Assembly: GCA_003220495.1 (NCBI GenBank)
Contig: QHSP01000015.1
Location: 62,001-126,000 of the forward strand
From: Candidatus Rokuibacteriota bacterium
Lineage (GTDB): Bacteria > Methylomirabilota > Methylomirabilia > Rokubacteriales > CSP1-6
Reading direction: 5' to 3'
Length of the DNA: 64,000 bases
Shown here: one piece after another, positions 1-64,000 of the stretch
How positions within the stretch are numbered: position 1 is the first letter of the stretch
Layout of the letters: each line of letters starts with the position of its first letter
Translations under genes and position numbers: made by a program
The notes under the pieces: model-generated
What the model was told of the DNA's origin: nothing
Seen by the model: only the letters and a program-made list of their open reading frames with translations
Databases searched by the model: none

Positions 1-1
1 C

Positions 2-79
2 GAGTCGCTCCTGGTGGCGGCGCTGGCCGTGGCGGCCGCCTCGGTCTTCGCGCTGGTTGGGACACGCCCTCGGCGCTGA
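2..79 (+). CDS. C-terminal end of an unidentified membrane protein (partial)
   Basis: An open frame runs from the window edge to TGA at 77-79, giving 25 residues: a hydrophobic Ala/Val/Leu-rich stretch followed by a short basic tail (TRPRRA). This is what the last transmembrane helix and cytoplasmic tail of a polytopic transporter, for example an MFS permease, look like. The start lies outside the window and the family cannot be determined from this fragment. Confidence 0.5.
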   Translation, partial: ESLLVAALAVAAASVFALVGTRPRR

Positions 80-93
80 GCCCGTCGCGGCGC

Positions 94-99
94 TATACT
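94..99 (+). promoter_or_regulatory. Candidate -10 element TATACT for the UGSC unit
   Basis: TATACT matches TATAAT at five of six positions and sits in the short gap before the gene starting at 151. No convincing -35 is seen 17 bp upstream. An ATG 8 nt downstream (108-110) opens a five-codon reading frame (MKAGG) ending at 125. The main gene has its own GGAGG ribosome site at 141-145. Confidence 0.35.
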
Positions 100-150
100 G
101 CTGGGCCATGAAGGCAGGCGGATAGGAAGGTACGATTCAGGGAGGCGCCG

Positions 151-1185
151 ATGGCGGGTGCGCTCACGTCCAAGCGGTACCGCGTCGACGATGTCGACGC
201 GGGCGAGTTCTGCTTCCAGCAAGGGTGGACCGACGGGTTGCCGGTGGTCCCTCCGACCGAGGATCGCGTGACCATGATGCTCGCGGCCGCGCGCCTCGAT
301 CCCAAGCAGGAGATCGCCTACATCACGAACCGGTCGGTGTCGGTCACCGCGGAGAAAGTCGCGATCAACGCGGTCATGGCGGGCTGCCGGCCCGAGTACA
401 TGGCGGTCGTCGTCGCGGCGGTTGCGGGCATCGGCGACCCCGCCTGGAGCTATCACGGCCCGGGAACCTCGACGGGCGGCGCCGCGGTCCTGGTGATCAT
501 CAACGGACCCATCACCCGAGAGCTCGACATCAACTCGGGCGACAACCTCTTCGGGCCGGGGTGGCGGGCCAATCTCACGATCGGGCGCGCGCTGCGCCTG
601 GTGATGCGCAACGTCTGCGGCTCGCTGCCCGGCTTGCTCGATCGCGGCACGCTCGGTCACCCGGGCAAGCTCTCGTACGTGATCGCGGAGAACGAGGCGG
701 AGAGCCCGTGGACGCCGCTCCACGTCGAGCGGGGCTTCCGGCCTGACCAGAGCACGGTGACGGTGATGGCGGCCGAGTCGCCCCATCAGTTCTACAACCA
801 GCTCTCGCCCGACGCCGAGGGCGTGCTGACGACGCTCGCCGATTCGATGAAGCATTCCGGCGGCGCCGGGCGGCAGCCGCAGTACGTCGTCACCTTGGCC
901 GGTGAGCACATGCGGACGATCGCCGGGAGCGGCTGGGGTAAGAAGGAGATCCGTCAGTTCCTGTTCGAGAACACGAAGAACACGATCGCGCATCTCAAGC
1001 GCACCAATCGCATCCCGGGAGCGATCCAGCCCGGCGACGACACGAAGCTCAGACCCATCGTCGCGGAGCCCGACGACATCCTCATCCTCGCCGCCGGCGG
1101 GCGCGCCGGCTCGTTCTCGTCGTTCATCCCGGGATGGGGCAGTGGCCGTTCATCCCTCGCCACGACCAAGGAGGTCAAGCGATGA
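151..1185 (+). CDS. Conserved protein of unknown function, partner of the UGSC selenoprotein
   Basis: 344 residues with no signal peptide and no clear membrane segment, so probably cytoplasmic. Near the N-terminus a motif GWTDGLPVVPPT (residues 25-36) follows Cys21, and a second cysteine lies in MAGCRPEYM (Cys79); I recall this type of protein accompanying UGSC-family proteins, but I cannot assign a reaction. GGAGG at 141-145 supports the ATG at 151. The stop TGA overlaps the start of the next gene as ATGA (1182-1185), so the two are translationally coupled and probably form one functional unit, perhaps two subunits of an enzyme. Alternative readings cannot be excluded. Confidence 0.75.
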   Translation: MAGALTSKRYRVDDVDAGEFCFQQGWTDGLPVVPPTEDRVTMMLAAARLDPKQEIAYITNRSVSVTAEKVAINAVMAGCRPEYMAVVVAAVAGIGDPAWSYHGPGTSTGGAAVLVIINGPITRELDINSGDNLFGPGWRANLTIGRALRLVMRNVCGSLPGLLDRGTLGHPGKLSYVIAENEAESPWTPLHVERGFRPDQSTVTVMAAESPHQFYNQLSPDAEGVLTTLADSMKHSGGAGRQPQYVVTLAGEHMRTIAGSGWGKKEIRQFLFENTKNTIAHLKRTNRIPGAIQPGDDTKLRPIVAEPDDILILAAGGRAGSFSSFIPGWGSGRSSLATTKEVKR

Positions 1186-1712
1186 TCGAACTTCTGGATC
1201 CTACCGTCGACGCGGCGAAACAGCCGATCGCCTACGTGGACCGGCCCGGTTCGCTGCAAGGCAAGCGGATCGGCCTGATCGAGAACACGAAGTACAACTC
1301 CGACAAGCTCCTGCTGCGAATCGGCGAGATCTTGAAGTCGGAGTACGGCGCCAGCGAGACGCGCATGTTCCGCAAGCACAACGCGTCGGTCCCGGCGCAC
1401 GAGGAGATCATCCAGGAGGTGCGCAAGACCTGCGACGTCATCGTCGCCGGCGTCGGAGACTGAGGGTCCTGCTCGTCGGGCAGTGTGCTCGACGGAATCG
1501 TGCTGGAGAAGAACGCGGTGCCGGCGGCCTCGATCGTCACGGACGTCTTCGAGAAGACCGCTCGCGCGATGGCTGAGCAATGGGGCGTACCGACCTACAA
1601 GTTCCTGATGATGCCGCACCCGATCGCAAACCTCACCGAGGCGGAGCTCGACAGCCGCGCGCGGGAGATCGCGCCCGAGGTCGTCAAGCTCTTGCTGAAG
1701 GGCCAGGACTAG
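1182..1712 (+). CDS. UGSC-family selenoprotein (TGA at 1461-1463 read as selenocysteine)
   Basis: The frame starting at ATG 1182 meets TGA at 1461 but continues open to TAG 1710. Read through, it gives 176 residues with Sec94 in the motif Sec-Gly-Ser-Cys (94-97), the signature after which UGSC-family (seleno)proteins are named. Both halves are protein-like: the N-terminal half has a glycine-rich strand-turn segment (QGKRIGLIENTKYNS) and ends in DVIVAGVGD just before Sec; the C-terminal half contains VPAASIVTDVFEK and MMPHPIANL. A SECIS-like hairpin follows the TGA (1474-1494). The Sec/Cys pair resembles a redox centre, but the substrate is unknown. The start overlaps the previous stop (ATGA). 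Selenocysteine use is supported by selD at 15510. An automated call would split this into a truncated protein and a fragment. Confidence 0.85.
1474..1494 (+). promoter_or_regulatory. Putative bacterial SECIS hairpin of the UGSC gene
   Basis: CGTCGGGCA (1474-1482) pairs with TGCTCGACG (1486-1494) through nine base pairs, including one G-U, leaving a GTG apical loop at 1483-1485. The loop lies 20-22 nt after the TGA at 1461-1463, within the window in which SelB-binding hairpins are found in bacterial selenoprotein mRNAs. The structure is read by eye, not folded. Confidence 0.6.
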
Positions 1713-2719
1713 CCGCTGAGTTTCGGCCGCCGTGGTGGGGCCGGAACGCGCACGTGCAGACCATCTGGGGCCCGCTCTTCCGCCGTCGCCGGATCCGGTG
1801 GCGGCGGGAGCGGGTCGCCACCTCGGACGGCGACTTCGTCGACCTCGACTGGGCGGACTCGAGCCGCGCCGGCGCGCCGCTCCTCCTGGTCCTGCACGGG
1901 CTCGAAGGCTCGTCGAGCTCCCACTACGTCGTGGGGCTCGCCGGCCAGGCGCTCGCGCGGGGCTGGCGCGCCGTCACGCTGAACTTCAGATCCTGCAGCG
2001 GTGAGCTGAACCGGCTCCGGTCCTTCTATCATTCCGGCCACACGGCCGACCTCGACGAGGTCGTCGGGATGCTCGTCCAACGGGAGCCCGGCCTGCGCAT
2101 CGGCGCGGTCGGCGTCTCGCTCGGCGGCAACGTCCTGCTCAAGTGGCTCGGCGAGTGCGAAGGCGACGTGCCGGGAGCGGTCGTGGGGGCCGCGGCGATC
2201 TCGGTGCCGTTCGATCTCGCGCGCTGTGCCGAGGCCCTCGATCGCGGCTTCAACCGGCTCGTGTATACCGCGAACTTCCTCGGAACGATGCGGGACAAGG
2301 TGCGGCTGAAAGCCGCGCGCGACCCGGGATTGCGCGAGATCGTCGACGTGCCGCTGGCGCTGCGCGCGCGGACCTTCACCGAGTACGACCGCGCGGTGAC
2401 GGCGCCGCTCAACGGATTCGCCGACGAGCGCGATTACTGGACGCGCGCGTCCAGCGCCCCGTACCTGCGCCGCATCCAGCGGCCGACCTTGCTCGTCAAC
2501 GCGCTCGACGATCCGATCGTGCCGCCCGGGGCGCTGCCCGATCCGGCCACGCTCCCGTCGTGGATTCGCGCGGAGTTCGTCGGGTACGGCGGGCACGCGG
2601 CGTTCCTCGAGGGCCGCTGGCCCTGGCGGGTCGAGTCGTGGGCCGAGCGCCGGGCGGTCGAGTTCCTCGCCGCGCTCGCCACCGCCGAGGACGGGTCCCC
2701 CGCCGGCACGGTCTGCTAG
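1580..2719 (+). CDS. YheT-like alpha/beta hydrolase
   Basis: Clear relative of E. coli YheT: conserved N-terminal NAHVQT and DGDFVDLDW, oxyanion region HGLEGSSSS, NFRSCSGE, nucleophile elbow GVSLGGN (Ser about residue 180 counted from ATG 1580), acid residue in DDPIVPP and histidine in YGGHAAF. Family members hydrolyse esters; natural substrates are poorly known. The start is uncertain: homology begins near FRPPWWGRN (about 1721), but the only in-frame upstream start is ATG 1580, inside the UGSC gene, which would add about 47 unrelated-looking residues and a 133-nt overlap. GTG 1754 would remove the conserved motif. A non-standard start near 1700 is possible. Confidence 0.8.
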   Translation: MGRTDLQVPDDAAPDRKPHRGGARQPRAGDRARGRQALAEGPGLAAEFRPPWWGRNAHVQTIWGPLFRRRRIRWRRERVATSDGDFVDLDWADSSRAGAPLLLVLHGLEGSSSSHYVVGLAGQALARGWRAVTLNFRSCSGELNRLRSFYHSGHTADLDEVVGMLVQREPGLRIGAVGVSLGGNVLLKWLGECEGDVPGAVVGAAAISVPFDLARCAEALDRGFNRLVYTANFLGTMRDKVRLKAARDPGLREIVDVPLALRARTFTEYDRAVTAPLNGFADERDYWTRASSAPYLRRIQRPTLLVNALDDPIVPPGALPDPATLPSWIRAEFVGYGGHAAFLEGRWPWRVESWAERRAVEFLAALATAEDGSPAGTVC

Positions 2720-2720
2720 C

Positions 2721-4022
2721 ATGCGGACCATGCGCCGCGACGCCTACGGTCTGCCGGTCAGCACAGACGCCGTGGCGGCGGTCGAGGCCTACGATCACGC
2801 GGTCGATGGGCTCCTCTCCTGGGACGCTCAGGCACTCGAGCGCTTCCGCGCCGCGATCGCGCTCGATCCTGGGCTGGCGCTCGCCCACGCCGGCGCGGCA
2901 GTCTGCCTCTTCCTCGAGGAACGGTTCGCCGAGGCGATCGAGGCCGCAAAGACCGCCCGCGCAGCGGCCGCGTCACAGACCGATCGGGAGCGTCGCCACG
3001 TCGAAGGTCTCGCCCTCCTCGTGGAGGGCAAGGGCAACGACGCGGCGGTCGCGATGCGAGCGCATCTCGCGGACTACCCGCGGGACCTCCTGGTGTTCCA
3101 GCGCCTCTACTTCGTCTGGTTCTGGCAGGGGAAGTTCCCGGACATGCTGGCGCTCGCCGACGCCTCGGCCCGCTACTATCCGGGCAACTCGTTCATGCTC
3201 GGGATGCACGCGTTCGTCCTCGAGCAGGCCGGCCGCTGCGACGAAGCGGTCCGCATGGCGCTCGTGGCCAACCGGAAGAACCCTCGCGACGCCTGGGCGA
3301 TCCACGCCCTCGCCCACGCGCTCTACGAGATGGCGGCGTTCGACACGGGCATCACGCGACTGCCGCCGGCCATCGAGCCGTGCACCCATCTCGGCTGGTT
3401 CAGGAACCATCTCCAGTGGCATCTCGCGCTGATGCACATGGGGCGAGGCGACTACGACGTGGCATCCGACCTCGGGCGGACCGTGTTCGAAGGCTCGCCG
3501 TCGTCGATTCCAGGCGACCTGCACGACTCGATCTCGCTCCTGTGGCGGCTCGAGCTCCTCGGTCGCGACCTCCGCGAGCGCTGGAAGCCGTTCGCGCGGA
3601 TCGCCGGCGAGCGGCTCGATCGTCAGGCCCTCCTCTTCCATGCGGCTCACCTGGCGATGGCCCTCGCCGCGGGCGGCGACTGGACGACGGCCGAGCGTCA
3701 GCTCGGGATGCTGCGCGAGCGGAGCGCGCGCGATCGAACCGGACTGGTCCGCGACGTGCTGGTGCCGCTGGTCGAGGGGATCCACGCGTTCGCCGCTCGG
3801 GATTACCGCCGGTCAATCGACCGGATCGAGCCGCTGACCCCGCGCATCGTCGAGCTCGGCGGCAGCCGCGCCCAGCGTGACGTCTTCCACGACACCGTGC
3901 TCGAGGCCTGTTTCAGGGCAGGGGACATGGAGCGCGCCGAGCGGCTTCTGACCGATCGTGTCGCGCGCCGGCCCGACCGCTTCTGGAGGACGAGAGCCAC
4001 GACGCGCGTCGCCGCGTCATGA
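2721..4022 (+). CDS. TPR protein of the TTC38-like family
   Basis: 433 residues of helical TPR-like repeats. Segments such as FRAAIALDPGLALAHAG, FWQGKFPDMLALADA and AWAIHALAHALYEM resemble the bacterial counterparts of tetratricopeptide repeat protein 38. There is no signal peptide, so it is probably cytoplasmic. TPRs mediate protein contacts; no enzymatic role is assigned. It follows the hydrolase stop by one base. ATG 2730 is an alternative start: TAGCAT at 2717-2722, preceded by TGC, lies 7 nt before it, as in a leaderless promoter. Confidence 0.7.
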   Translation: MRTMRRDAYGLPVSTDAVAAVEAYDHAVDGLLSWDAQALERFRAAIALDPGLALAHAGAAVCLFLEERFAEAIEAAKTARAAAASQTDRERRHVEGLALLVEGKGNDAAVAMRAHLADYPRDLLVFQRLYFVWFWQGKFPDMLALADASARYYPGNSFMLGMHAFVLEQAGRCDEAVRMALVANRKNPRDAWAIHALAHALYEMAAFDTGITRLPPAIEPCTHLGWFRNHLQWHLALMHMGRGDYDVASDLGRTVFEGSPSSIPGDLHDSISLLWRLELLGRDLRERWKPFARIAGERLDRQALLFHAAHLAMALAAGGDWTTAERQLGMLRERSARDRTGLVRDVLVPLVEGIHAFAARDYRRSIDRIEPLTPRIVELGGSRAQRDVFHDTVLEACFRAGDMERAERLLTDRVARRPDRFWRTRATTRVAAS

Positions 4023-4067
4023 GACCGCGCGGCGCGATCGCCTACGCCCTTGGTCGCAGAGCGTCGC

Positions 4068-4094
4068 TTATCCACTTATCCCCAGCAATCCACA
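4068..4094 (+). promoter_or_regulatory. Three tandem DnaA-box-like sites with adjoining AT-rich patch
   Basis: TTATCCACT (4068-4076) and TTATCCCCA (4076-4084) each match the DnaA box TTATCCACA at eight of nine positions; CAATCCACA (4086-4094) matches at seven. All point the same way at 8-10 bp spacing and run straight into an AT-rich patch (to about 4104) that stands out in this GC-rich sequence. The rest of the 273-bp gap (4023-4295) shows no gene. No dnaA, dnaN, parAB or gidA homologue is nearby, so this is not an obvious chromosomal origin. Confidence 0.45.
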
Positions 4095-4295
4095 AAATAA
4101 AAATCGCACGGCGCCACGCGGCGTCGCGGGCGAGGCGGCTTGTGAACACAGAAAAGTCGCGCTCGCGCACGCGGGCGCTTCGCGCGGCCGCGTTCTCATG
4201 CGGTCGTCACGCGCTTGCTCGGAGAAATACCGCATTTCTCGCGGCGATGTTCGGTATTGATCTCTTCGCGCTCCGCGACCTACGGTACCCCTGCC

Positions 4296-4673
4296 GTGTT
4301 CAACCCGCCGCGCGTCCTGGTCGTCGACGATGAGCGATATGTCCGCGGTCTTCTCTCCGAGCTGCTCGCCGTGTGGGGCTGCCAGACCGACCTGGCGGCG
4401 AGCGGCACCGAGGGGCTCAGGCTCTTCGAGCAGAAGAGCTACGACCTCGTGCTGACCGACTACGTCATGCCCGGTGGCTCCGGCCTCGAGCTGGTCGAGA
4501 ACGTCAGGAACAGCGACGCGGCCGTCGGCGTGATCATGCTGACCGCGTCGAGCGCCGACCTCGACGGTCACGGCCGGCGGCTCGGATTCACACTCCTTCG
4601 CAAGCCCCTCCAGATCGACCATCTCGAGGCGGCCGTGAAGCAGGCGCTGAGCGACCGGAAGATCGAGAACTAG
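4296..4673 (+). CDS. Receiver-only response regulator (CheY-like)
   Basis: 125 residues forming a single receiver domain: acidic pair Asp11-Asp12 in VLVVDDE, phosphoacceptor Asp55 in LVLTDYVMP, Thr83 in MLTAS and Lys103 in LRKPL. There is no output domain, so it must act through protein contacts, as CheY or Spo0F do. GTG 4296 was chosen because the receiver begins immediately after it; an upstream ATG (4215) adds residues with no family resemblance. No histidine kinase is adjacent. It converges on the minus-strand permease gene, with stops separated by one base. Confidence 0.85.
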   Translation: MFNPPRVLVVDDERYVRGLLSELLAVWGCQTDLAASGTEGLRLFEQKSYDLVLTDYVMPGGSGLELVENVRNSDAAVGVIMLTASSADLDGHGRRLGFTLLRKPLQIDHLEAAVKQALSDRKIEN

Positions 4674-5615
4674 CTACTTCCCGAGGACCTTGCGCGGATC
4701 GAACGCGTCGCGCAGCCCGTCGCCGATGTAGTTGATCGAGAGGACGGTCAGGAAGATCGCGGTGCCCGGGAACATCGCCCAGTGCGGGGCGAAGTCCAGG
4801 TTGTCCTTCGCGTCGAAGAGGATTCGACCCCACGTCGGGATGTCCGGCGGGAAGCCGAGACCGAGGAAGGACAGCGTGGACTCGGCGATGATCGCCGCGG
4901 CGACGTCGATGGTGCCCGCGACGATGACCGGGCCCATCGAGTTCGGCAGGATGTGGCGGACCACCTGACGGAGCGGACGGGCGCCGAGGCTCCGCGCCGA
5001 CTCCACGAACTCCTTCTCGCGCAGCGACAAGAACTGCGCCCGCACGAGCCGGGCGACCTGCATCCAGCGCAATCCCCCGATCACCGCGACGATCAGGATG
5101 AAGATGCCCGCCTCGGGCCCGAACATCTTCCGGAGCGCGTCGCGGAAGAGGTAGACGATCAGCAGCAGAAGAGGTAAGCCCGGCAGCGCCAGAAACATGT
5201 CGGTGATCCGCATCAGCATGTGATCGACCGCGCCGCCGGCGAATCCGGAGATCGCGCCGATCGCGGTGCCGATGGAGATCGCGATCAGCATCGCGGCGAT
5301 TCCGACCGCGAGCGAGATGCGCCCGCCGTAGAGCATGCGCGCCAGGAGATCCTGGCCCAGATCGTCGGTCCCGAGCGGATGGCTCCACGACGGCCCCTTG
5401 AGCTTGGCCCTGAAGTCGATATCGTTGATCGGCAGGCGCCACACCAGCGGCCCGAAGAGCACCGAGAGCACCAGCGCCAGGAGGATCACGCTCCCGACCA
5501 TCGCCAGGCGGTGGCGGCGGAACCGGCGGCCGGTCTCCTGCCACAACGAGGTGCGGGGCTGGCCCGCGGCGACCGCGAGCTTGCCGGCGACGGTCCCCGA
5601 GACCACGCGGGCCAT
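4674..5615 (-). CDS. ABC transporter permease, DppC/OppC type
   Basis: 313-residue inner-membrane permease of the peptide/nickel uptake family. The N-terminal helix (about 37-59) is followed by the periplasmic segment with HPLGTDDLGQDLLARMLYGG, typical of DppC-like proteins, then a five-helix core. The ATPase-docking loop is EFVESARSLGARPLRQ. The C-terminus carries LSFLGLGFPPDIPTWG. Its ATG overlaps the stop of the upstream permease by one base. It is the last gene of the operon, and no ATPase genes follow, so the energising subunits must be encoded elsewhere. Confidence 0.9.
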   Translation of the reverse strand: MARVVSGTVAGKLAVAAGQPRTSLWQETGRRFRRHRLAMVGSVILLALVLSVLFGPLVWRLPINDIDFRAKLKGPSWSHPLGTDDLGQDLLARMLYGGRISLAVGIAAMLIAISIGTAIGAISGFAGGAVDHMLMRITDMFLALPGLPLLLLIVYLFRDALRKMFGPEAGIFILIVAVIGGLRWMQVARLVRAQFLSLREKEFVESARSLGARPLRQVVRHILPNSMGPVIVAGTIDVAAAIIAESTLSFLGLGFPPDIPTWGRILFDAKDNLDFAPHWAMFPGTAIFLTVLSINYIGDGLRDAFDPRKVLGK

Positions 5616-6574
5616 CAGCGGTACGAGATCCGCGGGTCGAGCCACGCGTACAGCATGTCCGCGGCCAGGCTCGAGACCAGGACGAGAATCGAGAAGATGA
5701 AGGTCACCGCCATCACCACGGGGGTGTCGTTGGCGAGAATCGAGGTGATCAGCAGGGATCCGATGCCCGGAACGCGGAAGATCTGCTCGGTGACGATCGC
5801 GCCGCCGAAGATGGTCGGGATCTGGATGGCCACGAGGGTGACGACGGGGATCAGCGCGTTCCTGACGACGTGCTTGACGAGCGTGACGCCCTCCGAGAGG
5901 CCCTTCGCGCGCGCGGTGTTGACGTAGTCCAGTCGGATGACGTCGAGCACGGCCGCGCGCATGAAGCGCGTCATCGACGCGGCCTGGGCGAGGCCCAGCA
6001 CCGCCACCGGCATGATCGCCTGCCGGATGTGCTCCCAGTACCATCGCCAGCCGGTCCCGCTGATGTCGGACCGATAGATGAACGGGAGCCAGTCCAGGTG
6101 GATGCTGAGCAGCAAGATGAAGAGGAGCCCCGTGAAGAACGTGGGCAGGGAGAAGCCGATGAACGCCAGGGTCGTCGCGATCTGATCGAAGATCGAGTAG
6201 GGGCGCAACGCGGAGTAGGTGCCGATCGGAATCGCGACGAGGATCGCCAGGAGCTGGGCGGAGCCGAGGACGACGAGCGTCGTGGGCAGCCTTTGTAAGA
6301 TGAGGGTATCGACGTTGACGCGGCTCACGAACGAAAACCCCCAGTCGCCGCGCATCATCGACGCCACCCAGCGGGCGTAGCGGACGGGGAGCGGGTCGTC
6401 GAGGCCGAACTTCGCCCGGAGGTTCATGCGCACCTCGGGCGGCACGTTCGGGTTGGTCGCCAGCTCCTCGAAGGGATCGCCCGGCGCCATCACGAGGATC
6501 GTGAACAGGACGGCGCTGATCCCGAAGAGCACCGGGATCAGGATCAGCGTCCGTCGCAAGAAATATTTGTACAT
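5615..6574 (-). CDS. ABC transporter permease, DppB/OppB type
   Basis: 319 residues with the standard DppB start (MYKYFLRRTLILIPVLFGIS), six predicted membrane helices and the docking loop DYVNTARAKGLSEGVTLVKH. It pairs with the DppC-type permease to form the membrane channel for oligopeptides or related solutes. It follows the binding-protein gene after about 60 bp and overlaps the next permease by one base, so co-transcription is very likely. The substrate cannot be told from the permeases. Confidence 0.9.
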   Translation of the reverse strand: MYKYFLRRTLILIPVLFGISAVLFTILVMAPGDPFEELATNPNVPPEVRMNLRAKFGLDDPLPVRYARWVASMMRGDWGFSFVSRVNVDTLILQRLPTTLVVLGSAQLLAILVAIPIGTYSALRPYSIFDQIATTLAFIGFSLPTFFTGLLFILLLSIHLDWLPFIYRSDISGTGWRWYWEHIRQAIMPVAVLGLAQAASMTRFMRAAVLDVIRLDYVNTARAKGLSEGVTLVKHVVRNALIPVVTLVAIQIPTIFGGAIVTEQIFRVPGIGSLLITSILANDTPVVMAVTFIFSILVLVSSLAADMLYAWLDPRISYR

Positions 6575-6633
6575 GCCGTCCCGGCGTCAGGCGGGGCCCA
6601 GGCCGGCCGAGCCGCCCGGCCCCGCCGACTCGC

Positions 6634-8430
6634 TTACGCCTTCGACCAGTACGCGAGCGCCCAGAAGTCGCTGTCCCAGCCGCTCTGCACCGCGTCGCGC
6701 AGGCGGTTGGAGATCGCCGCGACGCGCGGGCGGAACACCACGGGGATGACCACGACGTTCTGAATCACCAGGTCGTTCATCTTGATGAAGAGCGCCGCGC
6801 GCTTGACCGGATCCATCTCGGTCTCCGCGGCCTTCCAGGTCTTGTCGTACTCCTCGTTCCGCCAGCGGGTCTTGTTCGTCAGCGCGAACTTGTTGTCCTT
6901 GGCCGAGACCTCCCAGGACGTGAACTGATCCATGAAGCGCTGGGGGTCGGGCTGGGTCATCGTCGTCGTGTACATCTGCAGGTCGGTGTAGAAGTGCGAG
7001 TACGTGTCCGGGTTGGCCGGATCCGACGAGAAGAAGATGTTCGCGGTGACCGCCTTCAGCTCGAGCTCGATCCCCGCCTTGGCGCAGGCCTGCTTCACGA
7101 TCTGCTGGGTCTTCTGCCGCGGGTTGTTGATCGAGGTCTGGTAGACGAACTTCAGCTTCTTGCCGTCCTTGGCGCGCACACCGTCGCCGCCGCGCTTCCA
7201 GCCCGCCGCCTCCAGAATCGAGTTGGCCTTGTCGACGCTGAACTCCCACTTCGTGTTCTTGGAGACGAACCGCGAGGGCGCGTTGACGAAGTTGGCGGTG
7301 GCGATGCCGGTGCGCCCGTAGATCTCTTCCTGGACCGAGCCGCGGTCGACGAGCAGGTTCAGCGCCTGACGCACCGCCGGGTCGCTGAGGGTCGGATGCT
7401 TGGTCTTGGCGGACGACCGCTCGCCGTCGACCTCGGTCCACGGGTCGGTCGTGTTGACCTGGATGTGCTCGATGTTGCCGCCGGACACGATGTCGGCGTG
7501 ACCCTTGCCGCCCTGTTCGAGGCGCTTGAGGATCTCGTCCTCGACCTGCATGTTCCAGGCGTAGTCGTACTCGCCGGTCTGGATGACCGCGCGCGCCGCG
7601 CCGATCGCGTCGCCGCCGCCCTTCATCTCGACCTGGTCGAAGAAGGGCCGGTTGGCCACGTGGTAGCTCGGATTGATCTCGCCGCGGACGATGTCGCCGG
7701 GCTTGAAGTCGACGAACTTGTAGGGGCCGGTGCCGACCGGCTTCAGGTTGGTCGGCGCCTCGCGAGACTTGTCGCCCTTGAAGGCCTGGAAGAGATGCTT
7801 GGGAATGATCACGCCGTTTGCGGCGCCGCAGAACGGCGCCGCCCAGAACGGCGCGGGCGACTTGAACGCGATCTTCACGGTGTGGCTGTCGAGCTTGTCG
7901 ATCCGCACGATGTCCCGGTACGGGCCGATGGTGACGGCGGCCGTGCCGGGGTCCATCACGTACTCCCAGTTGAACACGACGTCGTCGGCGGTGAAGGGCT
8001 TGCCGTCGTGCCAGACGACGTTCTTCTTCAGTTTCCAGGTCACGGACAAGCCGTCCTTCGCGACGCCGCCGTTCTGGACGCTCGGCGTCTCGGCCGCGAG
8101 GACCGGAACGACGTTGCCGTCGGGATCGTAGGAGGCGAGCGGCTCGTAGAAGATGCGGCAGGCGTCCTGGTCCTTGGTGCCGTTGGCGAAGTGCGGGTTC
8201 AGCAGGGTGGGCGCCTGCCACCAGAGCGCCTTGACGAGCCCGCCGCCGCCGCGCTTGGTGGGGTTGACCGTCCACTTGGGCTGCGCCTGCGCCACGCCGG
8301 CCGCCGCTAGCATCTGGGCGGCCATCGGAGCCGTCAGGCCGAGCCCGACCATCATGCGAACGAAGCGACGGCGGCTCAAGGTCCCCGCCTTCACCTGACC
8401 GACCAGGGCCCTCAATTCACGCTCTTCCAT
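6634..8430 (-). CDS. Peptide-type ABC solute-binding protein, copy 2 (Tat-exported)
   Basis: 598 residues, SBP_bac_5 family. The N-terminus carries a Tat motif SRRRFVRM (19-26), a hydrophobic stretch and AQAQP as the likely cleavage region, so export to the periplasm is folded and Tat-dependent. Family features include GGGLVKALWWQAPTLLNPHF, the FEP-like FYEPLASYD, WHDGKPFTADDVVFNW and VGTGPYKFVDF. It binds a solute and delivers it to the two downstream permeases. It is a close full-length paralogue of the gene immediately upstream. AGGAG just before the ATG supports the start. Confidence 0.9.
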   Translation of the reverse strand: MEERELRALVGQVKAGTLSRRRFVRMMVGLGLTAPMAAQMLAAAGVAQAQPKWTVNPTKRGGGGLVKALWWQAPTLLNPHFANGTKDQDACRIFYEPLASYDPDGNVVPVLAAETPSVQNGGVAKDGLSVTWKLKKNVVWHDGKPFTADDVVFNWEYVMDPGTAAVTIGPYRDIVRIDKLDSHTVKIAFKSPAPFWAAPFCGAANGVIIPKHLFQAFKGDKSREAPTNLKPVGTGPYKFVDFKPGDIVRGEINPSYHVANRPFFDQVEMKGGGDAIGAARAVIQTGEYDYAWNMQVEDEILKRLEQGGKGHADIVSGGNIEHIQVNTTDPWTEVDGERSSAKTKHPTLSDPAVRQALNLLVDRGSVQEEIYGRTGIATANFVNAPSRFVSKNTKWEFSVDKANSILEAAGWKRGGDGVRAKDGKKLKFVYQTSINNPRQKTQQIVKQACAKAGIELELKAVTANIFFSSDPANPDTYSHFYTDLQMYTTTMTQPDPQRFMDQFTSWEVSAKDNKFALTNKTRWRNEEYDKTWKAAETEMDPVKRAALFIKMNDLVIQNVVVIPVVFRPRVAAISNRLRDAVQSGWDSDFWALAYWSKA

Positions 8431-8446
8431 CGAATCTCCTCTCTCG

Positions 8447-8464
8447 CCCGGCCGGCTGGCCGGG
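8447..8464 (-). promoter_or_regulatory. Intercistronic GC-rich stem-loop between the two binding-protein genes
   Basis: CCCGGCC (8447-8453) and GGCCGGG (8458-8464) form a perfect 7-bp stem with a four-base loop. It lies between the stop of the first binding-protein gene and the ribosome site of the second. No T-run follows on the minus strand, so an mRNA-stabilising or processing hairpin is more likely than a terminator. Confidence 0.4.
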
Positions 8465-8499
8465 TGGTTGGCTTTCTTACCGTTTCGCGCGACGGGGTG

Positions 8500-10296
8500 T
8501 CAAGACTGTCGGTACCAGTATGCAAGGCGCCACAGATAGGAGTCCCAGCCGGAGAGGTCGTTACCCTTGAGGCGGTTCGACACGCCCGCGACGGAGTTGC
8601 GCCACACGATCGGGATCACCACGACGTTCTGGGTCAGCATGTCGTTCATCCGGATGAACAAGGCGGCCCGCTTCACCGGATCCATCTCGCTCTCGGCGGC
8701 CTTCCAGAGACGATCGTATTCGTCGTTCCGCCAGCGTGTCGTGTTGCGCCGCGCCCACTTGTTCTCCTTCGAACAGATCTCCGCCGACGTGAAGTTCGAC
8801 ATGAAGGTCTGCGGGTCGGGCGCGCCCGGGCCGACGTTGTACATCTGGATATCCGAGTAGAACTTGGTGTACGTGTCGGGGTTGGCCACGTCCGATGAGA
8901 AGAACGCCGAAGCCACCACCGACTTCAGCTCGACCTCGATGCCCGCCCTCGCGCAGGCCTGCTTCACGATCGTCTGCGCCTTCTGGCGCTCCGGGTTGAT
9001 GGAGGTCTGGAAGACGACCTTGAGCCGCTTGCCATCCTTGGCTCTCACCCCATCGGCGCCGCGACGCCAGCCCCCGCCGTCGAGAATCTGGTTGGCGCGA
9101 TCCACGCCGAACTCCCATTTCAGATTCGGCGAGCGGAAGCGCGGGGGACCATTGAGGAAGTTCGGGGTCGCCTGGCCGAGGCGGCCGTAGAGCTCCTCGT
9201 GGATGGCGCCGCGGTCGACCAGGACATTCAGGGCCGAGCGCACGGCGGAGTCGGTCAGGAACGGGTGAGTGGTCTTGATGGACGACCGCTCGCCGTCGAC
9301 CTCCTTCCACGGGTCGGTGTTGTTGAGCTGGATGTGCTCGATGCCGCCCCCCGTGGCGATCTCGACGTGACCCTTGCCGCCCTGCTCGCGCCGCTTCAAG
9401 ATGTCGTCCGCGACCTGCAGGTTCCAGGCGAAATCGTATTCGCCGGTCTGGAGCACGGCCTGCGCCGCCGAGGCGGCGTCGCCGCCGCCCTTCATCTCGA
9501 ACTGGTCGAAGAACGGGCGGTTCTGGACGTGGTAGCCAGGATTGAGCTCGCCGCGGACGAGGTCGCCCGGCCTGAAATCGACGAAGCGATAGGGGCCGGT
9601 GCCGACCGGCTTCAGGTTCGTCGGGGCCTCGCGCGACTTGTCGCCCTTGAAGGCCTGGAACAGGTGCTTGGGGACGATCATGCCGCGCGCCCCGCAGAAG
9701 GCGTCGAACCAGAAGGGTGTCGGGTTCTTGAACACGAGGCGGACGGTATGGCTATCGAGCTTCTCGACGCGCTCGATGTCGCGATAGGTCGTGATCGTGA
9801 TCGCAGCGGTCGCCGGGTCGGCCGCGTACTCCCAGTTGAAGACGAGATCGTCGGCCGTGAACGGCTTTCCGTCGTGCCAGCTGACACCACGCTTGAGCTT
9901 CCAGACGACCGACTTGCCGTCGCGAGCCACCCCGCCGTTCTCGAGCGTCGGAATCTCCAGAGCCAGGATCGGAAAGAGGTTGCCTTCGGGATCGAACGCG
10001 GCGAGCGGCTCGTAGAACACGCGGGAGCCGTCCTGGTCCTTGGTGCCGACGGCGAAGTGCGGGTTGAGGAGGGTGGGGGCCTGCCACCAGAGCACCTTGA
10101 GCTGGCCGCCTCCCCCCCGGCGCGTGGGAGCGAACCCGTCCGTCTTCGACTGCGCCGCGACCCCAGCCGCGTCCAGCATCTGAGCTGCAAGAGGCCCGGT
10201 GACGCCGAGCCCGAGCATGATGCGGGTGAAGGCGCGGCGCGACAGGCGGCCGGTCCGAACGTCCGCGATGAGACCGTGGATATCTCGTTCGTCCAT
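8500..10296 (-). CDS. Peptide-type ABC solute-binding protein, copy 1 (Tat-exported)
   Basis: 598 residues, the same length and architecture as its downstream paralogue: Tat motif SRRAFTRI (19-26), then GGGGQLKVLWWQAPTLLNPH, WHDGKPFTADDLVFNWEY and VGTGPYRFVDFRPGD. Differences are concentrated in the middle and C-terminal lobe, as expected if the copies bind different solutes. It is the first gene of the operon, downstream of a promoter-like sequence at 10405-10433. Only one permease pair is present, so both binding proteins probably share it. Confidence 0.9.
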   Translation of the reverse strand: MDERDIHGLIADVRTGRLSRRAFTRIMLGLGVTGPLAAQMLDAAGVAAQSKTDGFAPTRRGGGGQLKVLWWQAPTLLNPHFAVGTKDQDGSRVFYEPLAAFDPEGNLFPILALEIPTLENGGVARDGKSVVWKLKRGVSWHDGKPFTADDLVFNWEYAADPATAAITITTYRDIERVEKLDSHTVRLVFKNPTPFWFDAFCGARGMIVPKHLFQAFKGDKSREAPTNLKPVGTGPYRFVDFRPGDLVRGELNPGYHVQNRPFFDQFEMKGGGDAASAAQAVLQTGEYDFAWNLQVADDILKRREQGGKGHVEIATGGGIEHIQLNNTDPWKEVDGERSSIKTTHPFLTDSAVRSALNVLVDRGAIHEELYGRLGQATPNFLNGPPRFRSPNLKWEFGVDRANQILDGGGWRRGADGVRAKDGKRLKVVFQTSINPERQKAQTIVKQACARAGIEVELKSVVASAFFSSDVANPDTYTKFYSDIQMYNVGPGAPDPQTFMSNFTSAEICSKENKWARRNTTRWRNDEYDRLWKAAESEMDPVKRAALFIRMNDMLTQNVVVIPIVWRNSVAGVSNRLKGNDLSGWDSYLWRLAYWYRQS

Positions 10297-10404
10297 GAGG
10301 TCGTCCTCCTGCCGGTGGCCGTCGGGCGGCCCGTCAGCGGCTCGTGTTTCCGCAGCCGGGTCTGCTCGTCGGTGAGGACTCGCGCGGGCCAGCCAGGTCC
10401 GCCT

Positions 10405-10433
10405 ACTATAAGCAAGTGACCCAGTCGGAGCAA
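10405..10433 (-). promoter_or_regulatory. Candidate sigma70 promoter of the peptide transporter operon
   Basis: On the minus strand TTGCTC (10433-10428) and TATAGT (10410-10405) are separated by exactly 17 bp. The -10 matches five of six consensus positions, the -35 three of six. Transcription would begin near 10398, leaving a leader of about 100 nt before the ATG at 10296. A TATACT at 10456-10461 on the plus strand could serve the divergent tlpA-like gene. Confidence 0.45.
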
Positions 10434-10505
10434 ATCGGCGGCCGCCCGGTAGGGGTATACTTTTCGGGGTTTCTGCGTGACGACCACGACATTCGGGAGA
10501 CAGGT

Positions 10506-11144
10506 ATGCCGGGCATGCGGCTGACGGCGATGGTGGTAGCCGGCGCCGCTCTCGTCGGCGTCGCGGTGCTCGCCGGGTTGACAGAAGGCCCTCGCGAGCC
10601 GGCCGCGGCGTCGACCGAAGAAGCCGCGAGCACGGGCAATTCCCCGACGCTCACCGCCAGCGTCGCCCACGCGGGTGGGATCGATGAGGCGGCGCGGGAG
10701 CTCGATCTGATTCGGCCCGCCAAGCCCAAGCAGGCCTCGGACTTCACCGTGTCGCTGCTCGGGGGAGAGACCCTCGGGCTGAAGGGCCAGCGCGGCAAGC
10801 CGGTCCTCGTGAACTTCTGGGCGACCTGGTGCGCACCGTGCCGCGAAGAGATGCCGGCGATGGAGCGCCTCTACCTCAAGCACCGGGAGCGCGGCTTCGT
10901 GCTGCTCGCCGTCTCGGTCGATGCGGACGCCTCGCTCGTCAAGCCCTTCCTCGAGCGGCTCAAGCTCACGTTCCCGGTCGCGCTCGACGCCAAGATGGAT
11001 CTTGCCAATGCCTACGGAGTACGCGCCTTGCCGGCGAGCTTCCTGATCGATCGCGACGGGTATCTGACGGCGCTGGCGCTCGGTCCGCGCGCCTGGGACA
11101 ACCGCGCCGCGCACGCGCTGGTCGAGGGGATGCTCGCGCAATGA
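10506..11144 (+). CDS. TlpA/ResA-like thiol-disulfide oxidoreductase
   Basis: 212 residues: an N-terminal hydrophobic anchor (about 8-25), a low-complexity linker, then a thioredoxin fold with active site WCAPC (Trp108, Cys109, Cys112) and a cis-proline region in RALPASFLIDRDG. Such proteins act in the periplasm, reducing apo-cytochrome c cysteines or other thiols, and draw electrons from CcdA, whose gene follows directly with an ATGA overlap. ATG 10506 was chosen because GGGAGA lies upstream and the signal anchor begins there. Confidence 0.88.
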   Translation: MPGMRLTAMVVAGAALVGVAVLAGLTEGPREPAAASTEEAASTGNSPTLTASVAHAGGIDEAARELDLIRPAKPKQASDFTVSLLGGETLGLKGQRGKPVLVNFWATWCAPCREEMPAMERLYLKHRERGFVLLAVSVDADASLVKPFLERLKLTFPVALDAKMDLANAYGVRALPASFLIDRDGYLTALALGPRAWDNRAAHALVEGMLAQ

Positions 11145-11881
11145 CGGGGGAGTCGCTGGGCGTCGCGGTCGCGTTCACAGCGGGGCTGTTTTCCTTCCTG
11201 TCGCCGTGCGTGCTCCCCCTGTTTCCCTCGTACGTCTCGTTCATCACGGGCATGTCCGTCGCTGACCTCACCGCGGACCTCTCGCCCGCGGCGCGGCGGC
11301 GGGTGCTGATCCACGCGTTCGCCTTCGTGCTGGGCTTCTCGCTCGTCTTCATCGCGCTCGGGGCGTCGTTCAGCGCCGCGAGCCAGTTCTTGCTCGACTA
11401 TCGTGCGTGGATCCGCCGTATCGGCGGCGTCCTCATCGTGATCTTCGGCCTGTACATCGTGGGGCTCCTGAGGATCGGATTCTTGGGACGCTCGCAGCAG
11501 TGGCAGCTCCAGGAGAAGCCGGCCGGCTATCTGGGCTCTCTCGCGGTGGGTATCACGTTTGCGATCGGCTGGACTCCGTGCGTGGGCCCGATCCTGGGCG
11601 CCATCCTGTCGCTGGCCGGCACGGCCGAGACGGTCCAGCGCGGCATCGGGCTCCTGGTCGCGTACTCGGCAGGGCTCGGGCTACCGTTCCTGATCTCCGC
11701 GGCAGCCCTCGGGCCGTTCCTCGCGTTCTTCAAGCGCTATCGCCGCTTCATCCCGGTGGTCGAGCGCGCGGCGGGAGTCGTCCTCGTCGTCGTTGGCGTC
11801 CTCGTCTTGATGGACTGGTACGTCGCTCTGAACTCGTGGGCGGCCTCGCTCACCCCGGACTGGCTCCTCAAGCGGCTATAG
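11141..11881 (+). CDS. ccdA: CcdA-type cytochrome c biogenesis / thiol electron transporter
   Basis: 246 residues with six predicted membrane helices. The two conserved cysteines are present in SPCVLPL (Cys23) and TPCVGP (Cys147). CcdA carries reducing equivalents from cytoplasmic thioredoxin across the inner membrane to periplasmic TlpA/ResA-type proteins, and the gene immediately upstream encodes such a partner. The start overlaps that gene's stop (11141-11144), indicating coupled translation. Confidence 0.9.
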   Translation: MTGESLGVAVAFTAGLFSFLSPCVLPLFPSYVSFITGMSVADLTADLSPAARRRVLIHAFAFVLGFSLVFIALGASFSAASQFLLDYRAWIRRIGGVLIVIFGLYIVGLLRIGFLGRSQQWQLQEKPAGYLGSLAVGITFAIGWTPCVGPILGAILSLAGTAETVQRGIGLLVAYSAGLGLPFLISAAALGPFLAFFKRYRRFIPVVERAAGVVLVVVGVLVLMDWYVALNSWAASLTPDWLLKRL

Positions 11882-11885
11882 CCGC

Positions 11886-12785
11886 GTGCGCGTTCACGTC
11901 CGCGTTCCCGCGACGTCAGCGAACCTCGGCCCCGGCTTCGACGCGCTCGGACTCGCGCTCACCCTGCACAACGAGATCGTCGCCGAGGAACGGGACGGCG
12001 TGATGGTGACGATCGAGGGCGAGGGCGCGAATCGGCTGGCCCGCGACGCGGGCAACGTGGTCGCGCGCGGGGTCAAGCTCGCGTACGAGGCCGCCGGGCG
12101 ACCGTTCAAGGGCTGCGCGCTCGCCTGCGTGAACCGCATTCCCACCGCACGCGGTCTCGGCTCGAGCGCCGCGGCCTGGGTTGGCGGCCTGGTCGCGGGC
12201 AACACGCTCCTCGGATCGCCGCTGTCGAGGGACGCGCTCCTGGGTCTCGCCGCGCGCGCCGAGGGCCACCCGGACAACGTCGCCGCGGCGATCTTCGGCG
12301 GCTTGACCGTCTCCTGCGGGACGCCGCAAGGTGTGACGGCCGTCACCTTGCCCGTGACGAAGAGTCTCGCCTGGGTCGTGTTGGTGCCCGAGGTCACGAG
12401 CGCCACCGCCGACGCTCGCACGCTCTTGCCCCGCTCGGTGCCGCGCGAGGACGCCGTGTTCAACGTGCAGCGGGTCGCGCTCTTGCTGGCGGGGCTTCAG
12501 GCCGCGCTGCCGGCGGCGCTCGCGGTCGCCCTCGAGGATCGTTTGCACCAGCCTTACCGCTTGAAGCTCTTCCCGTGGATGCCCCAAGTCGCGACCGCCG
12601 CCCGCGCCGCCGGCGCTCTCGGCTGCGTGCTGAGCGGGGCCGGTCCGTCGTTGCTCGCGGTCGTGGCCGGGGACGGCGGATCCGTCGGGCGCGCGATGGA
12701 AGAGGCGTTGGGCAGGGCCGGCCTCCGGGGCACAGCTCGGATCCTCGAGGTCGACGCCGTGGGTGCCTCCAGCAAGGTCTCCTAG
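11886..12785 (+). CDS. thrB: Homoserine kinase
   Basis: 299-residue GHMP kinase. The N-terminus has PATSANLGPGFDALGLA, the phosphate-binding loop is RGLGSSAAAWVGG (Gly90-Ser94 region), and the C-terminal glycine-rich motif is CVLSGAGPSLLAV. It phosphorylates L-homoserine with ATP, the step before threonine synthase. It starts with GTG four bases after ccdA. No other threonine gene is adjacent, so the link with ccdA looks positional. Confidence 0.92.
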   Translation: MRVHVRVPATSANLGPGFDALGLALTLHNEIVAEERDGVMVTIEGEGANRLARDAGNVVARGVKLAYEAAGRPFKGCALACVNRIPTARGLGSSAAAWVGGLVAGNTLLGSPLSRDALLGLAARAEGHPDNVAAAIFGGLTVSCGTPQGVTAVTLPVTKSLAWVVLVPEVTSATADARTLLPRSVPREDAVFNVQRVALLLAGLQAALPAALAVALEDRLHQPYRLKLFPWMPQVATAARAAGALGCVLSGAGPSLLAVVAGDGGSVGRAMEEALGRAGLRGTARILEVDAVGASSKVS

Positions 12786-12931
12786 GTCGCCCGACCATTC
12801 CCGTGTCGCGCCCCGCCACGATCATCCTCGATGTTCCTGGTGCCGCTCGTCGAAGAATTTCACTGGTCGCGCCGGCTGACGGCGGGCGCGTGCCTTGACC
12901 TCTCGGGCACGCGATGCTAACTGGATCGAGC

Positions 12932-14065
12932 ATGAGTGACGGCGTCCTCTCGGATCGCGAGCTGCGCCTCGCGGTGCGCGACGGCTGGATCGTCGCACCG
13001 ACCGCGATCGACGATCAGCAGTTCCAGCCGGCCAGCCTCGACCTGCGCCTGGGGCCCGACGCCTATCAGCTCCGCGCGAGCTTCCTGCCGTTTCGGGAGA
13101 GCGTGCAGAGTCGTCTCGGCGAGCGCGGCCTCGCCGAGAGCGACCTCGTCATCGATCAGCTCTCGCTGACCGGCTCCGGCGCCACGCTCCAGCGCGGCTC
13201 CGTGTATCTCGTGCCTCTGCTCGAGTCGCTCGATCTGCCGCCCGACGTGCGCGGGCGCTCGAACCCGAAATCGACGACGGGGCGGCTCGACATCTTCACG
13301 CGCGTGATCACCGACGCGACGCCCCGCTTCGACGAGATCCGCGCGGGCTACCGCGGCGCGCTCTATCTCGAAGTCTCGCCTCAGTCGTTTCCGGTCCGCG
13401 TGCAGACCGGCGCCTCGCTGAATCAGCTGCGGCTGCTCGCTGGGCAAACCTCGATGTCCGACGAGGCGCTCGAGGGTCTGTATCGCGAGCGGCCGCTGCT
13501 CTACGACGACGACGAGCGGCCGATTCCACCGGGGCGTGTCGTGGTCAGCGACGGCCTCTGCATGGGGGTCGACCTCTCGGGTCGGCTGACCGACGGGATC
13601 ATCGGCTATCGCGCCCATCCCAATCCGCCGGCGGTCGATCTGAGCCGGATCGGCTTCTACGATCCCGGGGAGTTCTGGGAGCCCATCAAGCGCCCCTCGC
13701 GCGACTCCTACATCCTGGAGGCCAACCGGTTCTACATCCTCCTCTCCAAGGAGCGTATCCGGGTGCCCCCGGAGTTCGCGGCCGAGATGGTCGTCTACGA
13801 CGCCGGGGCAGGGGAAATTCGCACGCACTACGCGGGCTTCTTCGACCCCGGATTCGGCTGGGGCGACGGGACGATTCTGGGCACCAAGGTGGTCATGGAG
13901 GTGCGGGCGCGCGAGGTGCCGTTCATGGTCTACGACGGCCAGACGTCGTTCAAGGTCCTGTTCGAGCGGCTGCGCTCTCGACCCGAGAGGGTCTATGGCG
14001 TCGGGATCGGCTCGTCCTACCAGCGGCAGACCCTGACCCTCAGCAAGCACTTCAGGCGCCTGTGA
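12932..14065 (+). CDS. dcd: 2'-deoxycytidine 5'-triphosphate deaminase, long form
   Basis: 377 residues, about twice the length of classical Dcd, matching the long two-domain form found in some Gram-negative groups. Each half resembles the dUTPase/Dcd fold; the first contains QQFQPASLDLRLGPDAYQL and RGRSNPKSTTGRLD. The enzyme converts dCTP to dUTP for dTMP synthesis. ATG 12932 fits the conserved start (MSDGVLSDRELRLA); ATG 12914 in the same frame is an alternative. The 146-bp gap before it (12786-12931) shows nothing recognisable. Confidence 0.85.
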   Translation: MSDGVLSDRELRLAVRDGWIVAPTAIDDQQFQPASLDLRLGPDAYQLRASFLPFRESVQSRLGERGLAESDLVIDQLSLTGSGATLQRGSVYLVPLLESLDLPPDVRGRSNPKSTTGRLDIFTRVITDATPRFDEIRAGYRGALYLEVSPQSFPVRVQTGASLNQLRLLAGQTSMSDEALEGLYRERPLLYDDDERPIPPGRVVVSDGLCMGVDLSGRLTDGIIGYRAHPNPPAVDLSRIGFYDPGEFWEPIKRPSRDSYILEANRFYILLSKERIRVPPEFAAEMVVYDAGAGEIRTHYAGFFDPGFGWGDGTILGTKVVMEVRAREVPFMVYDGQTSFKVLFERLRSRPERVYGVGIGSSYQRQTLTLSKHFRRL

Positions 14066-14074
14066 GAGGGGGCG

Positions 14075-14083
14075 TGCTAAAAT
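14075..14083 (+). promoter_or_regulatory. Candidate extended -10 promoter for the Pup-like gene
   Basis: TGC followed by TAAAAT (14078-14083) fits an extended -10 element without a clear -35. Transcription from about 14090 would leave a leader of roughly 54 nt before the ATG at 14144. Confidence 0.35.
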
Positions 14084-14143
14084 GCGTGCAGTAGTGGTTT
14101 CGGGTACTTTGCCGACACGGCCCGTTGCCCCATGGAGGGCGAG

Positions 14144-14344
14144 ATGGCAGAGCAAAAGAAGAAAGAAGTCAGGCCCACGAAGCCCGCGGAAGGTGGAGAC
14201 GGAGCGGCTCCGAGCCCTGAGCTGGCCAAGAAGGGCAAGAAGATCAAGGAAGACATCGACAAGCTCCTCGACGAGATCGACGACATCCTCGAAGAGAACG
14301 CCGAGGAGTTCGTGAAGAGCTACGTGCAGCGGGGCGGCGAGTAG
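14144..14344 (+). CDS. pup: Pup-like (prokaryotic ubiquitin-like) protein ending in Gly-Gly-Glu
   Basis: 66 residues. The C-terminal half is nearly the canonical Pup sequence: LLDEIDDILEENAEEF, then VKSYVQRGGE at the end. The N-terminal half is charged and disordered, rich in Lys and Pro. In actinobacteria Pup is attached through a C-terminal glutamate to substrate lysines by PafA, and most actinobacterial Pups end in Gln that Dop first deamidates. Here the genome-encoded C-terminus is already Glu. GGAGGG at 14135-14140 is well spaced for ATG 14144; ATG 14132 lacks such a site. No pafA, dop, mpa/arc or proteasome gene lies in the window. The FmdB-like gene follows after 2 bp. Confidence 0.9.
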   Translation: MAEQKKKEVRPTKPAEGGDGAAPSPELAKKGKKIKEDIDKLLDEIDDILEENAEEFVKSYVQRGGE

Positions 14345-14346
14345 GA

Positions 14347-14568
14347 ATGCCGATCTACGAGTACCGCTGCAAGGAGTGCGAGGCGGAGTTCGAAAAGTAC
14401 ATCCCCGGCGCGACGACCGCCGTCGCGTGTCCGACCTGCGCCAGCGAGCAGGTGATGCGGAAGCTATCGGTGTTCGGCCTCAAGACCGTCGGCGCGCTGT
14501 CGTCCGACATGTCGTCCGGTATGTCGGGCGGCGGTGGGTGCTGCGGCGGCGGTTGTGCCTGCCACTGA
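14347..14568 (+). CDS. FmdB-family zinc-ribbon protein
   Basis: 73 residues. The N-terminus MPIYEYRCKECEAEFEK is the hallmark of FmdB/regulatory zinc-ribbon proteins, with zinc ligands in CKEC (residues 8-11) and CPTC (28-31). The tail is rich in Gly and Cys (CCGGGCACH), which could bind more metal. FmdB-like proteins are found beside many operons and their role is unsettled. It starts 2 bp after the Pup-like gene, so the two are almost certainly co-transcribed. Confidence 0.88.
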   Translation: MPIYEYRCKECEAEFEKYIPGATTAVACPTCASEQVMRKLSVFGLKTVGALSSDMSSGMSGGGGCCGGGCACH

Positions 14569-14596
14569 GTAGCCCTGCGGCTCCCGTTTCGCTCTG

Positions 14597-15505
14597 ATGG
14601 ACCTGCGCCGCCTCGAGATCTTCGCGAAGGTGGCCGAGCTCGGGAGCTTTTCGCGCGCCGCCGAGGCGCTGTTCCTGACCCAGCCCACGATCTCCGAGCA
14701 CATCCGCGCTCTCGAGGACGAGCTCGGCGTCCAGCTTCTCGACCGTCTCGGGCGCGGCGCGACGCCGACCCGAGCCGGCGAGTTGATGCTCGGATACGCC
14801 CGCCGCATGCTCGCCCTCTCGCGCGAAGCGCAGCAGGCGCTCGACCAGTTCCAGGGACGGCTGAGCGGCCAGCTCGTCGTCGGCGGCTCGACCATCCCGG
14901 GAGAGTATCTGCTGCCCTCCCTCATCGGACAGTTCAAGGCGAAGTACCCGGACATCTCGATCTCGCTGCTGATCGGTGGAAGCCGCCAGGTCAGCACGTG
15001 GGTCGACGACGGTCGGGCTGAGGTTGGCGTCGTCGGCGCCCGTCCCAGCCCGCGGACTCTCGTCTCCCGCGAGCTGATGCCCGACGAGCTCGTCGTCGTC
15101 CTTCCGGCCGAGCACCCCTGGGCCGGGCGCAAGAGCGTCACGCTCGCCGACTTGAAGCGTGAGCCCCTGATCGTACGCGAGCAAGGATCGGGCTCTCGCG
15201 AGGCGCTCGAGCACGCGCTCGGCGAGGCGAATGTCGATCTGACGGCCTTGCGCGTCGTGGGCGAGATGGGCTCGACGCAGGCGATCAAGCAAGCGGTCCG
15301 CTCCGGGGTCGGCATCTCGATCATCTCGAAGCGAGCGGTCGACGACGAATGCAAGGCCGCTCTGCTCTCGTGCGTGAAGCTCAAGGACTTGCGGGTCTCG
15401 CGGTTTTTCTATCTGGTGACCCATCGCGATCGCAGCCGCTCGCCGTTGGCGCAGGCGTTCGTCGATTTCGTGGAATCCCAGCTCCCGGCGCGCGCGTCCC
15501 AATAA
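14597..15505 (+). CDS. LysR-type regulator next to selD (probable selenium-metabolism regulator)
   Basis: 302 residues: winged helix-turn-helix at 1-60 (MDLRRLEIFAKVAELGSFSR, LTQPTISEHIRALEDEL) and a periplasmic-binding-like effector domain from about 90 (LVVGGSTIPGEYLLP). LysR proteins of this type occur next to selD in other selenocysteine-using bacteria and are annotated as selenium-metabolism-associated. selD begins 4 bp after its stop, so both are on one transcript. The effector is unknown. Confidence 0.85.
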   Translation: MDLRRLEIFAKVAELGSFSRAAEALFLTQPTISEHIRALEDELGVQLLDRLGRGATPTRAGELMLGYARRMLALSREAQQALDQFQGRLSGQLVVGGSTIPGEYLLPSLIGQFKAKYPDISISLLIGGSRQVSTWVDDGRAEVGVVGARPSPRTLVSRELMPDELVVVLPAEHPWAGRKSVTLADLKREPLIVREQGSGSREALEHALGEANVDLTALRVVGEMGSTQAIKQAVRSGVGISIISKRAVDDECKAALLSCVKLKDLRVSRFFYLVTHRDRSRSPLAQAFVDFVESQLPARASQ

Positions 15506-15509
15506 GCCT

Positions 15510-16577
15510 ATGGTCGAGCACACCCACACCGAGGTGCGCCTCACCTCATACGCCTCCTGCGCCGGCTGAGCGTCCAAAATGGCTCCTGGAGATCTCCAGG
15601 AGGTGCTGGCGGTCCTGAGGCCCGGCGGGACGCCGCCGCCCGCGGATCTGCTCGTCGGGCTCGGCGCGGCGGACGACGCGGCGGTCTATCGCGTGGCGCC
15701 CGACCTCGCGATCGTCGAGACCGTCGACTTCTTTCCGCCGGTCGTCGACGACCCGTGGACGTGGGGCGCCGTCGCGGCGGTGAACGCGATGTCCGATGTC
15801 TACGCGATGGGCGGCGAGGTGATGTTCGCGCTCGCGGTCGCAGGCTTCCCGCGCGAGATGGCGAAGGAAATCATCTCGGAGGTCTTCCGCGGCGGCCGCG
15901 ACAAGGTCGCCGAGGCGGGCGGCGTGATCGCGGGCGGGCACACCGTCGTCGACGCCGAGCCGAAGTACGGGCTCTGCGTGACGGGCCGCGTTCACCCCGA
16001 CCGGATCCTGGTCAAGGGCGGCCTGCGCCCCGGCGACCGCGTGTTCCTCACCAAGCCTCTCGGTACCGGAGTCATCACGACGGCGGCCAAGAACGGCGTC
16101 GCGCGCGCCGAATGGCTCGCGGCCGCGGTCGCCAGCATGCTGCGGCTCAATCGCGTCGCCGCCGCGGTCGCGCGTGAGAGCGGGGCCAAGGGCGCCACCG
16201 ACATCACCGGATTCGGCTTCCTCGGCCATGCCGGGGAGATGGTGAAAGCCTCGAACGCGGGCCTCGCGATCGACACGGTGCGCCTCCCGGTCCTCCCGGG
16301 CACGCGCGAGCTCGCCGAGGCGGGCCAGTTCAGCGGTGGGATGAAGCGGAACCGGCGCTACGTCGATACGGCGTTCGGGACCGCGCTGACGATCGCGCCG
16401 TCGGTGCCCGGGTACCTCGCCTCGTTGCTCACCGAGTCGGAGACCTCGGGCGGGCTCCTCTTCTCGGTCGCCGCCGACCGCGCCGGGTCAGTCCTCGACG
16501 CCTTCAAGCGGCGCGGCGAAGAGTGCTGGGAGATCGGCGTGGTGCTGCCCGAGCCGGTGATCCGCATCTCCGCGTAG
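15510..16577 (+). CDS. selD: Selenide, water dikinase; itself a selenoprotein (TGA 15567-15569 as Sec20)
   Basis: SelD makes selenophosphate from selenide and ATP, the selenium donor for Sec-tRNA. The obvious frame begins at ATG 15579, but that lacks the catalytic N-terminus. Extending upstream in frame through TGA 15567-15569 to ATG 15510 restores it: RLTSYASCAG, then Sec20, then ASK. This aligns without gaps to the E. coli segment around Cys17, Sec taking the place of catalytic Cys17; the second Cys of E. coli is Ser here and the catalytic Lys is kept. The core carries LLVGLGAADDAAVY, TVDFFPPVVDDPW, NAMSDVYAMGG, AGGHTVVDAEP and ATDITGFGFLGH. Length is 355 residues, close to the family norm of about 347. 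A palindromic hairpin follows the TGA. Conventional annotation would truncate this protein. Confidence 0.9.
15583..15602 (+). promoter_or_regulatory. Putative bacterial SECIS hairpin of selD
   Basis: CTCCTGG (15583-15589) and CCAGGAG (15596-15602) form a perfect 7-bp stem around the six-base loop AGATCT. The loop begins 21 nt after the Sec TGA, in the expected window for a SelB-bound hairpin. The whole 20-base segment is a perfect palindrome and also encodes residues of the protein. Confidence 0.6.
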
Positions 16578-16622
16578 CGCACGCCCCGCCTCTATCGGAG
16601 CAGTCCATACGTCGCCCGGTGG

Positions 16623-16649
16623 AAATCGGCGCTACCGATTTGTCTTCTC
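16623..16649 (+). terminator. Terminator-like hairpin after selD
   Basis: AAATCGG (16623-16629) and CCGATTT (16635-16641) form a 7-bp stem with a five-base loop, followed by GTCTTCTC, a pyrimidine-rich but imperfect U-tract. It is well placed to end the LysR-selD transcript. A weak promoter (TTGTCT 16640-16645, 16-bp spacer, TATTGT 16662-16667) overlaps it and could drive the next gene. Confidence 0.45.
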
Positions 16650-16712
16650 GCTGAATCCCGATATTGTCGGAGGCCATCGAACGACCAGACCTCAGATCAA
16701 GGAGATCGCGCC

Positions 16713-17828
16713 ATGAATCGACGTCGCTTCCTGCGGGCCGCCGCCTCGCTGTCGGCGGTCGCCGGCACCTCACGTGTCATGGGCTTCGTGAGCCCGGCAC
16801 GCGCCCAGCAAAAGGAATTCGCGCCGCGGCCCGGCGCCTGGCGGACGTTCGAGATCACGACGCGAGTCGAGATCCTGGAGCCGGCGGGCGTGAACCGGGC
16901 TTGGCTTCCGATTCCGTCGGTCAAATCCGAGTTTCAGAAGCCGCTCGGCGATCAGTGGACGGGCAGCGCGAAGGTCATGAAGGTCGTGACCGACTACGTG
17001 TACGGCGCCACCATGCTGTACGCGGAGTTCGCGCCTGGTGAGACGGCGCCGATGGTGGAGCTGACGAGCCGCGTCCAGACTCAGGATCGCGCGCGCGACT
17101 GGTCGAAGAAGATCGTGACCGACGAGGACCCGGCGATCCTCAAAACGTGGACGAAATCGACCGAGCTCATGCCCACCGACGGGATCGTCCGCGAGACGGC
17201 GGTCGAGGTCACGAAGGGCAAGACCACCGATCTCGAGAAGGTCAAAGCGGTCTACGACTGGATTCTGGCCAACACGTACCGCGAGCCCAAGGTGCGCGGC
17301 TGCGGCGTCGGCGACATCAAGACGATGCTCGAGACGAAAAACTTCGGCGGCAAGTGCGGCGACATCAACGGGCTGTTCGTCGGTCTCGTTCGATCGATCG
17401 GCGTGCCCGCCCGCGACGTCTATGGCATCCGGGTGGCGCCGTCCGCCTTCGGCTACAAGTCGCTCGGCGCGGGAAGCGCCAACATCAGCCGCGCCCAGCA
17501 CTGCCGCGCCGAGGTCTTCTTGAAGGATTACGGCTGGGTGGCCATGGATCCGGCCGACGTCACGAAGGTGGCCCGCGAGGAAACGAGCGAATGGCTGAAG
17601 ATCGACCATCCGCTGGTCGAGGCCGTCCGGCCGAAGCTCTTCGGCGGGTGGGAAGGCAACTGGGTCGCCTTCAACACGGCTCACGACGTCGCGCTCCCGA
17701 ACGCCACCCAGGGCGGGAAGCTCGGCTTCTTCATGTACCCACAGTCCGAGACGGCGCAGGGCCGCCGCGACAGCCTCGACCCGGACAATCTCAAGTACGC
17801 GATCACCACGCGCGAAATCAAAGCGTGA
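16713..17828 (+). CDS. Exported transglutaminase-like protein
   Basis: 371 residues. A Tat-type signal (NRRRFLRAAAS at 2-12, cleavage near ARAQQ) indicates export. The transglutaminase-like core has Cys215 in GGKCGDING, His263 in QHCRAEVF and Asp279 in AMDPADV, in the usual order and spacing for a Cys-His-Asp triad. Bacterial members are mostly peptidases or amide-bond enzymes of unknown substrate. A ribosome site (AAGGAGAT) lies upstream. The next gene overlaps its stop (GTGA at 17825-17828). Confidence 0.85.
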   Translation: MNRRRFLRAAASLSAVAGTSRVMGFVSPARAQQKEFAPRPGAWRTFEITTRVEILEPAGVNRAWLPIPSVKSEFQKPLGDQWTGSAKVMKVVTDYVYGATMLYAEFAPGETAPMVELTSRVQTQDRARDWSKKIVTDEDPAILKTWTKSTELMPTDGIVRETAVEVTKGKTTDLEKVKAVYDWILANTYREPKVRGCGVGDIKTMLETKNFGGKCGDINGLFVGLVRSIGVPARDVYGIRVAPSAFGYKSLGAGSANISRAQHCRAEVFLKDYGWVAMDPADVTKVAREETSEWLKIDHPLVEAVRPKLFGGWEGNWVAFNTAHDVALPNATQGGKLGFFMYPQSETAQGRRDSLDPDNLKYAITTREIKA

Positions 17829-18355
17829 TCGACGGATCCCGAGGGGCGATCCTGAGCCTCCTCGGCTCCATCCTGTGCACCGCGATGATGCTCGCAGGGC
17901 GTGTCGACGCGGACGCCACGCGCTTCGTTCCGTGGAAGGACTCGACCGCGCCGCCGCTCGTCCTCAAAGACCTCGCGGGCAATCCTCACGCGCTCGACGA
18001 CTACCGGGGCCGTCTCGTGCTCCTCAATTTCTGGGCGACCTGGTGCGAGCCGTGCCGGGAAGAGATGGCCTCGATGCGAAAGCTTCAGGAGCGGCTATCG
18101 GGACGCCCCTTCGTCGTCCTCCTGGCGAACTATGGAGAGGCGCGGGCGCGGGTCGCCGACTTCGTCAAGCGCGAGTCGATCGCGTTTCCGATCCTTCTCG
18201 ACCCGAATCAGGACGCGCCCAGGGCCTGGCGGGTCCGCGTGCTGCCGTCGAGCTTTCTCATCGGCCCTGACGGTCGCGTCCGCTACAGCGTGATCGGCGA
18301 GATCGACTGGACGCAGACTGACGCCGTCGACCTCGTGCAGAGTCTCTTGCGCTAG
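17825..18355 (+). CDS. Second TlpA-like thioredoxin-fold protein
   Basis: 176 residues with an N-terminal hydrophobic signal (about 7-26) and a thioredoxin fold with active site WCEPC (Trp73, Cys74, Cys77), later VLPSSFLIGPDGRVRY. It is probably a periplasmic thiol-disulfide reductase. GTG 17825 overlaps the stop of the transglutaminase gene, so the two are translated together; it may keep that protein's active-site cysteine (or the nearby Cys264) reduced outside the cytoplasm. That functional link is inference. Confidence 0.85.
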   Translation: MIDGSRGAILSLLGSILCTAMMLAGRVDADATRFVPWKDSTAPPLVLKDLAGNPHALDDYRGRLVLLNFWATWCEPCREEMASMRKLQERLSGRPFVVLLANYGEARARVADFVKRESIAFPILLDPNQDAPRAWRVRVLPSSFLIGPDGRVRYSVIGEIDWTQTDAVDLVQSLLR

Positions 18356-18380
18356 GAACGCTTCGGCCGGAAGGTGCGGG

Positions 18381-18659
18381 CTACGCGCTGGGACGATGGG
18401 TGGCGCGTTGATTTCGTAGAACGGACAGCAGTCGCTGCTTCAGCTCGGCGGGAATCTCGACCTCTTTCAGCTTGGTCGCGGCGTTCACCGTTCCGCGGTA
18501 GGTATTGACGAACGCCACGCAGGGCCCACAACCCTCGATGTGCCACTCGAGAAGCTCTCGCGTCGCTTTGGGGAGGCTTCCGTCGAGATAGTCCCCCAGG
18601 AGGTCGGCGATCTGTCGACATTCGATCGATGACGGGCTCTTGGCTCCACAGTCAGGCAT
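18381..18659 (-). CDS. Small zinc-finger protein resembling anti-sigma factors (zf-HC2)
   Basis: 92 residues with Cys14, then His40-x3-Cys44-x2-Cys47 (WHIEGCGPC), the zinc-binding layout of ZAS/zf-HC2 anti-sigma domains. There is no transmembrane segment, so it would be a soluble form. No ECF sigma factor is adjacent, so the partner is unknown. A perfect TATAAT on the minus strand ends 8 nt before the ATG, suggesting a leaderless or nearly leaderless message. Confidence 0.7.
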   Translation of the reverse strand: MPDCGAKSPSSIECRQIADLLGDYLDGSLPKATRELLEWHIEGCGPCVAFVNTYRGTVNAATKLKEVEIPAELKQRLLSVLRNQRATHRPSA

Positions 18660-18667
18660 CGCCGTAC

Positions 18668-18673
18668 ATTATA
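18668..18673 (-). promoter_or_regulatory. Perfect -10 element TATAAT for the zinc-finger gene
   Basis: Minus-strand TATAAT at 18673-18668. The ATG at 18659 lies 8 nt beyond it, so transcription would start at or just before the start codon. No good -35 is seen. Confidence 0.4.
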
Positions 18674-18726
18674 TGTAGACGCCAGGCCTCGTGCGAGGGA
18701 TTCGCGTGCCAATTGGCCGGGTAGTC

Positions 18727-18755
18727 TTTACGCAGTGCGGCGTCGCCGGTATCCT
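18727..18755 (+). promoter_or_regulatory. Candidate promoter of the GT4 gene
   Basis: TTTACG (18727-18732) and TATCCT (18750-18755) are separated by 17 bp. Expected transcription start is near 18762, with ATG at 18764, so the message would be almost leaderless. Confidence 0.4.
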
Positions 18756-18763
18756 CTCTGCCG

Positions 18764-19816
18764 ATGCCCTTCCGCCTCGCGCTGCTGACCCCGTTCGGTC
18801 CGCCGGCCGTGCGGGGCAACGCCGTGACCGTCTCGAGAATCGCGCAGGGCCTCGGGGAGCGCGGCGTCGAGGTATGCCTGTGGGACCTCTCGGCGGCGAG
18901 CGCTCCGACGATCGAGTCGGAAGTCGAAGCGTATCGTCCGGCGCTGATCCACGCGTTTCACGCGTACCGGGTGGGCCCGCTCGCCCTCGGTCTGGCGCAG
19001 CGCGTCGAAGCGCCGCTCGTGGTGACGCTCACCGGGACCGACGCGAACCACGATCTCTTCGATCCCGAGCGCGCGGCGTCGGTCCGCCGGGTGCTCGGAG
19101 GGGCCGGACGGATCACGGTATTCCATCAGTCCGTCGGTGAGCGCGTCGGTGAGGCGGTGCCGGACGTCGTGGGGCGACTGGTCGTCGTCGCCCAGTCCGT
19201 GCGCCTGCCCGCCGCCGACCTTTTCGACCTGCAGAAGCGCTGGCCGCGTCCGCCCGGAACCATCCTGTTCGTGTTTCCCGTTGGCCTGAGAGCGGTGAAG
19301 AACCCCGCGTTCGCGCTGGCTCCGCTCGGCCGGCTCGTGAGGACGATTCCAGAAATCCGCCTGCTCTATGCGGGGCCAGTGCTGGAGCCCTCAGTCGGTC
19401 GAGCATTGGAGGAGGCGCTTTCGGCGCTTCGCTGGGCGCGTCACGTCGGCGAGGTGCCGCACTCCCAGATGGCTTCGCTGCTGTCGCAGGCCGACGTCGT
19501 GCTGAACTGCTCCATCTCGGAAGGGGGTATGGCGAACTCCGTGCTGGAGGCGCTGTCGCTCGGCCGAGCCGTCCTGGCCTCCGACATCGACGGCAATCGC
19601 TCGATCATTACCGATGGCGCGACCGGATTTCTGTTTCGCGACGAGGCCGAGTTCGAGCGCCGCGCGGCATTGCTCGCGCGTGATCCAGCGCTCCGCGAAC
19701 GGCTGGGCCGGGCCGGCTGCGCGCTCGTCGCGGAGCGCTTTTCCCCGCCGCGCGAGATCGACGGCTACTGCGACGTCTACCGTGAGCTGATCCCTTCGTG
19801 GTCGTCGGCTCCGTGA
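18764..19816 (+). CDS. Glycosyltransferase family 4-like protein
   Basis: 350 residues with the GT-B layout: N-terminal Rossmann-like domain with a glycine loop (VRGNAVTVSRIAQGLGERG) and a C-terminal donor domain carrying a GT4-like segment, SEGGMANSVLEALSLGRAVL, then DIDGNRSIITDGATGFLF. It probably transfers a sugar from a nucleotide-sugar donor. Donor and acceptor cannot be inferred. The gene stands alone. Confidence 0.82.
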   Translation: MPFRLALLTPFGPPAVRGNAVTVSRIAQGLGERGVEVCLWDLSAASAPTIESEVEAYRPALIHAFHAYRVGPLALGLAQRVEAPLVVTLTGTDANHDLFDPERAASVRRVLGGAGRITVFHQSVGERVGEAVPDVVGRLVVVAQSVRLPAADLFDLQKRWPRPPGTILFVFPVGLRAVKNPAFALAPLGRLVRTIPEIRLLYAGPVLEPSVGRALEEALSALRWARHVGEVPHSQMASLLSQADVVLNCSISEGGMANSVLEALSLGRAVLASDIDGNRSIITDGATGFLFRDEAEFERRAALLARDPALRERLGRAGCALVAERFSPPREIDGYCDVYRELIPSWSSAP

Positions 19817-20066
19817 CGCCGACGTCACGCTGGGAGCGCCCGGCGATCGGGCAATAGTGCGTGGCGCGCCGATTCGTGAGGCATAGGCGCACGCGAGCCC
19901 GCCGATTTCGGCTGGATTCGTCGACGACGCCGGATGGCGCAATTGGCAGGCAACTTGCTGTGTTCATCGAGTAGTATGAAACCTAAGCGTCGTGGAGAGG
20001 GCGGCAACGCCATCGCTTGACGGCTCTCTATAGAATGACACGTAGGATTCGCGAGAGGAGAGCTCG
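19817..20066 (+). other. 250-bp gap upstream of the MoxR operon
   Basis: No gene seen. TTGACG (near 20017) and TAGAAT are only 8 bp apart, too close for a standard promoter, although TATAGA/TAGAAT near 20028-20037 may be a -10. AGGAGAG precedes the ATG at 20067. Confidence 0.35.
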
Positions 20067-21080
<1,014 letters not shown>

Positions 21081-21095
21081 TCGCGGGAGGAGCTC

Positions 21096-22547
21096 ATGAC
21101 CGAGTCGCCACGGATCGAAGGCCTCCTGCGGCGCGTCCGGCGCGAGATCCGCCGCCGCCGGGCGGAGTATTACGGCCTGCGCGGCGCCTTCTGGGGCGCC
21201 GTCGCCGGTGTCGCGATCCTGCTGGCCAAGCACGGTCTCGGTGGGAAGGCGCCGTGGATTGCCGCGGGTCTCATGGTGCTCGGCGCCCTGGCGGGCGTCG
21301 TCGTTGGCGCCGCGCGAGGCATCAGGCGCGGCGACGTCGCGCGGGTCGCCGATCGGGCGTTCGGCCTCGACGACCGCGTCGCGACGACGCTCGAGTGGGC
21401 CGACCGGCCGGACCGCACGCGCCTGGTGGACGCGCTGGTCACGGACACTGTCGCGCGTGTCGAGAGCCTCGAGCTCAAGCGCGTGGTCAAGCGGGTGGTC
21501 CCGCGCGAAGGTCAGCTCCTGGTCCTTCCGGTCGTCACGTGCCTGGTCCTCATGCTCGCGCCCCCCATCCCGATGCCCTCGGGTCGCCTTCCGGACTTCC
21601 TGTCGTCGACCGAGGAAGAGCGCGAGGAGCGGACGAGCTCGTCGATGCTCGAGGAGACGACGCGACAGCTCGCCAAGGACCCGCTCAAGCGGCCGTCCTT
21701 CGAGGAGCGCGACTTCGCGCAGCGGGCCGGCGGCAGCGGCGCCACGACCACCGGCGATCTGTCCGCGATCTTCAAGGACACGTCGCTGGCGAATCAGCGC
21801 CCCGACTTCAACAGCTTCATGAAGAAGGGCGACGAGCGGCTGCGGATGCTCGAGCAGTCGGACCGCATCCCGGACCTCCAGTCGGACTTCACGAACAGCC
21901 AGTACAAGATGGTGTACCGGAAGTCGAAGGCGCTGACGGGCGGTCTGCGGCCCGACCAGATCTCGCCCCAGAAGCTCCGCGAGCTCCTCGAAGAGATGGA
22001 GCGCCTCGGTCGCAAGGGCGGAGGCAACTGGAGCGGCGACGCGATGGAAGGCATGGAGGCGCTCGAGGGCGGCCAGAGCGATCGCGCCCTCGAAGCGATG
22101 CAGAAGGCGCTCGACAAGATGCGGGCGATGGACGAGGCGCAGCGCTCGGGCAAGGGCCTGCGCGGCGGGCGCGAATCCGAGCGCGGCGGGCGCGGCAAGG
22201 ACCGCGCGCGCGGCGACGGGATGGGCCCGGAGGACCAGGATTTCGGCGAGGGCGAGGGGCTGATGCCGGGCAAGGGCCGGAGCGGCAACCCGAAGGGCGA
22301 GGCCACTCAGCGTTTGCGCGCCAATCCCTTCGACGTGGGAGTCGAGGGCGAGTCGCGCCGGGGCCGCAAGGAAGGCTACGACACCAACCTGACCGGGCGC
22401 GGCGGCAGCATGGCCTCGCGCCTGCAGTACCTCGGGGTCATCGGGCAATACCGTAAACAGATGGAGGACGCGATCACGCGGGAGCAGGTGCCCCGCGACT
22501 TCCACGATCAGATCCGCAACTACTTCCAGTCGCTCGACGAGCGCTAA
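21096..22547 (+). CDS. Membrane-anchored coiled-coil protein of the MoxR cassette (DUF4175-like)
   Basis: 483 residues. Two N-terminal hydrophobic segments (about 28-50 and 54-72) and another near 145-160 are followed by long charged helices and a Gly/Arg-rich low-complexity region (about 350-390). It resembles DUF4175-like proteins found between moxR and DUF58 genes in other bacteria. It probably anchors the complex in the membrane; no catalytic motif is visible. Confidence 0.65.
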   Translation: MTESPRIEGLLRRVRREIRRRRAEYYGLRGAFWGAVAGVAILLAKHGLGGKAPWIAAGLMVLGALAGVVVGAARGIRRGDVARVADRAFGLDDRVATTLEWADRPDRTRLVDALVTDTVARVESLELKRVVKRVVPREGQLLVLPVVTCLVLMLAPPIPMPSGRLPDFLSSTEEEREERTSSSMLEETTRQLAKDPLKRPSFEERDFAQRAGGSGATTTGDLSAIFKDTSLANQRPDFNSFMKKGDERLRMLEQSDRIPDLQSDFTNSQYKMVYRKSKALTGGLRPDQISPQKLRELLEEMERLGRKGGGNWSGDAMEGMEALEGGQSDRALEAMQKALDKMRAMDEAQRSGKGLRGGRESERGGRGKDRARGDGMGPEDQDFGEGEGLMPGKGRSGNPKGEATQRLRANPFDVGVEGESRRGRKEGYDTNLTGRGGSMASRLQYLGVIGQYRKQMEDAITREQVPRDFHDQIRNYFQSLDER

Positions 22548-22559
22548 CAGACGCGCGCC

Positions 22560-23447
22560 ATGCCGGCACCGCGCCCCGCGTTCTTCACGTCCGAGTTCCT
22601 GGCGCAGCTCGAGCGCCTCTCGCTGCTCTCGCGGCGGATCTTCCGCGGCCGGGTGAAGGGCGAGCGGAGGAGTCTCCGGCGCGGGCACAGCGTCGAGTTC
22701 TGCGACTATCGAGCCTACGGCGTGGGAGACGACCTCCGCTACGTCGACTGGAACATCTACGGCCGGCTGGACCGCCTGCACGTCAAGCTGTTCGTCGACG
22801 AGGAAGACCTCTGCCTGCACCTGATCGTCGACGCGTCGGCGTCGATGAGCTTCGGGACGCCCAGCAAGCTCCAGTGCGCGGCGCGAATCGCCGCGGCGCT
22901 CGGCTTCGTCGGGCTTGTGAACCTGGAGCGGGTCGGCGTGGGCGTGCTCCGCGAGCGGATCGCCGAGGGCTGGCCGCCGACCCGCGGTCGCAACCAGGTC
23001 ACCGGGCTCGTCGATTTCCTCGCGGCGGTCCGGCCCGCGGGCGGCACGAGTCTCAACGAGGCGTTGGCGAACTACGCCGCGCGCTCGCGGCAGACTGGCC
23101 TCGCGGTGGTGATCTCCGACCTCCTCGATCCGGCTGGATACGAGGCCGGTGTGCGGGCGCTCCTCGAGCGGCGCTTCGACGTGCACCTGGTCCACGTGCT
23201 GGCCCTGGAAGAGATGAATCCAGAGCTCGCCGGCGATCTGCGCCTCATCGACAGCGAGACCGGGGAGATGCGTGAGCTCTCGATGGACGGCGACGCCGTG
23301 CGCGCGTACCGCGAGCGCCTGCGCCAGTACCTCGACCGCGTCGAGACGTTCTGCCGGACCAAGGAGATCGGCTACCACCGGATGACATCCGACTCGCCGG
23401 TCGAGCCGTTCGTCCTCGCCCAGCTGCGGGGCCGGGTGGTCGCATGA
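22560..23447 (+). CDS. DUF58-domain protein
   Basis: 295 residues. The DUF58 signature is GHSVEFCDYRAYGVGDDLRY followed by DWNIYGRLDRLHVK; the C-terminal part has a VWA-like fold with LIVDASASMSFG. DUF58 proteins regularly accompany MoxR and BatA-type genes. The stop overlaps the ATG of the next gene (ATGA at 23444-23447), so translation is coupled. Confidence 0.9.
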   Translation: MPAPRPAFFTSEFLAQLERLSLLSRRIFRGRVKGERRSLRRGHSVEFCDYRAYGVGDDLRYVDWNIYGRLDRLHVKLFVDEEDLCLHLIVDASASMSFGTPSKLQCAARIAAALGFVGLVNLERVGVGVLRERIAEGWPPTRGRNQVTGLVDFLAAVRPAGGTSLNEALANYAARSRQTGLAVVISDLLDPAGYEAGVRALLERRFDVHLVHVLALEEMNPELAGDLRLIDSETGEMRELSMDGDAVRAYRERLRQYLDRVETFCRTKEIGYHRMTSDSPVEPFVLAQLRGRVVA

Positions 23448-26400
23448 GCTTCCTGTCCCCGCTCGCGCTGTCGCTCTTCGCGCTGTCGGTGCCGCTGGTG
23501 CTGCTCTACTTCCTCAAGGTCCGCCGCCGCGAGCGGACCGTGTCGAGCCTGCTCCTGTGGAGCACCGCGCTGCGCGACCGCGAGGCGTCGACGTTCTTCC
23601 AGCGCCTGCACCGCGACCCGTTGCTCCTGCTCCAGCTCCTGGCGCTGCTCGCGCTGGCCCTGGCGCTGGCCCGTCCCGTCGCGACCGTCATGGGGCAGGG
23701 CGCGCGCAAGGTGGTGGTCGTGCTCGACACCTCGGCTTCGATGAAGGCGCAGGACGTGTCGCCCTCGCGGTTCGAGGTGGCCCGGGCCGGCGCGCTCTCG
23801 CTCGTGCGCGGTCTCGGCGAGGGCGCGGAAGTGATGGTGATCGAGGCCGGCGTCCAGCCGAAGGTGACGGCGGCGCTGGCGCGCGACCGCGAGCGGGCGC
23901 TCGGCGCCATCCGGTCGGCCCAGGCCCGCGATCTCCCGACCCGGCTGGTCGAGGCGGTGCGGACGGCGCGGGCCCTCGTCGCCGTCGATCCGCGGGCCGA
24001 GATCCACGTCTTCACCGACGGCGCGTTTACCTTGCCCCAGGGCGAGGACACGACCGACGCGCGCGTTCGGTGGGTCGGTGTCGGACGGCAGGGCAACAAC
24101 GTCGCGATCACCAGCCTCTCGATCCGGAAGAACTACTACGGCGCCTTCGACTACCAGGCGTTCGTCTCGCTCGTGAACTACTCCAGCGACGCGCAGACGT
24201 TCGCGTTCCGGCTCGAGCTCGACGGCAAGTCGATCGCCGAAAAAGAGGTGACGCTCGAGCCCAACGTCCGCCGATCGGTGGTGCTGCCGTTCAGCCACGG
24301 CGGCAGCGGCACGGTGACGGCGCGCATCCGTGTCAACGACGACCTCGACGTCGACAACGTCGCGTACGCGGTCCTGCCGCCGCCGCGAAAGATCGCCGTC
24401 CTCCTGGTGAGCCCGGGCAATCTCTTCCTCGAGAAAGTTCTGCGGACTGACCCGCAGGTCGCCCTCGAGGTCCGCACGCCCGACCAGTACCAGGGGGGAA
24501 TGGGCGAGGCTGACGTCGTCGTCCTCGACTCGGTGACGCCCCCGCGAGCGGGCCCGGGACGGTTCGTGTTCGTCAACGCCGTGCCGCCGGACGTGCCCCT
24601 GGAGGTCCTCGGCCGGATCGAACGCCCGACGATCATGGACTGGGACCGCGCACACCCGGTCATGCGTCACGTCGAGTTCGCGAAGGTGACGATCGAGGAC
24701 GCGATGCGCATCCGGCCGCTGGCCGCGGGGCGTCCCGTCGTCGAGGCGGTGGGCGGGCCGCTCATCTACGCCCTCGAGGAGCCCGACCGGAAGGCGCTCT
24801 TCGTGGGATTCGATCTGTTCAAGACCGACTTCCCGCTGCGGATCGCGTTCCCGCTGGTCCTCTCGAACACGCTCCGGTGGCTCCACCCGGCAGGGCTCGA
24901 CCAGTCGAGCTTCCAGTTCGCGACGGGCCAGCCGATCCTCCTGCCGGCGCCTCACGGGGTCAGCACCGTCACGGTCACCACGCCCAGCGGTCGGACCGTC
25001 CAGGGCCGCGTCACGCGCGGCGCGATCAGCTTCACGGAGACCGACGAAGCGGGCATCTACACTCTGGCGACGGCGCGGGGCGAGACCCGGGTGGCCGTCA
25101 ACTTGATGAGCGCCGAGGAGTCGAACCTGGCGCCGCACCCGCTGCCGACGCCGACCGGCCACGGTCCCGCCGCGCCGCCGGTCCCGGTGCAGCGGGAGCT
25201 CTGGCCCCTCTTCGTGATGCTGGCGGTGATCCTGCTCGCGGGTGAGGGATTGCTCTACTGGCGGCGCCAGAGCGCCGGCCGGCTGCGCCTGCCGTCGGGC
25301 CCAGGGGACCGGTGGGCGCTGGCGCTCCGGAGTGCGCTCGTGATCGTGCTCTGCCTCACGCTGCTGCGACCGACCTTGCCGAGATGGGTCGACCGGATGA
25401 ACGTGGTGTTCTTGCTCGACCTGTCGGACAGCGTGAGCCTTGCCTCTCGCGAGCGCGCGTACCGGTTCGTCGCCGAAGCCGCCAAGTCGATGAAGAGCGG
25501 CGACCGCAACAGCGTGATCGCGTTCGGTGAACAGGCGGTCGTCGACCAGCCGCTCGCCGCGCGTCCCACTGTCGAGCGTCCAAAGGCCCAGATCGACGGC
25601 CACGGCACGAACATCTTCCAGGCGATCCAGCTGGCGCTGGCGATGCTGCCGCCCGGGCAGGCCAATCGCATCGTCATGCTGACGGATGGACGCCAGAACG
25701 CCGGCAACGCGCTGGCCGGGGCCCAGGCCGCGAAGGACGCCGCGTCCGACATCTACTACGTCGCGGCGCCGCTGACCTTCACGCAGGAAGTCGTCGCCGA
25801 GGCGCTCGTGCTCCCGCACGAGGTCAAGTTCGGCGAGCCGTTCCAGGCGAAGGTCGTCGTGTGGAGCCACCGGGACACCGAGGGGCGGCTCTCGCTCTTC
25901 CGGAACAACGAGTTCCTCGGCTCGCAGGTGGTGCGCCTGAGCGCCGGCAAGAACGTGTTCAGCTACCGGCAGTCGCTCGACTCGAGCGGGATCCACGTCT
26001 ATCAGGCCGCGATGGAGGTCGACGGCGACACGATCGAGGAGAACAATCGGGCCGTCGGCGCCGTCGTGGTTCGCGGCCGGCCGCAGGTGCTGCTCGCCGA
26101 TCGCGACCGAAGTCACGCGCAATCTCTGGCCGGCGCGCTCCGCTCGCAGAACATCGACGTGACCATCGTGGAGCCGCCGCAGATCCCGACCGACCTGGCC
26201 GGGCTGCAGAAGTACGACGGTGTCGTGCTCTCGAACGTCTCGTCGCTCAAGCTGACGCGGCCGCAGATGGGCTACATCCGCGACTACGTCCGCGACTACG
26301 GCGGCGGGCTCGTCATGATCGGCGGCGAAGAGAGCTTCGGGCTCGGCGGGTACTACCGCACCCCGATCGAGGAAGCGCTGCCGGTCACGATGGAGGTCAA

Positions 26401-27817
26401 GCAGAAGGTCGAGATTCCGAGCCTCGCGGTCGTGCTCTCGATCGACCGGTCGGGCTCGATGGCGATGTCAACCGACGAGAAGGTGACCAAGCTCGATCTC
26501 GCCAAGGAGGCGTCCCATCTCGTGGTCGACTTGCTGGACGAGCGCAACGAAGTCGGCGTCATGAGCTGGGACACCGAGTTCATCTGGGACGCGCCCGTGC
26601 GCCCGGCCAAGGACAAGGCGGCGATCCATCACGCGATCGCGACGATCAAGGCCGGTGGCGGCACCGACGGCTATCCCGCGCTGAAGGAGTCGTACCAGGT
26701 GCTGTTCGAGCGACCCGCGCTGCTCAAGCACGTGATCTTCCTGTCGGACGGGCAGATGACGCGGGGCGACTTCCAGGGCCTGTTGCGGCGCATGTCCAAG
26801 GACAAGATCACGGTGTCGACGGTCGCGATCGGCAAGGACGCCGATGTCCAGCTGATGGTCGATGTCGCCAAGTGGGGCAAGGGGCGCTTCTACTACACCG
26901 AGGACTCGCAGACGATTCCGCGCATCTTCACGCTCGAGACGCAGCTGGCCTCCAAGGCCTCGCTCGTCGAGCAGCCGTTCAAGCCGCAGCTGACATCCCC
27001 AGGGCACGAGGCGATCCAGGAGATCGACTGGAAGAGCGTGCCGCCCCTCGGGGGCTACGTCGCGAGCACCTTGAAATCGACGGCCGACCTGGTCCTGATG
27101 AGCCACCAGGAAGACCCGGTGCTCGCCACCTGGCGCTACGGGCTCGGCCGCTCGGTCGCGTTCACCTCGGACGCCAAGGCGAAGTGGGCCGTACTCTGGC
27201 TCCGGTGGCGCGAGTTCAACAAGTTCTGGTCGCAGCTGATCCGCTGGACCCTGCGAAGCGGGACCCGGAGCGACACGGTCGCCATCGTGGACCGACGAGA
27301 GAACACGGGCGAGATCTTCGTCGACGCGGTCGACCCGAAGGGTGAGTTCATCAACTTCCTCGACTCTCAGGTCGCCGTGGTCGCGCCGAACCGGGAGCGG
27401 TCGGTCATCGACCTCGAGCAGGTTGGTCCCGGCCGGTATCGTGGTCAGTTCCCCGCTGCGCAAGAGGGCGTCTATCTTGTCGGAATGGCGCAGCGCCGGA
27501 ACGATCGCGTGATCGGCTCGCAGCTGGCGGGTCTGGTGGTACCGTATGCTCAGGAGTTGCGTGATCTGGGCGTCGACGAGAGCCTCCTGCGCGAGCTCGC
27601 CGAGCTGACGGGCGGAGGGGCGCTCGCGAAGCCCCAGGACGCGTTCCTGACCGCGCGGAGACGGTCCCGCATCGGCGTGGAGATCTGGCCGTGGCTCGTC
27701 GGCCTGGTCGCGCTGTTGCTGGTCCCGGACATCGCGCTTCGGCGCATCGGTCCCGGGGCGTTCGAGCGGGTGATCATGCTGGTCCGTCGTGGTCTCCGAA
27801 AGAAGGAGGTTCCGTGA
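23444..27817 (+). CDS. Giant BatA/VWA fusion with three VWA domains and a GATase-like domain
   Basis: 1457 residues, fusing what are usually two or more separate genes. Order: BatA-type N-terminus with two membrane helices (about 5-24 and 58-80); VWA1 with metal-site start DTSAS at Asp95; beta-rich region; helix near 590-610 (LWPLFVMLAVILLAGEGL) and another near 630; VWA2 starting DLSDS near 658; a class-I glutamine-amidotransferase-like segment near 880-970 (GGGLVMIGGEESFGLGGY) without an obvious catalytic Cys; VWA3 with DRSGS near 1001 and LSDGQMTRGD; a beta-rich C-terminus and a final helix (IWPWLVGLVALLLVP). VWA2 departs from the DxSxS motif least at its aspartate and first serine. It is probably an inner-membrane scaffold with extracytoplasmic domains working with MoxR. 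No frameshift is seen. Confidence 0.88.
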   Translation: MSFLSPLALSLFALSVPLVLLYFLKVRRRERTVSSLLLWSTALRDREASTFFQRLHRDPLLLLQLLALLALALALARPVATVMGQGARKVVVVLDTSASMKAQDVSPSRFEVARAGALSLVRGLGEGAEVMVIEAGVQPKVTAALARDRERALGAIRSAQARDLPTRLVEAVRTARALVAVDPRAEIHVFTDGAFTLPQGEDTTDARVRWVGVGRQGNNVAITSLSIRKNYYGAFDYQAFVSLVNYSSDAQTFAFRLELDGKSIAEKEVTLEPNVRRSVVLPFSHGGSGTVTARIRVNDDLDVDNVAYAVLPPPRKIAVLLVSPGNLFLEKVLRTDPQVALEVRTPDQYQGGMGEADVVVLDSVTPPRAGPGRFVFVNAVPPDVPLEVLGRIERPTIMDWDRAHPVMRHVEFAKVTIEDAMRIRPLAAGRPVVEAVGGPLIYALEEPDRKALFVGFDLFKTDFPLRIAFPLVLSNTLRWLHPAGLDQSSFQFATGQPILLPAPHGVSTVTVTTPSGRTVQGRVTRGAISFTETDEAGIYTLATARGETRVAVNLMSAEESNLAPHPLPTPTGHGPAAPPVPVQRELWPLFVMLAVILLAGEGLLYWRRQSAGRLRLPSGPGDRWALALRSALVIVLCLTLLRPTLPRWVDRMNVVFLLDLSDSVSLASRERAYRFVAEAAKSMKSGDRNSVIAFGEQAVVDQPLAARPTVERPKAQIDGHGTNIFQAIQLALAMLPPGQANRIVMLTDGRQNAGNALAGAQAAKDAASDIYYVAAPLTFTQEVVAEALVLPHEVKFGEPFQAKVVVWSHRDTEGRLSLFRNNEFLGSQVVRLSAGKNVFSYRQSLDSSGIHVYQAAMEVDGDTIEENNRAVGAVVVRGRPQVLLADRDRSHAQSLAGALRSQNIDVTIVEPPQIPTDLAGLQKYDGVVLSNVSSLKLTRPQMGYIRDYVRDYGGGLVMIGGEESFGLGGYYRTPIEEALPVTMEVKQKVEIPSLAVVLSIDRSGSMAMSTDEKVTKLDLAKEASHLVVDLLDERNEVGVMSWDTEFIWDAPVRPAKDKAAIHHAIATIKAGGGTDGYPALKESYQVLFERPALLKHVIFLSDGQMTRGDFQGLLRRMSKDKITVSTVAIGKDADVQLMVDVAKWGKGRFYYTEDSQTIPRIFTLETQLASKASLVEQPFKPQLTSPGHEAIQEIDWKSVPPLGGYVASTLKSTADLVLMSHQEDPVLATWRYGLGRSVAFTSDAKAKWAVLWLRWREFNKFWSQLIRWTLRSGTRSDTVAIVDRRENTGEIFVDAVDPKGEFINFLDSQVAVVAPNRERSVIDLEQVGPGRYRGQFPAAQEGVYLVGMAQRRNDRVIGSQLAGLVVPYAQELRDLGVDESLLRELAELTGGGALAKPQDAFLTARRRSRIGVEIWPWLVGLVALLLVPDIALRRIGPGAFERVIMLVRRGLRKKEVP

Positions 27818-29181
27818 TGTGTCGACCGGAGTCGCAGTGCCGGCCGGGGTCGCGGTCGTGGCTGGTTCTGGCTGCGGTGAGTCTGCTCGCGCTGGCCACA
27901 GGCTGGGCGAACGCCGATTCTAAGCTCCGGGTCGTCGTGATCGTGCCCTTCGATGCAACGGCGCTCGAGCGTGAAGAACAGTGGATGGGTGAGGGGGTCG
28001 CCCAGATTCTGGCCCTCGGCTTGGCTCAGAATTCATCGATTGTCCAGATCGATCGCGGGCGACTCCGGGCCGCCGGCCGGGCGGACGTGTGGACCGAGCC
28101 GCTGCTCGCTCAGGCGGCGCGGAGCGTCCGCGCGGACGCAGCCCTCTTCGGTCGCCTCGAGCGGCGCGGCACGGACGTCGCCGTCGTGCCCCAGCTGATG
28201 GAGATCAAGCAGAGCGGCCCGGAGGTCGCGAGTCTCGAGCCGGTGATCGCCCCGTCGGGCGAGCTGTTCGGTCGGCTCGCCGCGCTACCGGTTGTGTACG
28301 CTCGCACGCTCCGCGTGGCCACGACCGACGCTGAAGCCGGTCGGATCGAAAAGGCGGCCCGCCCAACGCGCGTGCCGCGGGCCTTCGAGCTGTTCTCGCG
28401 TGGCCAGATCTCGGCGCTTCGTACCGACCAGGAGGGCAACGAAGCGGCCGTGGATCTGCTGTCCCGGTCGGTCGAGGTCGACCCGAGCTTCGTCGTCGCC
28501 GCCTACACGCTCGGCGTCGTGCACTCGTCGCTCGGGAACCGCTGGAAGGCCGCGGCACAATTCCGCGCGGCAACGCAGCTCGACCCCACCTATCCAGAGC
28601 CGTACAAGGCGCTGGGCGATCTCTATCTCTCGCAGCCGCGGCGCCTCTTCGATCAGGCGGTCGAAGCCTACAGCAAGGCGATCGAGCTGCGTCCCTTCTA
28701 CGCGGACGCCTTCGTCGGGCTCGGCGACGCCAAGGCCGCGAAGAGCGACATCGACGGCGCGATCGCCGCCTACCAGAAGGCGCTCCTCTACAACCCCGTC
28801 AATCCGCGCGTGCACATGAGCCTCGGCAAGATCTACTACGGCGAGAAGGGGCTCTACTACGAGTCGGTCAACGCCTACAAGAAGGCGATCGACCTCGATC
28901 CTCACTCGGTCGACGCGCGCATGGGTCTCGGCGAGGTGTACGAAGAGAAGGGCCTCTACAAGGAGGCCACCGAAGAGTATCGGCGCGTGATCGAGCTCGA
29001 CGGCAAGCACACGGGCGCCATGTACAATCTGGCGCTCGTCTACGAGAAGGTCGACCCCAAAGCGGCGATCGCTCAGTGGGAGCGCTACATCGAGCTCGCC
29101 GCGCCGCTGGCGACGGAGAAGGACTGGGTCGACGTCGCTCGCCAGCACCTGAGGAAGCTCAAGAACCAGATCAAGGACTAG
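27817..29181 (+). CDS. Exported TPR protein ending the MoxR cassette
   Basis: 454 residues. A hydrophobic signal segment (about 12-32, ending GWANA) suggests export. The middle resembles an assembly of a FlgO/TolB-like nucleoid fold (VVIVPFD, GRLERRGTDVAVVPQLM), followed by at least six TPR units from about 220 (AAYTLGVVHSSLGNRWKAA, PYKALGDLYLSQP, MYNLALVYEKVDPKAA). AGGAGGT at 27805-27811 supports ATG 27817, which overlaps the previous stop by one base. It is probably a periplasmic interaction partner of the VWA fusion. Confidence 0.8.
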   Translation: MCRPESQCRPGSRSWLVLAAVSLLALATGWANADSKLRVVVIVPFDATALEREEQWMGEGVAQILALGLAQNSSIVQIDRGRLRAAGRADVWTEPLLAQAARSVRADAALFGRLERRGTDVAVVPQLMEIKQSGPEVASLEPVIAPSGELFGRLAALPVVYARTLRVATTDAEAGRIEKAARPTRVPRAFELFSRGQISALRTDQEGNEAAVDLLSRSVEVDPSFVVAAYTLGVVHSSLGNRWKAAAQFRAATQLDPTYPEPYKALGDLYLSQPRRLFDQAVEAYSKAIELRPFYADAFVGLGDAKAAKSDIDGAIAAYQKALLYNPVNPRVHMSLGKIYYGEKGLYYESVNAYKKAIDLDPHSVDARMGLGEVYEEKGLYKEATEEYRRVIELDGKHTGAMYNLALVYEKVDPKAAIAQWERYIELAAPLATEKDWVDVARQHLRKLKNQIKD

Positions 29182-29308
29182 GCGGGCCGCACAAGCGCGG
29201 CCGCCGACGTCGTCGTTCGCCACGCCCCGAGCTGGTCGCTGCCCGGCCCCGAATGTATGCGGAGGGGTGCCTCGCCGACCGCTATGATAGCCGCGTGGCC
29301 AGAGGTGT

Positions 29309-30313
29309 GTGAGGGATCTCGTGGATGAGCTGAGGAAGGACCCGACCCGAGGACACTGGGTTCTCATCCGACCGAAGGCGAAGCCCCCGCGGCAGGCGGA
29401 TTGCCCATACTGTCCGGGCGCCGAGCACCTCACCGGGCCGGAGATCACCGCGTTTCGGCCGGAGGGCTCGGTCGCGAACAGTCCGGGATGGAGCGTCCGC
29501 GTGGTTCCGGAGCCCGACGCGTATTTCCGGATCGAGTGGGAGCTGGTCCGCGAGGGTGTCGGAATGTTCGACATGATCAATCCGCGCGGCGCGAGCGAGC
29601 TCGTGATCGAGTCGCCCCGCCACGACGACACGCTGGCGTCGATGGGGCCACCCGCGCTCGAAGCCGTGCTGTGGATGTACCGCGACCGGCTGCTCGATCT
29701 CAAGCGCGACGGCCAGATCCGCGACATCCTCGTCTCTCGGCGCCACAAGAAGCCCGGAGTGGCCGGCCACCATCCGTACTCGCGAGTCACCGCGATCCCG
29801 ATCGTCTTCGACGAGACGCGGCGCGAGCTCCGGGAGGCGCGCGAGTACTATCAGTACAAGCGGCGCTGCCTCTATTGCGACATCCTCCGCCAGGAGATCA
29901 GCGCCGAGGAGCGAGTGATACGGCAGACGCCGGCGTTCGCCGCCGTCGTGCCCTACGCGCCGCGGGTGCCGCTCGAGACGTGGATCGTCCCGCGACAGCA
30001 CGGATGCTCGTTCGAGGAGGCGATCAAGCCCGAGAACCTCGGGGACCTGGCGCGACTCCTCTCCGACTACTTCCGGACGCTCGTGCGCGGGTTCGGTGAC
30101 CCCGGGTACGAGATGGTGCTGCATACCGCGCCCAATCTCAGGTCGCGCATACTCCAAGGGGACTGGGCCACGATCCGGGACGACTACCACTGGCACATCG
30201 AGATCATTCCGGAACCCGAGCACGCCAATCGCATCGGCGGCATCTTCGTCAATGAGACGCGACCCGAGGTCTCGGCTGCCGAGCTTCGCCAGGCCTGGAC
30301 CGACCAGGGCTAG
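29309..30313 (+). CDS. GalT-like (HIT superfamily) protein with a substituted nucleophile
   Basis: 334 residues with the two-lobed galactose-1-phosphate uridylyltransferase fold: zinc-site CPYC (Cys32, Cys35), NPRGASELVIESPRH, and C-terminal YHWHIEIIPE. The active-site motif of true GalT, His-Pro-His-(Ser/Gly)-Gln, is here His155-Pro-Tyr157-Ser-Arg: the histidine that carries UMP is Tyr. It is therefore unlikely to be a classical GalT; DUF4921-type relatives or another nucleotidyl transfer are possible. GTG 29309 is one of several overlapping GTG codons. A TATGAT at 29283-29288 may be its -10. The gene stands alone. Confidence 0.75.
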   Translation: MRDLVDELRKDPTRGHWVLIRPKAKPPRQADCPYCPGAEHLTGPEITAFRPEGSVANSPGWSVRVVPEPDAYFRIEWELVREGVGMFDMINPRGASELVIESPRHDDTLASMGPPALEAVLWMYRDRLLDLKRDGQIRDILVSRRHKKPGVAGHHPYSRVTAIPIVFDETRRELREAREYYQYKRRCLYCDILRQEISAEERVIRQTPAFAAVVPYAPRVPLETWIVPRQHGCSFEEAIKPENLGDLARLLSDYFRTLVRGFGDPGYEMVLHTAPNLRSRILQGDWATIRDDYHWHIEIIPEPEHANRIGGIFVNETRPEVSAAELRQAWTDQG

Positions 30314-30344
30314 GGCTCGAAAGCCACTTCCCTCATCTCGAGTC

Positions 30345-30373
30345 AGCTCGCGCTCGAGCTTTATCTCTCCTCT
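30345..30373 (+). terminator. Terminator-like hairpin after the GalT-like gene
   Basis: AGCTCG (30345-30350) and CGAGCT (30355-30360) form a perfect 6-bp stem with loop CGCT, followed by TTATCTCTCCTCTT. It lies in the 304-bp gap before iscR. Downstream an AT-rich patch (about 30378-30410) contains a near-palindrome around ATATGCAT with no recognised role. Confidence 0.5.
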
Positions 30374-30500
30374 TCCGATCTATATAGACGAAAATATGCA
30401 TGTTTTGGCTTCGCCAGGTATGCCACTCAAGGCGTGAGCGGCTACCGCCCCTTCGCCCGGCTCCCGACACCGGATTCGCTATCATTACGCCCCTTTCCGT

Positions 30501-30528
30501 TTGACCTCTGACCTGGCCGGTGTAGAAT
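30501..30528 (+). promoter_or_regulatory. Promoter of the isc operon
   Basis: TTGACC (30501-30506) and TAGAAT (30523-30528) are 16 bp apart. Both hexamers match consensus at five of six positions. Transcription would start near 30535, giving a leader of about 83 nt before the iscR ATG at 30618. Confidence 0.65.
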
Positions 30529-30530
30529 GC

Positions 30531-30543
30531 GACTGAAAGAGTC
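30531..30543 (+). promoter_or_regulatory. Candidate IscR (type 1) operator overlapping the isc transcription start
   Basis: GACTGAAAGAGTC is an inverted repeat, GACT-N5-AGTC, with an A-rich centre, matching the core of the E. coli type 1 IscR site. The repeat extends to GCGACT/AGTCGC. It lies just downstream of the -10 and over the predicted start site, ideal for autorepression by [2Fe-2S]-IscR. A second inverted repeat (CGCCGA/TCGGCG) follows at about 30544-30564. Confidence 0.55.
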
Positions 30544-30617
30544 GCCGATCGAAACGGTCGGCGATACGGGCCTTGCCCAGGGCAAGGGGACCGGAAAGGA
30601 CGCGAGGGCTAGAGACA

Positions 30618-31046
30618 ATGCTCCGCTTCACCAAGCGCGCCGACTACGGGCTGATGGCGATCCATTACATCGCCACCCACGACGGCCGCGGAGCCGTCAG
30701 CGCCAAGCGGATCGCGGAGGAGTTCGGGATTCCGCCCGAGCTGCTCGCCAAGATCCTCCAGCGCCTCGCGAAGCGTAAGCTCATCGTCAGCCAGAACGGA
30801 CCCAAGGGCGGGTACGCGCTGACGCGGCACGCCGGCGATATCTCGGTGGGCGAGGTGGTCCGCGCGCTCGAAGGACCGATCAGCATCGTGAGCTGTCTGG
30901 AAGGGACGGTGTGCCCGCAGGAGACGCGCTGCAATCTCAGGCGGCCCGTGCAGAGGCTCCAGACGGCGATCAGCCAGCTGCTCGACAACATGAGCCTGGC
31001 CGAGTTGAGCAATCAGACGACGCCCGAGATCCTGTCGATCAAGTGA
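30618..31046 (+). CDS. iscR: IscR, Rrf2-family Fe-S regulator of the isc operon
   Basis: 142 residues. The N-terminal winged helix is typical of Rrf2 proteins (KRADYGLMAIHYIA, PPELLAKILQRLAKRKLI, GPKGGYALTR). The [2Fe-2S]-binding cysteines are Cys93-x5-Cys99-x5-Cys105, the same spacing as E. coli IscR, although the histidine after the third Cys is not conserved. It heads the isc operon and probably represses it when Fe-S supply is sufficient. ATG 30618 fits the family start (MLRFTKRADYG); an earlier ATG at 30573 adds unrelated residues. Confidence 0.93.
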   Translation: MLRFTKRADYGLMAIHYIATHDGRGAVSAKRIAEEFGIPPELLAKILQRLAKRKLIVSQNGPKGGYALTRHAGDISVGEVVRALEGPISIVSCLEGTVCPQETRCNLRRPVQRLQTAISQLLDNMSLAELSNQTTPEILSIK

Positions 31047-31083
31047 AGCAGGGGACGCACCCGCGCGAGACGGAGAGAGCCAG

Positions 31084-32307
31084 ATGCTGAAGTTCCCGAT
31101 TTTCATGGATGCGCAGTCGACCACGCCTGTGGACCCGCGTGTCGTCGACGCGATGATCCCGTACTTCACCGAGAAGTTCGGCCACCCGGCGAGCCGGAAT
31201 CATTCGTTCGGCTGGGAGGCCGAGAACGCCGTCGATCGCGCCCGCGATCAGATCGCGAAGATCATCGGGGCCCGGGACCCCAAGGAAGTGATCTTCACTT
31301 CCGGCGGGACCGAGTCGATCAATCTCGCGGTCAAAGGTGTCGCCGAGATGTACCGCGAGAAGGGCAACCACATCGTCACCACTGCCATCGAGCAGCGCGC
31401 GAGCCTGGACGTCTGCAAGCGCCTGGAGCGGCAAGGCTTCGAGGTGACGTACGTGCCCGTGCGGCCCGACGGCCTGGTGGAAGTCGACGCGATCCGGCAG
31501 GCACTCACCGACAAGACGATCCTCATCTCGGTCATGTTCGCCAACAACGAGATCGGCACGATCCAGGACATGGCCGCGATCGGGAAGCTGGCCAAGGAGA
31601 AGGGGATCATCCTCCACGCCGACGCCACGCAGGCCGTCGGCAAGATCCCGGTGAACGTGGAGACGGCGGGCATCGATCTCCTGTCGTGCACCGCCCACCT
31701 GATCTACGGCCCGAAGGGCGTGGGCGCGCTCTACGTCCGGCGCAAGGCGCCACGGGTGCGCATCGCCCCGCTGATCGACGGCGGCGGACACGAGCGCGGC
31801 ATGCGGTCGGGTACCCTCCCGGTGCCGCTGATCGTCGGGTTCGGACGGGCCGCCGAGATTTGCGGTGAGGCGATGGCCGAGGAAGGTGGGAGGCTCGCGA
31901 AGCTCCGCGATCGCCTGCAAGACATGATCCTCTCGAAGGTCGACGAGGCGTACCTGAACGGGCATCCCGAGCGGAGATTGCCCCACAACCTGAACATCTC
32001 GTTCGCGTACGTCGAGGGTGAGTCCGTGCTGATGGGGCTCAACAAGGAAAGTGCCCTGTCCTCGGGCTCGGCCTGCACGTCGTCGACGCTCGAGCCGTCG
32101 TACGTGATCGGAGCCCTGGGCGCCAGCGCCGAGCTCGCCCACTCGTCGATCCGGTTCAGCCTGCACCGGTTCACCACCGAGGAAGAAGTCGAGCACGTGG
32201 GTGCCCGGACGATCGACGTGGTCAAGCGGCTGCGTGAGATGTCCCCGCTCTACGAGCTGGCCAAGGAAGGCGTGGATCTGAAGTCCATTCGATGGAAGGC
32301 GGACTAA
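31084..32307 (+). CDS. iscS: IscS-like cysteine desulfurase lacking the PLP lysine and catalytic histidine
   Basis: 407 residues, full length, aligning with E. coli IscS without numbering shift through the core. Conserved: FTSGGTES (PLP phosphate loop), FANNEIG (Asn155), HADATQAVGK (Asp180), active-loop Cys331 in SSGSACTSSTLEP, and the C-terminal tail MSPLYELAKEGVDL. But the PLP-binding lysine, usually in AHK, is Leu206 (TAHLIYGPKG, codon CTG), and catalytic His104 is Gln (AIEQRASLD, codon CAG). Without Lys206 it cannot form the normal internal aldimine, so it is probably catalytically impaired or a scaffold/persulfide carrier. Position between iscR and iscU is standard. A normal desulfurase is encoded at 37080. 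Confidence 0.9.
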   Translation: MLKFPIFMDAQSTTPVDPRVVDAMIPYFTEKFGHPASRNHSFGWEAENAVDRARDQIAKIIGARDPKEVIFTSGGTESINLAVKGVAEMYREKGNHIVTTAIEQRASLDVCKRLERQGFEVTYVPVRPDGLVEVDAIRQALTDKTILISVMFANNEIGTIQDMAAIGKLAKEKGIILHADATQAVGKIPVNVETAGIDLLSCTAHLIYGPKGVGALYVRRKAPRVRIAPLIDGGGHERGMRSGTLPVPLIVGFGRAAEICGEAMAEEGGRLAKLRDRLQDMILSKVDEAYLNGHPERRLPHNLNISFAYVEGESVLMGLNKESALSSGSACTSSTLEPSYVIGALGASAELAHSSIRFSLHRFTTEEEVEHVGARTIDVVKRLREMSPLYELAKEGVDLKSIRWKAD

Positions 32308-32320
32308 GGGGGGTTCGACC

Positions 32321-32731
32321 ATGGCCTATAGCGACAAGGTTGTCGATCACTACAACAACCCGCGTAACGTCGGGTCCTTCGCGAAGGACACGCCGGGAGT
32401 GGGGACGGGGCTCGTCGGCGCGCCGGAGTGCGGCGACGTGATGAAGCTCCAGATCAAGGTCAATCTCGACACCGGCGTCATCGAAGACGCGAAGTTCAAG
32501 ACGTTCGGGTGCGGCAGCGCCATCGCGTCGTCGAGCCTCGCCACCGAGTGGCTGAAGGGCAAGACGGTCGACGAGGCGGCCAAGATCAAGAACACCGACA
32601 TCGTCAACGAGCTGAAGCTGCCGCCGGTGAAGATCCACTGCTCGGTGCTGGCCGAGGACGCGATCAAGGCGGCGCTGGCCGACTACCGGGAGAAGAGCGG
32701 ATCCGCGGACGCTCCCGCGTCGTCAAAATAG
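32321..32731 (+). CDS. iscU: IscU Fe-S cluster scaffold
   Basis: 136 residues. All ligands are present: Cys37 and Asp39 (PECGDVMK), Cys64 (FGCGSAIASSS), and His106-Cys107 inside LPPVKIHCSVLAEDA; the LPPVK motif is the HscA recognition site. IscU builds [2Fe-2S] clusters from persulfide sulfur. The start follows the iscS stop by 13 bp with a GGGG-type ribosome site. It is otherwise ordinary, which contrasts with the altered IscS upstream. Confidence 0.96.
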   Translation: MAYSDKVVDHYNNPRNVGSFAKDTPGVGTGLVGAPECGDVMKLQIKVNLDTGVIEDAKFKTFGCGSAIASSSLATEWLKGKTVDEAAKIKNTDIVNELKLPPVKIHCSVLAEDAIKAALADYREKSGSADAPASSK

Positions 32732-32751
32732 GTAGCGGAGGAAGAGAGCCT

Positions 32752-33081
32752 ATGGCGGTCGCACTGTCGGAAGCGGCGGCGAAGCAGGTGAAGGAGCTCA
32801 AGCAGGCGCAGAACCTGCCGGAGACCGTCTTCTTGAGAATGGGTGTGAAGGGGGGCGGGTGCTCCGGGATGTCGTACGCGCTCGAGTTCGACAGCGAGAT
32901 CGGTCCCCACGACAAGCAATTCGAGATCGACGGGATCAAAATCGTGGTCGACAAGAAGAGCTATCTCTACCTGAACGGCACGACGCTCGACTACGTCCAG
33001 CAGGGGCTGACGGGAGGCTTCACCTTCGTCAACCCCAATGCGAAGTCGAGCTGTGGATGCGGCACGTCGTTCTCGGCGTAG
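32752..33081 (+). CDS. iscA: A-type Fe-S carrier (IscA/ErpA)
   Basis: 109 residues. The three conserved cysteines are Cys37 (GGGCSGM), Cys101 and Cys103 (SSCGCGTSF). A-type carriers receive clusters from IscU and pass them to targets. Residue pattern (KGGGCSGMSYALEFD) does not decide between IscA and ErpA. The gene follows iscU by 20 bp. A strong terminator-like hairpin lies just downstream. Confidence 0.94.
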   Translation: MAVALSEAAAKQVKELKQAQNLPETVFLRMGVKGGGCSGMSYALEFDSEIGPHDKQFEIDGIKIVVDKKSYLYLNGTTLDYVQQGLTGGFTFVNPNAKSSCGCGTSFSA

Positions 33082-33100
33082 CCGGGGCGCGAACCACACG

Positions 33101-33132
33101 GAACGGGCCCGCGGAGGGCCCGTTCTCATTTT
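33101..33132 (+). terminator. Strong intrinsic terminator between iscA and hscB
   Basis: GAACGGGCCC (33101-33110) pairs perfectly with GGGCCCGTTC (33116-33125) through 10 bp with loop GCGGA, followed by TCATTTT. It sits inside the isc operon, 26 bp before the hscB ATG, so the chaperone half is probably transcribed less than the scaffold half. Confidence 0.75.
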
Positions 33133-33157
33133 GGGGAAGGCGCATGAAGGGGAGGAC

Positions 33158-33775
33158 ATGAAGGGGCGCGGCCTCGATCACTTCGAGGTCTTCGGGTTGC
33201 CGCGACGGCTCGGCATCGACACCGCCGAGCTCCAGCGAAAGTTCTACGAGCTCTCGCGCCGCGGTCATCCCGATTTCCACCAGGGCGCCTCGCCCGAGCG
33301 CCAGGCAGAAATCCTCGAAGCGTCCGCGCGCCTCAACGCCGCATACCGCGCGCTGCGCGATCCACTGGCGCGGATCGAATACCTGGTCCGCCTCGAAGAG
33401 GGCCGCGACACGCGCGAGGGCGCCACGGTGAAGCCGAAGGCGCCGCCCGAGCTGCTCGAGGAGATGTTCGAGATCCAGGAAGCGCTCCAGGAGGCGAAGT
33501 CGGCCGGACAGACCGGCGGGCTCGAGGCCGGCGCGAAGGAGACGCTCGCGACCCAGCGGGATCGGCTCCGCGAGCGATACGAGCAGGAGGAGGCCCGCCT
33601 GCGGGGTCGGCTCAGCCAGGCCTGGGACTCGGCAGGACCGGCCGACCGCGCCGGAGCGCTGACCGCCTTCAAGGAGTCGCTCGCGGTCCGGGCCTACCTT
33701 CGGACGGTCATCGACGACATCGACGAAGCGCTTGGAGGATCCCCGGAGGGCTATGTCTCGCATCGTCGGCATTGA
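33158..33775 (+). CDS. hscB: HscB J-domain co-chaperone
   Basis: 205 residues. The N-terminal J domain has HPD at 37-39 (RRGHPDFHQ), followed by ARLNAAYRALRDPLARIEYLV; the C-terminal helical domain binds IscU. HscB delivers IscU to HscA and stimulates its ATPase. ATG 33158 is preceded by GGGGAGG and fits the family start. It overlaps hscA by 23 nt. The linker between J and C-terminal domains is rich in Glu/Lys. Confidence 0.92.
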   Translation: MKGRGLDHFEVFGLPRRLGIDTAELQRKFYELSRRGHPDFHQGASPERQAEILEASARLNAAYRALRDPLARIEYLVRLEEGRDTREGATVKPKAPPELLEEMFEIQEALQEAKSAGQTGGLEAGAKETLATQRDRLRERYEQEEARLRGRLSQAWDSAGPADRAGALTAFKESLAVRAYLRTVIDDIDEALGGSPEGYVSHRRH

Positions 33776-35582
33776 TCTCGGCACCACCAACAGCCTGGTC
33801 GCGTACGTCGACGACAAGACCGGTTTGCCCCGCGTCATCCCCGACCGGGACGGCCAGGTGCTCCTGCCGTCGATCGTCTCGTTCACGCGCGAGGGTGTGC
33901 TGGTGGGCGCGGCGGCGAAGCGGCAGCTCGTTCGCCGGCCCCAGTCGACGGTCTACTCCGTGAAGCGGTTGATGGGGCGGGGCTACGACGACGTCAAGGA
34001 CGAGCTGGGCTACCTGCCGTTCACGGTGCTGCCGGCTGAAGGGATCGTGAAGATCCAGATCGAGGGCCGCGACGTCACCCCGCCGGAGGTGTCGGCGATC
34101 GTGCTCAAGTCGCTCAAGGAGCGCGCCGAGGCACACTTCGGCGAGCCGATCGAAAAGGCCGTCGTCACGGTGCCCGCCTACTTCAACGACGGTCAGCGCC
34201 AGGCGACCAAGGACGCCGGCCGTATCGCCGGGCTCGACGTGGTGCGCATCGTCAACGAGCCGACGGCGGCCTCGCTCGCCTACGGCCTGCAGCGCATCCG
34301 CGAGGGGCTCATCGCCGTCTACGATCTCGGCGGCGGGACGTTCGACATCTCGATCTTGAGAGTGAAAGACGGGATCTTCGAGGTCCTCGCGACGAACGGC
34401 AACACGCACCTCGGCGGAGACGACTTCGACCGCGCGATCGTCCTGGCGCTGCTCGAGGACATCCGCGCGAAGCACCGTGTCGATCTCGGGCGCGATCTCG
34501 AAGCGATGCAGGAGCTTCGGCTCGCCGCCGAGGCCGCGAAGGTCCGCCTGTCGGCCGAAGAGCGAACGGCGCTGACGATCCCGTTCGACGACTTCACGTA
34601 TCACCGAGAGATCACACGGGCCGAGCTCGAGGCGCTCATCGGCCGGCTGGTCGAATCGACCATCGCGCCCTGCCGGATGGCGCTCGCCGACGCGGGGCTG
34701 GCCCCTGCGGACATCGACGAGGTGGTCCTGGTCGGGGGATCGACGCGCGTGCCCCTGGTGCGGCGGCGCGTGCAGGAGCTCTTCGGCAAGATGCCGCACA
34801 GCCAGCTGAATCCCGACGAGGTCGTCGCGCTGGGCGCCGCCGTCCAGGCGCAGATCCTCGCCGGCGGCATCACCGACATGCTCCTCCTCGACGTGACGCC
34901 GCTCTCCCTGGGGATCGAGACGCTCGGCGGGATCGTCAGCGTGCTCATTCCCAGGAACACGACCATCCCGACCAGCGCCCGCGAGATGTTCACGACCTCG
35001 GTCGACGGCCAGCACGTGGTCGACATGCACGTCGTGCAGGGCGAGCGCGAGCTGGCGAAGGATTGCCGGTCGCTCGCCCGCTTCGAGCTTTCGGGGATCG
35101 ACCCGATGCCGGCGGGGATGCCGAAGATCGAGGTGGTGTTCCTCATCGACGCCAACGGCATCCTGAACGTGACGGCGACGGAGCTCAGGAGCCAGAAGGC
35201 CGCCGCGATCGAGGTGAAGCCGACCTACGGGCTCTCGGAGGCCGACGTCGAGCGGATGGTCGAGGACTCGTTCACCTACGCCGAGGCCGACGTGGAGGCG
35301 CGCCTCCTCATCGAAACGCGGAACGAGGCCGACACCGTCATCACCCACGTCGAGCGTGCGCTCGCCCAGGGCCGCCGGCTGATCGGCGACGACGAGCACG
35401 CGTCGATCGTGGCGGCGCTGACCGCGCTGAAGGACGCGCGGGGGAGCACCGACCGCGACCGGATCCGCGAGGCGACGACCGCGATGAACCGCGCGAGCGA
35501 GCATCTCGCGGAGCTGATGATGGACGCGGCGCTCAAGGGGGCGCTGGCGAGCCGGCGCGCCGACGAGATCATGGAGAAGTAA
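33753..35582 (+). CDS. hscA: HscA, Hsp70-type chaperone for Fe-S assembly
   Basis: 609 residues. The ATPase domain carries [44 protein letters not shown] and [12 protein letters not shown]; the linker is [13 protein letters not shown] and the substrate domain follows. HscA works with HscB to release clusters from IscU. GGAGG at 33745-33749 supports ATG 33753. It has no long C-terminal tail, like other HscA proteins. fdx overlaps its stop (TAATG). Confidence 0.94.
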
Positions 35583-35905
35583 TGGCGGTCCACAAGGTGA
35601 CCTTTTTGCCCCTCAACGTCACCGTCGAGGTCGACGACGCGAAGTACCCGCTCGCCGACCACGGCAAGCCGGGCTCCTTGCTGGACGTCGCGCTCGCGAA
35701 CCAGATCCACCTCGAGCACAACTGCGGTGGAAGCTGCGCCTGCACGACCTGCCACGTCATCGTGAAGGAGGGCGAGGAGAACCTCTCCGAGATGCAGCCG
35801 GACGAGGAAGACCGGCTCGACACGGCGGAGGGCCTCACCATCCACTCGCGCCTGGGCTGTCAGGCGGTCGTGCGCGGCAACGTCGTCGTGGAGATCCCCA
35901 AGTGA
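35582..35905 (+). CDS. fdx: ISC-type [2Fe-2S] ferredoxin
   Basis: 107 residues. Ligands follow the adrenodoxin pattern: Cys48-x5-Cys54-x2-Cys57 (HNCGGSCACTTCH) and Cys93 (RLGCQAVV). It supplies electrons for cluster assembly or reductive coupling. Position between hscA and iscX is the standard order, and starts overlap at both ends. Confidence 0.95.
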   Translation: MAVHKVTFLPLNVTVEVDDAKYPLADHGKPGSLLDVALANQIHLEHNCGGSCACTTCHVIVKEGEENLSEMQPDEEDRLDTAEGLTIHSRLGCQAVVRGNVVVEIPK

Positions 35906-36105
35906 TCGGGTGGCGGGACACCGAGGACATCGCGATCGCCCTCAGCGAGGGCCACCCCGATCTCGATCCGCTGACCGTGCGCTTCACCGACCTGCACCGC
36001 TGGGTGACGGAGCTACCGGGGTTCACCGACGACCCGAAAGGATCCAACGAGAAGATCCTCGAGTCGATCCAGATGGCCTGGCTGGACGAATACCGGAACC
36101 GATGA
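35902..36105 (+). CDS. iscX: IscX
   Basis: 67 residues with the family pattern WRDTEDIAIALSEGHPDLDP, VRFTDLHRWV and the C-terminal IQMAWLDEYRN. IscX binds IscS and iron and modulates desulfurase activity. GTG 35902 overlaps the fdx stop. Its retention next to an IscS lacking catalytic residues suggests IscS still acts as a binding platform, or that IscX serves the second desulfurase. Confidence 0.93.
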   Translation: MIGWRDTEDIAIALSEGHPDLDPLTVRFTDLHRWVTELPGFTDDPKGSNEKILESIQMAWLDEYRNR

Positions 36106-36128
36106 CCCCAGCGATGTCCGGCGCGCGC

Positions 36129-36353
36129 CTACCAGCTCACGACCTGGTCGGCTTCGAAGATCAGCTCGAGCAGCTGGCCGTACGAGAGATCACCGTCGAG
36201 GTGATGAACCAGAACGCCGGCCGGCAATCCCGATGCCGCGCCACCCGGCAGGACGACCACCGTGACGCGGTCGCCGTCGCGAAGGTTCCGGTCGAGCACG
36301 GCGCGTGCGAGCGCGGTGTCAGGACTCTTGAGCAGGTGGAGCACGGCGGTCAT
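36129..36353 (-). CDS. TusB/DsrH-like small protein
   Basis: 74 residues resembling the short third subunit of DsrEFH/TusBCD sulfur relays: MTAVLHLLKSPDTALARA start and C-terminal LIFEADQVVSW. No cysteine is present. In E. coli TusBCD passes persulfide sulfur from IscS to TusE for tRNA modification; DsrEFH relatives act in sulfur oxidation. It is the last of three minus-strand genes, overlapping the middle one by one base. Confidence 0.65.
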   Translation of the reverse strand: MTAVLHLLKSPDTALARAVLDRNLRDGDRVTVVVLPGGAASGLPAGVLVHHLDGDLSYGQLLELIFEADQVVSW

Positions 36354-36709
36354 CAGAACACCAGGAACCGGCGACCGCGCTGGACGAGGCCCGCGATCTC
36401 CGCGCGCGTGACCGGCATCACGGAGTGCCCGTCGGCGTTCCAGGTCGGATCGCTGGGCACGGCGTCCTTCTCGACGTGGAACGGCACGCCGAGCGCTTTG
36501 AGGTTCGCGCGGAACTTCGCGATGTCGTCGCCGTCGACGAGGTCGTCGGTGTCCTCGTCGAGGAGGTGGACGCCGGCGCCCAGCAGGACGAAGGTGACGT
36601 CGTTCTCGCCCGCGACGATCCCGAGGCCGATGCGCATCGCTTCGTTCGCCCGGTGGGACGCGCGCGGATCCGTCGAGATGAGGACGATGACCGGTGGGCT
36701 GGCGGTCAC
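36353..36709 (-). CDS. DsrE/DsrF-like protein
   Basis: 118 residues with a DsrE-type alpha/beta fold pattern (VIVLISTDPRASHRANEAMR, DVTFVLLGAGVHLL, ALGVPFHVE). There is no cysteine, so it cannot itself carry persulfide and probably has a structural role, like TusC. It lies between a cysteine-containing DsrE-like gene (4 bp upstream) and the TusB-like gene. Confidence 0.65.
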   Translation of the reverse strand: MTASPPVIVLISTDPRASHRANEAMRIGLGIVAGENDVTFVLLGAGVHLLDEDTDDLVDGDDIAKFRANLKALGVPFHVEKDAVPSDPTWNADGHSVMPVTRAEIAGLVQRGRRFLVF

Positions 36710-36713
36710 GGAG

Positions 36714-37037
36714 TCAGTTGAGCGCGATGAACCGGTCGGTGGCGTTGATCAGGTCCGTCAGGACGACGAGGCCGCAATACGTCACGGTGTCCGCGTCGCG
36801 CAGCGGAATACGGCGCTTCTGGCAGCCGTAGGCGCACACGAACAGCTTCGCGCCGCGCTCGGGCAGGGCGCGGACGCGCGGATCGTCGAGCGCCGTGACG
36901 CCGTCGTCGATGAGGTACAGGTACAGATCCGCGCCGCGGTCGAGCGCCGCGCTCGAGAGGCCCACGGCCGTCTCGAGATTCGGGTGCTCGAGCCCGGTGG
37001 AGAGCAGCACGCCGAGCTTCTTCTTCGCGAGATCCAT
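36714..37037 (-). CDS. DsrE/TusD-like protein with candidate sulfur-carrying cysteines
   Basis: 107 residues, DsrE family: KKLGVLLSTGLEHPN, DLYLYLIDDGV, and Cys68 and Cys72 in LFVCAYGCQKRR, near where TusD and DsrE carry the persulfide cysteine. It is the first gene of the trio and is divergent from the desulfurase gene at 37080, from which it is separated by about 42 bp. A sulfur relay fed by that desulfurase is a reasonable inference. Confidence 0.7.
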   Translation of the reverse strand: MDLAKKKLGVLLSTGLEHPNLETAVGLSSAALDRGADLYLYLIDDGVTALDDPRVRALPERGAKLFVCAYGCQKRRIPLRDADTVTYCGLVVLTDLINATDRFIALN

Positions 37038-37079
37038 CGCGAATCGAGCGTAGCATCGTAAAAAATGGAGAGCAAGCCG

Positions 37080-38237
37080 ATGAGCCGTCGAGTCTATCTG
37101 GACCACAACGCATCGACGCCCGTCCACCCCGAAGTGCTCGCGGAGATGCTGCCGTATTTCTCGGACGTGTACGGAAACCCGTCGAGCATCCACGGATTCG
37201 GGCGTGAGGCGCGGGAAGGCCTCGACCTGGCGCGAGAGCGCGTCGCCAGGTTTCTGAAGGTCTCGAGTCAGGAGATCGTCTTCACTTCGGGCGGCACCGA
37301 GTCCGACAATTTCGCGGTCAAGGGCCTCGCCCTGGCGAAGGGCAAGGGGCATCTCATCACCTCGCAGGTCGAGCACCACGCGGTTCTGAGAGCCTGCCGG
37401 GCGCTGGAGGCGCAGGGCTTCGACCTGACGTGCATGGGCGTCGACGAGCTCGGGATGGTGGACCCGGACGAGGTGCGGCGCGCGATTCGCCCGGACACCC
37501 TGGCGATCAGCATCATGCACGCGAACAGTGAGGTCGGAACCCTGCAGCCGATCGAGGCGATCGGCCGCATCGCGCGCGAGCACGGCGTCCCGTTCCACGT
37601 CGACGCGGTCCAGACCTTCGGCAAGCTGCCGCTCGACGTCGAGACGCTCGGCATCGACGTGCTCTCGTTCTCCGCCCACAAGATCTACGGTCCAAAGGGC
37701 GCTGCGGGCCTCTACATCCGCAAGGGCACCAAGATGGTGGCGGTTCAGCACGGAGGCGAGCACGAGCGCCGCCGCCGGGCCGGGACCGAGAACGTGGCGG
37801 GGATCGTGGGTCTCGGCAAGGCGGTCGAGGTGCGCGCGCGCGACATGGCCGCGGAGGCCGAACGGCTGACGGTCCTGCGCGACCGGCTCTGGCACGGCAT
37901 CCGCGAGCGCGTCCCCGACGTGCGACTGTCCGGCCATCCGGTCCGGCGCCTTCCGGGGACGGCGAGCCTCCTGTTCCGCCACGTGGAGTCCGAGTCGATC
38001 GTGCTCGGTCTCGACCTGAAGGGGATCGGGGTGTCGGCGGGCTCGGCCTGCACCTCCGGCAACGTCGAGCCCTCGCACGTCCTGGTCGCGATGGGCGTCT
38101 CGCTCGACTGGGCGATGGGCGCCGTCCGGTGCTCGCTCGGGTGCTCGACCAGCGCCGACGATATCGACTACGTCGTCGAGTGCGTCGAGCCGCTCGTCCG
38201 CAAGCTCCGGCAGGCCATGCCGGTCGGTGCGGCGTGA
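37080..38237 (+). CDS. Cysteine desulfurase (NifS/IscS type) with intact active site
   Basis: 385 residues from ATG 37080 ([17 protein letters not shown]), preceded by GGAGAG; ATG 37065 in frame is an alternative. All key residues are present: His99 (SQVEHHAVL), [13 protein letters not shown] lysine Lys201 ([10 protein letters not shown]) and loop Cys324 ([10 protein letters not shown]). It makes protein-bound persulfide and alanine from cysteine. It stands next to DsrE-like genes and cysE and may be the only working desulfurase in the window, perhaps serving IscU, thio-tRNA synthesis and possibly selenium delivery to SelD. That breadth is inference. Confidence 0.92.
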
Positions 38238-38268
38238 GCCGCCGCGTGCAGGCCGGGCAGCGCTGACA

Positions 38269-38931
38269 GTGTTCGCCGAGCTCAGGCGCGACGTCCGGGC
38301 GGTGCGGGAGCGGGACCCGGCGGCCCGGTCCACGCTCGAGGTGCTGCTCTGCTATCCGGGCGTGCACGCGCTCGCCTTCCATCGCTTCGCCCACGCGATC
38401 TGGCGCCGCGGCTGGACGGTTCCCGCGCGATTCGTGTCCCACGTCGCGCGCTTCCTCACCGGCATCGAGATCCATCCGGCGGCCAAGCTCGGCCCCGGGC
38501 TCTTCATCGATCATGGAATGGGCGTCGTCATCGGTGAAACCGCGGAGGTGGGCGAGAACGTCACGCTCTTGCAAGGCGTGACGCTCGGCGGCACGAGCCT
38601 CAAGCGCGAGAAGCGTCATCCGACCCTCGGCAACAACGTCGTCGTCGGCGCCGGGGCGAAGATCATCGGAGGCTTCACGATCGGTGACGGCAGCCGCATC
38701 GGCGCCGGTTCGGTCGTCGTCCGCGAGGTCCCGACGAACTCCGTTGTCGTGGGCGTTCCAGGCCGGGTAACATATCGGGACGGCCAGCGGGTCGCCGGGG
38801 GCATCGATCTCGATCAGACTGACCTTCCGGACCCGGTGAGCAAGGCGATCGAGCAGCTCGTCGAGCGGATCCGAATCCTCGAGGGCGAGCTCGAGACGAT
38901 GAGAAAGAAAATCGAGGAGGAACGCACGTGA
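38269..38931 (+). CDS. cysE: Serine O-acetyltransferase
   Basis: 220 residues. The left-handed beta-helix region is typical: [57 protein letters not shown], then VVGVPGRV. It makes O-acetylserine, the precursor of cysteine. GTG 38269 was chosen because the family N-terminus ([12 protein letters not shown]) begins there. It follows the desulfurase by 31 bp, linking cysteine supply with its consumption. A coiled-coil C-terminal tail follows the helix. Confidence 0.93.
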
Positions 38932-39107
38932 ACCCGAAGGACATGCTGAGCCTCAAGGAAGCGTCGACCTATCTCGGCATGGACGAGCGCGCACTCGTGT
39001 CGCTCGCCACCGAGCGGCAGATCCCGTCGTTGCAGCTCGACGGCGCCTGGATGTTCTCCAAGAAGTCGATCGACAAGTGGCGGGGTCAGCAGACGCGACG
39101 CGCGTGA
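38928..39107 (+). CDS. 59-residue helix-turn-helix protein (excisionase/MerR-like HTH_17)
   Basis: Short frame from GTG 38928 overlapping the cysE stop. The sequence [18 protein letters not shown], then [17 protein letters not shown] and KKSIDKWR, is a compact winged-helix of the excisionase/DNA-binding-domain type, occupying almost the whole protein. It is probably a transcription or accessory DNA-binding factor; no phage genes are near. Its stop overlaps the next start (GTGA). Confidence 0.8.
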
Positions 39108-39667
39108 TCTCGCGCGACCAGGCCTGGTCGGTCCTCACCGAGTTCACCAAGAGCGACAGCCTCCGCAAGCACGCCCGCGCCGTCGAAGCCTCGATGCGCG
39201 CCTACGCCGGCCGCTACGGCGAGGACCCGGACGCGTGGGGCGTCGCCGGCATGCTCCACGACTTCGACTACGAGATGCACCCTCGGGCGCCGCATCACCC
39301 CGTCAAGGGCGCCGAGATCTTGCTGGCGCGCGGGGTTCCCGAGCCCATCGTGCACGCGATCCTGGCCCACGCCGACTACTCCGGCGTTCCCCGCGTCTCG
39401 CGGCTCGACCGGGCGCTCTACGCGTGCGACGAGCTCTCCGGCTTCGTCCACGCCGTGGCCCTGGTCCGGCCCGGCCGCGTGATCAGCGGCCTCGAGCCGC
39501 CATCGGTCAAGAAGAAGCTCAAGGACAAGGCCTTCGCGCGCACCGTCAACCGCGACGACGTCTACCGCGGCGCCACCGAGCTCGGCGTCGACCTCGACGC
39601 CCACATCGCCTTCGTCATCTCCGCCCTGACCGAAGTCGCCCCCGAAATCGGCCTCGCCCGCACCTAG
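39104..39667 (+). CDS. HD-domain protein (HDIG-type)
   Basis: 187 residues. Metal ligands of the HD fold are visible: His near RKHARAVE, the HD pair in GMLHDFDYE, His in HHPVKGAEIL, HADYSG and a later Asp in ACDELSGF. Family members are phosphohydrolases on nucleotides or phosphorylated compounds; the substrate here is unknown. GTG 39104 overlaps the stop of the small HTH gene, so cysE, the HTH gene and this gene form a coupled set. Confidence 0.8.
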   Translation: MISRDQAWSVLTEFTKSDSLRKHARAVEASMRAYAGRYGEDPDAWGVAGMLHDFDYEMHPRAPHHPVKGAEILLARGVPEPIVHAILAHADYSGVPRVSRLDRALYACDELSGFVHAVALVRPGRVISGLEPPSVKKKLKDKAFARTVNRDDVYRGATELGVDLDAHIAFVISALTEVAPEIGLART

Positions 39668-39811
39668 GCCCGCGAGGCGAGGTGGGGGCGCCTCCGATGC
39701 CTGGGCCAGACTCTCGACGCGCTGATCGCACTAGCGCCGACCGAGTGCCGCGGGGGGGGATCGACTACAACCTCGCGCGTCGTACATCGGCGCCGCGGGT
39801 GGTCCGCTAGC

Positions 39812-41029
39812 GTGGTCGCGAAAGGGACCCCCGCCCGCCCCCCCGGCGGCACGCAGACGACGAGTCGAGCGATCACGCACGTCGACATGGACGCGTTTTA
39901 CGCAGCAATCGAGCAGCGCGACCGACCCGAGCTTCGTGGCCGTCCCGTGATCGTGGGCGCGAGCCCGACCGGCCGCGGCGTCGTCTCCGCCGCCTCGTAC
40001 GAAGCCCGGCGGTTCGGTGTGCACTCCGCGATGCCGATCGGGCGCGCGGCGCGGCTCTGCCCGGAGGGGGCGTTCCTTCCGGTGGACATGCAGAAGTACC
40101 AGCGCGTGTCGGTTCAGGTCATGGGCATCCTCGCCGACTTCTCGCCCCTCGTGGAGCCCGTCTCCGTCGACGAGGCCTTCGTCGATCTCACCGGCACCGA
40201 GTCCCTCTTCGGGAGTCCGCTCGACGCGGTCCGCCAGATCAAGCGCCGGATCCTGGCCGAGACCGGCTTGACGGCATCGGCCGGGCTCGCGGCCAACAAG
40301 TTCGTCGCGAAGGTCGCGTCCGATCTCGAGAAGCCCGACGGGCTCGTGGTGGTCGCGGCCGGCGACGAGGCTCGATTTCTCGGAGCCCTGCCGATCGAGC
40401 GCCTCTGGGGTGTCGGGCGCGTCATGGCGAAAGAGCTGCGCGAGCTCGGCTTGGCGACGATCGGCCAGCTCCAGCGCGTGCCGCGCGCCGTTCTCGCCAA
40501 GCGGTTCGGCAAGCACGGCGACGCGCTCTACGACCTCGCCTTCGGGCGCGACGACCGTTCGGTCGAGTCGTTCGGCGTGCCCAAGTCGATCGGCGCCGAG
40601 GAGACGTTCGGATCGGACTGCACGGATCATCAGAAGCTCAGGACGACCCTGCGGGCCCACGCGGAGCGCGTCGCGGCCGAGCTGCGGGAAGGGGGCTTCG
40701 CGGCCAGCCGGGTCACCGTGAAGCTGCGACTGGCGCCCTTCGAGACTCACACGCGCAGCGTCACCGGCGAGCCGACGCAAGACGGGCTCGAGCTCTACCG
40801 CCGAGCCCTGGCGCTCCTCGAGCGTGACCCCGTCACGCGGCCGGTGCGTCTCATCGGCCTCTCCGCGGCGCGGCTCGGGCCCGCGGGGGCGGGCCAGCTG
40901 GATCTGCTGGATCCCGGGACACTGCGCCGCGAGCGGCTGGCTCGCGTGGTCGATCGGTTGACGGCACGATTCGGACAGGGCGCGGTCGTTCCCGCGACCT
41001 TGCTGAACCGCAGGCGCGACGACGACTGA
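39812..41029 (+). CDS. dinB: DNA polymerase IV (Y-family)
   Basis: 405 residues. The catalytic acids are Asp25 in HVDMDAFYA and Asp120-Glu121 in SVDEAF; the polymerase core ASYEARRFGVHSAMP and SAGLAANKFVAKVASD follow. Near the C-terminus QLDLLDP matches the clamp-binding motif. It copies past damaged bases with low fidelity. GTG 39812 is the start. The 144-bp gap before it contains an eight-base G run (about 39751) but no LexA-type box that I could recognise. Confidence 0.92.
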   Translation: MVAKGTPARPPGGTQTTSRAITHVDMDAFYAAIEQRDRPELRGRPVIVGASPTGRGVVSAASYEARRFGVHSAMPIGRAARLCPEGAFLPVDMQKYQRVSVQVMGILADFSPLVEPVSVDEAFVDLTGTESLFGSPLDAVRQIKRRILAETGLTASAGLAANKFVAKVASDLEKPDGLVVVAAGDEARFLGALPIERLWGVGRVMAKELRELGLATIGQLQRVPRAVLAKRFGKHGDALYDLAFGRDDRSVESFGVPKSIGAEETFGSDCTDHQKLRTTLRAHAERVAAELREGGFAASRVTVKLRLAPFETHTRSVTGEPTQDGLELYRRALALLERDPVTRPVRLIGLSAARLGPAGAGQLDLLDPGTLRRERLARVVDRLTARFGQGAVVPATLLNRRRDDD

Positions 41030-41038
41030 CGGGGCCGG

Positions 41039-41074
41039 GGAGGAGTCGGCGCGATTGGGCTCGCCGACTCCTCC
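41039..41074. terminator. Bidirectional terminator between dinB and the Liv operon
   Basis: GGAGGAGTCGGCG (41039-41051) pairs perfectly with CGCCGACTCCTCC (41062-41074) through 13 bp with a ten-base loop. It lies midway between two convergent stops. T-runs are short on both sides, but the stem is very stable. Confidence 0.6.
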
Positions 41075-41092
41075 GCCGGCTGGGTTTGGGAC

Positions 41093-42268
41093 CTAGTGGC
41101 TGAGGGGCTCGGTCAGGCGCACCCAGCGCCCGCCCTTGACGACGGCCAGGAACGCCGAGCTCGCGCCCTGGTGCTTGTCGGGGCCGAAGCTCGCCTCGGG
41201 CCCGTTGAAGATGTCCTTGTAGCTCTTGATCGACTCCATGCCCCGCACGAAGTTGTCGGTGGTCAGCTCAGGGCCCGTCTTCTCGAGCCCCACGGCGGTC
41301 AGATCGGCGGCGACCCAGCCGTACACCGCCCCGATGTTCGGATCGACCTTGTAGCGCTCCTTGTAGCGATCGAACCACGCCTGCGCGGTCGGGCTGAGGG
41401 TGTCGCGGTAGGGCATGTCGGTCAGCCCCATGGCGTAGAGCCCTTCGGTCACGCCGCCCTGCGCCGCGGCGACGAAAAGATCGTAGCTGGCCGTCGAGCC
41501 GAAGAAGTCGACGTCCCAGCCGATCTTCCGCGCGGTCGCGTACGGCACGATCGTGTCGCGCACGATCGTGCCGAAGACGACGAGATCGCAGGCGGCCGCC
41601 TTGAGCTTGGTGATCTGCGCCGTGAAGTCCTGGTCGGTCGGCTTGTGGGTCGTGGTCTCGACGATCTTCAGCTTCATCTTGTCCGCCTGCGCCTGGACGC
41701 CGTCGAGCACCTCCTTGCCGAAGTCGGTGTCCTGGTACATGACGCAGAGCGCCTTCTTGCCCTTCTTGGTCACGAAGTAGTTGATGCCGGCGCGCACCTG
41801 GTCGACGTAGGAGGCGGCGCTGTAGAATTTGAGCTTGTGGAAGGGCTCGTACATCGACCGCGCGGCCGACAGCGGAAACAGGCTCGGCACGTTGGCGTCG
41901 AACATGTCCTTGAAGAGCGCGTTGTTCATCGGCGTCCCGAGCGCCGCGACCATCGCGAAGATGTGGTCGCGGTTGATCAGCTTGGTGCCGGCCTGCACGG
42001 CGCGCGGCACCTGGTACTGGGTGTCCTCGACCACCAGCTTGATCCGGCGGCCGTGGATGCCGCCCTTCTCGTTGAGCTCGTCGAACCGCATCTTCACGGC
42101 GTTCGACGACGAGACACCGTAGGTCGCGGCCGGGCCCGAGAGGTCAGTGTGCATCCCCAGCACGATCTCGGTCTTGCTGACGCCGCGGGTCTCCTTCTGG
42201 GCCGCCGCCACACCCGCCAGCGCGACCGCGCCGACCAGCACTCCCGCCCCAACCAGTCGCATCCTCAT
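41093..42268 (-). CDS. Branched-chain amino acid-type ABC solute-binding protein (Liv family)
   Basis: 391 residues. An N-terminal signal peptide (about 1-24, ending GVAAAQ) precedes a type I periplasmic-binding fold: KTEIVLGMHTDLSGPAATYG, NEKGGIHGRRIKLVVEDTQY. Family members bind branched-chain amino acids, aromatic acids or amides. It is the last gene of the operon, downstream of the acyl-CoA ligase, which hints at a carboxylic acid ligand such as an aromatic or medium-chain acid. ATG 42268 has AAAGGAG upstream. Confidence 0.88.
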   Translation of the reverse strand: MRMRLVGAGVLVGAVALAGVAAAQKETRGVSKTEIVLGMHTDLSGPAATYGVSSSNAVKMRFDELNEKGGIHGRRIKLVVEDTQYQVPRAVQAGTKLINRDHIFAMVAALGTPMNNALFKDMFDANVPSLFPLSAARSMYEPFHKLKFYSAASYVDQVRAGINYFVTKKGKKALCVMYQDTDFGKEVLDGVQAQADKMKLKIVETTTHKPTDQDFTAQITKLKAAACDLVVFGTIVRDTIVPYATARKIGWDVDFFGSTASYDLFVAAAQGGVTEGLYAMGLTDMPYRDTLSPTAQAWFDRYKERYKVDPNIGAVYGWVAADLTAVGLEKTGPELTTDNFVRGMESIKSYKDIFNGPEASFGPDKHQGASSAFLAVVKGGRWVRLTEPLSH

Positions 42269-42323
42269 CGTTCGCTCCTTTCGTCGTGGCGCCATGTCCG
42301 GGCCTCGCCGCCGACGGGCGACG

Positions 42324-44162
42324 CTACGCCTCGGCGTACATGGCGTCGATCACGTCCTTGTACTTTCGGTTGACGAACGCGCGCTTGAGCTTCATGGTCG
42401 GCGTGAGCTCCTCGTCCTCCGCGGTGAGGATCTGCTCGATCAGCCGGAATTTCTTGATGGTCTCGACGCGTGCCAGCTGCCGGTTGACCCGGTCGATCTC
42501 GCCGCCGATCAACCGCTGGACTTCCTCGGTCCGGCACAGCGAGGCGAAGTTCGTGAACGGCACGTTCCGCTCCTGGGCGAACTGCGCGACGGTCTCGTGG
42601 TCGATCATCACCAGGCAGGAGAGGAACTTGCGCTTGTCGCCGATGACGACGGCGTCGGAGATGTAGGGCGAGAACTTGAGCTGGTTCTCGATCTCCGACG
42701 GCGTGACGTTCTTGCCGCCCGCGGTGATGATGATGTCCTTCATCCGGTCGGTGATCCGGACGAAGCCGTCGTCGTCCATCACGCCGACGTCGCCGGTGTG
42801 GAGCCAGCCCTCGACCACGGTCTCCGCGGTCTTCGCGGGGTTCTTGTAGTAGCCGAGGAAGACGTGGGGCCCCTTCAGCAAGATCTCTCCGTCGGGGGAG
42901 ACGCGGACCTCCGTGCCGGGGCGGGCGAGGCCCACGGTGCCGAGCTTGATGTGGTCGACCGGCATGGCGGTGGCGAGGCCGCAGTTCTCGGTCTGACCGT
43001 ACACCTCGCGCATGTCGACGCCGAGGGCCATGTACCACTTGATGAGCTCGGGCGCGATCGGCGCCGCACCGGTGGCGGTGCCGCGGGCGCGATGCAGCCC
43101 CATCGAGCGCTTGACGTTGTCGAGCACCAGGAAATCGGCGACCCGGAAGAGCAGACGAAGCCCCAGCCCCGGCCGGCGGCCGGCGATCCGCTGCTCGGCC
43201 ACCCGCGCGCCGACGGAGAGCGCCCAGTGATAGGCGAGCCGGCCCACGCGGGTCGCGTCCCGCATGCGGAGGGCGACCGCCGAGTAGAACTTCTCCCAGA
43301 TCCGCGGCACCGCGAAGAACAGGGCGGGCGCGACTTCACGCAGGTTGTCGGGCACCGTGTCGATGCTCTCGGCGAAGTTGATGGTGGCGCCGGTGCGCAG
43401 CGGGTTGAAGACGCTGACCGTGCGCTCCGCGATGTGGCAGAGCGGCAGGAACGACAGCTGCTGATCGCCCTCGTGCAGCTCGGTGACGTAGTCGGAGTAG
43501 TCGATCTGGAACAGGATGTTGCGGTGGCTCAGCATGGCCCCTTTGGGGGGCCCGGTCGTGCCCGACGTGTAGACGAGGATCGCCAGATCGTCGGGCCGCG
43601 CGAGCTCGATCATTCGCTCGAACGCGCCAGGATTCTCGGCTTCGTAACGCAGGCCGAGCTCGAGGAGCTCGTCGAACGACATCACTTGCTCGTCCTTGAA
43701 GGCGTGGAGCCCCTCGGTGTCGAAGACGACGATCTTCACGAGCTCCGGACAGCCGGCGCGGACCTCGAGGATCTTGTCGAGCTGCTCCTCGTCGGCGGCG
43801 AAGAAGAACCGGGTGCCGCTGTCGTTCACGATGAACTGGACCTGCCGGGCCGAGTCGGTCGTGTAGACGCCGTTGGTGACGCCGCCGACCGACAGGGTTC
43901 CGAGGTCGGTGTAGAGCCACTCCGGGCAGTTGTCGGCCATGATCGAGACCACGTCACGGTGGCGCAGGCCGAGCGCGACCAGCCCGAGCCCGACGTGCTT
44001 CGCCCGCTCGCCGTACTCGTGCCAGCTGACGGCGCGCCACACGCCCAGGTCCTTCTCGCGCATGGCCACGCGGTGCCCGCGCTCGCGGACGACGTGGCGA
44101 AAGAGCTTCGGCAGGGTGTCCTGACCGAAGACCGTGGTCGAGAAGCCGGTCGTCACCGCCAT
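42324..44162 (-). CDS. Long-chain-type acyl-CoA synthetase (AMP-forming)
   Basis: 612 residues. Adenylate-forming motifs are VYTSGTTGPPKGAMLSH (A3), VYGQTENCG (A5), HTGDVG (A7), RITDRMKDIIITAGGKNV (A8) and a C-terminal KLKR with the catalytic lysine region. It activates a carboxylic acid as its CoA thioester. It is embedded in a Liv-type operon, so it probably acts on the imported acid. ATG 44162 fits the family start; its first ten bases overlap the livF gene. Confidence 0.9.
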   Translation of the reverse strand: MAVTTGFSTTVFGQDTLPKLFRHVVRERGHRVAMREKDLGVWRAVSWHEYGERAKHVGLGLVALGLRHRDVVSIMADNCPEWLYTDLGTLSVGGVTNGVYTTDSARQVQFIVNDSGTRFFFAADEEQLDKILEVRAGCPELVKIVVFDTEGLHAFKDEQVMSFDELLELGLRYEAENPGAFERMIELARPDDLAILVYTSGTTGPPKGAMLSHRNILFQIDYSDYVTELHEGDQQLSFLPLCHIAERTVSVFNPLRTGATINFAESIDTVPDNLREVAPALFFAVPRIWEKFYSAVALRMRDATRVGRLAYHWALSVGARVAEQRIAGRRPGLGLRLLFRVADFLVLDNVKRSMGLHRARGTATGAAPIAPELIKWYMALGVDMREVYGQTENCGLATAMPVDHIKLGTVGLARPGTEVRVSPDGEILLKGPHVFLGYYKNPAKTAETVVEGWLHTGDVGVMDDDGFVRITDRMKDIIITAGGKNVTPSEIENQLKFSPYISDAVVIGDKRKFLSCLVMIDHETVAQFAQERNVPFTNFASLCRTEEVQRLIGGEIDRVNRQLARVETIKKFRLIEQILTAEDEELTPTMKLKRAFVNRKYKDVIDAMYAEA

Positions 44163-44926
44163 GTCTTCTTCCTCTTCCAGCGCCGCGTGCCGCGGACGCC
44201 CGACTCCTTCATGCCGAGGTAGAACTCCTTGATGTCCTCTTTCTCGAGGAGCCGCGGGCACGTGTCCTCCATCACGATGCGGCCGACCTCGAGCACGTAG
44301 CCGTAGTCGGCGATGTGGAGCGCCATGTTGGCGTTCTGCTCCACCAGGAGGACCGTCACTCCGCGCTCCCGGTTGATCCGGGCGATGATCTCGAAGATCT
44401 CCTTGACGAGCCGGGGCGAGAGGCCGAGCGACGGCTCGTCCAGCAGCATCATCCGCGGCCGCGCCATCAGGGCCCGGCTGATCGCGAGCATCTGCTGCTC
44501 GCCCCCCGAGAGCGAGCCCGCGCGCTGCTCGGCCCGCGACCGCAGGACCGGGAAGTACGAGTAGACGAGCTCCAGGTCCTCGGCGACGCCGGCGACGTCC
44601 CGCCGCGTGAACGCGCCCATCAACAAGTTCTCACGGACCGAGAGGAACGGGAACACTTCACGTCCCTCCGGCACGTGGCTGATGCCGAGCCGGGTCACCT
44701 TGTCGGGGTCCATGCCCTGGATCTCCCGCCCCGCGAAGGTCACCGTGCCCTTCTGGGGATCCATCACGCCGGAGACGGTCTTGAGGATCGTGCTCTTGCC
44801 CGCGCCGTTGGCGCCCAGGATCGTGACCACGGAGCGCTCCGGCACCGCGAAGCTGATGCCCCGGATGGCCATGATCGGACCATAGTAGGTCTCGAGGTTC
44901 GCGACGGCGAGCAAGGTGTCGGCCAT
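44153..44926 (-). CDS. livF: Liv-type ABC transporter ATPase (LivF)
   Basis: 257 residues. Walker A is GANGAGKST, signature LSGGEQQM, Walker B MMLLDEPSLGL and switch His in LLVEQNANMAL, all typical of LivF. It energises the LivHM permease. The last residues are Lys/Arg rich (RRWKRKKTWR) and overlap the acyl-CoA ligase start. It follows livG by 3 bp. Confidence 0.93.
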   Translation of the reverse strand: MADTLLAVANLETYYGPIMAIRGISFAVPERSVVTILGANGAGKSTILKTVSGVMDPQKGTVTFAGREIQGMDPDKVTRLGISHVPEGREVFPFLSVRENLLMGAFTRRDVAGVAEDLELVYSYFPVLRSRAEQRAGSLSGGEQQMLAISRALMARPRMMLLDEPSLGLSPRLVKEIFEIIARINRERGVTVLLVEQNANMALHIADYGYVLEVGRIVMEDTCPRLLEKEDIKEFYLGMKESGVRGTRRWKRKKTWR

Positions 44927-44929
44927 CGG

Positions 44930-45688
44930 TCAGCCGCCCAGGTAGGCCTTGATCACGTCGGGATGCTCCTGCACCTCGCGCGCGGTGCCGAGGGCGATCG
45001 GTCGCCCGTAGTTCACCGCGAGCACCCGATCGGACACCGAGCTGACCAGGCTCATGTCGTGCTCGACCATCAGCACGGTGACGCCCAGGACGGTCCGGAT
45101 GTCCTGGATCCAGAACGCCATGTCCTCGGTCTCCTCGACGCTCAGGCCCGAGGACGGCTCGTCCAGGAGCAGGAGCCGCGGTCGCGTGCAGAGCGCCCGC
45201 GCCATCTCGACCACCTTGCGCACACCGTAGGCCAGGTTGACGACGAGGTTGTCACGGTGCGGCTGCAGGTCCAGGAAATCGATCACGCGCTCCACCGCCT
45301 CGCGGTGCTCGAGCTCGAGGGCGCGCACGCTCGGCAGGAACAGGAGCTCCTCCACGAAGCGCGAGCGCTTGTGGGCGTGGCGGCCGAGCAGGAGGTTCTG
45401 GAGCACGGTCGCGTGCTCGAACAGCTCGATGTTCTGGAACGTCCGCGCGATGCCGCGGCGGGCGACCTCGTGCGGCGGCACCCGTGTGATGTCCTCGCCG
45501 TCGAAGATCAGCCGGCCCGCGGTCGGCTCGTAGATTCGCGACACGAGATTGAAGATCGTCGTCTTGCCGGCGCCATTGGGGCCAATGATCGTGAAGACCT
45601 CGCCCGGCTCGATCTGGAAGCTCACGCCGTCGACGGCCCGCAGCCCGCCGAAGTCCATGACGAGGCCGTCCGCGGCGAAGAGGCTCAT
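44930..45688 (-). CDS. livG: Liv-type ABC transporter ATPase (LivG)
   Basis: 252 residues. Walker A is GPNGAGKTT, Walker B RLLLLDEPSSGL, and the His switch MVEHDMSLV; the signature is the LivG variant LAYGVRKVVEMARAL. It forms the ATPase heterodimer with LivF. ATG 45688 was selected because the family N-terminus (MSLFAADGLVMDFGG) begins there. It overlaps livM by 4 bases. Confidence 0.92.
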   Translation of the reverse strand: MSLFAADGLVMDFGGLRAVDGVSFQIEPGEVFTIIGPNGAGKTTIFNLVSRIYEPTAGRLIFDGEDITRVPPHEVARRGIARTFQNIELFEHATVLQNLLLGRHAHKRSRFVEELLFLPSVRALELEHREAVERVIDFLDLQPHRDNLVVNLAYGVRKVVEMARALCTRPRLLLLDEPSSGLSVEETEDMAFWIQDIRTVLGVTVLMVEHDMSLVSSVSDRVLAVNYGRPIALGTAREVQEHPDVIKAYLGG

Positions 45689-46833
45689 CGCAACCGCTCC
45701 GACCGCATGTAGGTCTTCTGGCGACGAAAGGTCGCGCGCTTGTAGAGCGGGAACGTCGAGAAGTAGAGCTGGATCTTGCGCCACCGGCCGTAGATCCCGA
45801 GAGGCTCGAACAGGATGAAGAGCACGAGGATCACGCCGAAGAGCCCGGGCTCGAGGCCCGGCTTCTTGACGAATTGATCCACCGCGAGAAACGTGGCCGC
45901 GCCGGCCTCCTTCCCGAATGGCGAGGCAATGGCGCTCAGCCACACCGGAATCGAGTCACGGGCCTGCGAGATCGCCACCGGCAGGAGCGCCACGAAGACG
46001 GCGCCGAAGAGCGCGCCGTGAAGGCTGCCGAGGCCGCCGACGACCACCATCAGGAGGAACTGGATCGAGAGCAGCACGGTGAAGATGTCGGGCGCCAGGA
46101 AGCCGATCTTGTGCGCGAACAAGGCACCCGCGACGCCCATGAGCGCGGCCGAATAGGCGAAGGCGCTCGTCTTGTAGACGGCGAGGTTTACGCCCATCGA
46201 CTGCGCGGCGATCTCGCTGTCCCGGATCGCCACCCAGGCGCGGCCCGTCGGCGCGCGCAGAAGGTTGCCCGTCAGCCAGAGGCCGGCGATCAGGAAGGCG
46301 AGGCACAGGAAGTAGAACGCGGTGTCGCCGCCCAGGTGGACGCCGAAGACGACGGGCTTCTCGACGGCCTTGCCCTTGAGCCCGCCGGTCACGCGCTCCC
46401 AGCGCGTCAGCGCTTCCTGGATGATCAGCGCGAATGCCAGGGTCGCGATCGAGAGGTAGACGCCGGTCATGCGCAGCGCGGGCAGGCCCACGAGCACGCC
46501 GACCGCCGCCGTCACCACGCAGGCCAGCGCGACCCCGACGACCCACGGCAATCCCAGATCGTGGACGACGTAGACATGCGTGTAGGCGCCGATGCCGAGG
46601 AAGGCGGCGTGGCCGAGGCTGACGAGGCCCGTGTAGCCGGCGAGCACCATGAGCGAGAGGCCGCAGAGGCCGTAAATGAACACGAGGCTCACGTCGACGA
46701 CGTACGCCGGGATCAGCAGCGGGAGCACCAGCAAGCCCACCAGGAGAGCCAGATACCAGTTGCGCTGGACGTCGTCGCGAAAGATTCCCAGATCCTGATC
46801 GTAGGAGGTCTTGAACACGAAGCGCACGCTCAC
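45685..46833 (-). CDS. livM: Liv-type ABC permease (LivM)
   Basis: 382 residues with about ten membrane helices. LivM features include GLCGLSLMVLAGYTGLVSLG, TGVYLSIATLAFALIIQEA, RDSEIAAQSMGVNLAVYK and GGLGSLHGALFGA. It forms the channel with LivH. The start is GTG 46833, overlapping the livH stop. A roughly 40-residue segment near the C-terminus (ASPFGKEAGAATFLAVDQF) looks like an insertion relative to short LivM proteins. Confidence 0.9.
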   Translation of the reverse strand: MSVRFVFKTSYDQDLGIFRDDVQRNWYLALLVGLLVLPLLIPAYVVDVSLVFIYGLCGLSLMVLAGYTGLVSLGHAAFLGIGAYTHVYVVHDLGLPWVVGVALACVVTAAVGVLVGLPALRMTGVYLSIATLAFALIIQEALTRWERVTGGLKGKAVEKPVVFGVHLGGDTAFYFLCLAFLIAGLWLTGNLLRAPTGRAWVAIRDSEIAAQSMGVNLAVYKTSAFAYSAALMGVAGALFAHKIGFLAPDIFTVLLSIQFLLMVVVGGLGSLHGALFGAVFVALLPVAISQARDSIPVWLSAIASPFGKEAGAATFLAVDQFVKKPGLEPGLFGVILVLFILFEPLGIYGRWRKIQLYFSTFPLYKRATFRRQKTYMRSERLR

Positions 46834-47702
46834 ACCTTCTTCCTCGTGATCGCCCCGAACATGCCCTGAGGCCGCACCGCGAGCACGACGAGCAGGACGA
46901 CGTACGCCGCGACGTCCTTGAATCCCTGGGGCAGGTAGGCGCCGGAGAAGAGCTCGATCAGCCCGATCGTGATCCCGCCGACCAGCGCGCCCGGGATCGA
47001 GCCGAAGCCGCCGAGCACCGCCGCGGCGAACGCCTTGAGGCCGATGAACCCGAGGTTGATGTCGATCAACGACACCGGCGCCAGCAGGACGCCGGCGATC
47101 GCGGCGACTCCCGCCGAGATCGCCCAGATCAGCGAGAACATCAGCTTCACCGGGATGCCCATGTAGTAGGCGGCGAGCTGATTCTGCGACGAGGCCTGCA
47201 TCGCCAGGCCGATTCGCGTGAAGGTGAAGAACGCGTACAGCACCGCGCACAGCACCACCGTGCCGATGATGATCGACACGTACTCGTGGCTGACCGCGAC
47301 CCCGGCCAGGCGGGTGGCGCGCGCGCTGAACGGCGTCGGGAGCGTGTAGATCTCCGAGCCCCACGCGATCGACGCGAAGCTCCGGAAGATCGCGCCGAGC
47401 CCGATCGTCAGCATGACGACCGAGAACTGCGGCTGGCCGATGATCCGTCGAAGGATCGTCGCGTCCAGCACCGCGCCGAAGAGGGCGACCAGGGCCACCG
47501 CGAGCGCGAAGGCCACCCAGTACCCGACCCCGTACCAGACCACGAACATGTAGCAGGTGAAGGCGCCCAGCATCAGGAGGTCGCCCTGCGCGAAGTTCAC
47601 CAGCTCCGTGGCCTTGTAGATCAGGACGAAGCCGAGCGCGACCAGCCCATAGATGCAGCCCACGGCGAGACCGTTCAGCACCAGTTGTAGGATCGTGTCC
47701 AG
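46830..47702 (-). CDS. livH: Liv-type ABC permease (LivH), probable CTG start
   Basis: 290 residues. Family features include LVLNGLAVGCIYGLVALGF, ATELVNFAQGDLLMLGAF and GGFGSIPGALVGG. The first ATG/GTG candidate (47681) misses the conserved beginning. Extending upstream gives LDTILQLVLNG, where LivH proteins usually have Met at the first position; that codon is CTG at 47702-47700, four bases after GGGAGGA and about 29 nt from the predicted transcription start. A CTG start is therefore likely. It is the first gene of the Liv operon. Confidence 0.88.
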   Translation of the reverse strand: MDTILQLVLNGLAVGCIYGLVALGFVLIYKATELVNFAQGDLLMLGAFTCYMFVVWYGVGYWVAFALAVALVALFGAVLDATILRRIIGQPQFSVVMLTIGLGAIFRSFASIAWGSEIYTLPTPFSARATRLAGVAVSHEYVSIIIGTVVLCAVLYAFFTFTRIGLAMQASSQNQLAAYYMGIPVKLMFSLIWAISAGVAAIAGVLLAPVSLIDINLGFIGLKAFAAAVLGGFGSIPGALVGGITIGLIELFSGAYLPQGFKDVAAYVVLLVVLAVRPQGMFGAITRKKV

Positions 47703-47737
47703 CGCGTCCTCCCAGGGTCGTCGAGCGAAATGCTCCG

Positions 47738-47766
47738 TTTATAGCCAGCGCGGCGCCATCCGTCAA
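47738..47766 (-). promoter_or_regulatory. Promoter of the Liv operon
   Basis: Minus-strand TTGACG (47766-47761), 17-bp spacer, TATAAA (47743-47738): five of six matches in each hexamer. Expected start near 47731. An inverted repeat CCGTC/GACGG (47760-47764 and 47771-47775) overlaps the -35 and may be an operator. Confidence 0.65.
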
Positions 47767-47813
47767 TCCGGACGGGAGTTTCGCTTCTCCCGCGATCCGG
47801 GCGGCGGGTGGGA

Positions 47814-47842
47814 TTGCCACGCGACGACCGCTCGTTTACACT
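47814..47842 (+). promoter_or_regulatory. Divergent promoter of the ferritin-like gene
   Basis: TTGCCA (47814-47819), exactly 17 bp, then TACACT (47837-47842). Expected transcription start is near 47849, giving a 31-nt leader before ATG 47880. Confidence 0.55.
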
Positions 47843-47845
47843 TCG

Positions 47846-47861
47846 ATGAACAGCGGTTCAT
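47846..47861. promoter_or_regulatory. Perfect inverted repeat at the start site, probable operator
   Basis: ATGAAC-N4-GTTCAT, a perfect 16-bp dyad, covers the predicted start site of the ferritin-like gene. Its size and symmetry suit a dimeric TetR- or GntR-type repressor. No regulator gene is adjacent. Confidence 0.5.
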
Positions 47862-47879
47862 TTCCCGTGGAGGACCCCG

Positions 47880-48635
47880 ATGGATCGTCCGATCGCCTAC
47901 GACAAGCTCGCGCGTGAAGAGCGGTTCGTGAGGATGCGCGCGCGCGAGGTCGCGGAGCTGAAGGTGGCCCAGGGGCTCCCGCCGTTTCCGGATCTCTCGA
48001 GCCGCGAGTCGATCAAGGAACGGGTGCACGGGATCATGGTCGGCGAGCTCCAGGCGATGGAGGGCGCCGGCCGGAGCGTGTGCGACTTCCCCGACGCGCC
48101 CTGGGACTTCACGATGGACATGGCGCGCCAGGTCTGGGACGAGTCGCGCCACGTCGAGATCTATCTGAGGCTGCTCGAGCATCTCGACGGCTACGCCGGG
48201 GAGTATCCCGAGACGACGATCCTCTGGCGCTGCGCCTGCGCCGAGGACGCCGCCGCGCGCGTCGCGGGAGTCAACCGCGGTCTCGAGGGCCTCGCGTGCG
48301 ATGTCTTCAACCAGCTCGTGCACATCGCACGCAAGATCGGCGACCCGGTCCTGGAACGCGCCGTGGACTTCGTCCTGGCCGACGAGATCACCCATGTCCG
48401 CATGGGCTCGAAGTGGCTGACCAAGCTCACCGAGGGCGACGCCGAGCGCCGGCGCCGTGCGATCGAGTTCCAGGAGAGCATCGACGAGCGCTTCAATCTC
48501 GGCGGCGTCCGCCGCGAGGGCGACCACGACGCGGTCTCCATCTCCATCGCGACGGACGTGCGGCGGATGGCGGGGTTCACGGAAGAAGAGATCGAGCGTC
48601 TGATCAAGACCACCCAGCGGTCTCAGGTCTACTGA
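47880..48635 (+). CDS. Ferritin-like domain protein (DUF455-like)
   Basis: 251 residues of helical bundle. Four helices carry potential di-iron ligands: GELQAMEGAGR, DESRHVEIY, EGLACDVFN and DEITHVRMG. Family members are diiron proteins of oxidase or hydroxylase type; the reaction is unknown. GGAGG precedes the ATG. A second ferritin-like gene follows after 5 bp, suggesting a heteromeric or sequential pair. Confidence 0.78.
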   Translation: MDRPIAYDKLAREERFVRMRAREVAELKVAQGLPPFPDLSSRESIKERVHGIMVGELQAMEGAGRSVCDFPDAPWDFTMDMARQVWDESRHVEIYLRLLEHLDGYAGEYPETTILWRCACAEDAAARVAGVNRGLEGLACDVFNQLVHIARKIGDPVLERAVDFVLADEITHVRMGSKWLTKLTEGDAERRRRAIEFQESIDERFNLGGVRREGDHDAVSISIATDVRRMAGFTEEEIERLIKTTQRSQVY

Positions 48636-48640
48636 CGGGC

Positions 48641-49642
48641 GTGTCGCAGCCCCTCGAAGGAACCTTCAGCGCCGAGCATTCGGCTCGTCTGCTCCGCCAA
48701 TACCGCTACGTCGTCGAGCGCACGATGCGGGCGCTCGGCGGCTGGATCGCCCTCACGCCTGAATTATCGGCCAAGCTCCTGATGGGCCGCCACGTGTGGG
48801 ACCTCGCCCAGCACTGCGACGCCTTCGGCCAGCGCCTCCCCGAGCTCCGCTCACACGCCCAGGTCTCGGAGGCGGCGAATCCCGCGGTCGCCACGTTCAT
48901 GGACTCGCTCGAGGACGCCGAAGGGCCCGATCAGACGGTCGAGCGGCTGGTGGGCGTGTACGTCGTGCTGAAGCCCCACTTGCTCGCGACGTATCGCGAT
49001 CATCTGGCTCACGCCAATCCGGTCTACGAGCCGCCGACCCGCCGCATCCTGGCGCGGTGCATCGACGACGAGGAGCGCCACATCGCGGCAGGTGACACGA
49101 TACTGAAGTATCTCGCCGCCGGCCCGCGGGTGATCGATCGCGTGAGCGCGCGACGCCGGCATCTGGACGGGCTGCTGGCGGCCGCGGGCGGCGTGACAGG
49201 CGCCGGGCTTCCGATGCGTGAGGCCCTCGACGTCGCGGTCGGCCAGGCCGAGCTCGTCGGCCAGGCCGAGCTCTCGGACGACGGGAGGGAGTTCATTCGA
49301 TTGGAGAGGGCGACAGGCGCCTGGCCAATCCCCGCGGACCTTGAGAAGGCCCAGCGCTCGTTCGCCGACGCGCTCGTGGCGGGTGACGACACCGCCTTGG
49401 CTCGCCTGCTCGTACCGGGTCTCGAGCTCGAGACGACCGCGTGGGCTCTTCTGCGCGGCACCTCGTATTCCCACCATGTCACGGTCGCGTTCGCGCGGCT
49501 CGGCCACCAGCGGCTCGTGAAGACGAGGCTCGACGGCCCGTCGAGCTCGGCGACGGTGCTCGCCCGCTGGGTCTCGTCTCCGGAGGGCTGGCGCATCGCC
49601 GCCCTCGACGTCGCCGGGCGAGACGGCGTCCGCCCGGCCTAG
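48641..49642 (+). CDS. Second ferritin-like helical protein with C-terminal extra domain
   Basis: 333 residues. The N-terminal two-thirds looks ferritin-like, with QHCDAFGQRLPELR and CIDDEERHIAAGD as possible metal-ligand helices. From about 235 a smaller alpha/beta region follows (RSFADALVAGDDTALARLL, VARWVSSPEGWRIAAL-like), resembling a SnoaL/NTF2-type fold. GTG 48641 starts 5 bp after the previous gene. A perfect 18-bp tandem duplication lies inside the gene and encodes VGQAEL twice. The function is unknown. Confidence 0.65.
   Translation: MSQPLEGTFSAEHSARLLRQYRYVVERTMRALGGWIALTPELSAKLLMGRHVWDLAQHCDAFGQRLPELRSHAQVSEAANPAVATFMDSLEDAEGPDQTVERLVGVYVVLKPHLLATYRDHLAHANPVYEPPTRRILARCIDDEERHIAAGDTILKYLAAGPRVIDRVSARRRHLDGLLAAAGGVTGAGLPMREALDVAVGQAELVGQAELSDDGREFIRLERATGAWPIPADLEKAQRSFADALVAGDDTALARLLVPGLELETTAWALLRGTSYSHHVTVAFARLGHQRLVKTRLDGPSSSATVLARWVSSPEGWRIAALDVAGRDGVRPA
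49238..49273 (+). repeat. Perfect 18-bp tandem duplication inside the second ferritin-like gene
   Basis: GTCGGCCAGGCCGAGCTC occurs twice head to tail (49238-49255 and 49256-49273), adding six residues (VGQAEL) in frame. This looks like a recent slippage event or local duplication. Confidence 0.85.
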
Positions 49643-49649
49643 AGCCTCG

Positions 49650-50996
49650 TTGTTCGGCACCGTCCTCGTCGCCAACCGGGGAGAGATCGCCCGCCGGGTG
49701 TTCCGCGCCTGCCGCGCGCTCGGCCTCCGGACCCTCGCGGTGTACTCGGAGGCGGATCGGGGAGCTCTGCACGTGCGGGACGCCGACGCGGCGGTCGAGA
49801 TCGGGGGTGCACCCGCCCGCGAAAGCTACCTCAACGCCGAGCGCATCCTCGAAGCGGCACGCGAGGCGGGGGCCGACGCCATCCATCCCGGCTACGGCTT
49901 TCTCTCGGAGAGCTGGCGATTCGCCGAGGCCGTACAGCGCGCCGGGATCGTCTTCATCGGACCCAGGCCCGACGCGATCCGCAAGATGGGAGACAAGATC
50001 CAGGCGCGCCGGCTGATGAGCGCGGCCGGCGTCTCGGTGCTGCCCGGCAGCTTCGACGCGGTCGCCGACGTCGCCGGCGCCGAGGCGATCGCGCGTGAGG
50101 TCGGCTACCCCATCATCCTGAAAGCCGCCGCCGGCGGCGGGGGCATCGGCATGGCGCGCGTCGACAAGCCCGGCGATCTCGGCGCCGCGTTCGCCGCGGC
50201 GAATCGACGTGCCCAGGCCGCGTTCGGGACGGGAGAGCTCTACGTCGAGCGCTATCTGGAACGGCCGAGGCACGTGGAGGTCCAGGTGTTCGGCGACGAC
50301 GCTGGAACAGTCGTCCACATGCACGAGCGCGAATGCTCGATCCAGCGGCGTCACCAGAAGCTCGTCGAGGAGTCGCCGGCGCCGGGCTTACCGGCGGCAA
50401 CGAAGACAGGGCTGACGGCCGCCGCGGTCGCCGGCGCCAGGGCCATCGGCTACACGAACGCCGGGACGATGGAGTTCCTCGTGGACGAGAGCGGGGGATT
50501 CTACTTCCTCGAGATGAACGCCCGGCTCCAGGTCGAGCATCCCGTCACCGAGGAAGTGACGGGGCTCGATCTCGTCGTCGCTCAGCTTCGCGCGGCGGCG
50601 GGCGAGCCGCTGCCGTGGCCCCAGAGCGAGATCGTCCAGCGCCGAGCGGCGATCGAGTGCCGAGTGTATGCTGAGGACCCGTCGAAGGGCTTCCTGCCCT
50701 CGCCCGGTACGGTTCAGAGGCTCGAGCTGCCGTCGGGCGATGGAATCAGGATCGAATCGGGAGTCGAAGCCGGGAGCACGGTGTCCGTCCACTACGACCC
50801 GCTGCTTCTCAAGCTGATCGCCTACGGAGCGACCCGGGCGAAGGCGATCGAGCGCCTGGCCGATGCGCTCGATCGCTGCACGATCGAGGGCGTTCGGACC
50901 ACGCTTCCGTTTCTGCGTCGGGTGGTCGCGAGCGCCGAGTTCCGGCAGGGCCGGGTACACACGCAGATGCTCGAACAAGGAGCGTTCAATGCCTGA
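49650..50996 (+). CDS. accC: Biotin carboxylase
   Basis: 448 residues. ATP-grasp features include VLVANRGEIARRVFRA, DAIHPGYGFLSES, ILKAAAGGGGIGM, RDCSVQ-type ECSIQRRHQKLVEE, EMNARLQVEHPVTE and YDPLLLKLIAYG. It carboxylates biotin on a carrier protein using bicarbonate and ATP. TTG 49650 fits the family start. A small biotin carrier overlaps its end. No carboxyltransferase gene is in the window, so the final acceptor is unknown; it could be acetyl-CoA or another acyl-CoA. Confidence 0.9.
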   Translation: MFGTVLVANRGEIARRVFRACRALGLRTLAVYSEADRGALHVRDADAAVEIGGAPARESYLNAERILEAAREAGADAIHPGYGFLSESWRFAEAVQRAGIVFIGPRPDAIRKMGDKIQARRLMSAAGVSVLPGSFDAVADVAGAEAIAREVGYPIILKAAAGGGGIGMARVDKPGDLGAAFAAANRRAQAAFGTGELYVERYLERPRHVEVQVFGDDAGTVVHMHERECSIQRRHQKLVEESPAPGLPAATKTGLTAAAVAGARAIGYTNAGTMEFLVDESGGFYFLEMNARLQVEHPVTEEVTGLDLVVAQLRAAAGEPLPWPQSEIVQRRAAIECRVYAEDPSKGFLPSPGTVQRLELPSGDGIRIESGVEAGSTVSVHYDPLLLKLIAYGATRAKAIERLADALDRCTIEGVRTTLPFLRRVVASAEFRQGRVHTQMLEQGAFNA

Positions 50997-51204
50997 GGAG
51001 ATCAAGGCGCACATCACGGGGGTCGTGTTTCAGATCACCACCAAGCCCGGCGATCGGGTGGCGGCCGGCGACGCGGTGATCGTGCTCGAGTCGATGAAGA
51101 TGGAGATCCCCGTCGAGGCGCCGCGGGCCGGCGCGGTAAAGGAGATCAAGGTCCAGGAAGGGCAGACCGTCCAGGAAGGCGACGTCGTCGCCGTGCTGGA
51201 GTAG
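50989..51204 (+). CDS. Minimal biotin carrier protein
   Basis: 71 residues forming a single biotinyl domain, half the length of AccB. The biotin site is ESMKMEIPV with Lys37. VFQITTKPGDRVAAGD and QEGQTVQEGDVVAVLE are the flanking hairpins. It overlaps the carboxylase gene by 8 bases, so they function as a pair. Such compact carriers are common in non-acetyl-CoA carboxylases and detached systems. Confidence 0.9.
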   Translation: MPEEIKAHITGVVFQITTKPGDRVAAGDAVIVLESMKMEIPVEAPRAGAVKEIKVQEGQTVQEGDVVAVLE

Positions 51205-51218
51205 TTGGGGAGGACCGG

Positions 51219-51728
51219 ATGAGCGTCGACCTGATCCGCGGGCTCTACGACTACCACCGCTGGGCCAACCGCCGGCTCTTCGACGTCGCGACCGCGCTCG
51301 GGGAGGACCTGGTCTGCCGCGACGTGGGCAAGCAATTCAGCTACACAACGATCAGACGGATGTTCGGCCACCTCTATGGAGCGGATCGGCTCTGGCTGTC
51401 GCGGTGGACGGGCCGATCGCTCACGGTGGCCCCCGGCGCGGAATTCGCGACGCTCGCCTCGATCAGGGCTCCGTGGGACGACGTGGAGCGCGAGCAGCGC
51501 GCCTACATCGATGGATTGTCAGTGCCCGACTTCGAGCGCGTGATCCAGTACGGCAACGCGGAGGGCAAGCAGTTCAGGGCGCCGCTCGGGCCGTTGCTCC
51601 AGCACGTGGCCAATCACGCCACGCACCATCGGAGCGAGATCGCGACCATGCTGACGATGGTCAGCAGCTCACCCCCAGACACCGGCCTCGCCACCTACCT
51701 CCTGGTGACGACGAACCAGCTGCGCTAG
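51219..51728 (+). CDS. DinB-family four-helix protein
   Basis: 169 residues of the DinB/YfiT metal-dependent superfamily. Metal-binding histidines are in HLYGADRLWLSR and NHATHHRSEI. These proteins include bacillithiol transferases and maleylpyruvate isomerase-like enzymes, so thiol transfer is possible. It is distinct from DNA polymerase IV. It follows the carrier gene by 14 bp. Confidence 0.85.
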   Translation: MSVDLIRGLYDYHRWANRRLFDVATALGEDLVCRDVGKQFSYTTIRRMFGHLYGADRLWLSRWTGRSLTVAPGAEFATLASIRAPWDDVEREQRAYIDGLSVPDFERVIQYGNAEGKQFRAPLGPLLQHVANHATHHRSEIATMLTMVSSSPPDTGLATYLLVTTNQLR

Positions 51729-51743
51729 AGATGAGGGCGGCTT

Positions 51744-51780
51744 GGGGGGCCCTTCGAGGCCCCCCATCAATATCAATTTT
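51744..51780. terminator. Terminator between the DinB-family gene and rpoD
   Basis: GGGGGGCC (51744-51751) and GGCCCCCC (51758-51765) form an 8-bp stem with loop CTTCGA, followed on the plus strand by ATCAATATCAATTTT. It separates two convergent genes and serves mainly the plus strand. Confidence 0.7.
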
Positions 51781-53269
51781 CGATAAAAGCGCGGAGGTTG
51801 CGGCCGCGCAGAGGATGACGCAGCTTCCGGAGCGCTTTGGCCTCGATCTGCCGGATGCGCTCACGCGTCACTTCGAAGCGCTTGCCGACCTCTTCGAGCG
51901 TGTGCTCGCCCTCTTCGCCGATGCCGAATCGCAGCCTCAGGATCTCCTTCTCCTTTGGCGACAGCATCGACAGCGCTCGCTCGACCTGCGTCGTGAGGTC
52001 CTGGTTCAGCAGCGACTCGTTGGGCGAGCCGGCTGACTTGTCCTCGAGGAAGTCTCCGAGCTCGGAGTCCTCTCCGATAGGTGTCTCGAGCGAGAGGGGC
52101 TTCCTCGACGACTCGAGGATGAGCCGAACCTTCTTCGCCGGCACCCCGGTCCGCTGAGCGAGCTCTTCCGGAGTCGGCTCACGCCCGATCTCGTTCACGA
52201 GATTGCGGTTCACCCGCGAGATCCGGTTCAAGGTCTCCACCATGTGGACCGGGATCCGGATCGTGCGCGAGTGGTCCGCGATCGCCCGGGTGATCGCCTG
52301 GCGGATCCACCACGTGGCATACGTCGAGAACTTGAAGCCTCGCCGGTACTGGAACCGGTCGACGGCCTTCATGAGCCCGATGTTGCCCTCCTGGACCAGA
52401 TCCAGCAGAGACAGATCGCTGCCGAGGTAGCGCTTCGCCACCGACACGACCAGGCGCAGGTTCGCTTCCATCAGCTCGCGCTTGGCCTGGCGTACCGTGC
52501 GATCGCTCCGGTCGATCTGCTCGAGGAGAGGACCGAGCTGCTTGCGCGGGAGCCCGGTGCGCTTCTCGAGCAAACGGAGCTCACGCGTGGCCCCGGGGTT
52601 GCGGGCCCGACGGGTCGCGCGATCCAGCTCGCTGATCTTCTCCCAGCGGCGCCGCACCTGCGCCACCAGATCGTCGATCAAGGCCGGCTTCAAGGTCATC
52701 TCGGCCACGACGTCCTGGATCGCCTCGCGCGCGACGGCGATCGCGGTCGCAGTGCTCTTGCGATAGGCAGCTGATCGCCGCCTGGCAGTGAGCGACTCCT
52801 CGAGACGAGCGATCTTCCGCTCGAGACGGCGAACACGCTCGAAGGCCAGAACGACCGGCCGGATCGCCTTCGCTTCGAGCTCGCCGCCCTCCGGCAGGAC
52901 GATCACGTCGTCGGCGGGCATCTCGCCTCGACGCAGCTTGTCCCCAACCTCCAGGAGGGCCTCGACGGCCATCGGGATCGCGACGAGCGTGCGGCGCAGG
53001 GCGATCTGGCCGACCTCGATGCGCCGTCCGATCTGGACCTCTTGCGCGGCGGTGAGCAGGGGGACCTTGCCGATCTCTTTCAGGTACAGGCGGACCGGAT
53101 CTTCACCCTTGGTGAGACCGGGAGCATACGTCTCCTCGGCGGCCGCACGCGGAGTCTCCTCCGCGTCCTCCTCGACCACCGCGTGTGCTTCGCGCTCTCC
53201 GGCCGAGGTCATGCTGACGGAAGCCACGGAGCTACCTTCAACGGCGTCCGAAGTCTCGCGAAATGTCAT
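51773..53269 (-). CDS. rpoD: Primary sigma factor RpoD (sigma 70)
   Basis: 498 residues. Region 1.2 begins [17 protein letters not shown]; region 2 has [37 protein letters not shown] and [18 protein letters not shown]; region 4 ends [20 protein letters not shown]. It is shorter than E. coli RpoD because the non-conserved region is reduced, and the N-terminal region 1.1 is missing or short. It directs housekeeping transcription, consistent with the TTGACA/TATAAT-like promoters seen in this window. Confidence 0.95.
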
Positions 53270-53597
53270 CGTGTCACCGGCTTTCCCTTATGGAGATTCC
53301 TGTTGTTTCAGATGCGCGAACCCGCTTCAAAGTTTCATCAAACTGGACTTTCATCCCATCCGAGCCCGGCTTGGGGTCATCGCCGCTGGGCCCTTGCGGG
53401 ATTTACCCGAGGCCCCGAATCGCGCCTCGGCAGCCTTCGCGGTTCTGGGGCAGGTTTCTGACCGTAACGATCGCCGGTCTATTCACCGTCCTTGGTATCT
53501 GTCCAAAACCGAATCACCCCGCCCGGAGTTCCGAGGTGCCCGTGGGTTGGCCAGGGGCGCGACCACTCGACCTGCCGGGAGGGGTAGAATCGACGCA
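53270..53597. other. 328-bp divergent gap between rpoD and malic enzyme
   Basis: No gene found. On the plus strand TAGAAT (53585-53590) lies 7 nt before the GTG start of the malic enzyme, consistent with a leaderless message. On the minus strand TTGGAC near 53500 with a weak AATAGA 17 bp on could drive rpoD with a long leader, and a short inverted repeat (AGTTT/AAACT near 53324-53337) occurs within that leader. None of this is strong. Confidence 0.35.
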
Positions 53598-55031
53598 GTG
53601 ATTGCCCCGAGCGCGAGCTATAGCTTCACCGTCCGGCTACAGATCGCGAGCCGGCCGGGCATGCTCGGTCGCGTCGCGTCCGCGATCGGAGACGCTGGCG
53701 GTGACATCGGCGCCGTCGACCTGGTCGAGACCACGCGCGAGCGAACCGAGCGCGACATCACCGTCAAGGCGCGCGACAGCGTCCACGCGCAGCAGATCGT
53801 GAGCCGTCTCCGGCGCGTGGCCGGGGTCCGCGTCGGCGCCATCTCAGACCGCACGTTCCTCATGCACCTGGGCGGAAAGATCGAAGTCCGAAACAAGGTC
53901 CCGATCCGTACTCGCGACGACCTCTCGATGGCGTACACCCCGGGCGTGGCGCGAGTCTGCCTGGCGATCCGGGAAGACCGGCAGCGGGCGTTCTCGCTGA
54001 CGATCAAGCACAACACGGTCGCGGTCGTCACCGACGGGACGGCGGTCCTCGGGCTCGGGGACATCGGTCCCGAGGCGGCGCTGCCGGTGATGGAAGGCAA
54101 GGCGATGCTCTTCAAGGAGTTCGCCGGGGTCGACGCCTTCCCACTCTGTCTCGGCACCAAGGACGTGGACAAGATCGTCGAGACCGTGAAGCTGGTGGCG
54201 CCGGCGTTCGGCGGCGTCAACCTCGAAGACATCGCGGCGCCGCGCTGCTTCGAGGTCGAGGAGCGCCTCCGCAAGGAGCTGGACATCCCGGTCTTCCACG
54301 ACGATCAGCACGGCACGGCGGTCGTGGTGCTGGCAGCCCTCCTCAATGCCCTGAAGATCGTGCGCAAGGACCCGCGGCGAATCCGGGTGGTCGTGACGGG
54401 CGTCGGCGCCGCCGGGACCGCCACCATCAAGATTCTTCAATCGACCGGGGTCCGTGACATCATCGGGGTCGACGAGCACGGCACCATCCACCGCGGCCGG
54501 ACACGAGGCATGGACTTCATGAAGCGCTGGGTCGCCGCCGCCACCAACCCCCGTCAGGTCACGGGTGCTCTGAGCGCGGCGCTCGAGCGAGCGGACGTAT
54601 TCATCGGCCTCTCGGTTCCCGGAATCCTGTCGCCGCGCGACTTGAAGCGAATGGCGCGCGATCCCATCGTCTTCGCGATGGCCAATCCGGACCCCGAGAT
54701 CCGGCCGGAGGAGGCCGAGAAGCACGTCCGCGTGATGGCGACGGGACGCTCGGACTACCCCAACCAGATCAACAACGTGCTGTGCTTCCCCGGGTTCTTC
54801 CGGGGCCTGCTCGATGCCCGCGCGCGGGTGGTCAACGACGAGATGAAGATCGCGGCAGCGCGCGCGCTGGCCGCGTGCGTGAGCCGCAACGAACTCTGCG
54901 AGGAGTACATCATCCCCAGCGTCTTCAACAAGAGCGTGGCGCCGGCCGTGGCCGAAGGCGTGGCGCGCGCCGCCCACGACACCGCGACGGCTCGTCGCCG
55001 GCGGCGCCTGGACGCTTCCAGGATTCGGTGA
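53598..55031 (+). CDS. NAD(P)-dependent malic enzyme with N-terminal ACT domain
   Basis: 477 residues. Residues 1-80 form an ACT domain (YSFTVRLQIASRPGMLGRVA, DITVKARDSVHAQQ). The malic domain follows with KVPIRTRDDLSMAYTPGVA, catalytic Lys in KHNTVAVVTDGTAVLG, metal-binding FHDDQHGTAVV, and the dinucleotide fold VVVTGVGAAGTATIKIL. It converts malate to pyruvate and CO2. The ACT domain suggests allosteric control by a small molecule, often an amino acid. The GTG start has no good ribosome site. Confidence 0.9.
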   Translation: MIAPSASYSFTVRLQIASRPGMLGRVASAIGDAGGDIGAVDLVETTRERTERDITVKARDSVHAQQIVSRLRRVAGVRVGAISDRTFLMHLGGKIEVRNKVPIRTRDDLSMAYTPGVARVCLAIREDRQRAFSLTIKHNTVAVVTDGTAVLGLGDIGPEAALPVMEGKAMLFKEFAGVDAFPLCLGTKDVDKIVETVKLVAPAFGGVNLEDIAAPRCFEVEERLRKELDIPVFHDDQHGTAVVVLAALLNALKIVRKDPRRIRVVVTGVGAAGTATIKILQSTGVRDIIGVDEHGTIHRGRTRGMDFMKRWVAAATNPRQVTGALSAALERADVFIGLSVPGILSPRDLKRMARDPIVFAMANPDPEIRPEEAEKHVRVMATGRSDYPNQINNVLCFPGFFRGLLDARARVVNDEMKIAAARALAACVSRNELCEEYIIPSVFNKSVAPAVAEGVARAAHDTATARRRRRLDASRIR

Positions 55032-55744
55032 CACCTCGCTGGTCGGTCGTCATCCCGGCGTTCAACGAAGCCGAACGCCTTCCGCCGTTTCTCGAGAAGG
55101 TCGTCGCGTACTTCGAGGGACGCGACGAGCCCTACGAGGTCATCGTCGTCGACGACGGCTCGACCGACGGCACCGCAGCGCGCGTCGAGGCACGACGCCT
55201 CCGGTCGGTCAGTGTGCTGCGCCGGCAGGACAACGCGGGTAAGGGCGCCGCGGTCCGCGCGGGGATGCTCGCGGCGAGGGGAGCCTATCGCGTCTTCATC
55301 GACGCCGACGGAGCCACGCCAATCGAGGAGCTGAAGCGGCTCGAGCCACTCCTGGTGGCGGGCGCCGACGTGGTGATCGGCTCTCGCGTCCTCGTCGATC
55401 CCGGCGTCGCGGTGACGACGCGTCCGCATCGCGTCGCGGCCGGGCGCCTCTTCAATTGGCTCGTCGCGCGGATGGGGCTCCACGGCATCGCCGACTCCCA
55501 GTGCGGCTTCAAGGCATTCACGGCGCCGAGCGCGACCCGCCTGTTCGAGGCGCTCTCCACGCAGGGATTCGGCTTCGACGTCGAGCTGCTCTTGCTCGCC
55601 CGGGCCGCGGGCTCCCGCATCGTCGAGGTGCCGGTGAACTGGGCCGATCAGCCCGGGAGCAAAGTCGGGGTGTTTCGCCACGGGCCGGGAATGCTCTGGC
55701 AGATCTTGCAGGCGCGGCGACGAGTGGGCAGGAGACGTCCGTGA
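55028..55744 (+). CDS. Glycosyltransferase family 2, dolichyl-phosphate glucosyltransferase-like
   Basis: 238 residues. GT2 motifs are SVVIPAFNEAERLPPFL, VIVVDDGSTDGT, DNAGKGAAVRAGMLAARG and DADGATPIEEL; ADSQCGFKAF is typical of polyprenyl-phosphate glucosyl/mannosyl transferases. It probably charges a lipid carrier. GTG 55028 overlaps the malic enzyme stop. A GT39 enzyme that could use the product is encoded three genes downstream. Confidence 0.88.
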   Translation: MTPRWSVVIPAFNEAERLPPFLEKVVAYFEGRDEPYEVIVVDDGSTDGTAARVEARRLRSVSVLRRQDNAGKGAAVRAGMLAARGAYRVFIDADGATPIEELKRLEPLLVAGADVVIGSRVLVDPGVAVTTRPHRVAAGRLFNWLVARMGLHGIADSQCGFKAFTAPSATRLFEALSTQGFGFDVELLLLARAAGSRIVEVPVNWADQPGSKVGVFRHGPGMLWQILQARRRVGRRRP

Positions 55745-56907
55745 CGTTCGCACGGCGGATCCAGGAGATCGAGCCGTTTCTCGCCGTCGAGGTCGCGGAA
55801 CGCGCCCAGGAGCTCGAGCGCGCCGGCATCGACGTGGTGCACCTCGAGTTCGGCGAGCCCGATTTCGAGGCGCCGCCGGCCGTGCGCGATGCCCTGGCGC
55901 GCGCGATCAAGGACGGTCGGACGCGCTACGCGCACAGCCTCGGCATCCTCCCGCTCCGCGAAGCGATCGCGGAGCACTACGCGCAGACGTATGGCGTGAC
56001 GATCTCGCCCGACCAGATCCTCGTCACGGCCGGCACCTCCCCGGCCATGCTGCTCCTGTTCGGCCACCTCCTGAATCCCGGCGACGAGGTGGTCCTGAGC
56101 GATCCCTATTACGCCTGCTATCCGAACTTCATCCGTTACGCCGAGGGGCAGCCGGTCTATGTCGGCGTGACGGAGGAGGATGGCTTCCAGTACAGGCCCG
56201 AAGCGATCCGGGAGCGGATCGGCCCGCGCACCCGGGCGATCATGATCAACTCGCCCGCGAATCCCACCGGGACCGTGCTGTCGGCCGATCGCATGGCCGC
56301 GATCGGCGCGCTCGCCCGGGGCGACGGGCCCCTCATCGTCTCCGACGAGATCTATCACGGGCTCAGCTACGAGGGCCGGGACCGCACGATCCTCGAGTTC
56401 ACGGACCGGGCCTTCGTGCTCAACGGATTCTCGAAGGCCTACGCCATGACGGGCTGGCGGCTCGGATGGGTGATCGCGCCGCGCGAGCACATCAGGGCGC
56501 TGCAGACGCTCTACGGCAACTTCTTCATCTCGACCAACGAGTTCGTGCAATGGGCCGGGGTCGCGGCCCTGCGCGAGGCCGGTGACGACAGCCGCCGCTT
56601 CCGCGCGATCTTTGACGAGCGGCGCCGCGCGATGCTCGCCGGCCTGCGATCCCTCGGGTTCGGCGTCGGCGCCGAGCCGACCGGAGCTTTCTACGTCCTG
56701 GCGAACGCGCGGCACCTGTCGGCGGACTCGGTCAGCCTCGCCCGCGAGATCCTCGAGTCGAGCCACGTCGCCGTCACGCCGGGCGCGGCTTTCGGCGCCA
56801 ACGCGGAGGGCTATCTGCGGTTCTCGTACGCGTCGTCGCTCGAGCGCATCCGCGAGGGCCTCGAGCGCCTCCGCCGCTTCCTCGGCGGATCGCGGCGCCG
56901 AGGGTGA
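55741..56907 (+). CDS. Class I/II PLP-dependent aminotransferase
   Basis: 388 residues. PLP lysine lies in LNGFSKAYAMTGWRLGW; other fold-type I landmarks are VTAGTSPAMLLLF, SDPYYACYPNF, NSPANPTGTVL and SDEIYHGLSY. It transfers amino groups between an amino acid and a 2-oxo acid; specificity is unknown. GTG 55741 overlaps the end of the GT2 gene. Its place between sugar-transfer genes may be incidental. Confidence 0.88.
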   Translation: MTFARRIQEIEPFLAVEVAERAQELERAGIDVVHLEFGEPDFEAPPAVRDALARAIKDGRTRYAHSLGILPLREAIAEHYAQTYGVTISPDQILVTAGTSPAMLLLFGHLLNPGDEVVLSDPYYACYPNFIRYAEGQPVYVGVTEEDGFQYRPEAIRERIGPRTRAIMINSPANPTGTVLSADRMAAIGALARGDGPLIVSDEIYHGLSYEGRDRTILEFTDRAFVLNGFSKAYAMTGWRLGWVIAPREHIRALQTLYGNFFISTNEFVQWAGVAALREAGDDSRRFRAIFDERRRAMLAGLRSLGFGVGAEPTGAFYVLANARHLSADSVSLAREILESSHVAVTPGAAFGANAEGYLRFSYASSLERIREGLERLRRFLGGSRRRG

Positions 56908-57626
56908 TGGATCCCGCCTACATCGCCGTCCACATGGAGGAGGACCGGTCGCACTGGTGGTTTCGCGGCCGGCTCGCCGTCATCCGCGCGACGCTCCGGC
57001 GGGCGCTGCCGCCGCGCCGCGTGCGCCTGCTCGAGCTCGGCTGCGGCAGTGGCAACGTGCTCGCGGCGCTGTCCGAGTTCGGCGAGGCCGTCGGCATGGA
57101 CGCCCACGAAGATCTCACCGCCGCCGCCCGCGCGGCCGGCCTCGACGTCCGGGTCGGTCACCTCCCCGACGATCTCGGCGTGGCCCCGGGCTGGGCCGAG
57201 GTCGTGCTGCTGCTCGACGTGATCGAGCACGTGGACGACGACGTGGCCACACTCTGCGCCGCGCGCAAGGGGGTCGGTGAGGGCGGGCTGCTCGTGGTGA
57301 CAGTGCCGGCCTACCGGTGGCTCTGGAGCGGCCACGACGAGGTGCTCGGCCACCGCCGTCGCTACACGGCGGCCGAGCTTCGCGGCGCCGTCGAGCGCGC
57401 CGGCTTCACGGTGCTGCGCGTGAGCTACTTCAACACGCTGCTCTTTCCGCTGCTGGTCGCTGTCCGTGCCTGGAAGCGCCTGAGAGGCGATCGGGGCCAC
57501 GACCTGCAGCGCCCCGCGGCGCTGCTCAACCGGCTGCTCGAGAGCGTGTTCGCCTTCGAGCGTCACCTGGTGCCTCGCATTCGGCTTCCGTTCGGCGCAT
57601 CACTCCTCCTGATCGGCCGGCGATGA
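56904..57626 (+). CDS. Class I SAM-dependent methyltransferase
   Basis: 240 residues. The SAM-binding glycine loop is LLELGCGSGNVLAAL, motif II LLLDVIEHVDDD, and the post-motif GEGGLLVVTVPAYRWLWSGHD with LGHRRRYT is typical of small methyltransferases found in polysaccharide clusters. A hydrophobic helix near 175-190 may associate with membranes. It overlaps both neighbours by 4 bases. The target is unknown. Confidence 0.87.
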   Translation: MMDPAYIAVHMEEDRSHWWFRGRLAVIRATLRRALPPRRVRLLELGCGSGNVLAALSEFGEAVGMDAHEDLTAAARAAGLDVRVGHLPDDLGVAPGWAEVVLLLDVIEHVDDDVATLCAARKGVGEGGLLVVTVPAYRWLWSGHDEVLGHRRRYTAAELRGAVERAGFTVLRVSYFNTLLFPLLVAVRAWKRLRGDRGHDLQRPAALLNRLLESVFAFERHLVPRIRLPFGASLLLIGRR

Positions 57627-59785
57627 ACGAGACGCGCTCGGCGGCGGCCCGCGAATGGGCGATCGTCGGCGGCGTCTACCTGGCTCTGGTGGTGGTCGCG
57701 GCGGTGTGGCTCGCGATCGATCGGCGGCCGCCGGAGTGGGACCACGCGAATCACCTCGAGCGCGTCGTGCATTGCGCCGAGGATCTGGCGCGAGGCGACG
57801 TGCGCACCATCATCGAGCGCTCGTCCTTCTATCCGCCGGTCGTCCCGTGCACCGCCGCGCTCGTCTACCGGCTGGCGCCGTCTGACGCTGCCGCGGCCCA
57901 GAGCGTGATCCTGGCATTCCTCGGGCTCGGGATGGCCGCCGTCTACTTGCTTGGCCGGCGCGTGGCCGGCGGCGCCGAGGGGGTCGTGGCCGCGGTCGTG
58001 TTTGGCTGCGCGCCGTTCGTGGTGTTCTCCGCGCAACGGTTTCAGCTCGACCTGCCGCTCGCCGCGATGGTCGCCATAGCCCTCGTCGTGATCTTGCTCA
58101 CCGAGGGCTTCACCCGGCTCGGGTGGTCACTCGTCGCGGGTCTCGTGTTCGCGGTGGGCATGCTCACGAAGCCGCCGTTCGCGGCATACGTCATCGTGCC
58201 GGTTCTCCTCGTCGCGGCCGTGAGTCGCCGGCGCCGTCGCGCGGCGGGCTACGCCGCGCTGGCGATCCTGGTCGGGGCCGCGCTCAGCGTGCCGTGGTAT
58301 GGACCGCGTCTCTTCGGCTTCGTGCCACAGATCGCCGCCCGCTCGTTCAAGCAAGCGGCCGAGTCGGGGCACCCCGATCCCCTCACGGCGACGGCGCTGC
58401 TCTTCTATCCGACGTGGCTTGCGCCCCAGCTCGGAGTGCTGGCGGTCGTGCTGCTCCTCGTCGGGCTGGTCGTCGCGGTGATGAGGCGGCAATGGCTCGT
58501 CCTCGCGGCCCTCCTGGCGCCCTTTCTTCTGTTCGAGCTTCTCCAGAACAAGAATCTGCGCTACACCTTGCCGATCATGCCTGTCGCCGCCGTCCTGGCG
58601 GGCATGGCCTTCGGCCTCGTGAAAGGGCGGGCGCGCGCCGTCGGCGGAATCGTCCTGGCGCTCGCCTGCGCGCTCCAGGTGAGCGCCACCGCGCTCTCCG
58701 TGCCCGCGGGCTGGACCTTGCCGGGGCTCGGCGTTCCCTTCGTTCTGGAGTCGCCGCCGGGCACGGGAAACTGGCGGCACCGCGAGATCATGGCGCTCAT
58801 CAGCAAGGACAGTCGCGGCGAGCCCGCGACCGTGAGCGTCGTCCCGAACGACAACTTTTTCTCCGTGAGCAATTTTCGATACTACGGGACCCGAGACCAT
58901 CTCCCGCTGCAGTTCACGCGCGCCTGGGACGGCGAGCCGATCGGGATCGAGTACATGATCCTCAAGACGGGGGACGTCGGGCCGTCGTGGACCGCCGAAA
59001 AGCCGCGCCGGATCGCCGAGCGCCTCCGCACCGACGCCTCGCTCGCGCGCGTGTTTCCGGCGATCGGCGAATTCCAGCTCCCGGACGGCTCGAAGGCGAC
59101 GGTCCACGCGAGACGGCTCACCGAGGCGGTCCCGGTCGCGCCGCCCGCCTTCGCGCGCGAGGTCCAGGCGGCCGTCCGCCGGGCGCTCGCCGACGTGACG
59201 GCCGACGTCCACGGGCTGGAGATCGATCTGGTCTACGACGACACGCTTCTGCGCGGACACATCGGTCGCGTCGACGTTCGCGCGGCGTCGGCGCGCGTGG
59301 GCGAGCTCAAGCGCCCGGGGTCGCCGCTGCTTCGAGTCGGCGACGTCCGGTTCATCTTCGAGGACGTTCTCGTCAACCCCTTCGGCGTCCACGCCACCGG
59401 CCGTCTGTCTCCGCTCGATGCCCGGCGCGCCGTGCTCGAGCGGGTCACCATCCGCGAGGACGACCTCCAGGCGTTTCTCAAGGAGCAGAAGGGATTCAGG
59501 ACGGCGTCGGTGAAGCTCGAGCCCGGGGTGCTCGCATTCGCGGTGAGCCTGCCCGGCCCGGATGTCGCGGCGCGAGTCCGGGTGCTGCCGGCGAGCGAGC
59601 GGCCGTTCGCGCTGGTGGCCGAGCACGTTACGCTCGGGGGAATCCCGGTGCCGGCGATGCTCGTCGATTGGGTGGTCCGCACGTGGGACCCGTCGCCGAG
59701 GATCGCGAGCCGTCTACCGATTCCCGTCACCCTGAGCCGGATCGACATCACACCCGAGGCCATTCGAATCTCGGCCAGGCCGTAA
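57623..59785 (+). CDS. GT39-type membrane glycosyltransferase fused to a DUF2993/LmeA-like domain
   Basis: 720 residues. The first 400 or so form a polytopic membrane region with WDHANHLERVVHCAED after the first helix, resembling the acidic loop of PMT/ArnT enzymes that use lipid-linked sugars. A soluble region follows, then from about 510 to the end a beta-rich domain (VDVRAASARVGELK, IPVTLSRIDITPEAIRISAR) resembling DUF2993 proteins such as LmeA, which bind lipids in mycobacterial mannan synthesis. The fusion is unusual and implies a lipid-linked extracytoplasmic substrate. The upstream GT2 enzyme could supply the donor. Confidence 0.75.
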   Translation: MNETRSAAAREWAIVGGVYLALVVVAAVWLAIDRRPPEWDHANHLERVVHCAEDLARGDVRTIIERSSFYPPVVPCTAALVYRLAPSDAAAAQSVILAFLGLGMAAVYLLGRRVAGGAEGVVAAVVFGCAPFVVFSAQRFQLDLPLAAMVAIALVVILLTEGFTRLGWSLVAGLVFAVGMLTKPPFAAYVIVPVLLVAAVSRRRRRAAGYAALAILVGAALSVPWYGPRLFGFVPQIAARSFKQAAESGHPDPLTATALLFYPTWLAPQLGVLAVVLLLVGLVVAVMRRQWLVLAALLAPFLLFELLQNKNLRYTLPIMPVAAVLAGMAFGLVKGRARAVGGIVLALACALQVSATALSVPAGWTLPGLGVPFVLESPPGTGNWRHREIMALISKDSRGEPATVSVVPNDNFFSVSNFRYYGTRDHLPLQFTRAWDGEPIGIEYMILKTGDVGPSWTAEKPRRIAERLRTDASLARVFPAIGEFQLPDGSKATVHARRLTEAVPVAPPAFAREVQAAVRRALADVTADVHGLEIDLVYDDTLLRGHIGRVDVRAASARVGELKRPGSPLLRVGDVRFIFEDVLVNPFGVHATGRLSPLDARRAVLERVTIREDDLQAFLKEQKGFRTASVKLEPGVLAFAVSLPGPDVAARVRVLPASERPFALVAEHVTLGGIPVPAMLVDWVVRTWDPSPRIASRLPIPVTLSRIDITPEAIRISARP

Positions 59786-59796
59786 AGGGGAGCGTC

Positions 59797-60453
59797 ATGA
59801 GAGAGTCGCGCGACGCCAAGCGAGCCCGGGCCCGAAGGATCATTCGCGCGTTGAAGAAGGCCTATCCCGACGCCAAGATCGCCCTCGACTTCGGGAATCC
59901 ACTCGAGCTCCTGGTCGCCACGATTCTCTCGGCTCAGTGCACGGACGAGCGCGTGAACATGGTCACCCCCTCCCTGTTCAAGAAGTATGCGGCGGCGCGT
60001 GACTACGCCCGGGCAGAGCCGGCCACTCTCGAGGAGGAGGTTCGCTCCACCGGCTTCTATCGCGCGAAAACCCGGTCGATCATCGCCATGGCGAAGGCCC
60101 TCCTCGAGAAGCACGGCGGCGAAGTCCCACAGTCGCGGACGGCGCTCGTCGCGCTTCCGGGTGTCGGCCTCAAGACGGCGAACGTGATCCTCGGCAACGC
60201 GTTCGGCGAGCAAGCCATCGCGGTCGACACTCACGTCTTCCGGGTCTCTCAACGCCTGGCGCTAGCGCGCTCTGATGGTCCCGACGAGATCCACGATCAG
60301 CTCGTCGAGGTACTTCCGGAAAAGGAGTGGACGTTCACGACACACCTCATGCAGGCTCATGGGCGGCGATGCTGCTTCGCGCGAAAGCCGCTCTGCCCGA
60401 TGTGTCCCGTGCGAACGCTCTGCCCCTGGCCCGGCAAGACCAAGATTCGTTGA
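59797..60453 (+). CDS. nth: Endonuclease III
   Basis: 218 residues. The helix-hairpin-helix ends in LPGVGLKTANV with catalytic Lys126, and Asp144 lies in VDTHVFRV. The C-terminal [4Fe-4S] cluster ligands are Cys193-x6-Cys200-x2-Cys203-x5-Cys209. It removes oxidised pyrimidines and cleaves the strand. It uses a GGGG-type ribosome site. Its stop overlaps the -35 element of the rplM promoter. Confidence 0.94.
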   Translation: MRESRDAKRARARRIIRALKKAYPDAKIALDFGNPLELLVATILSAQCTDERVNMVTPSLFKKYAAARDYARAEPATLEEEVRSTGFYRAKTRSIIAMAKALLEKHGGEVPQSRTALVALPGVGLKTANVILGNAFGEQAIAVDTHVFRVSQRLALARSDGPDEIHDQLVEVLPEKEWTFTTHLMQAHGRRCCFARKPLCPMCPVRTLCPWPGKTKIR

Positions 60454-60478
60454 CAGCCCCCTTCTTCTCCCTTAGAGT
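60450..60478 (+). promoter_or_regulatory. Strong sigma70 promoter of rplM-rpsI
   Basis: Perfect -35 TTGACA (60450-60455), 17-bp spacer, TAGAGT (60473-60478). Start near 60485 leaves a leader of about 53 nt before rplM. The -35 begins on the last bases of nth. This is the best promoter match in the window. Confidence 0.75.
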
Positions 60479-60537
60479 ATGGCGTTGCGTTTTTGCAGCT
60501 TGGACGCCTACTTAGAAGTGTCGCGAGGGGAAGCCAG

Positions 60538-60981
60538 ATGCCGACGTTGGTACCGAAAGAGCACGAAATCGAGCGCAAATGGTTCATCGTGGATGCCGAC
60601 GGGCAAGTGCTCGGCCGCCTCGCGAGCCGCGTTGCGTCAATCCTCCGCGGGAAGCACAAGCAGACGTTCGTCCCCCATCTCGACGTCGGTGATCATGTCG
60701 TCGTCGTCAACGCCGCGAAGGTTCACCTGACCGGACGCAAGATGAGGGACAAGCTGTACCGCTGGCACTCAGGCTACATCGGGGGACTGCGGGAAGTGAA
60801 CGCCGAGACGATGCTCAGGACCCATCCCGAGCGTGTCATCGAGTGGGCGGTCCAGGGGATGCTGCCCAAGAACCGTCTGGGCAAGGCGATGGCCAAGAAG
60901 CTCAAGGTCTACCGCGATAGCAAGCACCCGCACCAGGCCCAACAGCCCGAAACTCTCACGACGAAGCCGGAGGTTCGCTAG
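60538..60981 (+). CDS. rplM: 50S ribosomal protein L13
   Basis: 147 residues. Family motifs are [47 protein letters not shown] and [14 protein letters not shown]. It has an early assembly role in the large subunit. ATG 60538 fits the family start; rpsI follows immediately, the near-universal arrangement. Confidence 0.97.
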
Positions 60982-61380
60982 ATGGCAGCAGTGCTCGACA
61001 GGTTTTACGCGACGGGCCGTCGCAAGACGTCCGTCGCGCGGGTGTGGATCAGGCCGGGAGCCGGCCGCATCGTCGTGAACCGGCGAGCGTTCGAGGACTA
61101 CTTCCCGCGCGAGACGTTGCGGATGATCATCGCGCAGCCGCTGGAGGTCACGAGCACCGCCGGCCAGTTCGACATCTTCGTGACGGTCGGCGGCGGAGGT
61201 CCCACGGGCCAGGCCGGCGCCGTCCGGCACGGGTTGTCCCGCGCCCTCGCGCGCTTCGACGACAAGCTGCGGCTGCCGCTGAAGAAGGCTGGTCTCCTCA
61301 CGCGCGACCCGCGGATGCGCGAGCGGAAGAAGTATGGCCAGCCGGGTGCCCGGCAGAAGTTCCAGTACTCCAAGCGGTAA
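60982..61380 (+). CDS. rpsI: 30S ribosomal protein S9
   Basis: 132 residues. Motifs are [38 protein letters not shown] and the C-terminal basic tail [12 protein letters not shown], which reaches the P-site tRNA. It begins directly after the rplM stop, and its stop TAA overlaps the next ATG (TAATG). Confidence 0.98.
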
Positions 61381-62432
61381 TGGCCGTCCGCGTCGCTGTC
61401 GCCGGCGCGAGCGGGTACATGGGCGCGGAGCTTCTCCGGCTCCTCTCCGTTCATCCGCACATCACCCTGACGGGCGTGACCTCGGACCGGCTCGCCGGCG
61501 AGGCGCTGACCAAGGCTTACCCCCACCTGCGTGGGCTGAGCGAGCTCCGCTTCCACGACCTCGACGCCGAGTGGCTCGCGAGCGTCGCGGACGTGGTCTT
61601 CCTCGCGCTACCGCACATGGAGTCGCAGAAAGCGGTGCCGGTCCTGCGTCGCCACGGCCGGAGGGCGATCGATCTCTCGGCCGATTATCGGCTGCGTGAT
61701 CCGAACGACTACGTCACGTGGTACAAGGCGCCGCACATCGATCTGGCCGGTCTCGGTGAGGCGGTCTACGGGCTGGCCGAGCTTCACCGGAAGGCGATCG
61801 CGCAGGCGGCGCTCGTCGCCACGCCCGGGTGCTACCCGGCCGGCGCGATCCTGGCGACGGCTCCGCTCTTCCCGGCCGGACTCGCGCGCCTCGACGGCAT
61901 CGTCGTCGACGGCAAGTCGGGGGTCACCGGGGCTGGGGCGCAGGGGCGAAAGATCGACCCGATGTACTTGTTCACGGAAGCGAACGAGAACGTGCAGGCG
62001 TATGCAATGGCCTCGCACCGGCACACGCCCGAGATCGAGCAGGAGCTCGGCGCGCTGGCCGGAACGCCCCTGCGCGTCGCGTTCACGCCGCACCTGGTTC
62101 CGCTCAATCGTGGTCTCTTCACGACCGCCTCGGTGCCGCTGACCGCGACCGTGACCACGGCTCGGTTGCTGGACGTCTACCGTGAGTTCTACGCGGGGGA
62201 GCCGTTCGTCCGCGTGCTCGACGAAGGCGAGCGCCCGACCACGCGCACCGTCGTCGGCTCCAACTACTGCGACGTCACCGTCGTGGCCGATCCGCGGACT
62301 AACCGCGCGGTCTGCGTGTCGGCGATCGACAACCTCGGCAAGGGCGGCGCGGCGAACGGCGTGCAGAACCTCAACATCATGTTCAGCTGGGGCGAGCGCA
62401 CCGGGCTCGAGGCGCCGCCCGTGTACCCCTGA
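61380..62432 (+). CDS. argC: N-acetyl-gamma-glutamyl-phosphate reductase
   Basis: 350 residues. The NADP-binding start is VAVAGASGYMGAELLRLL; catalytic Cys151 is in ATPGCYPAGAI; later ASHRHTPEIEQEL and FTPHLVPLNRGL. It makes N-acetylglutamate semialdehyde in arginine synthesis. It overlaps rpsI by one base and is followed by argJ after 2 bp, so arginine synthesis is tied to the ribosomal-protein transcript. Confidence 0.95.
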   Translation: MAVRVAVAGASGYMGAELLRLLSVHPHITLTGVTSDRLAGEALTKAYPHLRGLSELRFHDLDAEWLASVADVVFLALPHMESQKAVPVLRRHGRRAIDLSADYRLRDPNDYVTWYKAPHIDLAGLGEAVYGLAELHRKAIAQAALVATPGCYPAGAILATAPLFPAGLARLDGIVVDGKSGVTGAGAQGRKIDPMYLFTEANENVQAYAMASHRHTPEIEQELGALAGTPLRVAFTPHLVPLNRGLFTTASVPLTATVTTARLLDVYREFYAGEPFVRVLDEGERPTTRTVVGSNYCDVTVVADPRTNRAVCVSAIDNLGKGGAANGVQNLNIMFSWGERTGLEAPPVYP

Positions 62433-62434
62433 CC

Positions 62435-63655
62435 ATGGCGGCCACCCACCTTCAGTGGCTCGACGGCGGCATCACGGCGGTGCCGGGCATCCTCGCCGGC
62501 GGCGTCGTGGCGGGCATCAAGCCGAGCGGCAAAAAGGACCTCGCCCTCATCTACTCGTCGACCCCGGCGCGCGCGGCCGCGGTGTTCACCTCGAACCAGG
62601 TCAAGGGCGCTCCCGTTCTGGTGTCGTCGGAGCACGTTCGCGGCGGGCAGGCCCAGGCGATCGTCGCCTCGAGCGGCTGCGCCAACGTCTGCACCGGTGA
62701 GCAGGGGATCGCGGACGCGCGCGAGATGACGCGGCTCGTCGGCGATCTGCTGCGCATCCCCGCCGGCCACGTGCTGGTCGCCGCGACCGGCGTCATCGGC
62801 ATTCCGTTGCCGATGGACAAGATCAGGGCCGCGATGCCGAACCTCGTCAAATCGCTGTCGCCCCAGGGAGGTCGAGCGGCCGCGGAGGCGATCATGACCA
62901 CCGACACCCGGCCGAAAGAGGCGGCGGTGCGCGTCGAGATCGGTGGGCGGCCCATCACGATCGGCGGGATCGCGAAGGGTGTGGCGATGGTCGAGCCGCA
63001 TCTGGCCACGATGTTCTGCTTCGTCGCGTCGGACGCGGCAGTGGCGCGCGGCGCCCTCGCCCCGGTCCTGCGGCGTGCCGTAGATCGGTCCTTCAACCGG
63101 ACCACCATCGACTCCGACCAGTCGACCAGCGACACCGTGGCCATCCTGACGAACGGCCTGGCCGAGAATACCCCCCTCGAGACGGGCTCGCGGGGAATCC
63201 GTCAGTTCGCGCAGGGCCTCGACGCGGTGACGACGAAGCTGGCGCGCATGCTCGTGGCCGACGGCGAGGGCGCCACGAAGCTCGTCACGGTCGCCGTGCG
63301 CGGCGCCGCCAGCGGGCGGGACGCCCTGCACGCCGCGCGGGCCGTGGCCAACTCCCCACTGGTCAAGACGGCCATCAACGGTCAGGACCCCAACTGGGGC
63401 CGGATCATGATGGCCCTCGGCAAATCTCCGGCCCGGATCGACCCGGCCAAGATCGCGATCGCCTTCGGGGACGAGCGCCTGGTCGAGCGGGGGATGCAGA
63501 AGGAAGGCGTGCGTCTGGAGCGGGTTCGGGAGATCATGGGATTGTCGGAGTATGAGATCTCGATCGACCTGGGGCTCGGCCGCGGCGAAGACCGGGTCTG
63601 GACGTGCGATCTCAGCGAGGAGTACGTGAGGCTCAACGCCAAGTACACGACGTAG
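62435..63655 (+). CDS. argJ: Glutamate N-acetyltransferase / amino-acid acetyltransferase (ArgJ)
   Basis: 406 residues. ArgJ motifs are [41 protein letters not shown], and the self-cleavage site [11 protein letters not shown] with Thr192 as nucleophile. The enzyme cleaves itself into two chains and recycles the acetyl group from N-acetylornithine to glutamate. It lies directly after argC. Confidence 0.95.
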
Positions 63656-63669
63656 CTCACCATCACACA

Positions 63670-63727
63670 CGCCGCGCGCTTTCGGTGGCAGGTTTTCGCC
63701 CGCCGGGGAACCCTGTTAAGCGCGGCG
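63670..63727 (+). promoter_or_regulatory. Structured leader of rpsB (candidate S2 autoregulatory RNA)
   Basis: CGCCGCGCGCTT (63670-63681) can pair with AAGCGCGGCG (63718-63727) with one bulged base, enclosing a second helix GGTGG (63684-63688) with CCGCC (63700-63704) and an unpaired GGGGAACCCTGTT segment. It lies 23 nt before the rpsB ATG. Ribosomal-protein leaders upstream of rpsB often bind S2. It also could end argJ transcription, but no U-run follows. Confidence 0.4.
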
Positions 63728-63750
63728 GAGGCAAACCGAAGGAGGGACCT

Positions 63751-64000
63751 ATGGCCGCATTGACGATGAAGGAGCTGCTCGAGGCCGGAGTGCACTTCGG
63801 CCATCAGACCAAGCGTTGGAACCCGAAGATGCAGAAGTACATCTTCGGCGAGCGCAACGGCATTTACATCATCGACCTTCAGAAGACACTCAAGAAGTTC
63901 CGCGAGGCCTACGGGTTCGTGCGTGACCTGGCCGCGGGCGGCGGCACGGTGCTCTTCATCGGGACCAAGAAGCAGGCCCAGGAGACCGTGTTCGAGGAAG
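63751..64000 (+). CDS. rpsB: 30S ribosomal protein S2 (partial, cut by window end)
   Basis: First 83 residues: [20 protein letters not shown], then [20 protein letters not shown] and [14 protein letters not shown], unmistakably S2. GGAGGG precedes the ATG. The gene continues beyond the window; tsf usually follows. Confidence 0.97.

Follow-up and report, generated by a model that had tools for sequence, protein, structure and literature searches.

A pup gene followed by an fmdB-type gene

The window, by which we mean the whole 64,000-nucleotide stretch of DNA from a soil Rokubacterium that was analyzed, contains a short ORF that lies between a dCTP deaminase gene and a gene for an FmdB-type zinc-ribbon protein. 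The genes and sequence elements of this locus are the following:

12914..14065, + strand: dCTP deaminase of the PRK07559 type (NCBIfam, 427.5 bits), the upstream neighbor (dcd)
14075..14083, + strand: TGCTAAAAT, a weak, possible extended −10 element between dcd and pup
14132-14344, + strand: alternative form of pup, 70 aa, from the first ATG
14134-14139, + strand: GGAGGG, likely ribosome site of pup, read from the sequence
14144..14344, + strand: pup, 66 aa, ending in Gly-Gly-Glu; supported by PF05639, TIGR03687 and purifying selection
14347..14568, + strand: fmdB-type zinc-ribbon gene, 73 aa, with four ribbon cysteines and a Cys-rich tail

The ORF at 14144 had been identified as Pup in a first-pass annotation, and curated profiles bear this out: it matches the Pfam Pup model PF05639 with 77.5 bits (cut-off 27) and the NCBIfam model TIGR03687 (pupylate_cterm) with 62.8 bits (cut-off 41.45). 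Its product also matches seven distinct PDB sequences (best E value 5e-12), the closest structures being solved Pup chains. The C terminus reads ...EEFVKSYVQRGGE, followed by a TAG stop; the last residues are VQRGGE, and the protein thus carries one of the two C-terminal signatures of Pup, Gly-Gly-Glu or Gly-Gly-Gln. The pup gene of the window genome (G000) differs from that of its nearest relative (G006) by 8 synonymous and 0 nonsynonymous changes and from that of G003 by 12 synonymous and 0 nonsynonymous changes. Among the matches listed from named genomes, a Pup 100% identical to that of the window was found in Candidatus Rokuibacteriota bacterium AR27 (L135). Judged by its sequence, the ORF is a genuine, ordinary Pup, the ubiquitin counterpart of bacteria, and not a chance ORF. 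UBact is the name given to Pup-like proteins of Gram-negative phyla; the window protein is likewise Pup-like, has a GGE end and belongs to a Gram-negative phylum, but by the curated Pup models it is simply Pup.

Of the two possible starts, we prefer the ATG at 14144 over that at 14132, because GGAGGG ends 4 nt 5′ of it and because the Pup N terminus in most relatives is MAEQ or a close variant. The fmdB start lies 2 nt past the pup stop. A hairpin across this junction, plausible from the window alone, was considered and dropped, since single-sequence folds of 73 such junctions, compared by eye, had no common structure. Between dcd and pup, a consensus promoter scan found nothing; a TGnTAgAAT-like sequence is seen by eye at the place of the possible −10 element in many genomes of family f1 that have the long dCTP deaminase (f1, g1 and similar codes are labels of the genome set searched). 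The first-pass annotation had also observed that the Gly-Gly-Glu end is encoded, which makes deamidation needless, and that dCTP deaminase and FmdB zinc-ribbon genes, not proteasome genes, are the neighbors of pup. Both observations hold, and we take the dCTP deaminase gene to be context, outside the system.

Conservation of the pup–fmdB pair across the phylum

A Pup match was present in 83 of the 95 genomes of the phylum, at 96 places, and all 96, including the window, were fetched for neighborhood comparison. At 73 of these 96 places, fmdB starts 0 to 52 nt downstream of pup. Counted by genome, the two genes lie within 52 nt of each other in 73 of the 77 Pup-bearing genomes of families f1 to f5 and f9 (f1, 52/56; f2 to f4, 3/3; f5, 12/12; f9, 6/6), which settles in the affirmative whether the FmdB-like gene is conserved beside pup, a point that the first-pass annotation had raised. 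Family f5 probably represents the NC10 bacteria (Methylomirabilis type). The four f1 genomes without an intact pair have damaged junctions, with N runs in G013 and G093 and deletions in G029 and G090, and fmdB sequence is visible downstream in all four. We do not claim an in-frame Pup–FmdB fusion in any of them, as the junctions consist of these N runs or have fmdB out of frame after the deletions. The other pup places lacking fmdB are accounted for by second Pup copies and by a single gene that is divided between two contigs. The remaining six genomes (four f8, one f10 and one f6) show the canonical dop-pup-prcB order with no fmdB at pup; the genomes of f8 and f10 thus have the canonical operon in 5/5.

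The genes that flank the pair vary between families on both sides, while fmdB is constant. The gene upstream of pup encodes a dCTP deaminase, which is either of the PRK07559 type or short, or else a MoaB-like protein; Pfam checks covered one example each of the short deaminase and the MoaB-like protein, and the others, including all in f9, were named by eye. The pair is followed by LysR and SelD, by a transporter-like gene or by mpa. Specifically, mpa, either whole or as a contig-cut N-terminal piece, comes after fmdB in five of the six f9 genomes, and in two loci (L241 and L247) dop is also seen after fmdB and mpa; in the f9 genome G053 there was no mpa after fmdB within the stretch examined. 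In this pup-fmdB-mpa-dop order, fmdB therefore joins proteasome genes. In f6, an indolepyruvate-oxidoreductase-like gene separates the second pup (L095) from the fmdB downstream of it, and in the f5 genome G051 (L098) mpa and dop lie ∼5 kb beyond fmdB. A detached pup with an fmdB neighbor is the norm for the family of the window genome.

The f1 genomes fall into halves by the dCTP deaminase before pup, which is either of the long PRK07559 type, as at 12914-14065 of the window, or short (L061:7402-7953, L056:4585-5136). The two types look like an in-place replacement.

Loci outside the phylum and the published neighborhood rule

The outside comparison comprised the best 80 of 493 confirmed named loci among the matches listed. 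An FmdB profile match near pup occurred in one of these best 80 of 493 loci, L135, which is itself from Rokubacterium; the other Rokubacterium locus among them, L136, has an N gap. At the 78 loci of these best 80 that are from outside the phylum, there was no fmdB match near pup (78/78). Eighteen Nitrospira-type loci of the same best 80 contain pup without pafA, dop, prcBA or fmdB in the stretch examined, some of the contigs being short. The first-pass annotation was thus correct that pup of the window lies outside a proteasome locus, but not in treating this as unusual.

The available text of PMC2588565 (2008) describes pup as invariably adjacent to a PafA gene. This is not so in the window, where the neighbors are dcd and fmdB and the PafA gene is on another contig, C21. 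Because their pup genes are detached from pafA, the Rokubacterial and the Nitrospira-type groups are exceptions to the rule as worded in that text. The rule fails here, and annotation based on gene neighborhood would miss the link. Among open-licence PMC papers, as far as their searchable text goes, we found none that connects pup genes with FmdB or with a zinc ribbon. The pup–fmdB pairing is conserved and, within that literature, undescribed.

At three of the Nitrospira-type loci (L147, L144 and L162), pup was seen away from the pafA/dop locus. In L147 and L162 it lies between a membrane pyrophosphatase-like and a RecJ-like gene, both named by eye.

The FmdB-type protein and its relation to Ruc

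The FmdB-type protein of the window matches PF09723 with 47.1 bits (cut-off 34.4) and TIGR02605 with 51.1 bits (cut-off 31.3); a search for a solved relative by sequence gave none that was convincing (best E value 0.3). In an alignment of 71 pup-paired FmdB rows, from which G001, G030 and G016 were dropped (contig ends or N) and to which the f6 row was added, the four ribbon cysteines are present in 71, 71, 70 and 71 rows, respectively. The tail that follows is short and rich in Gly and Cys, with four cysteines in 48 of 49 f1 rows, one in 11 of 12 f5 rows and two to four in f9.

By profile, the FmdB/Zn_ribbon_8 family to which we assign the window protein includes Ruc, an N-terminal stretch of which matches PF09723 with 43.2 bits and TIGR02605 with 39.8 bits; both proteins have four ribbon cysteines. 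Ruc is Rv0991c of Mycobacterium tuberculosis, described in the available text of PMC7448276 as a redox-regulated chaperone that binds one zinc and gains chaperone activity on oxidation. According to the same text, little Ruc is produced at 45 °C when mpa is mutated, its heat induction requiring mpa and the Pup-proteasome system. The pup-paired protein is set apart by its Gly- and Cys-rich tail, although this short tail may still fit the variable, hydrophilic and disordered type expected of a Ruc-like chaperone. The gene neighbors also differ; they are chaperone genes for Ruc (PMC7448276) and here are pup and, in f9, mpa and dop. The release of zinc and the suppression of aggregation that oxidation brings about have been demonstrated solely for the M. 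tuberculosis protein (PMC7448276); the pup-paired protein would be a candidate for both.

The window genome encodes three further FmdB proteins with scores above the cut-off; of these, L272 is by eye more Ruc-like and has no Cys-rich tail. Over the same 11 pairs, pN/pS was 0.14 to 0.53 for fmdB and 0.00 to 0.18 for pup; fmdB thus changes faster.

PafA, Mpa and the proteasome genes lie on other contigs

The window's assembly consists of 159 contigs, with a completeness of 98.42 and a contamination of 1.87. A PafA-like ligase, on whose presence in the genome the first-pass annotation had made its reading depend, is encoded at C21:1010-2365 and matches TIGR03686 with 633.5 bits (equivalog cut-off 551.3); the same protein falls under the Dop cut-off (442.2 vs. 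492.3). PrcA is complete (331 bits, cut-off 139), and of PrcB there is the end only, its gene being truncated where contig C21 begins. Mpa is in pieces: C126 ends with the C-terminal half, and C66 and C68 each end with an N-terminal piece, the two being different; the best piece, the C-terminal half, scores 450.7 bits, below the full-length cut-off of 504.75. In each of two same-genus relatives (G004 and G007), Mpa is encoded by two full-length genes, and two Mpa genes per genome would explain the Mpa contig breaks in the window genome. The proposed genome search for the remaining pathway thus recovered PrcA, the end of PrcB and pieces of Mpa but no Dop in this assembly, and pafA, mpa and prcBA are all on contigs other than that of pup.

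The Mpa pieces (L014, L045 and L046, from the ends of C126, C68 and C66) carry two different N-terminal coiled coils. Judged from the two same-genus relatives, the genus of the window has a second, orphan Mpa.

Twenty proteasome loci were fetched, and all 20 show the order Dop-prcB-prcA-pafA, with pafA ∼8 kb away in L270 and some genes in pieces in L259. Mpa was seen upstream in 19 of the 20, L271 ending before it, and there was no pup match in any of the 20. In three loci, NCBIfam identified the ligase-family gene upstream as Dop (627, 629 and 577 bits; cut-off 492.3). Compared to the Pup-proteasome system of Actinobacteria, homologs of Pup, PafA, PrcA, PrcB and Mpa are present here and the C-terminal motif GG[E/Q] is common to both, but the Rokubacterial pup lies away from the mpa-dop-prcBA-pafA operon, in a pair with fmdB.

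The Gly-Gly-Glu end is a common alternative to Gly-Gly-Gln

Counted from the listing, 51 of the 73 fmdB-paired pup genes encode a final Glu and 22 a final Gln. On a tree of 48 f1 genomes (29 E, 19 Q), at least six changes between GGE and GGQ are required; this tree was made by a quick method from those f1 genomes in which two or more of ThrB, LysR and SelD were present, and it left out other Pup-bearing genomes. Dop scores are alike in the GGE genome G004 and the GGQ genome G014 (NCBIfam). The two ends interchange within one family, and Dop is retained whichever of them is present; GGE is therefore a frequent alternative to GGQ and no mark of an unusual system. Indeed, the available text of PMC3511204 already records a Pup with an encoded GGE end in Corynebacterium glutamicum, for which deamidation is needless, as in Rokubacterium, and where Dop is kept for depupylation; the C. 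glutamicum gene differs in phylum and gene neighborhood. With this precedent, the part of the first-pass annotation that concerned the Glu end was already known: the end is encoded as described, yet it is no oddity. That Dop persists through switches between GGE and GGQ agrees with its being kept for depupylation rather than for deamidation. The interest of the locus lies in the pup–fmdB pairing, not in the Glu end.

Interpretation of the pairing

We favor, with a probability of about 0.6, the reading that the window encodes part of a Pup system and that the pairing of pup with fmdB is functional in some way. In its favor are the curated-profile matches, the Dop-prcB-prcA-pafA loci, the conserved pair amid changing flanks, the place of fmdB between pup and mpa in f9, the kept ribbon cysteines and the relation to Ruc; against it stand the canonical f8 and f10 operons, the 78 outside loci (of the best 80 of 493) with no fmdB match near pup, the other FmdB proteins of the genome, the faster change of fmdB, and the Mpa pieces and missing Dop of the window assembly. 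Since Pup would be made already in the Glu form, PafA could ligate it to target lysines at once, and direct ligation without deamidation is likely in this organism. Dop would then act in Pup removal only, and tagged proteins would be degraded by Mpa and the 20S proteasome, whose genes are on other contigs, as homology to the known pathway suggests. In its evolution, pup would have left the mpa-dop-prcB-prcA-pafA operon and entered a two-gene unit with an FmdB-family zinc-ribbon gene. The FmdB-type protein may act together with pupylation in the control of protein quality. Through the cysteines of its ribbon and its Cys-rich tail it would respond to oxidation or to the loss of metal, and, like Ruc, it would keep hold of damaged proteins for refolding or tagging. 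The more specific proposal, that it is a component dedicated to the Pup-proteasome system, a thiol- or zinc-sensing holding chaperone or adaptor produced from one message with Pup and coupling oxidative damage to tagging, is tentative. We give such a partner role, taken on its own, only about one chance in three because the genome encodes other FmdB proteins and because fmdB is the faster-evolving gene of the pair.

At a similar level stands the possibility that pup and fmdB were joined once in an ancestor and have since been kept together by a common promoter or by ribosome coupling, the FmdB-like protein having an unrelated job. The restriction of the pairing to one phylum, judged against the best 80 of 493 outside loci, may reflect such a single event, and in many f1 genomes the gap from the pup stop to the fmdB start is 0 to 5 nt, so that a break would harm expression. 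However, the gap varies from 0 to 52 nt over the set, the flanks on both sides were replaced while fmdB remained, the f9 pair precedes mpa and dop, and the detached second pup of f6 and its fmdB are one gene apart. If the partner role is correct, bacterial protein tagging would have in the FmdB-type protein a component that is undescribed in the literature searched. To our knowledge, target choice in pupylation is poorly understood, one ligase serving many substrates with no generally accepted adaptor. A protein whose gene is constant beside pup, and lies between pup and mpa in f9, is a concrete candidate for a part in that choice.

Two genomes of genus g13, G020 (93% complete; L067) and G092 (100% complete; L229), have an intact pup–fmdB pair and no PafA, Dop, Mpa or PrcA match, and their pup genes differ by 5 synonymous and 0 nonsynonymous changes. 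They could suggest that Pup and the FmdB-like protein also have a job free of ligase and proteasome, at least in some relatives. Both genomes are drafts, however, and the proteasome locus is often a contig break in this group; the simplest explanation of the missing PafA/Dop, Mpa and PrcA matches is a common assembly gap. We consider such a job quite improbable, and it is inapplicable to the window genome, which has PafA.

Very unlikely, too, is a loss of Dop in the window genome, with the Glu end having made deamidation needless and tagging having become one-way. A profile search of the contigs found no Dop in this fragmented assembly, and the single Pup_ligase match there is PafA. Against such a loss, contig C21 starts inside prcB and dop is expected just upstream of that break, all eight same-genus relatives have two to four Pup_ligase matches, fragments included, and the GGE relative G004 retains Dop (627 bits). 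Given the contig break in prcB and the presence of Dop in the loci of relatives, the lack of a Dop match in the window genome most probably reflects a gap in the assembly. That Pup is a ligase-less relic is refuted for the window genome by its PafA.

Additional Pup copies and Pup domains

Extra Pup copies, second or third in their genomes and with no adjoining fmdB, were observed at L059, L084, L085, L088, L248 and L249 (genomes G013, G034, G037, G094 and G077); in G034, the main copy ends in GGQ and the two extra copies end in GGE. A decayed Pup copy without the GGE end lies at L079:5072-5185 (G030), and a possible mini-Pup of 20 residues, ending in NYVQRGGE, at L070:7698-8141 (G022). At L099:3383-3985 (G051, contig C54), a 200-aa protein has a Pup domain as its N-terminal 51 residues (TIGR03687, 53 bits), which ends in GGGQ and continues into an unassigned domain. 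The gene for this fusion adjoins one for an HmaC-like/DUF499 ATPase of the kind that is characteristic of phage-defence loci.

Follow-up and report, generated by a model that had tools for sequence, protein, structure and literature searches.

The window analysed in this study, a stretch of 64,000 nucleotides, belongs to a 6-Mb, Rokubacteria-like genome of the phylum Methylomirabilota, and carries a gene for selenophosphate synthetase (selD) whose reading frame contains a TGA. The features of the window considered here are as follows.

1182 to 1712, forward strand: gene for a UGSC family protein, the second selenoprotein gene, with a TGA at 1461 (PF24696, NF041046)
14597 to 15505, forward strand: gene for a selenium metabolism-associated LysR-type regulator (NF040786)
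15510 to 16577, forward strand: selD, selenophosphate synthetase of 355 residues with Sec20 (TGA) and a TAG stop at 16575 (TIGR00476; AIRS and AIRS_C domains; phylum-wide homologues with TGA at the same position)
15558 to 15560, forward strand: TGC codon of Cys17, at Sec-3, giving a CxxU motif (Cys invariant in 55 distinct relatives)
15567 to 15569, forward strand: in-frame TGA, predicted to be read as Sec, at the position of E. coli Cys17 (PDB alignments; TGA in 55 of 55 distinct relatives)
15573 to 15575, forward strand: codon of Ser22, at the position of E. coli Cys19 (Ser in 54 and Ala in one of the 55 distinct relatives)
15583 to 15602, forward strand: predicted bacterial SECIS, an 8-bp stem (15583-15590 with 15595-15602) closed by the tetraloop GAUC at 15591-15594 (folding, rare codons, paired changes)

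Translation of selD gave a frame that was open from ATG 15510 to 16577 apart from the TGA at residue 20. The extension of the gene through TGA 15567 up to ATG 15510, proposed from the sequence alone, was borne out, as the frame is intact and the TIGR00476 profile (343 bits; curated family cut-off, 125 bits) covered residues 10-324, a match that includes part of the protein upstream of the TGA. Both AIR synthase domains were found by domain search. In alignments with PDB structures, residue 20 fell on Cys17 of the E. coli enzyme, where the sequence-only reading had placed it, and on the Cys that corresponds to it in the structure from Aquifex aeolicus. Lys23 was aligned with E. coli Lys20, and Ser22 with E. 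coli Cys19, in agreement with the claim that the second Cys of the usual pair is replaced by Ser. The additional Cys claimed at Sec-3 is likewise present as Cys17 and did not vary among the relatives. The UxxK motif of the SelD N-terminal loop, given as a SelD motif in PMC13188914, occurs here as U20-A-S-K23.

The upstream gene matched the LysR-type regulator family NF040786 with 316.6 bits against a cut-off of 250, and ends 4 nt before the start of selD; the two genes are likely to form one transcription unit. The same LysR-type family adjoins selD on a Pusillibacter plasmid.

The TGA is followed by a hairpin whose loop, GAUC, begins 21 nt past the TGA. A perfect 7-bp hairpin had been claimed at this place; the hairpin itself was recovered and its stem proved to be 8 bp long. 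Its 20 nt read CTCCTGGAGATCTCCAGGAG, a perfect palindrome, and the predicted folding energy was -22 kcal/mol, with a modest single-sequence z of -1.89. Its apex, AGAUCU, resembles that of E. coli fdhF (AGGUCU). The bacterial SECIS model of PMC13188914 calls for a G among the first two bases of the loop and a distance of 16-37 nt from the UGA, and the loop and distance of the present hairpin agree with that model. No match to Rfam was found anywhere in the 64,000-nt window.

Several codons of the hairpin are rare in the genome (usage of GCT 7%, CCT 7%, GGA 10% and GAT 25%), and these are retained in most relatives. Two paired changes were seen in the stem: GCT/GAG to GGT/GAC, in which both halves of the stem alter the protein (Ala to Gly together with Glu to Asp), and CCT/CAG to CCC/CGG, in which only one half does so, replacing Gln by Arg. 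As these changes alter amino acids, selection on the protein alone would not pair them. Both sides of the stem were changed in 14 of 192 cells against a shuffled mean of 6.1, a value reached in none of 500 shuffles, in a set of 24 distinct sequences that holds few independent events. A control slid by -2 gave a covariation of 0.184 against 0.182, yet only 52% of its cells were paired compared with 82% for the hairpin. In one subclade (L097, L100, L102, L104, L105 and L108) the CAGUASK site is kept and the 8-bp stem is absent, with weak alternatives only. The hairpin, a candidate SECIS, is conserved and appears partly covarying. Its perfectly palindromic sequence could in principle also mark a site that acts in DNA; against this, some relatives have a G-U closing pair or an asymmetric loop.

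The genome holds the complete set of SelA, SelB and tRNA-Sec. On contig C152, selA was identified with 591 bits and selB with 356.6 bits, above the cut-off, together with a tRNA-Sec carrying a UCA anticodon. A gene for the alpha subunit of formate dehydrogenase with one in-frame TGA is present on contig C38 of the same genome (G000, 24532-27672; L126, L125), and is probably another selenoprotein gene. A scan of the window by codon usage, looking for TGA between coding stretches, yielded one more convincing read-through, at position 1461 in the UGSC family gene. The Sec of that protein falls within the UGSC motif itself, and a standard ORF caller would split the gene. An apparent read-through at 44932 on the reverse strand was rejected, since it was judged, from the translation alone, to represent two adjacent ABC transporter genes. 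For this phylum, PMC13188914 reports one Methylomirabilota genome in which 63 selenoprotein genes were predicted.

The origin of the TGA was assessed by comparison with relatives. Cys occupies this site in 81% of bacterial SelD (PMC4561486), and the TGA could in principle be a change from TGC or TGT, by sequencing error or by a disabling mutation of a Cys-type gene. Against this, the codon at the Sec20 site is TGA in each of the 55 distinct relatives of this type, which come from independently assembled genomes, and it lies in the context RLT-Y-CAG-U-ASK with synonymous drift on either side; an invariant TGA between flanks of this kind speaks against both a sequencing error and a decayed gene. 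All relatives of the GAGUACK type also have TGA, and the genome possesses the Sec machinery, which leaves error or mutation an exceedingly improbable source of the codon. In the phylum as a whole SelD was found in 93 of 95 genomes, and essentially all copies that cover the Sec site hold one TGA, the exceptions being fused or second SelD copies with Cys or no stop. One genome with a Sec-type SelD also has a Cys-type SelD (GLGCACK; L080 at G006:C155) in a long open frame that is probably a fusion. The in-frame TGA in selD at the catalytic site is accordingly confirmed as conserved across the whole phylum Methylomirabilota.

The longest standard ORF opens at ATG 15579, and a start there would leave the preceding sequence untranslated and give a truncated SelD lacking the catalytic loop. 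The codons before the TGA, on the other hand, are conserved at the protein level with synonymous drift. Residues R, L, T, Y, C, A and G upstream of the TGA are invariant among the 55 distinct sequences, and over codons -9 to -1 the minor alleles numbered 94 at third positions against 17 at second positions, an excess from which it follows that this part of the frame is translated. A start of homologues at the 15579 ATG, named beforehand as counting against the extension, was not borne out: codon 24, which this ATG represents, reads CTG in 4 of 55 relatives and specifies Ile, Leu or Val in the other clades, so that it is not conserved as Met. SelD homologues, moreover, possess this N-terminus, and we consider the late start as hard to credit as an error. 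A reading of the TGA as an amino acid other than Sec, by a change of the code or by near-cognate read-through, has a precedent in insect SPS1 genes, for which UGA read-through without Sec is described in part of PMC4561486. SelA, SelB and tRNA-Sec are nevertheless all present, the TGA lies at the Sec/Cys site of the family with a candidate SECIS downstream, and the one other convincing TGA read-through in the window is itself in a known selenoprotein family; such a reading is very improbable, if slightly less so than the previous two.

The best explanation, to which we assign a probability of about 0.96, is that this SelD is an ordinary bacterial selenophosphate synthetase of the Sec type, with UGA decoded via SelB and the hairpin. 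There is strong support for the proposal that SelD is here a selenoprotein, with Sec at the catalytic position and a SECIS-like hairpin after it. Guided by the hairpin at 15583-15602, SelB would supply the UGA at 15567 with Sec-tRNA(Sec). Once inserted, Sec20 would sit in the flexible N-terminal loop beside Lys23, the two residues corresponding to Cys17 and Lys20 of E. coli, and would probably hold selenium during ATP-dependent selenophosphate formation. SelA would then use the selenophosphate to make Sec-tRNA. As SelD needs Sec and Sec needs selenophosphate, the enzyme would depend on its own product. Annotation by the standard rules from ATG 15579 would lose the catalytic loop, and the present analysis adds Sec-SelD genes, well supported and spread across the phylum, from bacteria of soil and groundwater that are uncultured.

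Within the phylum, two arrangements of the active site were distinguished. CAGUASK, with Cys at Sec-3, occurs in two families, in which the CxxU form is fixed, and in one divergent SelD of a third; HGAGUACK, with Cys at Sec+2, occurs in most other families. The HGAGUACK type shares with the present SelD the phylum, the Sec site and a hairpin after the TGA, but shows the opposite distribution of Cys, with none at Sec-3, and the two Cys were never found together in the phylum sequences examined. In the HGAGUACK type (L076-L088 and L090, of families other than f1 and f5) the predicted hairpin has a three-base loop starting in G and lies about 33 nt after the TGA, approximately 12 nt further downstream than that of the CAGUASK type, which suggests that the position of the SECIS varies between families of one phylum. 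In a tree of SelD built without the N-terminus, a single clade (100/100) united the CxxU sequences from both main families; L089 and the Bacillota rows lay on long branches in the same tree, and the number of CxxU origins is therefore uncertain (2-3 changes). Given its fixation in two families and the contrast with the UxC of most others, CxxU is a lineage feature that is not unique to this selD. It is possible, but on balance unlikely, that the partner Cys of SelD shifted from Sec+2 to Sec-3 in these two Rokubacteria-type families to give a CxxU redox motif forming a Cys17-Sec20 selenenylsulfide, perhaps with other handling or protection of selenium, and with a spacing between UGA and SECIS unlike that of the sister families. 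Related families that carry Cys at Sec+2 or at Sec-3 provide natural variants with which the role of a second thiol, if any, may be probed.

That SelD can itself be a selenoprotein has long been known. It is the second most widespread prokaryotic selenoprotein (PMC13188914), and Sec is found in 19% of prokaryotic SelD, always at this site (PMC4561486); in E. coli, selenide is bound by Cys17, and replacing this residue by Ser abolishes activity (PMC3956282). The present protein shares its fold family (TIGR00476), its Sec site and, with its candidate hairpin, a downstream SECIS with the Sec forms of Aquifex aeolicus, the Pasteurellales and SEPHS2. It differs in the residues around Sec, with Cys at Sec-3 and Ser at Sec+2 where E. 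coli has Gly and Cys, and where Aquifex and clostridia have Ala at +2. The survey of the motif outside the phylum covered one viral contig and 13 loci from plasmids or phage collections. A search of the viral contig collection for distant SelD gave a single locus. The second Cys is absent, as here, from the Aquifex SelD in the PDB (GCAAK), and also from the SelD of Pusillibacter (AAGUAAK) and Terrisporobacter (TAGUAAK). Enterococcus has CGGCNAK. A plasmid of Ligilactobacillus salivarius encodes a SelD with CGGUNSK, combining Cys at Sec-3 with Ser at Sec+2 as in the present protein; it is approximately 41% identical, lacks the RLTSYA stretch, and is adjoined by proline reductase and YedE genes. 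The IMG/VR contig L111 (IMGVR_UViG_3300035670_000038) encodes a 47% identical SelD whose active site reads CAGCASK, with Cys in place of Sec. The claim that the redox arrangement differs from known SelD forms was therefore largely not upheld, since the second Cys is commonly absent elsewhere and both CxxU-x-S-K and its Cys version CAGCASK occur in these loci. By its sequence distribution, Cys at Sec-3 without Cys at Sec+2 is a recurring variant and no departure from known SelD, and this minor relocation of Cys is the sole unusual feature of an otherwise normal Sec-type enzyme.
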